Part shown: in pieces, positions 1 through 33,055 of the stretch
Layout of the letters: each line of letters opens with the position of its first letter
Position numbering within the stretch: position 1 is the first letter of the stretch
Assembly: GCA_026416035.1 (NCBI GenBank)
Contig: JAOAFY010000006.1
Span: 1-33,055 of the forward strand
Reading direction: 5' to 3'
Source of the DNA: Coriobacteriia bacterium
Lineage (GTDB): Bacteria > Actinomycetota > Coriobacteriia > Anaerosomatales > Anaerosomataceae
Length of the DNA stretch: 33,055 nucleotides
Notes under the pieces: model-generated
The model's database searches: none
What the model was told of the DNA's origin: nothing
The model's input: the letters and a program-made list of their open reading frames with translations, nothing else
Program-made: the position numbers and the translations under genes

Positions 1-485
1 GCTTCCGCGAGCACGAAAACCTTCTCCTTGCCCTTGTGCTCGACCCTCAACGTGCCAGACCCGACGATGCGCTCGACGCCTGCTTCGATGCGCTCGGCCA
101 CCTCAGCGGACCCCGTCACCGTCACCTCATAGTGCGCCACAACCGCAGACGCTGCAAGCGAGGGCGCCTTCGGGTCCACGTACCGGGCCTCGACCGGTGC
201 CAGCTCCTCGCGCGTCACCGCGGCCAGCGCGGCAAGGACCCGCTCTGCAGGCACGTGCGCAGTCAGCCAGAGGTCGTACATCTCGGCCAGTCCTGCTGTC
301 CCGACAGGCAGGGCGGGACCGAATGCGATACGCATGTGCGGGTTGAATCCGTGCGTGACCGCGTACGGAAGCCCCGCTCTGCGGATCGCGCGTTCGCACG
401 CGCGCGCCGTCTCCAAGTGCGACAGGAACCGCAGCATCCCCGTCTTGCGATACGTGACGCGCAGTCGGAAGCGAGATTCATCCAC
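1..485 (-). CDS. TIGR03936/DUF2344 radical-SAM-linked protein (3' end cut by window)
   Basis: Partial gene that runs off the left edge; about 161 N-terminal residues are visible. They begin MDESRFRLRVTYRKTG and include LRFLSHLETARACERAIRRA and HGFNPHMRIAFGPALPVG, which are the hallmarks of the TIGR03936 (DUF2344) family. This family is encoded next to, or fused to, TIGR03960 radical SAM proteins. Its biochemical role is not established. I chose the GTG at 485-483 because it overlaps the stop of the upstream radical SAM gene in an 8-base GTGGATGA arrangement and has a G-rich stretch just upstream. It is the last visible gene of the mre-rodA-radical SAM operon. The family assignment is confident; the function is unknown. 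Confidence 0.88.
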   Translation of the reverse strand, partial: MDESRFRLRVTYRKTGMLRFLSHLETARACERAIRRAGLPYAVTHGFNPHMRIAFGPALPVGTAGLAEMYDLWLTAHVPAERVLAALAAVTREELAPVEARYVDPKAPSLAASAVVAHYEVTVTGSAEVAERIEAGVERIVGSGTLRVEHKGKEKVFVLAE

Positions 486-2289
486 GGCTGCCCCCCGCTA
501 TCACGTTGGCGACGCCGAGGGCCCCGCACACGCCGCAGCCGGTGCACCCCGCCATCGTGCAATCCGCCGTCGTCTCGCCGGCGTACGCACGCGCGCGTTC
601 TGCACGAAGGTACGCTTCTGAGACGCCCGCCGAGATGTGCGACCAGGGCAGGGGCTCGAACGGATCCTTCGCCTCGTTCGCGATGGCCTTCGCATCAACC
701 CCGCACTGCGCGAACGCGTCCATCCACACGGACAGGTCGAACTCCTCGCTCCACGCGTCGAATCGCGCGCCGTGACGCCAAGCGACCTCGATCGCGTCTG
801 CGACCTCACGCCCCCCACGCGCCAGCACCGCCTCCAGGAACGATGCCTCCGCGTCGTGATACGACAGCTCGACGCCCTTGCGCGGCATGTGCCGCTTAAG
901 GAGCTCCTGGCGACGGATCACCTCCTCGAGCGGAGGCTGCGCGTCCCACTGGAACGGCGTGTGGGCCTTCGGGACGAACGTGGACACCGACACCGCGACG
1001 CGCACGCTCCCGCGCTCCTTCGGTGGAACCGCGTCGCGTGCGGCATCGACTGCTCGCCCGACGAGGGCGGATATCGCGATCACGTCCTCGTCGGTCTCGG
1101 TCGGCAAGCCGATCATGAAGTACAGTTTCACGCGGCGCCATCCGCTGGAAAACGCCCGAGCGATCGTGTCCAGCAACCCTTCCTCCGTGATGTTCTTGTT
1201 GATGACGTCACGCAGCCGCTGAGTCCCGGCCTCTGGAGCGATCGTAAGCCCCGTGCGCTTGGCTCCGCCTAGCACGCGTGCAACCTCGGGCGTGATCGCA
1301 TCGGCACGCAGAGACGGAACCGAGATCCCGACATCAGTCCCGTGCAGGCGCCGGCCCAGTCGCCTGACCACGTCGGCGAACTGCGAGTGGTCGGCCGTCG
1401 ACAGCGACGTCAAAGACACCTCGTCGTACCCGGTGCAGCGCAGCGCGCGGATCGCCTCATGCACTATCGCATCCGCAGGTCGCTCTCGTACGGGGCGGTA
1501 GATCATGCCTGCCTGGCAGAACCTGCAGCCGCGCGCGCAGCCGCGAAGGACCTCCACCGTCACGCGATCGTGCACCACATCCGCGTACGGCACGACTGGG
1601 CACGTCGGAGTCTTGTGCGCAGCGAGGGCGACGATGGCGCGGCGGATGACGCGTCGAGACCCTAGGCTCGGCACGTACACGCCTGGAATCGATGCGAGGG
1701 CATGGATCGCCTTCTCGCGAGAGCCCCCCTCGTCCCTGACCCGACGGTGCGTCTCGACGATCTCCACCACAGCGTCCTCGCCATCCCCCACGAGCACGGC
1801 GTCGAAGAACGCCGCGATGGGCTCGGGGTTGTACGCGCAAGGACCGCCGCCCACCACGATCGGGTCGTGCTCACTACGGTCGGCAGCGCGAAGCGGGATG
1901 CCTGCCAAATCGAGCAGCTCGAGGACGTTCGCATAGGTCAGCTCGTGCGGAAGCGTGATGCCGAGAAGGTCGAACTCGCGGACGGGGTCGAACGACTCTA
2001 AGGCGTAGAGAGGGACTGCGGCCTCCCGCATGGCAGTCGCCATGTCTTTCCACGGCACGAAGACGCGCTCACACGCGACTCCGCTTGCAGCGTTCAGGCG
2101 AGCATAGAGGATCTGGATGGCCTGGTTCGCCATGCCGACGTCGTACACGTCCGGGTACGCGAGCACAGCACGGTAGCGCACACCGTCGTCCGGAGGCGAC
2201 ACGGCGTTCCACTCGCAGTCCACGTAACGCGACGGCTGCTCCACCCGCGAAAGAAGTGCTGCGGGATTCCACAGGCGCCGCTCAGCCAC
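478..2289 (-). CDS. TIGR03960 family radical SAM protein
   Basis: About 603 residues. The N-terminal third resembles a B12-binding-like Rossmann domain (YPDVYDVGMANQAIQILY, then LLGITLPHELTYANVLELLD and VVGGGPCAYNPEPIAAFFD). A radical SAM core follows with the CxxxCxxC cluster motif RGCARGCRFCQAG near residue 250. The C-terminus holds another Cys-rich segment (CTMAGCTGCGVCGALG). The protein should bind a [4Fe-4S] cluster and cleave S-adenosylmethionine; its substrate is unknown. A longer reading from 2337 is possible, but I prefer the GTG at 2289: it overlaps the DUF697 stop as GTGGCTGA and has GGGAG about six bases upstream. It is coupled by another 8-base overlap to the TIGR03936 gene, with which it is sometimes fused in other genomes. 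Confidence 0.9.
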   Translation of the reverse strand: MAERRLWNPAALLSRVEQPSRYVDCEWNAVSPPDDGVRYRAVLAYPDVYDVGMANQAIQILYARLNAASGVACERVFVPWKDMATAMREAAVPLYALESFDPVREFDLLGITLPHELTYANVLELLDLAGIPLRAADRSEHDPIVVGGGPCAYNPEPIAAFFDAVLVGDGEDAVVEIVETHRRVRDEGGSREKAIHALASIPGVYVPSLGSRRVIRRAIVALAAHKTPTCPVVPYADVVHDRVTVEVLRGCARGCRFCQAGMIYRPVRERPADAIVHEAIRALRCTGYDEVSLTSLSTADHSQFADVVRRLGRRLHGTDVGISVPSLRADAITPEVARVLGGAKRTGLTIAPEAGTQRLRDVINKNITEEGLLDTIARAFSSGWRRVKLYFMIGLPTETDEDVIAISALVGRAVDAARDAVPPKERGSVRVAVSVSTFVPKAHTPFQWDAQPPLEEVIRRQELLKRHMPRKGVELSYHDAEASFLEAVLARGGREVADAIEVAWRHGARFDAWSEEFDLSVWMDAFAQCGVDAKAIANEAKDPFEPLPWSHISAGVSEAYLRAERARAYAGETTADCTMAGCTGCGVCGALGVANVIAGGSRG

Positions 2290-3166
2290 GAGCCTCTCCC
2301 GCAGCACGCCCCACGACCGCTCGTGCGACGGTGGCAAGGTCCGCGCCGTTCTCGAAGTACGCGATGGCAGCTTTCCCCATCGCCAGAGTCCCGGAGTATC
2401 CGATCGCTCCCTTGACGGCCCACCCGACGATGGGGACGATGCCGACCACCTGACGAGCTATCGCCCGGAACACGAACCCTCCGCCGACGACGGCGAGAAG
2501 CTCCTTGATCCGCTCCGGACCCAACGGCTCGCCGTACGCGGCAGCGATCTGCAGCAACATCTTGATCTGGTTCGCAGTCATCACGGGCATGTCGGCGCCG
2601 GGAATGAACCCCATCGTGCCGATCGCAGCGTTTTGCCACGCAGTCGCACGCACAGCAGCTTCGGCGACCGCACCGCGCATGAACGGCAAGTTCCGTGCGA
2701 GCGCCAACCGCTTGGACGGGATCTCCTCCGCCAACCACCCGGCCAGGCGGTCGTCTACGAGGCGCCGGACGTCGACATCCGTCAACACGTCGGCAGCGGG
2801 GTGGCCAGCCGTCTCCACGACCACAGCCCTTTCTGACCCGGGGACTACGGCCAGCACGACGGCGGGAAGCAACCGCTCGCGGGCTTCCTTCAGGAGCCGC
2901 CGGACATCCTCGGTGAGCCCTCCGGCAGCAACCACGAGAGCATCGGCCTTCTGTTCGAGCACGAGCGGCTCCCCTGCCCCAGCCACGGATATGGCGAGCC
3001 GGGCCTTGCCGGTCGTGGGCCTGAGCTGTTCGCGAAGCCGATCCACCAGCGCTTGCGGCGCATCGATCTCCACGACGACCTGGAGCAGCACATCACGGGA
3101 CCGCTCGCTGTCCAGCTCCGCCCCGGAGCGAACCAGGTCCGTCACCTGCAAGGATCTCGTCCTCAC
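2282..3166 (-). CDS. DUF697 domain-containing protein
   Basis: 294 residues. The C-terminal half carries a DUF697 (YcjF/GTPase-associated) signature: GFIPGADMPVMTANQIKMLL, then GGGFVFRAIARQVVGIVPIVG and AVKGAIGYSGTLAMGKAAIAY, with glycine-rich hydrophobic helices that may insert in the membrane. The N-terminal half alternates strand-like hydrophobic runs (LVVAAGG, LPAVVLAVVPG) and could be a degenerate GTPase-like fold with no P-loop; that is inference. The GTG start at 3166 follows GGCGGAGGG, a good ribosome binding site, 18 bases after the rodA stop. It lies between rodA and the radical SAM pair in one operon, which hints at a link to the envelope. No function can be assigned. Confidence 0.8.
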   Translation of the reverse strand: MRTRSLQVTDLVRSGAELDSERSRDVLLQVVVEIDAPQALVDRLREQLRPTTGKARLAISVAGAGEPLVLEQKADALVVAAGGLTEDVRRLLKEARERLLPAVVLAVVPGSERAVVVETAGHPAADVLTDVDVRRLVDDRLAGWLAEEIPSKRLALARNLPFMRGAVAEAAVRATAWQNAAIGTMGFIPGADMPVMTANQIKMLLQIAAAYGEPLGPERIKELLAVVGGGFVFRAIARQVVGIVPIVGWAVKGAIGYSGTLAMGKAAIAYFENGADLATVARAVVGRAAGEARG

Positions 3167-3184
3167 GGCACCCTCCGCCTCACG

Positions 3185-4372
3185 TCATGTCCCATACCGG
3201 CGCGACCAGACAGACTGCAGCAGGCCCACCGCCCCAAGGTTCGTGACCATCGCTGACGACCCGAAGCTCATGAACGGCAGCGGGATGCCCGTGATAGGCA
3301 TCATCCCGACGCTCATGCCGATGTTCTCGAGTATCTGGAAGGCCCACATGCCGATGATACCCGCGGCGATGAGCGCCCCGTAGAGGTCGCGAGACGATGC
3401 AGCGATGCTCAGCGCCGTCAACAGCAGGCCGAGGTACAGACCGAGCAAAGCCACAGCTCCGACGAACCCCAGCTCCTCGCCTAGGACCGCGAAGATGAAG
3501 TCGGTGTGCCGCTCCGGCAAAAAGTGCAGATTCGACTGTGTGCCCGCACGGAGCCCCTTGCCCGAGATCCCTCCGGAACCAACGGCGATCTTCGACTGCT
3601 GGAGGTTGTATCCGGCACCTGCCGGATCGCGCTCGGGATCGATGAACACGAGCAGCCTGTCCTTCTGGTACTGCTTGAGCGCCACGTCCTTGCCGGCGAT
3701 CTTGTCCAGCGTGCCATCGACGGCGAAGACGGCCGTCACCGACACCGCGACAAGCGCACCGATGACGAGGAACCGCCGGCCCTCCAGTCCCCCGAGCAGG
3801 AGCATCGCCATCGTGATGCCCACGAACACCATCCCCGTGCCGAGGTCTGGCTGGAGCAGGATCAACCCGATCGCCGCTGCAAGGTATCCGAGCACCCGCC
3901 ACATGTCGCGCGGGCGTTCGATCCGACCCTCGTACTCCGCGATGAGCGCGGCCATGACGACGATGAACACCAGCTTGCCAGGCTCCGACGGCTGGAACAG
4001 CCGCACGCCGGCGACCTGCAGCCACGAAGTGGCTCCTTTCGCCGTCGTCCCGAGCCCGGGGATGCGCGGCGATACGAGGAGGAATGCGAGCAAGCTCATC
4101 AGCGGGCCAGACCAGTGCCTCAGCGCCTTGTAGTCTACGAACCACGCCACGCCGAGCGGCACGAGGCCGACGGCTACGCCTACGAGATGCCGCTTGAACA
4201 GCCCGTCACCGCCTGCCATGCCAGAGGTCGCGGACCACACCATCACGGAACCGTACGCGACCAGCAGCGCCGAGAATGCGAGCAGCGGCACGTTCACGAG
4301 GTCGAAGAAGCGCTCCTTGCGGCTCTTGTCCAGAGGCCGGCGTCCGGCCGAACGACGCGACGTACCGATCAT
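3185..4372 (-). CDS. rodA: Rod-shape SEDS glycosyltransferase RodA
   Basis: 395 residues, about ten membrane segments, SEDS family. RodA polymerises lipid II into glycan strands together with the class B transpeptidase PBP2. Visible family motifs are QPSEPGKLVFIVVMAAL in the first half, LQPDLGTGMVF, YNLQQSKIAVGSGGISGKGL, ERHTDFIFAVLGEELGFVG, and near the end GIPLPFMSFGSSAMVTNLGAVG. The ATG overlaps the mrdA stop as ATGA, so the two partners of the elongasome are translationally coupled. It is RodA rather than FtsW because it sits in the mreBCD-mrdA cluster. The length and motif set are intact. Confidence 0.95.
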   Translation of the reverse strand: MIGTSRRSAGRRPLDKSRKERFFDLVNVPLLAFSALLVAYGSVMVWSATSGMAGGDGLFKRHLVGVAVGLVPLGVAWFVDYKALRHWSGPLMSLLAFLLVSPRIPGLGTTAKGATSWLQVAGVRLFQPSEPGKLVFIVVMAALIAEYEGRIERPRDMWRVLGYLAAAIGLILLQPDLGTGMVFVGITMAMLLLGGLEGRRFLVIGALVAVSVTAVFAVDGTLDKIAGKDVALKQYQKDRLLVFIDPERDPAGAGYNLQQSKIAVGSGGISGKGLRAGTQSNLHFLPERHTDFIFAVLGEELGFVGAVALLGLYLGLLLTALSIAASSRDLYGALIAAGIIGMWAFQILENIGMSVGMMPITGIPLPFMSFGSSAMVTNLGAVGLLQSVWSRRYGT

Positions 4373-6297
4373 CTCGACTCATCCTTCGCATGGACCTCGA
4401 TGATAGGCTGGCCGAGAAGCTTCGCCAGGATGTTGCGTGCGGCGGGCGCTGCGACCGACCCTCCGTGGCCGCCCTGCTCCACGACCACCGCCACGGCATA
4501 CCGGGGGGCCTCGGCCGGAGCAAATGCGCAGAACCACGCGAAGTCGTCCTTGCCTGCGACCTGCGCCGTGCCGGTCTTGCCCGCCACGGTGACGCCGAAG
4601 CCTCTGAACGCGCTGGCGGCCGTCCCTGATTCAGTGACGCGCACGAGAGCACGACGCATGACGGCAAGATTGCCGGCATCGACGGGCACGCGCGCAGCCG
4701 CTTCCGGACGGTACGACCGGGCGATCGCCCCATCCGCATCCAAGACGTCTTTCAGGACGTGCGGGCGCATGACCGTCCCGCCATTTGCGATGCCTGCGTA
4801 CACCGCAGCCATCTGCAGCGGCGTCACAAGCATGTCTCCTTGACCGATCGCCAAGTTCACGGTGTCTCCAGGCAGCCACATCTGCCACTCCGGGTAGTCC
4901 CGGTTGTACTCCTTCTTCCAGGCAGCATCGGGAACGCGTCCGCGCAGCTCGCCCGGCAGGTCGATCCCGAGCCGGTCGCCAAGCCCGAAGCGCCGGGCGA
5001 ACGACTGCAGCTCCTCCTTCTTGCGCTTGTAGAACTCGTAGCCGATCTCGTAGAAGACCGTGTCGCAAGATTCCTCGATCCCGCCATCGAACGAGATCGA
5101 TCCGTGGCCGGTACGTTTCCAGCACCACTTCGGCCACTGCTCGCCCATCTCTGTCCACTTGCCCTCGCACCGGTAGTACCTGCCGCTGTGCGTGATGCCT
5201 GCCTCCAGGCCGGCCAGACCCGTCACGGCCTTGAAGGTGGACGCGGGTGGATACGCTCCCATGACGGCCCGGTTGTTCAGCGGATACTCACGCGAGGGGT
5301 CGGTGAGCGCCTTCCATTCGGATTGGCTGATGCCTCCGAGGAACACGGCCGGGTCGTACGACGGCGCGCTTGCCATCGCAAGCACCTCACCGGTCTTGAC
5401 GTCGAGCACGACGGCCGCACCGGCCTTCGCCTTCGTGAACCCCTGCCTGTGAGCCTCGGCTATCGCCCTGGCTAGCTGCTCCTCGGCCACGCGCTGAACA
5501 TCGATGTCGATCGTCAGCCGGATGTCTCTTCCGGCGATCGGGGCTTCTTCGTTGATGATGCGGATCGGCCTGCCCGAGGCGTTCACCTCGATGAGCCGAC
5601 GCCCCTTGTCGCCTTGGAGGACTCGCTCGTACTGCGCCTCGACACCGGCCTTCCCGACTATATCTCCCAACTCGTAACCAGCGGTTGGGTCAGAGCGCTT
5701 CAGCTGCTCTTCGGAGATCTCTCCCGTGTACCCGAGGACGTGCGCCCCGACCGATCCGAACGGATACTCGCGAACAGCCACCTGCTCGACACGCACCCCG
5801 GGGAAGCGGCTGCCTTGCTCAGACAGCTTCGCGATCACGTCTAACGGCACGTCCACGGCGATCGCTCGCGGCCGAAGCGCCTCGATGCGCGCATCGATGA
5901 TCGACTCGAACACCTGCTGAGGATCCATGCCGAGCATGTCCGCCACCGGTCCGAGCGTCTCGCGGATCTCGGCACGCGTGGGGTCGTCGTTCTTCGACGC
6001 GCTTTGGGCGCGGACGATCAGGGAGCGGATCGTCTCGTCAGCAGGATCCAGCGCGACCGCCAGCGAGGGCCGGTTCGTCACGAGCAGCTTGCCGTTCCGG
6101 TCGAGAATCCGTCCACGCGGGGCATCGAGGGAGATCTCCCTGACCCTGTTGTTCCGCGCCAACTCGGCGTACTTCTCACCGGCGAGCACCTGCATCGTCC
6201 ACAGACGCACGACAAGCGCCCCGAGCACGACGATCACCACAGCGCCGAGCGCGGCGAAACGGGACTTCAGCTGTTCACGGAAAGCCGGCACGAGCAC
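4369..6297 (-). CDS. mrdA: Penicillin-binding protein 2 (elongasome transpeptidase)
   Basis: 642 residues. One N-terminal membrane anchor (ALGAVVIVVLGALVVRLWTM) is followed by the dimerisation/pedestal region (APRGRILDRNGKLLVTNRPS) and a C-terminal transpeptidase. Catalytic motifs are present: S353-T-F-K, S410-C-D in place of the usual SxN (SxD is also typical of E. coli PBP2), and K574-T-G-T-A. It cross-links peptidoglycan during side-wall growth with RodA, which follows with a 4-base overlap. The start is a GTG at 6297 preceded by AGAGAGG; another GTG lies two codons later and cannot be excluded. A 45-base gap with a short hairpin separates it from mreD. Confidence 0.95.
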   Translation of the reverse strand: MLVPAFREQLKSRFAALGAVVIVVLGALVVRLWTMQVLAGEKYAELARNNRVREISLDAPRGRILDRNGKLLVTNRPSLAVALDPADETIRSLIVRAQSASKNDDPTRAEIRETLGPVADMLGMDPQQVFESIIDARIEALRPRAIAVDVPLDVIAKLSEQGSRFPGVRVEQVAVREYPFGSVGAHVLGYTGEISEEQLKRSDPTAGYELGDIVGKAGVEAQYERVLQGDKGRRLIEVNASGRPIRIINEEAPIAGRDIRLTIDIDVQRVAEEQLARAIAEAHRQGFTKAKAGAAVVLDVKTGEVLAMASAPSYDPAVFLGGISQSEWKALTDPSREYPLNNRAVMGAYPPASTFKAVTGLAGLEAGITHSGRYYRCEGKWTEMGEQWPKWCWKRTGHGSISFDGGIEESCDTVFYEIGYEFYKRKKEELQSFARRFGLGDRLGIDLPGELRGRVPDAAWKKEYNRDYPEWQMWLPGDTVNLAIGQGDMLVTPLQMAAVYAGIANGGTVMRPHVLKDVLDADGAIARSYRPEAAARVPVDAGNLAVMRRALVRVTESGTAASAFRGFGVTVAGKTGTAQVAGKDDFAWFCAFAPAEAPRYAVAVVVEQGGHGGSVAAPAARNILAKLLGQPIIEVHAKDESR

Positions 6298-6322
6298 TGA
6301 ACCTCTCTGGAACGCCCGCTCG

Positions 6323-6338
6323 TCCCGCCTCGGCGGGA
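6323..6338 (-). other. Short inverted repeat in the mreD-mrdA gap
   Basis: TCCCGCC and GGCGGGA form a 7-base perfect inverted repeat with a 2-base centre, so the real loop would be at least 4 bases. It sits in the only clear intergenic gap inside the mre-mrd operon. It could be an attenuator, an RNA processing site or chance in GC-rich DNA. It has no T-tract, so I do not call it a terminator. Confidence 0.25.
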
Positions 6339-6342
6339 GAAC

Positions 6343-6861
6343 TCACGCGACGCGACGGAACGAACGGATCCGGCGGTCCGGCCGCAGCGCGCGCGACAGC
6401 CACGGGTAGACCGCCAAAGCCAGCACGGCATTATACATCCCGCGTGGCAGCACGACCGAGAACAGGGAGCGCCAGAACGGCAGCTCGCTTCCCAGCACGA
6501 TGAGCACGATCAGGTAGACGAGCTCTGCGGCAAGGCCGGCGAGCAGCGCCACGGTGAAGGGCAACAGCCAGCCCTCTGCGAACACGTTGGCCTGGAGCAT
6601 GCCGGCGGTGTACCCCACAAGCGTCAACACGAACGCCCATGCTCCTATCGGGCCGCTCCCGAGGAGATCCAGCAGAAGTCCCGCGACGAACCCCGCTACC
6701 GCCCCCGAAGACGCACCGTTGACGAGAGCGAGCGTGATGACCACCAGCAGCGGGAAACTGGGCACAACGCCAGCCACGCGCATGTGCGGAGCGATGGCTG
6801 CCTGGATTACCGCGGCGGCGATCAGCGCGAGCGCGGTCGACCACGTCCTGGATTGCGTCAT
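6343..6861 (-). CDS. mreD: Rod shape-determining membrane protein MreD
   Basis: 172 residues, hydrophobic throughout, with about five membrane segments. The family-like middle region is GFVAGLLLDLLGSGPIGAWA, followed by GYTAGMLQANVF. MreD is an integral-membrane subunit of the rod complex that bridges MreC and cytoplasmic MreB. The ATG overlaps the mreC stop as ATGA. Sequence conservation in MreD is always weak, so the call leans on topology, size and position between mreC and mrdA. Confidence 0.9.
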   Translation of the reverse strand: MTQSRTWSTALALIAAAVIQAAIAPHMRVAGVVPSFPLLVVITLALVNGASSGAVAGFVAGLLLDLLGSGPIGAWAFVLTLVGYTAGMLQANVFAEGWLLPFTVALLAGLAAELVYLIVLIVLGSELPFWRSLFSVVLPRGMYNAVLALAVYPWLSRALRPDRRIRSFRRVA

Positions 6862-7715
6862 TCCACACCGCCCCCAGGCTCAGCCGGGATCGTCCCCAAC
6901 AAGATGACGACTTCCTCGAGCTCGTCGATCGGGACACGCGACCGCAGCACGATCCTGGGGAAAAGGTCCGCGCGCCTCGCATCCACCTGTATCACGTCGC
7001 CCACGACGATGCCCTTCGGGTAGACGCCACCGAGACCTGAGGTGATCACGACATCTCCGATGATTGGGACCTTGCTCTTGTCCACGTACTCCATCGTGAG
7101 CGTCCTGTCGATGGATCCGCGCACCACCCCGAGAGCACGCGTACGCTGGATCATCGCCGCGACGCCGCTCTGCTCGTCGGTAATCAGCCGCACACGCGAA
7201 GAATGCTTGGCCACGGTCTCGATCTGTCCCACGAGCCCCTGGGGCGCCAAGACGGGCATCCCGGACTGAACGCCGTCTGCTGTGCCCCGGTCGATGATGA
7301 TCGAACCTTCCCACGAGCTCGTGGGCCGTCCGATCACCCGCGCGCCCAGCTGGGCGAGACGACGCTCTTCGACGAACGCCACCAACTGTCGCAGGCGGTC
7401 GTTCTCCTGGCGAGCCTCCTCGAGGTCGGCCAGGCGGGACTTCAGTTCCTCGTTCTGGGCTTTGAGCCTCTCCACCTCGCGCCTCGACACGGCGAGCCCC
7501 GCGAACCAGTCTCCGACGGCCTCGAACGGTCGCGCAAGAACGCTTCCAGTCTGAGCCACAGGAGCGGCGACTTCGAGGGTGCCGGCGCGCATCCGGTGCA
7601 GCAAGCCGCCATCGCCCTCACGGTAGTAGACGGTGACGAGCACGATCGATGCTACCAGCAACGCGCCCAGCAGCATCGGGTTGCGCGGATTCCGCTCCTT
7701 CTCGGCGATCCTCAT
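6858..7715 (-). CDS. mreC: Rod shape-determining protein MreC
   Basis: 285 residues. One N-terminal membrane segment (MLLGALLVASIVLVTVYY) is followed by a coiled coil at about residues 75-115 (RREVERLKAQNEELKSRLAD) and then the periplasmic/extracellular double beta-barrel region (RVIGRPTSSWEGSIIIDRGT, DGVQSGMPVLAPQGLVGQIE). MreC links MreB filaments to PBP2 and RodA. It begins 12 bases after the mreB stop and overlaps mreD by four bases. The length is usual for the family. Confidence 0.94.
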   Translation of the reverse strand: MRIAEKERNPRNPMLLGALLVASIVLVTVYYREGDGGLLHRMRAGTLEVAAPVAQTGSVLARPFEAVGDWFAGLAVSRREVERLKAQNEELKSRLADLEEARQENDRLRQLVAFVEERRLAQLGARVIGRPTSSWEGSIIIDRGTADGVQSGMPVLAPQGLVGQIETVAKHSSRVRLITDEQSGVAAMIQRTRALGVVRGSIDRTLTMEYVDKSKVPIIGDVVITSGLGGVYPKGIVVGDVIQVDARRADLFPRIVLRSRVPIDELEEVVILLGTIPAEPGGGVE

Positions 7716-7727
7716 CGTCTACCCCGG

Positions 7728-8768
7728 CTACCGGGTCACCGTGAGGACCTTCTTCAAGACGTCGATCTCCTCAAGAGCCATCGCAGAGCCGATCACGACG
7801 TTCGTCAGAGCACTCTCGGACACGTGGACCGGCATGCCGGTCTCGTACCTGATGCGCTCGTCCAGGGCCTGCAGCAGAGCGCCGCCTCCCGTGAGCACGA
7901 TGCCGTACTCCATGATGTCGCTCGCAAGCTCGGGCGGAGTCTTCTCGAGGGTGCCCTTGATCGCCGAGATGATCGCCTGCGTCGGCTCCTCGACGGCGAC
8001 CCTGATCTCTTCAGAGGAGATCGTGATCGTACGCGGCAGCCCAGTGAGCAGGTCGCGACCCCTCACTTCCGCATCCATCTCCTCGGGCAGCGGATGCGCC
8101 GACCCGATCTCGAACTTGATCTCCTCAGCAGTACGCTCGCCGATCAGCAAGTTGTACTCGCGCTTGATGTGGTTGATGATCGCCTCGTCGAATTCGTCTC
8201 CGCCGATGCGGATGGACTGCGACACGACGATCCCGCCGAGGGAGATGACCGCCACCTCGGTGGTGCCGCCACCGATGTCCACGACCATGTTCCCCGTAGG
8301 CTCCTGGATCGGGAGCCCGGCACCGATCGCGGCAGCCATCGGTTCCTCGATGAGGTAGGCCTGCCGTGCGCCAGCCTGCATGGTCGCCTCGAAGACCGCA
8401 CGTTTCTCGACCTCTGTCACGCCAGAAGGAACACACACGACGACGCGCGGCTTCGGCTGCCAGGGAAACCGCTTCTGCCGTGTCTTGCTGATGAAGTACC
8501 GGAGCATCGCCTCGGTCACTTCGAAGTCGGCGATAACCCCATCCTTGAGCGGTCGGATAGCGACGATCGAACCAGGCGTACGCCCGAGCATCCGCTTGGC
8601 TTCGATTCCGACAGCAAGGACGCGCTTGGTGTCCTTCTCGACGGCGACGACAGAGGGCTCGATCAGCACGATGCCGCGCCCGCGCACCGACACACGAGTG
8701 TTGGCGGTGCCGAGGTCGACAGCCATGTCGCTGCCCCACGAGTTGAAGAACATATCCACAAGCGACAA
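7728..8768 (-). CDS. mreB: Actin-like rod shape-determining protein MreB
   Basis: 346 residues, full length. The actin-fold nucleotide motifs are present: phosphate-1 [12 protein letters not shown], phosphate-2 [20 protein letters not shown], and the adenosine motif [18 protein letters not shown]. It forms membrane-bound filaments that guide side-wall synthesis. I accept the TTG start at 8768 because GGGAG lies about six bases upstream. It is first in the mreBCD-mrdA-rodA operon, with a likely promoter about 85 bases upstream. Confidence 0.96.
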
Positions 8769-8853
8769 TGCGCTCTCCCTTCGTGCATCGTGCGTGCGCT
8801 ACGGGGCCAGGCAGCGTAGCTCGTCCGCCGATAGCACCAGCGCAGCCGTGCAG

Positions 8854-8862
8854 AGTGTAGCA
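8854..8862 (-). promoter_or_regulatory. Extended -10 promoter for the mre operon
   Basis: On the minus strand this reads TGCTACACT, an extended -10 (TGn) followed by TACACT. No good -35 is seen at 16-18 bases, as expected for an extended -10 promoter. It would start RNA near 8847 and give mreB a leader of about 80 bases. The wider string GTGTGCTA recurs at the EF-G-like gene and the tRNA gene. Confidence 0.5.
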
Positions 8863-8935
8863 CACCAAGCGCCCGCGAACCCTCTTGGGTCACACAACGC
8901 CGCAGGTAGGAGGGCATGTCAGCGATGCATACCGG

Positions 8936-9595
8936 TCACATCAGACCCATCTGGCGCAGGCTGCTGTGCCGACCGTCACCGATCACGACGTGATCGAGGA
9001 CCTCGATGCCGAGCACGTCCCCGGCGCGCACCAGCCGCTGCGTCAGCTGTATGTCAGCTGAAGAAGGCGTCGGATCTCCGCTGGGATGGTTGTGAACGAC
9101 CACGACTGACGCGGCGGACGAGCGCACGGCCTCCTTGAACAGTTCCCGCGGGTGCACGATCGATGCGTTCAAGCTGCCTATGGAGACCTCTATCGTCTTG
9201 ATGAGCCGGTTCTTGGTATTGAGGGCGAGCGCCCAGAAGTGCTCACGGTCGCACCCGCGCATCTGCGGCTCACACAAGGCCACGACATCTTCAGGCGTCG
9301 ACACGACCGGCCGCTCGCTCACGGGTCCCAGCATCGCCCTGCGAGCGAGCTCCACCGACGCAAGCACCGCCGCTGCGCGTGCGGGCCCCACGCCACGGTG
9401 CGCCACCAGGTCTTCTGCACGCAATCCCCACAAGCCGCCCGGAAGCGGGTGCGCCCGCGCAAGACGCGCACCGACGTCGCTGCCGTCCTCGCAAAGGATC
9501 GCGCTCAGAAGTGCGCCGTCGCTTAGCGCATCCGCTCGTCCCGCAAGCAGAAGCTCACGCGGTGAATGAACGACACCCACGACCCGCGGCGCCAC
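8936..9595 (-). CDS. radC: RadC family JAMM/MPN protein
   Basis: 219 residues. An N-terminal helix-hairpin-helix-like part (DLVAHRGVGPARAAAVLASVEL) precedes an MPN domain whose JAMM metal motif is complete: VVVVHNHPSGDPTPSSADIQ, with the earlier Glu in the GSLNASIVHPRELFKEAV region. RadC was named for DNA repair, but its true activity is unsettled. The metal ligands suggest a zinc hydrolase. The start is a GTG at 9595 behind GGAGG. It is the last gene downstream of rnf-NusG_II-Gx, 18 bases after the Gx gene. Confidence 0.9.
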   Translation of the reverse strand: MAPRVVGVVHSPRELLLAGRADALSDGALLSAILCEDGSDVGARLARAHPLPGGLWGLRAEDLVAHRGVGPARAAAVLASVELARRAMLGPVSERPVVSTPEDVVALCEPQMRGCDREHFWALALNTKNRLIKTIEVSIGSLNASIVHPRELFKEAVRSSAASVVVVHNHPSGDPTPSSADIQLTQRLVRAGDVLGIEVLDHVVIGDGRHSSLRQMGLM

Positions 9596-9613
9596 GATTC
9601 CCGACCTCCGTAC

Positions 9614-10189
9614 TCATCTGCTCGGGCAGGAAGACCCTTCTGTCCGGGAGATGAGCGCTCCGGCGACCGCACCGGTAGCCAGGCCGAGGGGCAAGCACGA
9701 AAGCAGCGCAGGCGTGGCGAGCGTCACGACCGCGCCTGTAGACACGACGAATGCAGCTGCAGTCAACTGTGCAGCCACATGAGCGAATGCGCCCATCGCG
9801 GAGATGCCCATCGGGGACAGGCCTCGCGCACGCGCTGCACAAGCCATCGCTGCGACGGATGCGGCCGCCCCTGCTGCGGACAGCAGGAACGCAGGTCCTC
9901 CCAGGGTGCCGGCGAGCATGCCCACGAGCAGAACTCGCGCGAAGGTGACGCGCAGTGCAGGTCTCCAACCCCACTTGAGGAGAACGACCAGCGTGGCCGC
10001 ATTGGCGAGGCCGAGCCTCACACCAGGAAGCGGAGACGGTACCCATGACTCCACGAGACCCAAAGCGCATGCGAGCGCCAGCATCACGGCGTCGCTCGCA
10101 AGCGCGCGGGCGGCCTCGTGCCGCTGCGGCACGACGGAGGTTCCGGTCGCAATCGTGTCAGCGGACGAGCGCATCGAGGCTCCGTTCAT
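9614..10189 (-). CDS. Gx transporter family membrane protein
   Basis: 191 residues with about five membrane segments. The PF07456 signature (Gx transporter, also annotated as heptaprenyl diphosphate synthase component I) shows in VESWVPSPLPGVRLGLANAA followed by TLVVLLKWGWRPALRVTFAR. The transported substrate is unknown. Genes of this type often travel with NusG-domain-II proteins and Rnf genes, as here. Two starts are possible: ATG at 10189 behind GGAGGGCG, or ATG at 10174 behind GGAG. Either overlaps the end of the NusG-II gene, so coupling is likely. Confidence 0.82.
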   Translation of the reverse strand: MNGASMRSSADTIATGTSVVPQRHEAARALASDAVMLALACALGLVESWVPSPLPGVRLGLANAATLVVLLKWGWRPALRVTFARVLLVGMLAGTLGGPAFLLSAAGAAASVAAMACAARARGLSPMGISAMGAFAHVAAQLTAAAFVVSTGAVVTLATPALLSCLPLGLATGAVAGALISRTEGSSCPSR

Positions 10190-10523
10190 CGCCCTCCACG
10201 GTCACCGTCACGCCGTTCGGGATGCAGACGACGGCCTCGCCAGGAGCATCGATGCTGCCCGCCCGGATGCACACCTTGTCTCTGCACGACGAGGATACGA
10301 CGCGCAGCGTTCCGTGGTGCACTTCCAAGATGACACTGCCAGCAAGCCCATCGACGCGATACCGCGCGTCTTCACGCAGCGAGATGTGCCGCACTCCCGC
10401 GGGGCACCTGACGACCGCGACGGCTCCGCGGGTCGAAGCGTGAGCCCACGCACCTGACAGGGGCGTAGCCGCACATGCAGCGCACAGCAAGAACGCTATG
10501 ACGATGCGGTCAAGCCTGGTCAC
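10158..10523 (-). CDS. Secreted NusG domain II-containing protein
   Basis: 121 residues. A hydrophobic N-terminal signal or anchor (IVIAFLLCAACAATPLSGAWA) precedes a NusG_II-type beta domain: REDARYRVDGLAGSVILEVH, then RVVSSSCRDKVCIRAGSIDA and the end GEAVVCIPNGVTVTVEG. The SSCRDKVCIRAG motif with paired cysteines is typical of this extracytoplasmic family, which is unrelated in role to transcription factor NusG. Its start overlaps the rnfB stop as GTGA. It probably serves the Rnf complex or its flavin and metal maturation, but that is inference from position. Confidence 0.85.
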   Translation of the reverse strand: MTRLDRIVIAFLLCAACAATPLSGAWAHASTRGAVAVVRCPAGVRHISLREDARYRVDGLAGSVILEVHHGTLRVVSSSCRDKVCIRAGSIDAPGEAVVCIPNGVTVTVEGDERSLDALVR

Positions 10524-11428
10524 GACGCCTCCGCTGGCTCATCAGTTCCAGGCATCGACGAACTCCTGGGACCGACGGCCGGACCCGCACCGTCTGCCGC
10601 CATGGCGTCCACACCCCTACCGCGGCCGTAGAGGTCGATGCACTGCTGCGGACAGGCGTCGACGCACGCACCGCACGCCGTGCACGAACCGTAGGCGACC
10701 ACCGCGACGCCATCCACCACGTGGATCGCGTCGCTCGGACAGACGCGTTCGCACTTCTTGCAGGCGATGCAGCAGCGTGCGCACGCCGCCTTGCGATCCT
10801 TCGGTTTGCTGTGCGCGGAGCACCGCACGACCACGTAGGAACCCTCGGGTACGAGCCACAGCAGCTTCGTGCCGCCCCGAGGGCAGGTCTGCACGCACAC
10901 ACCGCAGCCGGTGCATCGCGCAAGGTCGACGACCGGAAGCCCCCGATCGTCCAGCCGCAAGGCGCCGAACGGGCACGCGCGTACGCAATCGCCGTACCCC
11001 AAACACCCCCACTGGCACGCCAGCGGACCCCCTGCCAGCCGGGACGCAGCCGTACACGAAGGGACTCCGCGGTACTCGAATGCGCGCTGTGCTTGGGTGC
11101 CGCCGCCGCACGCCCGAGCCACGACCAACGCAGCCACCTCGCAGCGCTCGGCGCCGACGAGGTCCGCAATTGCGTCCGCAGTCTCCTGTCCGCCGGCTAT
11201 GCACGCGGAAGGCGCCGCCTCGCCTTGCGCGATGAGCTCAGCGGTCGCGAAGCACGACGGGTTCCCGCACGCGCCGCAGTTGGACCCCGGGAGCAAAGAC
11301 AGAATCTGTTCGACCCTTGGGTCGACCTCCACCCAGAAACGCCGGGAAGCTATCGCGAGCACCCCGGAAGCGACCAGCCCCAGCACTCCGAGCGCGCCGA
11401 CCGCCTTGATGACGAGAGCAGCCTCCAT
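10520..11428 (-). CDS. rnfB: Rnf complex Fe-S subunit RnfB
   Basis: 302 residues. One N-terminal membrane anchor is followed by the Fe-S domain GSNCGACGNPSCFATAELIA with a further Cys, and then several ferredoxin modules: CQWGCLGYGDCVRACPFGAL, CTGCGVCVQTCPRG, CIACKKCERVCPSDAI and CTACGACVDACPQQC. This is the long multi-cluster form seen in Rnf of anaerobes. RnfB is thought to take electrons from reduced ferredoxin and pass them into the membrane subunits. The tail after residue 270 is low-complexity (Gly/Ala/Pro/Ser). ATG at 11428, immediately behind GGGGGAGG. It is the last rnf gene and overlaps the NusG_II gene. Confidence 0.95.
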   Translation of the reverse strand: MEAALVIKAVGALGVLGLVASGVLAIASRRFWVEVDPRVEQILSLLPGSNCGACGNPSCFATAELIAQGEAAPSACIAGGQETADAIADLVGAERCEVAALVVARACGGGTQAQRAFEYRGVPSCTAASRLAGGPLACQWGCLGYGDCVRACPFGALRLDDRGLPVVDLARCTGCGVCVQTCPRGGTKLLWLVPEGSYVVVRCSAHSKPKDRKAACARCCIACKKCERVCPSDAIHVVDGVAVVAYGSCTACGACVDACPQQCIDLYGRGRGVDAMAADGAGPAVGPRSSSMPGTDEPAEAS

Positions 11429-11437
11429 GGCCTCCCC

Positions 11438-12064
11438 CTACAACCCGAACCAGCCAGCGAATCCGACGTATGCGAACGAGAGCAGGCCGGCAGTGATGAA
11501 CGCGATCGGGGCTCCTTTGAGCGCTTCGGGCACCGGGGCGGCCTCGAGGCGCTCACGCAGCGCAGCGAACGTGAGCAGCGCGAAACCGAATCCCACTGAC
11601 ACACCGACGGTGTAGACGAGGGCCTCTCCGAGCCCGAGGGACGATCCAAGCGCGATGTTCATCTTGAAGAACCCGGGCTTGGCGGACTCCGTCGCCGTCG
11701 CAAGCACCGCGCAGTTCGTCGTGATCAACGGAAGGTAGATGCCCATCGCGCGATAGAGCACGGGGCTCGCCTTCTTGAGGTACATCTCGACGAACTGCAC
11801 AAGCGCCGCAATGATCAGGATGAACGCCGGGATGTACAGGAACTCCCCTACTCCGAGCGGTGAAAGGATGAACTTCCACGCCATCCAGGTCGCACCCGAG
11901 GCGAGCGTCATCACGAACACGACCGCGAGGCTCATCCCTATCGAGGTGGACATGCTGCTCGACACGCCGAAGAACGGGCACAACCCGATGAACCGCGTCA
12001 GAAGGATGTTGTTGACGAGAGCGGCGCCTACGAACAGGAGAGCCAACTGCGCAGCAGCCGTCAT
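11438..12064 (-). CDS. rnfA: Rnf complex membrane subunit RnfA
   Basis: 208 residues with six predicted membrane segments. Family motifs are ALVNNILLTRFIGLCPFFGV near the N-terminus and LPLITTNCAVLATA in the middle; the cysteines in these motifs fit the membrane [2Fe-2S] site reported between RnfA and RnfE. The reading frame is open back to 12184, but I use the ATG at 12064 because it overlaps the rnfE stop as ATGA and starts the family-like MTAAAQLALLFVGAALVNN. Confidence 0.95.
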   Translation of the reverse strand: MTAAAQLALLFVGAALVNNILLTRFIGLCPFFGVSSSMSTSIGMSLAVVFVMTLASGATWMAWKFILSPLGVGEFLYIPAFILIIAALVQFVEMYLKKASPVLYRAMGIYLPLITTNCAVLATATESAKPGFFKMNIALGSSLGLGEALVYTVGVSVGFGFALLTFAALRERLEAAPVPEALKGAPIAFITAGLLSFAYVGFAGWFGL

Positions 12065-12690
12065 CGGCAAACACCCCTCTCTTCGCCGACACGGGAGACA
12101 AGGGCGCGCCACAAAGCCAGGAACAACCCGAACAGGACGAACGCCCCGGGGAACAGCAGCACGACGGCGGGCGCGGGATACCACGACGGCAGCCCGACGA
12201 GCGTGGCACCAAGGAACTTCACCGCGCCAGACCCGAACAGCTCACGCACGAACGCGAACAGGACGATCACAGCCGTGTACCCGATACCCATACCGAGTCC
12301 GTCTGCGATGGAAGCCAACACGCCGTTGTGGTATGCGAACGCCTCTGCTCGCCCGAGAATGATGCAGTTCACGACGATGAGCGGGATCCAGATGCCAAGG
12401 AAGGCGTACACACTCGGGACGAACGCCTTCATGACCAGGTCCACGATCGTCACGAAGGAGGCGATCACGACGATGAACATCGGGATCCTGACCTCGTCAG
12501 GGATGAACCGCCTGAAGACGGAGATGATCGCGTTGCTCATAGTCAGCACGAAGATCACGGCGATGCCCATGAACACCGCACCCTGGAACTGCGTCGATAC
12601 CGCGAGGGTCGCACACAGTCCTATCATCAGGATCATCAACGGGTTCTCGCGGGTGATGCCCCGGACGAAGACCTGCATCAGATGCTTCAC
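12061..12690 (-). CDS. rnfE: Rnf complex membrane subunit RnfE
   Basis: 209 residues, six membrane segments. Motifs include GITRENPLMILMIGLCATLA and IWIPLIVVNCIILGRAEAFA, each with the conserved cysteine that mirrors RnfA. RnfE and RnfA form the antiparallel membrane pair that carries electrons across the membrane. Its GTG start at 12690 is set by a perfect GGAGGTGA seven bases upstream; that sequence is also the end of rnfG. Confidence 0.95.
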   Translation of the reverse strand: MKHLMQVFVRGITRENPLMILMIGLCATLAVSTQFQGAVFMGIAVIFVLTMSNAIISVFRRFIPDEVRIPMFIVVIASFVTIVDLVMKAFVPSVYAFLGIWIPLIVVNCIILGRAEAFAYHNGVLASIADGLGMGIGYTAVIVLFAFVRELFGSGAVKFLGATLVGLPSWYPAPAVVLLFPGAFVLFGLFLALWRALVSRVGEERGVCR

Positions 12691-12697
12691 TGCCTGA

Positions 12698-13270
12698 TCA
12701 CCTCCCCCGGATCGCCAAGAACGCCGCCCCCGCAGCGGCGACGCAGTTCTTCACCGCCCGCGACGACCGCGTAGCCCCTGAGATCGCATCGAGCGCACGC
12801 ACATCGCGGTCCCCGAACCCCGCGGGGAGCTCGGTGAATTGCTTCAAGAACCACTGCTCGGATTCGACCCTGGTTCCCAGACCGGGCGTCTCGTTCATCG
12901 ACAGGATGGTAAGCCCCTGGACTTTCCCGTTCCTGTCCAATCCGATAACCATCCTCACCGGGCCGCCGTACCCGCGTGCCGAGACGCGTATGCACCACCC
13001 TGCATCATCGCCGGACGCGGCGTATCCGCGCCACAGCCCCTCGATCTGCCCGGCGGCAGCCGCCTTCTTGGCAGCATCCAGGAGCACCGGGGCTACCGGC
13101 TCGAAGCGCGCAGCGTCTGGCAGGACCTTGGCCATCGCTCGCTGCTCGGCCGCACGCTCCTGAGCAGCTATCCGCGGAGCCGTCACGGAGTAGGTGACAG
13201 CCAGGCCGCCCGCCGCCACGACACACGTCGTGACGACGGATGCAACGAGCCTCAGAGGCGAGCTAGCCAT
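12698..13270 (-). CDS. rnfG: Rnf complex flavoprotein subunit RnfG
   Basis: 190 residues. One N-terminal membrane anchor is followed by an extracytoplasmic FMN-binding domain. The covalent flavin attachment motif is present as DAISGAT, with the acceptor expected at Thr167. NETPGLGTRVESEQWFLKQF is the conserved region before it. RnfG receives electrons in the RnfD/RnfG/RnfE membrane path. Its ATG overlaps the end of rnfD by eight bases (ATGGCTAG). The flavin transferase ApbE needed for attachment is not encoded in this window. Confidence 0.95.
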   Translation of the reverse strand: MASSPLRLVASVVTTCVVAAGGLAVTYSVTAPRIAAQERAAEQRAMAKVLPDAARFEPVAPVLLDAAKKAAAAGQIEGLWRGYAASGDDAGWCIRVSARGYGGPVRMVIGLDRNGKVQGLTILSMNETPGLGTRVESEQWFLKQFTELPAGFGDRDVRALDAISGATRSSRAVKNCVAAAGAAFLAIRGR

Positions 13271-14267
13271 CGCGCCTCACCCACCCGAAGGTCCTGGGTG
13301 CGAAGATCCTGTCAAGAAGCGGCGCCATGCCGTTCATGAAGAGGATCGCGAACGTCGTCGCTTCCGGCATCGCTCCGAAGAACCGTCCGATCGCATTGAA
13401 CGCCCCGCACCCGATGCCGTACACGAGCCGGCCGTGCCGCGTCATCGGCGAAGAAACGTAATCGGTCGCCATGAAGAACGCGCCGAGCATCACACCTCCC
13501 GCCAGCACGTGGAACAGCGGATCGGAGCCGAAAGCGGCCGCAAGCGCCGCCATCGTCCCGACGTACCCGACGGGGATGCGCCAGTCGATGATCCCGCGAG
13601 CGATCAGGACAAGCCCGCCTGCGATCAGAAGCGCTGCCGACACTTCGCCGAGAGAGCCCTGCAGGTTGCGGAAGAGCAGCGGCTGGTACTGCGCCGCAAG
13701 ATCGAAGCCGTACCCGCCTTTCGCCGCCCGGTCTGCCGCGGCGATCGCAAGCCTCGTCGCGCCGCTGATGGCGTCCAGCGAACCGTTGCCGGCGACGTCG
13801 ATCGTCTGGTACCAGCCCTTCGTCGGGAGCTTCGAGAGGATGCCGCTCCATGACAGCACGACGAAGGCCCGGCCGACGAGCGCAGGGTTGAACAGGTTCC
13901 AACCCAGCCCGCCGAACACCATCTTGCCGAGCCAAATCGCCACGACCGCTCCAGCGATGGACATCCACCACGGAGCCCTGGGCGGCATCGACATCGCGAG
14001 GAGCAGGCCCGTCACCAGGGCGCTGCCATCCGCCAGAGTCTGAGTCCGGCGCGCCACGGCGTTCCACACGGCCTCCGCACCAAGAGCGCCGCCGATGCAC
14101 GACGCATACGTGATCGCGGCCGGCGTGCCCATGGACACGAGCGACCACACCGCCGCCGGCGCCAACGCGCCGACGACCCATAGCATGATCGAGGTGCACG
14201 ATCCCCTCGCACGGATGTGCGGGGGCGCTGCAACCACGAAGCGGCCTTCGGGCGACGCCTCGCTCAC
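13263..14267 (-). CDS. rnfD: Rnf complex membrane flavoprotein RnfD
   Basis: 334 residues with about eight to ten membrane segments. Family motifs are PPHIRARGSCTSIM at the N-terminus, GGLGWNLFNPALVGRAFVVL in the middle, and the covalent FMN site SLDAISGAT with Thr171 as acceptor. Near the end it reads GVMLGAFFMATDYVSSPMTR. RnfD is tied to the ion-pumping step of the complex. The frame is open to 14459, but the GTG at 14267 overlaps the rnfC stop as GTGA and fits the family length. Confidence 0.95.
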   Translation of the reverse strand: MSEASPEGRFVVAAPPHIRARGSCTSIMLWVVGALAPAAVWSLVSMGTPAAITYASCIGGALGAEAVWNAVARRTQTLADGSALVTGLLLAMSMPPRAPWWMSIAGAVVAIWLGKMVFGGLGWNLFNPALVGRAFVVLSWSGILSKLPTKGWYQTIDVAGNGSLDAISGATRLAIAAADRAAKGGYGFDLAAQYQPLLFRNLQGSLGEVSAALLIAGGLVLIARGIIDWRIPVGYVGTMAALAAAFGSDPLFHVLAGGVMLGAFFMATDYVSSPMTRHGRLVYGIGCGAFNAIGRFFGAMPEATTFAILFMNGMAPLLDRIFAPRTFGWVRRDG

Positions 14268-15565
14268 GGCTTCACCCCCTTCGCAAGCAGTGCGCCTTTC
14301 GCGAGCCGGATGAGCTGCACGAGCGGCCGTCGCGTCGGGCACACGTAGGCGCACGCGCCGCACTCGATGCAGTCCAGTGCATGGAACTCCCCGGCCCTGT
14401 CCCAGAGATGCGCGTTCGCGTACGTCCCGATCGCGAACGGCTGCAGGAACATCGGACACGCCTCAGAGCACCGGCCGCAACGGATGCACGGCTGATCGCC
14501 GTCCACCGGGGGCGCGGCGTCGTCGGGTCCGAGTACGACCACGCCAGACATGCCCTTGGTCACCGGCACGTCGAGCGATCCCAGCGCCGGCCCTGTCATC
14601 GGGCCACCCGCAACCACCCGCGCCACCTCGCCGGCGAACCCCCCAGCTGCCCGGATGAGGTCGCTGACGAGCGTCCCGAGGAGGACCCGGTAGTTGCCTG
14701 GACGAGCCACGCGGCCGGTCACCGTCACGATGCGCTCCATGAGCGGCTTCTGAAGATCGATTGCCTCGGCGATCGCCGCTGCTGTGCCCACGTTGTGCAC
14801 CAGCGCTCCGGCGGCTGCAGGCAGCTTCCCGTGGGGCACCTCTTTTCGGAGCACGGCCCAGATGAGCTGCTTCTCAGCGCCCTGCGGGTACTTCGTCGGC
14901 AAGACGAGGACTTCGACGTCTGTCCCATCCGACGCCTTGCGCAGCGCTTCCGCCGCGTCCGGCTTGTTCGCTTCGACTCCAACCACCACGCGCGCTGCAC
15001 CGAGCGTCGTGCGCAGTATCGATGCGCCGCGGACCACAAGATCAGGCGATTCGAGCATCAGACGATGGTCGCAGGTCAGGTAGGGCTCGCACTCACAGCC
15101 GTTCAAGATGACGGTCGAGACCTCGAGGTCTTTCGGTGGAACCAGCTTGACGGCCGTCGGGAACGCTGCGCCTCCCAAACCGACGATCCCTGCCGCCCGC
15201 ACGATCGAAGGCACGTCTCGTCCTTCGACGCGCACCCACTGCTCGAAGTCCTGGTCCTCGTAAGGCGCTATCGTCACGCACGCAGCACGAGTCCCGGCAG
15301 CGGTGAGGCACTCGCCCACGCTGACGACCTCGCCGTCGACCGGGCTGTGCACGGGCGCGCTCACGAGCGCATCGACAGAGCCGATCACCTCTCCGCGACG
15401 GACACGCTGCCCCGCCTCGACCATCGGCTGGCAGGGCGCCCCGAGGTGCTGCACCAGCGGCACGACGAGACGCTCCGGCACGGGAGCACGCTCGATCGCG
15501 CTACCGGCACTCAAGTGCTTCATCTCCGGAGGATGGATGCCCCCGAGGAACGCGCCTTTCAGCAC
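14264..15565 (-). CDS. rnfC: Rnf complex NADH-binding subunit RnfC
   Basis: 433 residues, cytoplasmic. A Gly-rich NAD(H)/FMN domain (VGLGGAAFPTAVKLVPPKDL, then ILNGCECEPYLTCDHRLM) precedes two [4Fe-4S] motifs near the C-terminus, CIRCGRCSEACPMFLQP and CIECGACAYVCPTRRP. RnfC exchanges electrons with NAD(H). An open frame runs 81 codons upstream into ndk, but the GTG at 15565 has GAGGTGG about five bases ahead and begins the family N-terminus (LKGAFLGGIHPPEMK). It is the first gene of rnfCDGEAB, the order found in clostridial-type Rnf. Confidence 0.95.
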   Translation of the reverse strand: MLKGAFLGGIHPPEMKHLSAGSAIERAPVPERLVVPLVQHLGAPCQPMVEAGQRVRRGEVIGSVDALVSAPVHSPVDGEVVSVGECLTAAGTRAACVTIAPYEDQDFEQWVRVEGRDVPSIVRAAGIVGLGGAAFPTAVKLVPPKDLEVSTVILNGCECEPYLTCDHRLMLESPDLVVRGASILRTTLGAARVVVGVEANKPDAAEALRKASDGTDVEVLVLPTKYPQGAEKQLIWAVLRKEVPHGKLPAAAGALVHNVGTAAAIAEAIDLQKPLMERIVTVTGRVARPGNYRVLLGTLVSDLIRAAGGFAGEVARVVAGGPMTGPALGSLDVPVTKGMSGVVVLGPDDAAPPVDGDQPCIRCGRCSEACPMFLQPFAIGTYANAHLWDRAGEFHALDCIECGACAYVCPTRRPLVQLIRLAKGALLAKGVKP

Positions 15566-15597
15566 TCGACCACCTCGCTTACGCACGACCCTGCATG

Positions 15598-15606
15598 ACC
15601 GTACCA
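15598..15606 (-). promoter_or_regulatory. Possible extended -10 promoter for the rnf operon
   Basis: On the minus strand this reads TGGTACGGT (TGn plus TACGGT). A weak -35, TTCGGG, lies 17 bases upstream. It would give rnfC a leader of about 25 bases. It is the only candidate I see in the 127-base gap between ndk and rnfC. No clear operator palindrome is visible there. Confidence 0.3.
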
Positions 15607-15692
15607 GATTCACGCTCGGGCCCGAACTCCCTTGCGGCCGCGACGCGAATGGTCTCCTGAATCGGTGAACGGTGATACCTCGCCAGGGCGGA

Positions 15693-16094
15693 TCACGAGA
15701 AGAAGATGGCGATCTCCCGTTCAGCGCTCTCGGGCGAATCGGAGCCGTGGATGATGTTCGCGTCCAGCGAAAGCCCGAAGTCGCCGCGGATGGTACCCGG
15801 CGCAGCATCCTTCGGATCCGTCGCCCCCATGAGCTTGCGCACGACGGCGACCGCCTCCTCGCCGGAGACCACCATCTTGACTACCGGCCCCGACGTCACG
15901 TAGCCGATCAGACCCTCGTAGAACGGCTTGCCGGCGTGCTCGGCGTAGTTGGCTTCAGCCTGCTCCCGTGTCACGACGCCCAGCTCCATGCGCTCGATGG
16001 CCAGACCAACGTCCTCGATGCGGGACACGATCCGGCCGATGAGACGGCGTTCGACTGCATCGGGCTTGATCATCACGTAGGTGCGCTGGAACAC
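15693..16094 (-). CDS. ndk: Nucleoside diphosphate kinase
   Basis: 133 residues, the normal bacterial length. It starts FQRTYVMIKPDAVERRLIG after a GTG initiator and carries the catalytic histidine (His116) in NIIHGSDSPESAEREIAIFF. It transfers the gamma-phosphate of ATP to other (d)NDPs through a phosphohistidine. The frame is open to 16241, but GGAGGAG lies five bases before the GTG at 16094, which also matches the family start. It is 91 bases downstream of the TPR gene on the same strand. Confidence 0.96.
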   Translation of the reverse strand: MFQRTYVMIKPDAVERRLIGRIVSRIEDVGLAIERMELGVVTREQAEANYAEHAGKPFYEGLIGYVTSGPVVKMVVSGEEAVAVVRKLMGATDPKDAAPGTIRGDFGLSLDANIIHGSDSPESAEREIAIFFS

Positions 16095-16185
16095 GGCTGC
16101 TCCTCCGTCGGGTCGGGACAAGACTGCGTAACGGTACCAACAAGACGAATCGGCGTGCAACGCCTCGCGACCTCGACGGATCCAA

Positions 16186-17457
16186 TCAGTCCTGCGTCGA
16201 CCGCCAATCGTTGGCGATGCCGCTGACCTTCCATCCGACACCTTCTCGCACGAGCGAGACCTTGTACGCGAGCGGCGCGCCTTGCTCGAGCACGATGACC
16301 AGGTCGACCGTCGAGGTCTTCGCCGACCGGTCGACGGAACCGATGCGATACGAGGTGAACCGTGGCGGCAGGCCGCTCATCTCCTTCTCGACGTCCACGG
16401 TCGGCACTGCCACCCAATAGCCGTCGACCGGCTTCCCTGCGCGGTGCGCTTCCAGAAGCCCCCTCACGGTCATCTGCTGCGTCGGGAACCCGATGCCGCT
16501 CGCCCACAGGAACCCCAACAGACCGACAGCCATGCCCACGATGGCCACGACCGAGCCGATGCGCGCGAACAGGCCCTTCTGCTGGCGGCGTGCCTGGCGC
16601 TCCGCCTTGCGCGCGGCACGGTCCGCTTCCCGCATCTCCTCTTCGGTGCGCGTGAAGAACGCGAGGTCCTCATCCGGCTCCTGATCGGAGAGGACGGGCG
16701 GCATCTCCCCCGTCCGCCACCCCTCCACGGTCTCGCGACGCGGCTGTTCGAGCTTCCGGCGGCACGCGTCGTACGCAGCGACTGCCTCCGGGGCGAGGGT
16801 GTGCCCGTACTCGGTCGTGGCACGGTCGAACGCAGCGAGGGCCTCCTCGTGCCGGCCTGAAGCCGCAAGCGCAAGACCCAGATTCGCAGCCGCCTTCCCC
16901 TTGCCAGAGTAGCCGTCGACGTCCAGTGCGGCCTTGAACGCCTCGATGGCTTCCTCGTGACGCCCTTGTGAGAGGTAGCACGTCCCGAGGTTGTTCAGCG
17001 TCTTGCCTGGATCGGGGTTCGAGCTGTCGAGAGCGGCAGACCGGTACGCCTCGCACGCTTCCTCGAACCTGCCGAGTTGAGCGAGCGACGACGCCGCCCC
17101 CTGCAGCGCCTTCCAGCGCGATGGGAAGGTCGGGTCGTCGAGCGCCGCACGATACGACGATACCGCCGCGGCGTGATCGCCCGCCGCAGCCTGCGCGATG
17201 GCAAGGTTGCACAGAACGGATGCGCGGTTCGGCAGCGCGGGGTCGGCGACCGCCCGCTCGTACGCCATGACGGCGTCGGCCGCTCGGCCGAGCTTCATCA
17301 ACGCATTGCCGGCCTTCGCGAACGCCACGCCAGCACCTTCACCGCCACTGCCGGCCGCCAGAAGGTACTCGCGAGCCGCGGTCCGCCAGTCGCACGAACG
17401 GTACGCCTCCTCGGCGCGTCTGATCGCGTTCTCGTCCACGGAAGCGGCCTTCCTCAC
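16186..17457 (-). CDS. Membrane-anchored TPR repeat protein
   Basis: 423 residues. Roughly residues 10-235 are tetratricopeptide repeats (for example [40 protein letters not shown] and [20 protein letters not shown]). A charged Arg/Lys/Glu-rich stretch follows ([20 protein letters not shown]), then one membrane segment at about 298-322 and a C-terminal domain of about 100 residues that may lie outside the membrane. The TPR part would then be cytoplasmic. TPRs mediate protein contacts; the partner is unknown. The GTG start overlaps the cyclophilin stop as GTGA. A second GTG six codons in is an alternative. Confidence 0.82.
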
Positions 17458-18113
17458 TCGTTGCGCTCGATGCGCACAGAGACCATCTCGTCGCCCGGCA
17501 CGATGGCCTTCACCACGTCCATCCCGTCGATCACGTGCCCGAAGACCGTGTATTTCCCGTCAAGGAACGGTGCGGGCGCCAGGCAGATGTAGAACTGGCT
17601 GCCAGCACTGTCAGGATCCTTGGCACGCGCCATGGCGACCGTGCCCTCGAGGTGGGGACGGTTGTTGAACTCGGCCTTCAGACGCCACCCTGGCCCACCG
17701 GTGCCTACGGGTCCCGCGCCGGTCTTCGAGTTCGGGTCTCCCCCTTGCACCACGAAGCCCGGCTCCACCCGATGGAAGGTGGTCCCATCGTAGAATCCAG
17801 ACTCGCACAGCTCGATGAAGCTTGCGACGTGGTTCGGGGCGTCATCGGGGTAGAACGCGATGCGGATCTCCCCCTTGCGGGTCTCGATCACCGCGACCTC
17901 GTCACCCTTGACCTTGACATCCGAGATGTGCAACGGGACCTCCTCCGGGAACACCGCCACGGAAGCATCCTCGCCCGCGCGGTCGACTGCATTGGCGTGC
18001 ATCTGGTCAGGACCGCGTCTTTCGAGCGCACATCCTGGCACCATCGCGACGACTGCGGCAAGAACGGCTGCCGTCACTGACGCCGTCACACGGCTCACAC
18101 TTCGACCCTTCAT
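17454..18113 (-). CDS. Lipoprotein cyclophilin-type peptidyl-prolyl isomerase
   Basis: 219 residues. A signal peptide with a lipobox-like VPGC (Cys about 28) is followed by a short linker and a cyclophilin domain: [19 protein letters not shown], then [20 protein letters not shown], then [20 protein letters not shown] and [15 protein letters not shown]. The FHR, QGGD, AMAR and SQFY catalytic-core motifs are all present, so it should be active in prolyl cis-trans isomerisation. The signal suggests it folds proteins outside the membrane. It heads a small operon with the TPR protein and probably ndk. Confidence 0.92.
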
Positions 18114-18150
18114 CCCTGCCTTCCGCGCTTCACGGGCACATGCGTGTCCG

Positions 18151-18159
18151 ATTCTACCA
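18151..18159 (-). promoter_or_regulatory. Possible extended -10 promoter for the cyclophilin operon
   Basis: On the minus strand this reads TGGTAGAAT (TGn plus TAGAAT). A weak TTGCGG lies upstream with a short 15-base spacer. It lies in the 184-base divergent gap between the cyclophilin and EF-G-like genes, about 40 bases ahead of the cyclophilin start. Confidence 0.35.
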
Positions 18160-18202
18160 CCCGCTTAGGCCCCGCAAGCGCGCTGGCGCGGTCGCGTGCG
18201 TG

Positions 18203-18211
18203 TGCTATCGT
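18203..18211 (+). promoter_or_regulatory. Extended -10 promoter for the EF-G-like gene
   Basis: Reads TGCTATCGT, an extended -10, inside the string GTGTGCTA shared with the mre and tRNA-Arg promoters. No clear -35 is present. Transcription would start near 18218. That makes the most upstream in-frame start (18196) impossible for this transcript and supports a downstream start. Confidence 0.45.
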
Positions 18212-18297
18212 TTCGAGCCGTGCAACCGTACGGGGGCGGTCGCGCACAGCACGCGGACGGCCGGTACGCCGGCATGGTCAACGAGGAGGCGATGCTC

Positions 18298-20361
18298 GTG
18301 GGAGCGCCAAGCACCGACAAGGTCCGCAACGTCGTCTTGGTCGGCCATGGGGGCTCGGGAAAGACGTCGCTCGCCGAGGCGATGCTCTTCATGGCAGGCC
18401 AGACCAAGCGCCTCGGCAGCGTGGACGACGGCCACTCGACCCTCGACTATGACGCTGAGGAAGTCAAGCGGAAGATGACCATCAACCTCGCGCTCGCTCC
18501 GGTTGTGCACGACGGGGTGAAGATCAACGTCATCGACACGCCTGGATACGCAGACTTCATCGGGGACGCGATCGCGGGCATGGAGGCCGCCGAGATGGCC
18601 CTGTTCGTCGTCGACGCAGTCTCAGGGCCCCAGGTCCAGACGCGCAAGCTCTGGAAGATCGCAGGCGAAATGGGGATAGCGCGGGCGGTTTTCATCAACC
18701 GCATGGACAAGGAGCACGCTGACTTCGACGCGGTGATGTCCGCGCTCGCAGCGTCGTTCGGCCACCGCGTCGGCGCCGTGCAGATTCCGATGGGGGCAGA
18801 GTCATCGTTCCGGGGCGTCGTGGACGTGATCCGGATGCGTGCGTACCACCACGAGGGCGACAAGGAGGAGGTCACCGACATACCCGCCGACCTCGCGGAC
18901 GCTGCAGAGGCCGCACGCGACAAGCTGTGCGAGCTCGTGGCGGAGGCGGACGACGCGCTCATGGAGAAGTACCTCGAGGGCGAGCGCCTGTCGCAGGAGG
19001 AGCTCGAAGACCTTCTCGGCAAGGCGATCGCGCAGGGCATCTTCATCCCCGTCTTCGTCGGGTCGGCGCTCAAACTGCAAGGCATCGAGGACCTGATGGA
19101 TGAGATCGTGTCCTTCTTCCCGAAGCCTACCGCGCATGGCCCCATGAAGACCGTCGATGGCAAAGAGGTCCCGTTCTCTGCCGACGGCGCCACCGCGGTC
19201 CACGTGTTCAAGACGCTTTCCGACCCATACATCGGCCGCATCAACCTGGTGAAGGTCGTTTCGGGAGTGCTGACCCCGAACACCGAGCTCGTCAACTCCC
19301 GCACCGGCAAGAAGGAGCGCATCGCGCACGTCTTCAAGATGGTCGGCAAGGAGATCTCCGACATCGACGCCGCTCCCGCAGGAGACATCGCGGTGCTCAC
19401 CAAGCTCGCTGACACGCTTACGAACGACACGCTCTCGGCCGCTGGCGGCATCGCGTTCGCTCCGCTCCCGCTCCCCGAACCGCTCTACCCCGTCGCAATC
19501 GTCGCGAAGACCAAGGCGGACGAGGACAAGCTCGGAACTGCGCTCAAGACGATTGTCGACGAGGACCCGTCTCTCAGGCTCCGCCGCGACGAGGAGACCC
19601 ACCAGACGGTCATCTCGGCGATGGGAGACATCGCCATCGACGTGCTGCTCGCACGATTGCGGGACCGCTTCCACGTCGAAGCCGAACTGCAAGACCTCCG
19701 CATCCCGTACCGCGAGACGATCCGCAAGACCGCTAGCGCCCAGGGCCGCCACAAGAAGCAGACGGGTGGCGCTGGCCAGTTCGGAGACTGCTGGCTCAGG
19801 CTCGAGCCCAACCCTGGCGGAGGCTACGAGTTCATCGACGAGATCGTCGGTGGCAAGATCCCTCGTCAGTTCATCCCGGCGGTGGACAAAGGCGTGCAGG
19901 AAGCGATGGCGCAAGGCGTCCTGGCCGGCTACCCCGTCGTCGATCTCAAGGTGACCCTCTTCGACGGCTCGTATCACTCGGTCGACTCGTCGGAGATCGC
20001 CTTCAAGACCGCAGCCCGCATCGGCTTCCGCGCTGCCGCAGAGAAGGCCGACCTCGTGCTGCTGGAACCTATCGCGACGCTCACCATCGAAGTGCCGGAG
20101 CAGTATGCCGGCGCGGTCATGGGCGACATCAGCGCGAAGAGGGGCCGCGTCCTCGGCATGGACTCGCCCGAACCGGGCGTGCAGGTCATCAAGGCGCAGG
20201 TCCCGTATGCAGAGGTCGTCCACTACTCGCCTCAGCTCCGCTCCATCACAAGCGGTACCGGCAGCTACACGATCACCATCGACTCCTACGAGCAGGTTCC
20301 TGGCGACCTTGCAAAGAAGATCATCGAGCAGTCGCAGAAGGAGCGGGCCGAATCGCACTGA
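18298..20361 (+). CDS. EF-G-like translational GTPase (FusA2 type)
   Basis: 687 residues. The GTPase domain has a P-loop GHGGSGKTSL (about 16-25), DTPGYADF in place of the EF-G DTPGHVDF, and NRMD for guanine recognition. The switch-I RGIT motif is replaced (EEVKRKMTINLALAP). EF-G domains II-V follow (HKKQTGGAGQFGDCWLRLEP, then GVLAGYPVVDLKVTLFDGSY and a C-terminus with GDISAKRGRVLGMDSP). The Tyr at the catalytic His position and the lost RGIT mark the EF-G-like/EF-G2 branch, not the main EF-G. In mycobacteria that branch is reported to bind GTP without ribosome-driven hydrolysis. I prefer the GTG at 18298 (AGGAGG eight bases upstream); ATG at 18292 or 18274 is possible. It is not near rpsL/rpsG/tuf, which also fits a paralogue. 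Confidence 0.88.
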   Translation: MGAPSTDKVRNVVLVGHGGSGKTSLAEAMLFMAGQTKRLGSVDDGHSTLDYDAEEVKRKMTINLALAPVVHDGVKINVIDTPGYADFIGDAIAGMEAAEMALFVVDAVSGPQVQTRKLWKIAGEMGIARAVFINRMDKEHADFDAVMSALAASFGHRVGAVQIPMGAESSFRGVVDVIRMRAYHHEGDKEEVTDIPADLADAAEAARDKLCELVAEADDALMEKYLEGERLSQEELEDLLGKAIAQGIFIPVFVGSALKLQGIEDLMDEIVSFFPKPTAHGPMKTVDGKEVPFSADGATAVHVFKTLSDPYIGRINLVKVVSGVLTPNTELVNSRTGKKERIAHVFKMVGKEISDIDAAPAGDIAVLTKLADTLTNDTLSAAGGIAFAPLPLPEPLYPVAIVAKTKADEDKLGTALKTIVDEDPSLRLRRDEETHQTVISAMGDIAIDVLLARLRDRFHVEAELQDLRIPYRETIRKTASAQGRHKKQTGGAGQFGDCWLRLEPNPGGGYEFIDEIVGGKIPRQFIPAVDKGVQEAMAQGVLAGYPVVDLKVTLFDGSYHSVDSSEIAFKTAARIGFRAAAEKADLVLLEPIATLTIEVPEQYAGAVMGDISAKRGRVLGMDSPEPGVQVIKAQVPYAEVVHYSPQLRSITSGTGSYTITIDSYEQVPGDLAKKIIEQSQKERAESH

Positions 20362-20385
20362 ACTCGCCCGCACGACGTGAAGCCA

Positions 20386-20411
20386 CGAGGGCCCGGGAAT
20401 CCGGGCCCTCG
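20386..20411. terminator. Bidirectional terminator hairpin between the EF-G-like gene and tRNA-Arg
   Basis: A perfect 11-base-pair stem (CGAGGGCCCGG / CCGGGCCCTCG) with a GAAT loop, 24 bases past the EF-G-like stop and 10 bases past the 3' end of the convergent tRNA. There is no long T-tract, which is common in high-GC bacteria. It can serve both strands. Confidence 0.75.
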
Positions 20412-20421
20412 CATGTCTTCG

Positions 20422-20497
20422 TGGTGCCCTCTGCAGGATTCGAACCTGCGGCCTTCTGCTCCGGAGGCAGACGCTCTATCCCCTGAGCTAAGAGGGC
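20422..20497 (-). tRNA. tRNA-Arg (anticodon CCG)
   Basis: 76 bases with the 3' CCA encoded. On the minus strand the acceptor arm is GCCCTCT/AGAGGGC, the D arm is GCTC...GAGC, the anticodon arm is TCTGC-CTCCGGA-GCAGA with anticodon CCG, and the T arm is GCAGG-TTCGAAT-CCTGC. All four stems pair perfectly. It reads CGG arginine codons, which are expected to be frequent in this GC-rich genome. Confidence 0.97.
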
Positions 20498-20520
20498 TCG
20501 CGGCCTGAAGCCGCCGGAGA

Positions 20521-20529
20521 ACAATAGCA
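20521..20529 (-). promoter_or_regulatory. Extended -10 promoter for tRNA-Arg
   Basis: On the minus strand this reads TGCTATTGT within GTGTGCTATTGT. A weak -35 (TGGAAA) lies 18 bases upstream. The predicted RNA start is about 17 bases before the tRNA 5' end. Confidence 0.5.
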
Positions 20530-20603
20530 CACGGGTGCGCGCTTTTCCACGCATCGCCGAGCAGGTATGCTCATGACCTCGCCCCAGACGCCATGGAGAC
20601 GCG

Positions 20604-21509
20604 ATGCCCTCGACCGACACGCTCCTCATCGTCAACCCGGCCGCCCGGCATGGCGAGACCGGCAAGATGCTTCCCGCCATCGAGCAGCTGCTCGATGGCG
20701 GGCTCCCCCATGAGACGGTCGTGACCGATGGCCCTGGCCACGCCCGAGAACTCGCAGCTTCGAGCGCGGGTCGCACGCTGGTCGCCGCAGTCGGAGGCGA
20801 CGGCACCGTCCACGAGGTCTTGAACGGCCTCATGACCATACCGCCCGAGGAGCGTCCGGCACTCGGCCTGATTCCCACAGGTTCGGGGAACGACACCAGA
20901 CGGACCTACGGCATCCCTGCCGACATCTCCCAGGCCGTGCTGGTCCTCGCTTCTGGAGAGCGACGCACCTTCGACGTCGGGATGTGCAACGGGCTGTACT
21001 TCAACAACAGCTTCGCGGCCGGCCTCGATGCCAAAGTCACGGCCAAGGCGGTCGAGTACAAGGTCACCAAGCAACGCGACGGCTTGTGGCTGTACCTCAC
21101 CGCGCTTCTCCATGTGCTCTTCAACGACCTCGAAGGATTCCGCGCCTGCGTGTCCTTCGACGGCGATGACGCTGTGGAGACCGACACCCTCATCGTGGCG
21201 GTGACCATCGGGCAGACGTACGGTGGCGGGTTCTTCATCACGCCTCACGCCATCCCCGACGACGGGCTGTTCGACGTCTGCACGATCGACCCGCTCTCGC
21301 TGCCTGAGGCGCTCGCACGCCTTCCGTTCGTGGTTGCCGGCAAGCACACCCGCATGCGACCGGTCCACATGTCACGTCATGCGTCCGTGGTCATCGAGGC
21401 GGAAGCACCCGTGCCCGCTCAGATCGACGGGGAGGTGCTGCTCGCGACCCGATACGAGGTGTCGCTGCTGCCCAGAGCCATCACCTGCGTCGTCCCGCGG
21501 AGAAGGTGA
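20604..21509 (+). CDS. YegS/DagK family diacylglycerol or lipid kinase
   Basis: 301 residues. The catalytic-domain motifs of the DAGK family are present: IVNPAARHG at the N-terminus, AVGGDGTVHEVLNGLM (GGDGT at about 64-68) and LGLIPTGSGNDTRRTYGIP. The second beta domain ends in PVPAQIDGEVL, a family feature. It phosphorylates diacylglycerol or a related lipid with ATP at the inner membrane face. It is followed after seven bases by plsY, so the pair probably serves phospholipid recycling and synthesis. Confidence 0.92.
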   Translation: MPSTDTLLIVNPAARHGETGKMLPAIEQLLDGGLPHETVVTDGPGHARELAASSAGRTLVAAVGGDGTVHEVLNGLMTIPPEERPALGLIPTGSGNDTRRTYGIPADISQAVLVLASGERRTFDVGMCNGLYFNNSFAAGLDAKVTAKAVEYKVTKQRDGLWLYLTALLHVLFNDLEGFRACVSFDGDDAVETDTLIVAVTIGQTYGGGFFITPHAIPDDGLFDVCTIDPLSLPEALARLPFVVAGKHTRMRPVHMSRHASVVIEAEAPVPAQIDGEVLLATRYEVSLLPRAITCVVPRRR

Positions 21510-21516
21510 CGGGTCA

Positions 21517-22185
21517 GTGATCCTTCCCGCTGCGCTCATGTTCTCGGCGTCCGTGCTCATCGGATCCATCCCATGGGCGTACCTCATCGTCCGGGCCGTA
21601 GCCGGGAAGGACATCACTGCGCACGGCAGCGGTAACGTCGGAGCCATGAACGTCAGGCGCTCCACCGGATCGTGGGCATGGTTCGCGGTCGCCGTGCTCG
21701 CCGACGGGTCGAAGGGACTGCTCCCCACCCTCTACGCCAAGTACGCCTACGCGGATGTCGGCTTCCTCGCACCCGCGTCTTCTGCGGGCAGGTACGCCCT
21801 GCTCGTCCAGGCGGCCGTTCTCGGCGCGGTCGTCGGCCACAACTACTCGCTGTGGCTTGCAGTCAAGAACCGCCGATTGCGCCGGACGGGCAAGGGTCTT
21901 GCCGCCGGCGGCGGCGCACTCCTTGCGTACGACTGGCGCTGCTTCGCAATCGTGCTCGCCGTTGGCATCCTGGCGCTTGCGGCGAGCCGGATCATGCTCG
22001 TCGGTCAAGCGGCAGCCGCGGCAGCGCTCCCGCTTTCGTCCCTCGTGTTGCGGACGTCCGATCTCGCCTTTGCCATCGTGCTCGCCGCCGTCGTCCTCGC
22101 CGCGCACGCCAACCGGCTGCGCGGGCTGCTCCAGGGTCGCGAGCCCCGAATGTACGTCGACGACGGCACGGGTCCTCGCGGTTGA
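21517..22185 (+). CDS. plsY: Glycerol-3-phosphate acyltransferase PlsY
   Basis: 222 residues with several membrane segments. PlsY motifs are GSIPWAYLIVRAVAGKD, HGSGNVGAMNVRR (usual GSGNxGaTNxxR, so Met replaces Thr), the GHNYSLW region, and TGKGLAAGGGALLAY. It transfers the acyl group from acyl-phosphate to glycerol-3-phosphate, the first step of phospholipid synthesis. The frame is open far upstream inside the kinase gene; I chose the GTG at 21517 because AGGTGA lies about eight bases ahead and the N-terminus then starts at the first membrane helix. Confidence 0.93.
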   Translation: MILPAALMFSASVLIGSIPWAYLIVRAVAGKDITAHGSGNVGAMNVRRSTGSWAWFAVAVLADGSKGLLPTLYAKYAYADVGFLAPASSAGRYALLVQAAVLGAVVGHNYSLWLAVKNRRLRRTGKGLAAGGGALLAYDWRCFAIVLAVGILALAASRIMLVGQAAAAAALPLSSLVLRTSDLAFAIVLAAVVLAAHANRLRGLLQGREPRMYVDDGTGPRG

Positions 22186-22199
22186 GCCGAGGAAGGCGT

Positions 22200-22227
22200 G
22201 GGGCCGCCAGCAGTTGCTGACGGCCCC
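22200..22227. terminator. Bidirectional terminator-like hairpin between plsY and the ferredoxin gene
   Basis: GGGGCCG and CGGCCCC form a 7-pair outer stem. After one C/A mismatch an inner CAGC/GCTG stem closes a small loop. It lies between two convergent genes, 15 bases after plsY and 25 bases after the ferredoxin stop. It has no T-tract. Confidence 0.6.
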
Positions 22228-22252
22228 GGCACACCGGCTGAACGACGATCCG

Positions 22253-22429
22253 CTACGAGAGCTTGATCGCCTCGTTCGGGCACACCGATTCGCAGGTTCC
22301 ACACTCGGTGCAATCGTCCGGCCTCGCGAGCACCGCGACGTCCTCGAGGTCGAGCGCGCTCGTGGGGCACTCGTCCACGCAGATGCCGCAGGCAGTGCAC
22401 AGGTCGGGGTTCACGACAGGCTTGCCCAT
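22253..22429 (-). CDS. Two-cluster [4Fe-4S] ferredoxin
   Basis: 58 residues, a full-size clostridial-type ferredoxin. It has two CxxCxxCxxxCP motifs, CTACGICVDECP and CTECGTCESVCP, each followed by the usual xxAI/xxAL turn (TSALDLED, NEAIKLS). It carries low-potential electrons in the cytoplasm and could feed the Rnf complex encoded about 7 kb away; that link is inference. The ATG at 22429 follows AAGGA at eight bases. It is the last gene of the pilT-osmC-bsh strand run, 47 bases after the BshC-like gene. Confidence 0.93.
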   Translation of the reverse strand: MGKPVVNPDLCTACGICVDECPTSALDLEDVAVLARPDDCTECGTCESVCPNEAIKLS

Positions 22430-22476
22430 CTCGCGATCCTTTCTTCACCTTCCGACTACCCGCCGCAGCGGTACGC

Positions 22477-24072
22477 TCATGATACACCGTGCTGAGATGT
22501 GTGCGAGAGCACGGCCCCGGCAACGGTTCTGGGATCGAACAACGGGAACGAGACGGTGCGGTCCGCGTAGCGATCCTCTTGAGCGGCCGCCGCCTCAAGC
22601 CGAGCGACCTCGCCTTTGAGGGCTTCGACGAACGGGGCGATGGCTGCTCTCAGACGTTCGTTCACATCTCTGATGGCCATCCCGAGCTCGCGCGCGTCGC
22701 CCTCTCCTGCCGCCAGCGCAGCCAGGAGCCGCCGCTTCTCCTCGGCGAGCCCCTCGGCCAGTGCTCGGCTCTCGTCGTCAGCCAAGCCGGCCTCGCCGAG
22801 CATCTCTTCGGGGTTGTGGATCGCCCGCCGGAGGCGGCGCTGCGCCTCCGCGAGCGACCCGTGAACGGTCAGGGCTGCTTCTGCCCGCAATCGCATCGTC
22901 AACGAGACCACTGCGTATCGGGGCGGGACGATGCCGAACCACCGCTCGATGACCGCGTCTGTCACTCGCTCGTACGCCGCACCACCTACGCCGTGCACGA
23001 ACAGGTCGGCGACGAACAACCGTTGGAACATCGTGAGCGTCACGGCGCGCGGCACGATGACAAGACCGCTCTGGTCCAGGGCCCGCATCACCGATCGCGG
23101 ATCGCGGCCAGCATCGACGGGCGCTGCGTCCTCCACGAGCAGACGACCCCCTCGCGGGTCGTAGGCGACCCTGCGCCTCGCGCGACCGACGAGCGCCCAG
23201 AACGGGACCTCCACGGCCTCGCCAGCGACCTGCAGCTCTGGGAACGGATGAGCCTTTGACCTCGTTTTCGTCTCGGCTCTATAGCGCCTGACCTCGTCAT
23301 TGAAGATGTCCGCGAAACGCCAGGCGTCGGCGATGACCTCGGCAGCGAACGCCTTGAAGCACCTCGTCTGGGACTGCCGGCTGACGAAGACCTCGCCATA
23401 CCGGGTCCCGGCTTCGTGCTCATACCGCCGCCTCGCGGCCACCACCGTCTCGACAGGCGGGCCCGCGCAAGCGGATGCCTGCCGCAGACGATCCGCGAAC
23501 CGCCCGAAGTTGTGAAGGGCAGGTCTGTGACCCGATCGCTCGATCGCATCGGTCGCCGCCTCGATGAACTCCTCGACCTGCTCAGGGTCGGGTGGCGGTT
23601 CGCACGCGTAGCAGGATCCCCTCGCCGCGCCGACGAGCACGACGTCGCACGACGAGCTCGGCTCTCCCGGCGGGCACGGCACGTGCAGGGACACCTTCCG
23701 GGCCTCGTCTGAGTCCACCACCAGGTCCAAGGCCACGCGACCTTCGCAGTGCGCGAACCCGTCTACTGCGAAGTGCTTCGCCCACACGCCGGGGTGGAAC
23801 AGGTCGGGCTGGTGCCCAGTCATCACGACGAGAGCATCCGGATCGGGCTCGTGTCCGCACGCGATTCCGAGCCGCTCACAGTCTGCACGACTGAGCGCAA
23901 GCGCTTCCTCTCGGGCCATCCGGCGAATGGTGACGGCATCGGCGTCTCCGACGATGAAAGTCCACGACCGCGCAGCACGCGCATTGGCGTTCGCAACCGC
24001 TTCCCATTCATCGAGCGGAGGCTCGATCAAGACCTCGCCGCTCGTGCGGGGGATGCGCGCCGGACTCGTCAT
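22477..24072 (-). CDS. BshC-like protein (putative cysteine-adding enzyme of bacillithiol-type synthesis)
   Basis: 531 residues, close to the roughly 540 of Bacillus BshC. The motif VVMTGHQPDLFHPGVWAKHF at about 82-102 recalls the BshC TGQQ(A/P)xLF nucleotide-loop region. The last third (about 400-505) is rich in Glu/Arg/Ala and looks like the long coiled coil of that family (EEKRRLLAALAAGEGDAREL). BshC is proposed to add cysteine to glucosamine-malate. The gene begins three bases after the stop of a BshB-like deacetylase, which supports the call. Similarity looks distant: several BshC signatures are not obvious. It could instead be a separate family that uses a related fold. Confidence 0.55.
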   Translation of the reverse strand: MTSPARIPRTSGEVLIEPPLDEWEAVANANARAARSWTFIVGDADAVTIRRMAREEALALSRADCERLGIACGHEPDPDALVVMTGHQPDLFHPGVWAKHFAVDGFAHCEGRVALDLVVDSDEARKVSLHVPCPPGEPSSSCDVVLVGAARGSCYACEPPPDPEQVEEFIEAATDAIERSGHRPALHNFGRFADRLRQASACAGPPVETVVAARRRYEHEAGTRYGEVFVSRQSQTRCFKAFAAEVIADAWRFADIFNDEVRRYRAETKTRSKAHPFPELQVAGEAVEVPFWALVGRARRRVAYDPRGGRLLVEDAAPVDAGRDPRSVMRALDQSGLVIVPRAVTLTMFQRLFVADLFVHGVGGAAYERVTDAVIERWFGIVPPRYAVVSLTMRLRAEAALTVHGSLAEAQRRLRRAIHNPEEMLGEAGLADDESRALAEGLAEEKRRLLAALAAGEGDARELGMAIRDVNERLRAAIAPFVEALKGEVARLEAAAAQEDRYADRTVSFPLFDPRTVAGAVLSHTSQHGVS

Positions 24073-24075
24073 AGC

Positions 24076-24760
24076 TCACACCAACGACGCAAACGACGAG
24101 ACTCCGAGGACCTCCGTGGCGAAGAACGGCTCTCCGGCCTCTGCTCCCACGAGCCCGCCCCAGTACCGCGCACTCGTCTCCATGCGTCCGATCACGTGGG
24201 CGTTCGCCGGGTTCTCCACGAACTGGGACCGGTATGCAGCAAGCGCGTCGAGTTTGCGCTGCAATGACTCGAGCCCTACGGGAACGACGAACGATGGCCT
24301 CAACGCGACGGACGCATGTATGGCGGCGTACTGGTAGACGCGACGGACGAGGTGCGGCTCACCGGCGATCCGCGACTTGCTGAGCTTGGCATAGAAGCGA
24401 CCACCGGCGACGAGCGCCGAGGCAGCGACGTGGTCTGGATGGGCGTCGACGGGATACGGTCCGACGACGATGCGCGGGCGGAGCTCGCGGAGCGCCGCCG
24501 CCACGGCCCACCGCGCGTCGACCGTGTCTGCCAGCTCGCGATTCGGCAAGTCCAGCATCACGCGGCGCACCCCAAGGATCCTTGCCGCTTCTGCCGCCTC
24601 CGCAGCACGGCGCTCAGGCTGTGCCGTACGGCGTGGGTTCCCCGTCGGTGAGGTCGACGATCACCACGTCTAGACCTGATGCGGCCATCTCGGCGATCGT
24701 GGCCCCCATGCCGATCTCCACGTCGTCGGGATGCGCGCCGATGCACACGACATCAGCCAC
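24076..24760 (-). pseudogene. BshB-like LmbE/PIG-L deacetylase, frame disrupted near 24619
   Basis: Read with one base skipped at about 24619, the protein is about 227 residues. Zinc motifs sit on both sides of the break: [19 protein letters not shown] before it, and PVDAHPDHVAASALVAGGRF after it. The family segment GTPExRxxEAxxAAxILG is restored exactly when the base is skipped (GT | [17 protein letters not shown]). As given, the frame from 24760 stops at TGA 24614-24616 after 48 residues. BshB removes the acetyl group from GlcNAc-malate. The GTG start overlaps the glycosyltransferase stop (GTGGCTGA) and has GGAGGG six bases ahead. It may be a true frameshift mutation or a sequencing/assembly error. 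Confidence 0.75.
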
Positions 24761-25472
24761 CGGTGACCCTCCGTCCATGCCGGGCGCGCTCAAGCGCCCG
24801 TTCCCACACTGCAAGGTAATACGCCAGCCGCGCATCCGGATCGTCCAACCCGCCGCCGAATCTACGGTCGTGATCGCAGTAGATCCTCTCGATGGGAAGC
24901 TCCCGCACCGCAAGCCCGCACCGCCACGCCTCCACCCACAGCTCGACGGGCATGCCGTAGCCGTCCTCGGTCAGCCGAAGCGTGCGAAGCGCATCGCTCC
25001 GATAGGCCTTGAAGCCGCAGAACGCATCGGTGATACCCCACCCGGCAAGATCGTTCACCATGCGCGTGATGACCGCGTTGACCCGCACTCTGTCTGCGGG
25101 CGCTTCACCGAACGTTTCGCTCTCGGGGAGATACCGGCTCCCCGATACGATGTCCGCTTCATCGAGTGCATCGAGGAACGCCGGGATGTGACGCGGCTCG
25201 TGCTGTCCATCGCAATCCATCGTCACGATCCGTCGGGCGCCGATGTCGAGAGCGACGTGGAAGCCGTCGATGAGCGAACGACCGTACCCTCGGTTGTCCG
25301 CATGACGCAGCGTGACCACCTCTGGAAAGCCGGCGAGGATCTCCTGGGTGCCGTCCGCAGAACCGTCGTCGACGACGATGATCGTGCCGCCGAACTGTTC
25401 CCGTACGGCTTCGAGCACCCCTGCGACTGTCGGCGCCTCGTTGTACACAGGCAGCACGACGGCGTCGGTCAT
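24753..25472 (-). CDS. Family 2 glycosyltransferase (DPM1-like)
   Basis: 239 residues, a single GT-A domain with no membrane helices. Motifs are [36 protein letters not shown], the DxD-type [19 protein letters not shown], and [14 protein letters not shown], as in dolichol-phosphate mannosyltransferase-like enzymes that charge polyprenyl phosphate with a sugar. The ATG at 25472 overlaps the osmC-like stop (ATGA); the longer open frame to 25964 belongs partly to the osmC N-terminus in another frame. It is not the GT4-type BshA of bacillithiol synthesis, so its link to the next two genes is unclear. Confidence 0.87.
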
Positions 25473-25934
25473 TCGCTCCTGCCCTTGGACCTGACGGCAG
25501 GCGTCCCCGGTGCAGGCGCCTCGCGCACCTCGAATGACGTCCGTACGGCGACCTGCGGCCCCAGCATGCCGCCTACTGAGCAGTACTTCTCCTCTGACAG
25601 CGCGATCGCGCGTTCGGCCGCGGTCTCCGACACGCCGTATCCGGTCACCACGTAATGGAGGTGGACATCGACGTAGATCTTGGGGTGCTCGTCCTCTCGC
25701 TGCACGCCCTCGACTGCGATCTCCAAACCACGCACGTCCTGTCGCTGCTTCTCGAGGATCGAGACCACGTCCATGCCGGTACAGCCGGCGAGCCCGCACA
25801 AGAACACCTGCAGCGGCCGCATGCCGGCACCCTCGCCGGAGTGTGCAGGCCGCGCGTCCATGACCACTGTGTGTCCTTGGATCCCAGCCGACGAACTGCC
25901 GGTTCGCCGTCCAGCGAACGGTCACCGTGTCCAT
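25469..25934 (-). pseudogene. OsmC-like protein, frame disrupted near 25880
   Basis: The first 18 residues (MDTVTVRWTANRQFVGWD) lie in one frame, from an ATG at 25934 with GGAGG eight bases ahead. The rest continues in the next frame as QGHTVVMDARPAHSGEGAG, then LCGLAGCTGMDVVSILEKQR, and later ALSEEKYCSVGGMLG. Both redox cysteines typical of OsmC (in AGCTG and in KYCSV) are present. Skipping one base at about 25880 gives a normal protein of about 154 residues; a two-base loss would also explain it. The downstream part alone could start at the GTG at 25867 and give 132 residues. OsmC/Ohr-fold proteins reduce hydroperoxides using thiols, which fits a place beside thiol-synthesis genes. Confidence 0.75.
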
Positions 25935-25994
25935 GAACCACACCTCCGGGCTCGCCGGGTACACGGAAGCAGCGCTTCGCCCCGGAACGATACC

Positions 25995-27647
25995 TCACAT
26001 CTTGCGACCGAGCATCTGGGCAAGCTCGCGCGGCTCTTGCGCCTTGCTCATGGCCTCCTCGTAGGTCACCTTTCCCGCCTGGACGAGCGCCTTGAGATGC
26101 TGGTCGAGCGTCTGCATGCCGAGCTGGGCGCCTCCCTGGATGATGGTCATCATCTGGTGGGTCTTGCCCTCGCGGATCAGGTTGCTGATTGCAGGGATGC
26201 CGAGCATGATCTCCATCGCCAGCACGCGGCTCTTGCCGTCTGCTGACCGCAGCAGCACCTGAGACAGGACGCCCTCGAGAGTCCCGGACAGCTGCATACG
26301 CACCTGCTGCTGCTGGTGCGGAGGGGACCCGTCGATGATGCGGTCGACCGTGGCCGGTCCGCCCGTCGTGTGCAGGGTCGCCAGCACGAGGTGTCCGGTC
26401 TCCGCTGCGGTGATCGCGGCCGAGATCGTCTCGAGGTCACGCATCTCGCCGACGAGGATCACGTCCGGGTCCTGACGCAAGACGCGCTTGAGCGCGGCGG
26501 CGAAGGAGTGAGTGTCCTCCCCCACCTCGCGTTGATTCACGTATGCCTTCTTGTTCCGATGCACGAACTCGATGGGGTCTTCGAGCGTGATGATGTGCAC
26601 GCGCCTCGTCTCGTTGATGTGGTCGATCATCGCCGCGAGGGTCGTCGACTTGCCTGATCCGGTCGGACCCGTCACGAGCACGAGACCGCGTGGCCGCTCG
26701 GCCAGGAACTTGCACACACGCGGCAGCCCGAGCGAATCCAGCGTCGGAATCGTCAACGGGATGACGCGGAAGACGGCGCCCATGGATCCCCGCTGCTGGA
26801 ACACGTTCGCCCTGAACCTCGACAGGCCAGGGATGCTGTACGCGAAGTCCAGCTCCAGCTCGGTCTCGAAACGCTTGCGCTGCTCTTCTGAGAGCAGGCT
26901 CAAGATCATCGCCTGCGTCTCCTTCGGAGACAGGGACTTGTACCCCTCAGCAGGGACGATCTCGCCACGCACTCGGATGCCTGGAGGGCTGCCCACCGTG
27001 ATGTGGAGGTCCGAGCCCCCCATGTCCAACATCAGCCGCAGTAGGTCGTCCACGTGCGGGATGTCGGCGCCGACCACAGCCGGGCCGGCAGCGGGCTTCG
27101 GCGCCGGAGCCGGTGCCTGCTCGCCGACGGGCTGCGGTGCGCCATAACCGCCCGGCCGTGACGCGAACGGAGACTCCTCTGGAAGTGGTTGCGGGACGCC
27201 ATAGGCGGCAGCCGTCGAACCTGCGGCCTCGGGGGCTGGTACCCCCTCAGGCTGAGCGACGCCCTCGCCGCCAGCCGACATCAAAGAGAACACCTTCTGG
27301 ACGAGCGTCGCTGCATCAGAGCTGGACGGCAGGTGGGCAGCTGCGCCGACCTGCCGAGCTCTGAGCGCTGTCGCTTCAGTCGGGTTGTTGACCACGATCA
27401 CGACCGGTATGTCCGCAAGCTCGTCATCCGCCTTGAGCTCCTGCGTCATCGTGAAGCCATCCATGCCAGCGAGGTCGCCGTCTGCGACGATCACGCTTGG
27501 ACGCTGCTGCTTGGCGACAGCAAGCGCCCGCATCGCCGAAGGCAGCGATCGTACGACTGCGTCGGGCACGACGCTTCTCAAAGCGCCCTCCATCCGCTCT
27601 GCGAAGGCGGGGTCATCGTGCACGACGAGGATGGTCGTCTCGCTCAC
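25995..27647 (-). CDS. Receiver-PilT fusion: type IV pilus retraction-type ATPase
   Basis: 550 residues. About residues 1-120 form a CheY-like receiver domain: acidic pair in VVHDDPAF, phosphoacceptor-position Asp in ADGDLAGMDGF. The usual Thr/Ser (now Asn in VVIVVNNPT) and the conserved Lys (LPSSSD) are missing, so it looks degenerate. A Pro/Ala/Gly-rich linker (about 125-190) follows. The rest is a complete PilT: Walker A VTGPTGSGKSTTLAAMIDHI at about 323, Asp box ITLEDPIEF, Walker B DPDVILVGEMRDLET, His box LATLHTTGG, and AISNLIREGKTHQMM (usual AIRNLIRE). PilT hexamers drive pilus disassembly. The GTG start follows AAAGGA. No pilin or pilB is nearby. Confidence 0.93.
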   Translation of the reverse strand: MSETTILVVHDDPAFAERMEGALRSVVPDAVVRSLPSAMRALAVAKQQRPSVIVADGDLAGMDGFTMTQELKADDELADIPVVIVVNNPTEATALRARQVGAAAHLPSSSDAATLVQKVFSLMSAGGEGVAQPEGVPAPEAAGSTAAAYGVPQPLPEESPFASRPGGYGAPQPVGEQAPAPAPKPAAGPAVVGADIPHVDDLLRLMLDMGGSDLHITVGSPPGIRVRGEIVPAEGYKSLSPKETQAMILSLLSEEQRKRFETELELDFAYSIPGLSRFRANVFQQRGSMGAVFRVIPLTIPTLDSLGLPRVCKFLAERPRGLVLVTGPTGSGKSTTLAAMIDHINETRRVHIITLEDPIEFVHRNKKAYVNQREVGEDTHSFAAALKRVLRQDPDVILVGEMRDLETISAAITAAETGHLVLATLHTTGGPATVDRIIDGSPPHQQQQVRMQLSGTLEGVLSQVLLRSADGKSRVLAMEIMLGIPAISNLIREGKTHQMMTIIQGGAQLGMQTLDQHLKALVQAGKVTYEEAMSKAQEPRELAQMLGRKM

Positions 27648-27762
27648 GCTCTCGTTCCTTTCGTCACCCGGATCGCGGACAGGGCACGTGGCGGTGTATC
27701 GGCACCCCGGACACCAGCCTGAACCCCGCTTCTGATCACGACGCAGGCGGCCGCCCCAGCGG

Positions 27763-27768
27763 TATCAT
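27763..27768 (+). promoter_or_regulatory. Possible -10 element for the rRNA methyltransferase gene
   Basis: TATCAT lies 24 bases before the GTG start in the 145-base divergent gap with the PilT gene. No convincing -35 is seen. The gap otherwise shows no clear structure. Confidence 0.3.
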
Positions 27769-27792
27769 GGACCGGCCACGGAAGGAGACCGC

Positions 27793-29079
27793 GTGCACCT
27801 GTCCATCGAGAGACTAGCATACGGCGGCGACGCGATAGCACTCGCACCCGACGGACGAACCGTGTTCGTGACCGGCGGTTGTCCTGGAGACTTGGTCGAA
27901 GCCGACATCATCGAGGAGCGGCCGACGTTTCTGCGTGCGCAGGTGCAAGAGGTGCTGCAGCCGTCCCCATACCGCGAGGTGCCGCCGTGCCCGTACTTCG
28001 GCTCGTGCGGCGGCTGCCAGTGGCAGCACGTGGCGTACGGCGAGCAGCTGCGCTGGAAGCAGCAATCCATCGCTGATGCGCTCCGACGAATCGGCCACAT
28101 CGAGATGCCCGTCGACCCGATCGTCCCATCGCCTGAGCCGTACGGCTATCGGAACAAGATCGAGCTCGTGGCCGACGCAGGCGCTTCGGAGCTCACCCTC
28201 GGGTTCTCCCGTGCCCGCAGCAAGGAAGTCGTGCCCATCGAAGCCTGCATGCTCCTGCCCCACGAGCACGCATCCCTGCCGAAAGCGATCACTGGCGCGC
28301 TTCGGTTCCTCGCTCGCCGCGCCGAGACACCCATCACGAGGGCCGTCGTCCGTGTCGCGCGCAACGGTGAGACCGCCGTTGACATCTGGACGGCACCCGG
28401 CCCGTTCCCCCGTTCGCTCGCAGCCAAGACGATCCTCGACGCGACCGGTGCGCGCACGGTCACGCGCGTCGTCGTACGCGGGCCATCGCAAGCCCGAGAC
28501 GTACGTGGCGTGGAGGTCCTCGCGGGACCGGGAGCGTGGTGCGAGCGCCTCGGAGACGACCGGTACCTCGTCTCCGCACCCTCGTTCTTCCAGGTCAACA
28601 CGGAAGCAGCCACACGCCTCCGGGAACTCGTCACAGACCTGGCCCAACAGGTGATGCCGACCCACGTCGTCGATGCGTACGCAGGCGTCGGCACCTTCAC
28701 CATCCCGATCGCGCGCATCACCCGCGTCACCGCTGTAGAGTCGTCGCGATACGCGCTGGCTGACCTCCGGCGGAACCTCGCTGATGCTCGCGTCGATGCG
28801 GCGGTCGCTCCCGGAGACGTAGGCCACGTGCTCGAAGACATCCGCGACGCCGACCTCGTGGTCGTCGACCCGCCCCGGTCCGGACTTGCTCCGCAGGCGA
28901 TTCGGGCGATCCTCGACACCGGAGCCGCGCACGTCGTGTACGTCTCGTGCGATCCCTCGACTCTGGCGCGCGACGCTCGAACCTTGGTCGATGCCGGTCT
29001 GGAGCTTGCCAGCGTCCGAGCGGTCGACCTGTTCCCCCAGACGTACCACGTGGAGAGCGTCGCGGTGTTCTCCCGCTAG
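27793..29079 (+). CDS. RlmD/RumA-type 23S rRNA (uracil-5)-methyltransferase
   Basis: 428 residues. An N-terminal TRAM-like beta domain (LAYGGDAIALAPDGRTVFVT) precedes an Fe-S cluster motif, CPYFGSCGGCQWQHVAYGEQ. The SAM-binding fold has VVDAYAGVGTFTIPIA and the substrate-binding VVVDPPRSGL. The catalytic nucleophile is the Cys in VVYVSCDPSTLARD. It ends in the family FPQTYHVESVAVF. It methylates C5 of a uridine in rRNA (or possibly tRNA). Which site it modifies cannot be read from the sequence. GTG start behind GGAG. It overlaps the convergent cytochrome b5-like gene by four bases. Confidence 0.92.
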   Translation: MHLSIERLAYGGDAIALAPDGRTVFVTGGCPGDLVEADIIEERPTFLRAQVQEVLQPSPYREVPPCPYFGSCGGCQWQHVAYGEQLRWKQQSIADALRRIGHIEMPVDPIVPSPEPYGYRNKIELVADAGASELTLGFSRARSKEVVPIEACMLLPHEHASLPKAITGALRFLARRAETPITRAVVRVARNGETAVDIWTAPGPFPRSLAAKTILDATGARTVTRVVVRGPSQARDVRGVEVLAGPGAWCERLGDDRYLVSAPSFFQVNTEAATRLRELVTDLAQQVMPTHVVDAYAGVGTFTIPIARITRVTAVESSRYALADLRRNLADARVDAAVAPGDVGHVLEDIRDADLVVVDPPRSGLAPQAIRAILDTGAAHVVYVSCDPSTLARDARTLVDAGLELASVRAVDLFPQTYHVESVAVFSR

Positions 29080-29303
29080 ACCAAGCGACCGACCTCTGGG
29101 AAGTCGAGGATGTGCTCGTCGTGCGGCGCGTCGTCGTGAGCGTCCGTGAGGTCTTGGCCAGCGAAGTGCATCCCTTCGTGGTCGCCGTCGCTCCACATCG
29201 CGCTTTCGGTGACGTCGTACACGATCCCCTTGTACGCCACGTACGCCGGGCGCCCGTCCTTGCCGTCGTACGACTTCAGCTCGTCGAGCGTGAACTCCTT
29301 CAT
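29076..29303 (-). CDS. Mini cytochrome b5-like (heme/steroid-binding domain) protein
   Basis: 75 residues, a stand-alone short domain. The signature is FTLDELKSYDGKDGRPAYVA, then YKGIVYDVTES and HEGMHFAGQDLTDAHDDAPH, ending FPEVGRLV. Candidate heme ligands are His42 or His46 and His61 or His64. There is no membrane segment or signal, so it should be cytoplasmic. Such small proteins occur in anaerobes, but their electron partners are unknown. The ATG follows GAGGAGG. It lies 69 bases downstream of the Crp/Fnr gene on the same strand and may be cotranscribed. Confidence 0.85.
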   Translation of the reverse strand: MKEFTLDELKSYDGKDGRPAYVAYKGIVYDVTESAMWSDGDHEGMHFAGQDLTDAHDDAPHDEHILDFPEVGRLV

Positions 29304-29372
29304 GGACGCCTCCTCGTCAGCCGTCGGGACAGATGGATTCTTCCCGTCCGGAGCCGCGCAACACGCACGAGT

Positions 29373-30089
29373 TCATTCCAGCTCGTCCGGCTCTGAGTCC
29401 AGACGCTCCTTGACCGCGATCAAGTCGACGACGATCTTGCGGCCCTTGGTCCGCACGAGACCTTCGCGAGCGAGCGCCGAGATGATCCTGCTCGCAGTCT
29501 CGCGCGAAACACCTGCCAGCGACGCGATCTCGGCGTGCGTGAACCCCTCGATCACCGGCACGCCTGATGATTCGTACGATGCCGTCGCGATGTTCAGCAG
29601 GACCCGCATCACGCGGTGATACGCGTCGTGGAACACGATGTCTTCGAGGCGGCCGATGAGCCCTCGCACTCTCCGGGACAGTGTCGCGATCAGGCTGACT
29701 GCGAGCTTCGGCTGGATCTGCACGGCAGCCGCCAGGTCGCGCGCATCGAGCATGAGCACCTCGACGTCTGTCACGGCTACGACGTCTGCAGACCGCGGCT
29801 CGGCGTCCACGACGCTCATCTCGCCGAAGTGAGCCGGCGCCTCGAGGTAGTCGAGGACGAGCTCCTTGCCCTGGCTCGAGGCGATGGCCACCTTCACGCG
29901 ACCAGCGATGAGCAGGTACATCGCCGTACCGGGCTGGTCCTGCGACACGATGTGGGTGCCTCTCGAGAAGCGCCTGTAGGTGAGCAGGCGTGCGAGCTTC
30001 GCCGCATCCTCGTCGGGAAGCCCAGCGAACGCAGGGAATGCGCGCACCCGTGCGAGCGTGGACTCGTCCGGCACCCTGGAACACCTCAC
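29373..30089 (-). CDS. Crp/Fnr family transcription regulator
   Basis: 238 residues. The N-terminal cyclic-nucleotide-binding-type barrel has FSRGTHIVSQDQPGTAMYLL and the phosphate cassette FGEMSVVDAEPRSADVVAV, whose Glu and Arg-Ser are those that bind cyclic nucleotides in Crp. A long helix leads to a winged helix-turn-helix, GFTHAEIASLAGVSRETASR. No N-terminal Cys set of the Fnr Fe-S type is present, only Cys3. It is therefore more likely to sense a nucleotide or other small ligand than oxygen. Starts are GTG 30089 or GTG 30074 (GAGGT eight bases ahead). It sits downstream of the big oxidoreductase, behind a hairpin. Confidence 0.92.
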   Translation of the reverse strand: MRCSRVPDESTLARVRAFPAFAGLPDEDAAKLARLLTYRRFSRGTHIVSQDQPGTAMYLLIAGRVKVAIASSQGKELVLDYLEAPAHFGEMSVVDAEPRSADVVAVTDVEVLMLDARDLAAAVQIQPKLAVSLIATLSRRVRGLIGRLEDIVFHDAYHRVMRVLLNIATASYESSGVPVIEGFTHAEIASLAGVSRETASRIISALAREGLVRTKGRKIVVDLIAVKERLDSEPDELE

Positions 30090-30128
30090 TTTCGAGTTGC
30101 TTCCTGCTCGTCAGCGATAAGTGAAACA

Positions 30129-30164
30129 CGAAGGGCGCCGGATGTCACAACCCAGCGCCCTTCG
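30129..30164 (-). terminator. Terminator hairpin after the FAD/Fe-S oxidoreductase
   Basis: A perfect 10-pair stem (CGAAGGGCGC / GCGCCCTTCG) with a 16-base loop, 18 bases past the stop of the oxidoreductase. On the minus strand it is followed by TGTTTCAC, a short T-rich run. It separates the oxidoreductase from the Crp/Fnr gene. Confidence 0.65.
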
Positions 30165-30182
30165 AGCACTCGATCGACCCGC

Positions 30183-33055
30183 CTACAGTTCGGTCTTCAC
30201 GTACTCGAGCATGCGCGGCAGGAAGTGCGGGATGACGAGCGGCAGCAGGTTCGGAAGCAGTGCGTCGAACGTCTTCGGCAGCAGATCGGGCATCAGCTCC
30301 GTCATGTCGTCCGGCAATGGCCCGACCCTCCGGGAAACCTCGCCCAGCATCGCGGGCATGACCTTCGGCATCATCGCAGGCATCATCGCAGGCATCATCT
30401 TCGGCATCATCGCGCCCATGAGCGACAGGCCGCCGGGTACAGACCGCATCGCCTTCATCATCGGCACCATGCCTGCCGGCATCGCCTTCATCATGTCAGG
30501 CAGCAGCGCCGCCATGATGTCTGCAACCGTCTCCGGCTTCATCAGGTAGATGAACTTCTCGAAGTAGCCCCACATCTCCATGGAGTACTCCGTCGGATCG
30601 GGGATGTCGATCCCGAGCGCCTCGGCGGCGACGTGCGCAAGGTCCACGACCGGGATGTCCAGCTCCTTCTTCGAGGCCGAGTCGCGCAGCTGCACCTGGC
30701 AGCAGGGGCACAAGGCGACCACGGCGTCTGCCTCGACGTCGAGAGCCTCGTCCAGCCGCATCTTGCCAAGTTCGGGGGCCACGGGAGTCTCGCCGATCAG
30801 CGTGAGCACGGAACCGCAGCACAAGCCATCGGCCCTGTTGTGCTCCATCTCCACGAGCTCCACTCCCGGGATCGCCTTCAGCATCTCCCGCGGAGGCTCG
30901 TACACGCCTTGAGCGCGCCCCATGTGGCACGAGTCGTGGAAGGTCAGGCGCTTTTCGATGGCACGGTCGAACTCGATGCGGCCGTCGGCGATCGCGTCGG
31001 CCACGAGCTCCGAGTAGTGCTTCACCTCGAACTCGTACCTCTCGCCTCGCTCGGCGGCCAGATTCGCGTAGAACTCCTTCCACACGAGGCCGCAGGCAGG
31101 GCACGAAGTGACGATCGTCTTGGCGCCCCGCTTGCGCGCCTCTGCGACGTTGTGCTCGTAGATCTCCTCGAAGACGTCCCACTTCCCGGCAACTTTCATG
31201 GGGATGCCGCAGCACGCTTCATCCGACCCCATGTAGGCGAACTCCACACCGGCACGGTCGAGGAGCTCCACGGTGGCCTTGGCCACGTCCGTGTTGACGT
31301 AGCTTGCCGTGCATCCAGCGAAGTACAAGACGTCGGCCTGCTCCTTGATCTTCGGCCGGATGTGCTCGGGCACCCAGTCGGCACGCTTCTCGCGCTTGCC
31401 CGCCCAGATGTTCTTCTGGCCTCTGAGCGCCGCAGCCATCATCTCGAAGGGCGGGAACGTCATCCGACCCTCTTCGTGGATCAGTCTGCCTCGCATCTCC
31501 ATCCAGGAATGCTCCACAGGAAGCTGCAGCTGGCAGCGCGTGTTGCACACCTCGCAGGTGGTGCACACAAGGAACTTGTCGACCATGGCCTGATCGAACT
31601 TCTCGCGACCCTCGATCACTTCACGCAGGTACAGGTACTTCCCGCGCGGCGAGTGGCTCATCCATCCCCGGACGGAGTACTCCTCGCATGTGGGGACGCA
31701 GTAGCCGCACTGGGCGCACGCGTATGCGTAGTACGCCACGTCTGCAGGGATGCCGTTGCGCTCCTTCGTCCCGACCGGGTCGCCCTTGGGCGGCTTCGCC
31801 GCGTTCGCGATCGGCCGGATGAGCGGCTCGAAGAGAAGCGCTGCCTTCATGAGAAGGTTCACGGCACCGGTACCCAGCACCTTCTTCGGGTTCATCACTC
31901 CGCGCGGATCGAACTGACGCTTGTAGCGCGCCAGGGCTGCGAGCTTCTGCTCGCCCAGCACGCTCGCGGCCTCCTGACGGAAGAACAAGCCGGTCGAATA
32001 CGCGCCGCCGCCATGCTTCTTCGCGATCTTGATGACGACGAGCGACAACGCGAAGGCGAGGTTGAACGCAAGCGAACGCTCGTCGTGCGGGATGAACCCC
32101 AGCAGCACGACCTTGTCGCCCTTCGATACCATGCCCTCAAGGACGAACGGCTGCCTGAGCGAGCGGTCGATCTCGTCGAGCACGTCCGCCAGCCGTTCGA
32201 GCGGGACGACCACCTCCGTCGGGACGATGGACGGACCGATCCGCTTGAGCCGCATCGGCGCGAAGCGCTGCTCCCACTCGTGCTCGGCCGTCTCAGCGTC
32301 AAGCTCGGTCCCGCCGTGCGAGCGGACGATGGCGTCGAACGGCGCGTCGACGGCGTGCCTCCTGGACTCGGGGTACGCGACGACCACCAGGAACGCCTCG
32401 GGCAGCTTCGGCTCGAAACCGGCGTGCGCCATCTCGTACGGATGTCCGTGCCGGTGAGGCAGACGCTTCTTCATGCGGACCGATTCGGGGTTCAAGAACG
32501 TGATCGACCAGATCGGGAGCCGCTGCACCGAGACATCACGAAGCGCCGCCGCCAGCGACGAAGCGTCCGGGAAGGCGATCAGCCGGTGGACTTCCGGCTC
32601 GTGCGCCCTGACAGGTATCACGACCTCGGTGATGATCCCGGTGATGCCCTCGGCGTCGGCGATGAGCAACTGCAGCTCGTCGCCCGAGCGCTCGCTCACA
32701 GACCCGTCAGGGGCGACGACGCGAGCGGATACCACGTTGTCCTTGAACCACCCGCGCTCGAACGAGCCGAAGCCCGCTCCGCCCTGTGCCAACCAGCCTC
32801 CCACCGTCGACGACGGCAGCGACGACGGATACATCACGAGGTCGAGCCCCCGCTTGAGCAGCTGCTTCTGGAGCTGCTCCCATATCGCCCCGGCCTGAAC
32901 GCGCACCGTCATGCTTGCCTCATCGACGTCGAGCAGCGCGTGCATCCCAGACATGTCGACGACGACTGCACCGGGCACGGGAAGCACGCCGCCGTAGCCG
33001 GAGGTGGACATGCCGCGCGGCACGAGGGGTATGCCGTGACGGCGCGCCAGGTTGA
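30183..33055 (-). CDS. FAD-linked oxidase / Fe-S / CCG-domain fusion oxidoreductase (5' end cut by window)
   Basis: About 956 residues are visible and the frame stays open through the right edge; its true start lies beyond it. Numbering from the GTG at 33023: FAD_binding_4 domain (PSSLPSSTVGGWLAQGGAGF at about 66), FAD-linked oxidase C domain, two [4Fe-4S] motifs (CAQCGYCVPTCEEY at about 437; CTTCEVCNTRC at about 488), then two GlpC/HdrD-type CCG modules (GCTASY...ACCG...CPAC at about 566-643; DSCHMG...LCCG...CPCC at about 697-776). It is a GlcD+GlcF-like dehydrogenase, perhaps for lactate or another 2-hydroxyacid, passing electrons to a quinone, ferredoxin or thiol acceptor; the substrate is unknown. 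The last 135 residues form an unusual Met/Pro-rich tail. Confidence 0.9.
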   Translation of the reverse strand, partial: NLARRHGIPLVPRGMSTSGYGGVLPVPGAVVVDMSGMHALLDVDEASMTVRVQAGAIWEQLQKQLLKRGLDLVMYPSSLPSSTVGGWLAQGGAGFGSFERGWFKDNVVSARVVAPDGSVSERSGDELQLLIADAEGITGIITEVVIPVRAHEPEVHRLIAFPDASSLAAALRDVSVQRLPIWSITFLNPESVRMKKRLPHRHGHPYEMAHAGFEPKLPEAFLVVVAYPESRRHAVDAPFDAIVRSHGGTELDAETAEHEWEQRFAPMRLKRIGPSIVPTEVVVPLERLADVLDEIDRSLRQPFVLEGMVSKGDKVVLLGFIPHDERSLAFNLAFALSLVVIKIAKKHGGGAYSTGLFFRQEAASVLGEQKLAALARYKRQFDPRGVMNPKKVLGTGAVNLLMKAALLFEPLIRPIANAAKPPKGDPVGTKERNGIPADVAYYAYACAQCGYCVPTCEEYSVRGWMSHSPRGKYLYLREVIEGREKFDQAMVDKFLVCTTCEVCNTRCQLQLPVEHSWMEMRGRLIHEEGRMTFPPFEMMAAALRGQKNIWAGKREKRADWVPEHIRPKIKEQADVLYFAGCTASYVNTDVAKATVELLDRAGVEFAYMGSDEACCGIPMKVAGKWDVFEEIYEHNVAEARKRGAKTIVTSCPACGLVWKEFYANLAAERGERYEFEVKHYSELVADAIADGRIEFDRAIEKRLTFHDSCHMGRAQGVYEPPREMLKAIPGVELVEMEHNRADGLCCGSVLTLIGETPVAPELGKMRLDEALDVEADAVVALCPCCQVQLRDSASKKELDIPVVDLAHVAAEALGIDIPDPTEYSMEMWGYFEKFIYLMKPETVADIMAALLPDMMKAMPAGMVPMMKAMRSVPGGLSLMGAMMPKMMPAMMPAMMPKVMPAMLGEVSRRVGPLPDDMTELMPDLLPKTFDALLPNLLPLVIPHFLPRMLEYVKTEL
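30351..30410 (-). repeat. Five 12-base tandem units coding a Met-Pro-rich tail
   Basis: Inside the oxidoreductase gene, five consecutive 12-base units encode the tetrapeptides MMPK, MMPA, MMPA, MMPK and VMPA (protein order). The DNA units differ mainly in the last codon (GCG versus AAG). The reading frame is kept, so this is a coding repeat and not a CRISPR or mobile element. Looser copies of the same theme flank it. Confidence 0.85.

Follow-up and report, generated by a model that had tools for sequence, protein, structure and literature searches.

Within the superfamily of iron-sulfur proteins that carry CCG modules, mycobacterial EtfD is the closest described system with a solved structure. 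The CCG modules of EtfD hold a linear [3Fe-4S] and a noncubane [4Fe-4S] cluster from which electrons go to menaquinone, and behind them lies a C-terminal region that is disordered and repeat-bearing, differs in length between species and is predicted to touch ETF (PMC13083937). The twin CCG architecture is also common to HdrB/HdrD, TfrB and GlpC, which have the same DLA..LG C-terminus. D-2-hydroxyacid dehydrogenases of the GlcD/GlcF and LctD types have in common a FAD_binding_4 / FAD-oxidase_C core and an Fe-S/CCG partner.

In this paper we describe a gene of a Coriobacteriia bacterium that fuses a flavin half and a twin-CCG half in one chain and adds a Met/Pro-rich C-terminal domain (here, the tail). 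"The window" denotes the whole stretch of DNA that was analysed, 33,055 nucleotides in length.

Gene and protein organization

The gene runs past the end of the window (Table 1); its full open reading frame has 998 codons (locus L002, 1184-4180), with the stop codon at 30183-30185 on the minus strand. An assembly gap (four X, XXXX in the translation) lies inside the gene at the window end (33044-33055; L002 4050-4070), and because orthologues carry a longer stretch at this place, the true N-terminal FAD region is longer than drawn.

Table 1. Features of the fusion gene and its immediate surroundings (positions in the window; residues of the window protein)
Feature	Position	Strand	Details
FAD / 4Fe-4S / CCG fusion oxidoreductase gene	30183..33055, extends beyond window	minus	C-terminal 956 residues inside window
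FAD_binding_4	32694..33050	minus	residues 2-120; Pfam PF01565, E 1.9e-29; N-terminal part past window
FAD-oxidase_C	31878..32582	minus	residues 158-392; Pfam PF02913, E 2.8e-14; lacks HxGDGNxH
Two 4Fe-4S motifs CxxCxxCxxxC	31521..31721	minus	residues 445-511; Pfam Fer4_17
First CCG module	31092..31313	minus	invariant Cys 581, 614, 615, 651, 654; Pfam CCG, 2 stretches
Second CCG module	30684..30944	minus	residues 704-790; invariant Cys 709, 745, 746, 782, 784, 785; Pfam CCG
Met/Pro-rich C-terminal domain	30186..30599	minus	138 aa, residues 819-956
Four shorter helices (predicted)	30441..30593	minus	residues 821-837, 840-849, 851-857, 862-871; AF2 DSSP
Long helix A (predicted)	30324..30431	minus	residues 875-910; tetrads AMMP KMMP AMMP AMMP KVMP; AF2 DSSP
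Long helix B (predicted)	30192..30311	minus	residues 915-954; tetrads ELMP DLLP ... ALLP NLLP LVIP HFLP; AF2 DSSP
12-bp tandem DNA array coding MMPx units	30367-30413	minus	Tandem Repeats Finder, 3.9 copies, 85% matches, score 73
Intrinsic-terminator-like hairpin	30129..30164	minus	15 pairs; just past gene end
CRP/FNR-type regulator, next gene downstream	29373..30089	minus	Pfam cNMP_binding + HTH_Crp_2; beyond hairpin

The flavin half belongs to the FAD_binding_4 / VAO-PCMH flavoproteins (FAD_binding_4 score 102.6 against a gathering score of 26.4 bits). The second half belongs to the twin-CCG Fe-S superfamily, with two Pfam CCG matches that have full Cys sets and Fer4_17 before them; the cysteines of the CCG modules and of the 4Fe-4S motifs are invariant in 54 sequences. 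The tail starts just beyond the second CCG module, Pfam CCG ending at residue 790 and the HdrB-like C-terminus near residue 820. A label of GlcF/HdrD, given in the earlier note, is apt for one part of a single-chain fusion that also has a GlcD-like part, but the protein stays below every NCBIfam equivalog cut-off listed: 98.6 against 567.9 bits for GlcD (TIGR00387; window protein without its N-terminus), 77 against 333 bits for GlcF (PRK11274), 165.9 against 385 for TfrB (NF004898), 152.1 against 800 for LdhH (NF045670) and 109.4 against 278 for GlpC (PRK11168).

The HxGDGNxH metal-site motif of D-LDH/D2HGDH was found in none of the 54 homologues and EHGxG in one; LEGMxxKGDxVVLLGFIPHDER and HGGxAYSTGL stand in their place, a replacement that is visible in the LDHD alignment. 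Since the subfamily lacks HxGDGNxH, a plain 2-hydroxy acid is probably not the substrate. In sequence, D-LDH and alkyl-DHAP synthase are about equally close to the FAD half; in fold, D-LDH comes first. Both the missing motif and the nearness to alkyl-DHAP synthase would suit a tail that shields a lipid-like 2-hydroxy acid or ether-lipid precursor, or guides it to the FAD site; we consider this very unlikely, however, as the tail lies behind the CCG modules, distant in sequence from the FAD site, and the metal motif may have changed for other causes.

Identity with the D-lactate dehydrogenase MA4631 of M. acetivorans was judged unlikely. In the paper on that enzyme MA4632 is the archaeosine tRNA-ribosyltransferase (PMC11619418). 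A related Methanosarcina (L139) has a separate GlcD-type gene of 496 aa that adjoins an archaeosine tRNA-ribosyltransferase-like ORF (by eye), and the tailed Methanosarcina gene lies several genes (about 5.5 kb) away from a TGT gene. By this indirect argument from gene order, which fits the short gene and not the tailed one, MA4631 is more likely the short, separate GlcD-type enzyme.

Distribution and gene neighbourhood

A scan of 84,980 species genomes gave 74 loci with the tail. The bacterial loci are in Coriobacteriia/Anaerosomatales, other Actinomycetota, Bacillaceae (Bacillus marasmi, Bacillus sp. DNRA2 and Neobacillus paridis), other Bacillota and one Chloroflexota MAG, and the archaeal loci are in Methanosarcina, Methanococcoides, Methanohalophilus and ANME-2, all Methanosarcinales. 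On every contig of sufficient length, the tail is the C-terminus of an FAD/CCG fusion of about 1000-1100 aa. With a tail profile, matches came from 50 of 199 genomes of the class, 27 of 296 genomes of the phylum and 79 of 150 genomes of the Methanosarcina class, on frames of about 1000 aa except at contig ends, in a few short fragments and in one copy that looks decayed. The latter, in the Methanosarcina class (G507:C6:22210-22536), has several in-frame stops and is apparently a pseudogene remnant. Divergent tails of Actinomycetota (E 1e-22 to 1e-29) keep the skeleton and are missing about ten C-terminal residues.

The tail is thus no peculiarity of one protein but the regular and common C-terminus of an FAD/CCG subfamily in bacteria and archaea, an outcome that the earlier note had listed as refuting. 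We define this subfamily by a 138-aa Met/Pro domain behind the second CCG module, and the window protein is a member. Judged from sequence, the tail appears to mark one subfamily of single-chain FAD/4Fe-4S/CCG oxidoreductases.

The CRP/FNR-type regulator is the next gene in 31 of the 74 loci, in Coriobacteriia and Bacillus. In 12 Methanosarcinaceae loci the tailed gene is preceded, at a distance of 61-349 nt, by a gene for a NapH-like membrane 4Fe-4S protein (e.g. L096 2448-3062), and in most of them a small HTH gene comes before that. This neighbour points to membrane electron transfer, but it was not found near bacterial copies of the tailed gene and therefore cannot be a universal partner.

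The same neighbour bears on a further explanation, that the tail serves as a platform for one particular partner protein, soluble or in the membrane (ETF, ferredoxin, the NapH-like protein or a cytochrome b), with a Met-rich groove like that of the SRP54 M domain. The M domain of SRP54 has Met-rich helices that form a flexible hydrophobic surface; Pro tetrads are, to our knowledge, absent from SRP54, and as the tail has no sequence or fold match to SRP54 the likeness serves as a lead only. The position of the NapH-like gene directly upstream in Methanosarcinaceae is consistent with such a platform, as is the predicted contact of the mycobacterial EtfD post-CCG region with ETF (PMC13083937). 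No partner gene is common to both domains of life, however, bacteria having the CRP-type regulator and archaea the NapH-like gene, and the EtfD tail, unlike the present one, is disordered and variable in length, so that we regard a dedicated partner platform as unlikely.

Other neighbours were recorded. Upstream of the gene and past the window, genes that by eye encode the small and large subunits of a NiFe hydrogenase, a cytochrome b and a maturation protease form a cluster (L002 5763-10004), and about 16 related loci have hydrogenase-like subunits near the tailed gene. Window positions 25995-27647 encode, by eye, a PilT-like ATPase whose N-terminal domain is receiver-like; it is a conserved neighbour in about 26 related loci.

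Composition, repetition and conservation of the tail

The last 138 residues contain 18.1% Met, 13.8% Pro, 13.0% Leu and 8.0% Ala, compared with 2.9% Met and 6.0% Pro in the remaining protein. The 12-bp array has the top Tandem Repeats Finder score in the window, and its core GGCATCATC is present in four copies in the array and five in the whole window (0.48 +/- 0.63 in shuffles). Composition, array and Pfam CCG limits together bear out the initial description of a Met/Pro-rich repetitive tail behind the second CCG module. The repetition is weak in the DNA and is mostly a Met/Pro lattice at the protein level.

The proposal that tandem DNA units permit fast length change did not survive comparison with relatives. 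Of 61 genomes of the order that were searched with the whole protein, most yielded full-length orthologues of near-constant size (about 2850-2883 nt), and the 25 order-level tails that were aligned (51-92% identity to the window tail) have no internal gap. When repeat number was compared between relatives, MMPx arrays of the same genus were identical in length and had many synonymous differences. Among four same-genus genomes dN/dS is 0.06-0.14 for the tail and 0.06-0.10 for the core; the tail is under purifying selection equal to that of the core. Because the tail omega equals that of the core, the MMPx length is constant and silent changes are many, the tandem DNA is a by-product of a selected protein pattern and not a length-variable tract. 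A functionless expansion of low-complexity DNA, which the 12-bp units in the window might suggest, has next to no chance of being correct, as it is refuted by the tail omega, by constant length in the order and by conservation between bacteria and archaea; a chance low-complexity tail was likewise rejected on omega and on this conservation.

In a 43-row tail alignment the fixed positions are mostly Pro and Met, and the polar residues between them are variable. In the numbering of that alignment P43, P87, P91, P125, P129, P137, P141 and P149 form an invariant Pro lattice, M61 and M102 are invariant, and M50, M57, M68, M69, M82, M86, M105, M120 and M132 are at least 90% conserved. The Met clusters (MMPxMMP) resemble the Met motifs of copper proteins, and binding of a metal such as copper through Met thioethers had been suggested. 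At many tail positions, however, Met is replaced by Leu, Ile or Phe, there is no His/Cys pattern, and no signal peptide, export context or nearby copper gene was noted, which makes metal binding extremely unlikely.

Predicted fold and possible function

AlphaFold2 predicts an all-helical structure for the tail alone (mean pLDDT 88.8, pTM 0.77), and the prediction is again confident in the whole protein (blocks 88-94, total pTM 0.82). The region of short helices contains the invariant residues W828, F831, L837 and P840, and both long helices are built from x-Phi-Phi-Pro tetrads (Phi = Met/Leu/Ile/Val/Phe). From column-averaged hydrophobicity, helix A has a hydrophobic period of 90 degrees, or 4.0 residues (permutation p < 0.001), and helix B one of 92 degrees, or about 4.0 residues (permutation p 0.002); these peaks are away from the usual 100 degrees, at which amphipathicity is weak over the full helices. 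The tail has a net charge of about -3 and is not strongly basic. No transmembrane helix is predicted in it (maximum KD19 1.27), and the tail would therefore be peripheral to a membrane at most.

Searched by itself, the tail has no significant match among the domains of Pfam and NCBIfam, the sequences and folds of the PDB or the viral folds of BFVD, in agreement with the original statement that no standard domain resembles it. Weak matches to Fe-hydrogenase (E 0.27) and to DUF6918 (E 0.17, 4 of 25 members) were treated as composition noise, and literature searches brought up no Met/Pro-rich tail on an enzyme of this kind. On the model, the tail is predicted to be a folded, all-helical domain of fixed length that is absent from the domain and fold libraries searched.

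We tentatively propose, with a probability of roughly 0.4, that the tail docks the enzyme at the membrane face, or at a hydrophobic partner there, and so brings the CCG cluster to quinone or methanophenazine. In the proposed mechanism four short helices would lead into the two long tetrad helices, in which Pro at every fourth residue would set an exact hydrophobic period of 4.0 residues, and because of this regular Pro a broad, Met-rich hydrophobic stripe would span most of the tail surface. The stripe would dock the soluble enzyme beside its second CCG cluster, and electrons derived from FAD could travel by way of the Fe-S and CCG clusters into the pool of menaquinone or methanophenazine, or run in the reverse direction. 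The indel-free Pro/Met lattice, the equal omega of tail and core, the constant, core-linked place, the confident AlphaFold2 fold and the 4.0-residue period all support docking, as do the NapH-like neighbour in Methanosarcinaceae and the electron transfer from EtfD to menaquinone. Methanosarcinales, to which the archaeal hosts of the named loci belong, use methanophenazine, and this too was counted for docking. Against docking are the net charge, the weak amphipathicity at 100 degrees, the absence of a NapH-like gene near bacterial copies and the existence of tail-less FAD/CCG paralogues.

As the chief alternative, the tail would make an oligomer or packing contact and would not touch the membrane: its two long tetrad helices would build the quaternary structure by pairing with their counterparts in another subunit, or would rest against the CCG modules as a structural cap. 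A supercoiled helix bundle would accommodate two matched long helices whose stripe repeats every 4.0 residues, exact length and invariant Pro/Met positions are as expected of a tight interface, and the pTM in full-length context is 0.82. Polar residues make up only about a quarter of each tetrad, however, which leaves more hydrophobic surface than one two-helix contact needs, and a homologous fold is absent from the PDB; we consider such a cap somewhat doubtful. Of the roles first suggested for the tail, docking at a membrane or a partner thus remains the best reading, while metal binding found no support. A wider form of the docking proposal, that the x-Phi-Phi-P tetrad domain is a monotopic membrane- or quinone-docking module common to menaquinone bacteria and methanophenazine methanogens, is possible and is held more loosely than docking itself.

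The 138-residue Pro/Met tetrad domain keeps its length in both bacteria and archaea and is undescribed in the public libraries searched. The oxidoreductase that it marks, in Methanosarcina, Methanococcoides, Bacillus, Neobacillus and Anaerosomatales, is uncharacterised. Understanding the domain's role would explain how a soluble FAD/CCG enzyme gains access to a carrier in the membrane and why at many positions Met is selected over Leu.

Comparison with known systems

Tail-less FAD/CCG paralogues are present in the same organisms (L140, L141 and L142; the two Coriobacteriia copies at 35-36% identity), and because they exist the tail is not needed for FAD/CCG chemistry in general. They have the same FAD-Fe-S-CCG order and end about 20-40 residues beyond the second CCG module. 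Those of Coriobacteriia (L141 2973-5645, L142 3170-5851) end in CxxCxxC (CEMCGACE / CDMCGGCK), another C-terminal device.

Compared with the GlcD/GlcF and LctD-type dehydrogenases, the present enzyme is fused in one chain and has no HxGDGNxH in 54 homologues. HdrB/HdrD, TfrB and GlpC stop where the present tail begins, and the scores of their models are far under the cut-offs. The nearest solved homologue of the Fe-S half is EtfD (Rv0338c / MSMEG_0690, PDB 9ojn), which likewise combines two 4Fe-4S motifs with two CCG modules on a single chain and has an extra C-terminal region behind the second CCG. EtfD differs, however, in having an N-terminal heme b domain with five TM helices and no FAD domain, and in contrast to the EtfD tail the present tail is predicted to be ordered and is fixed in length.
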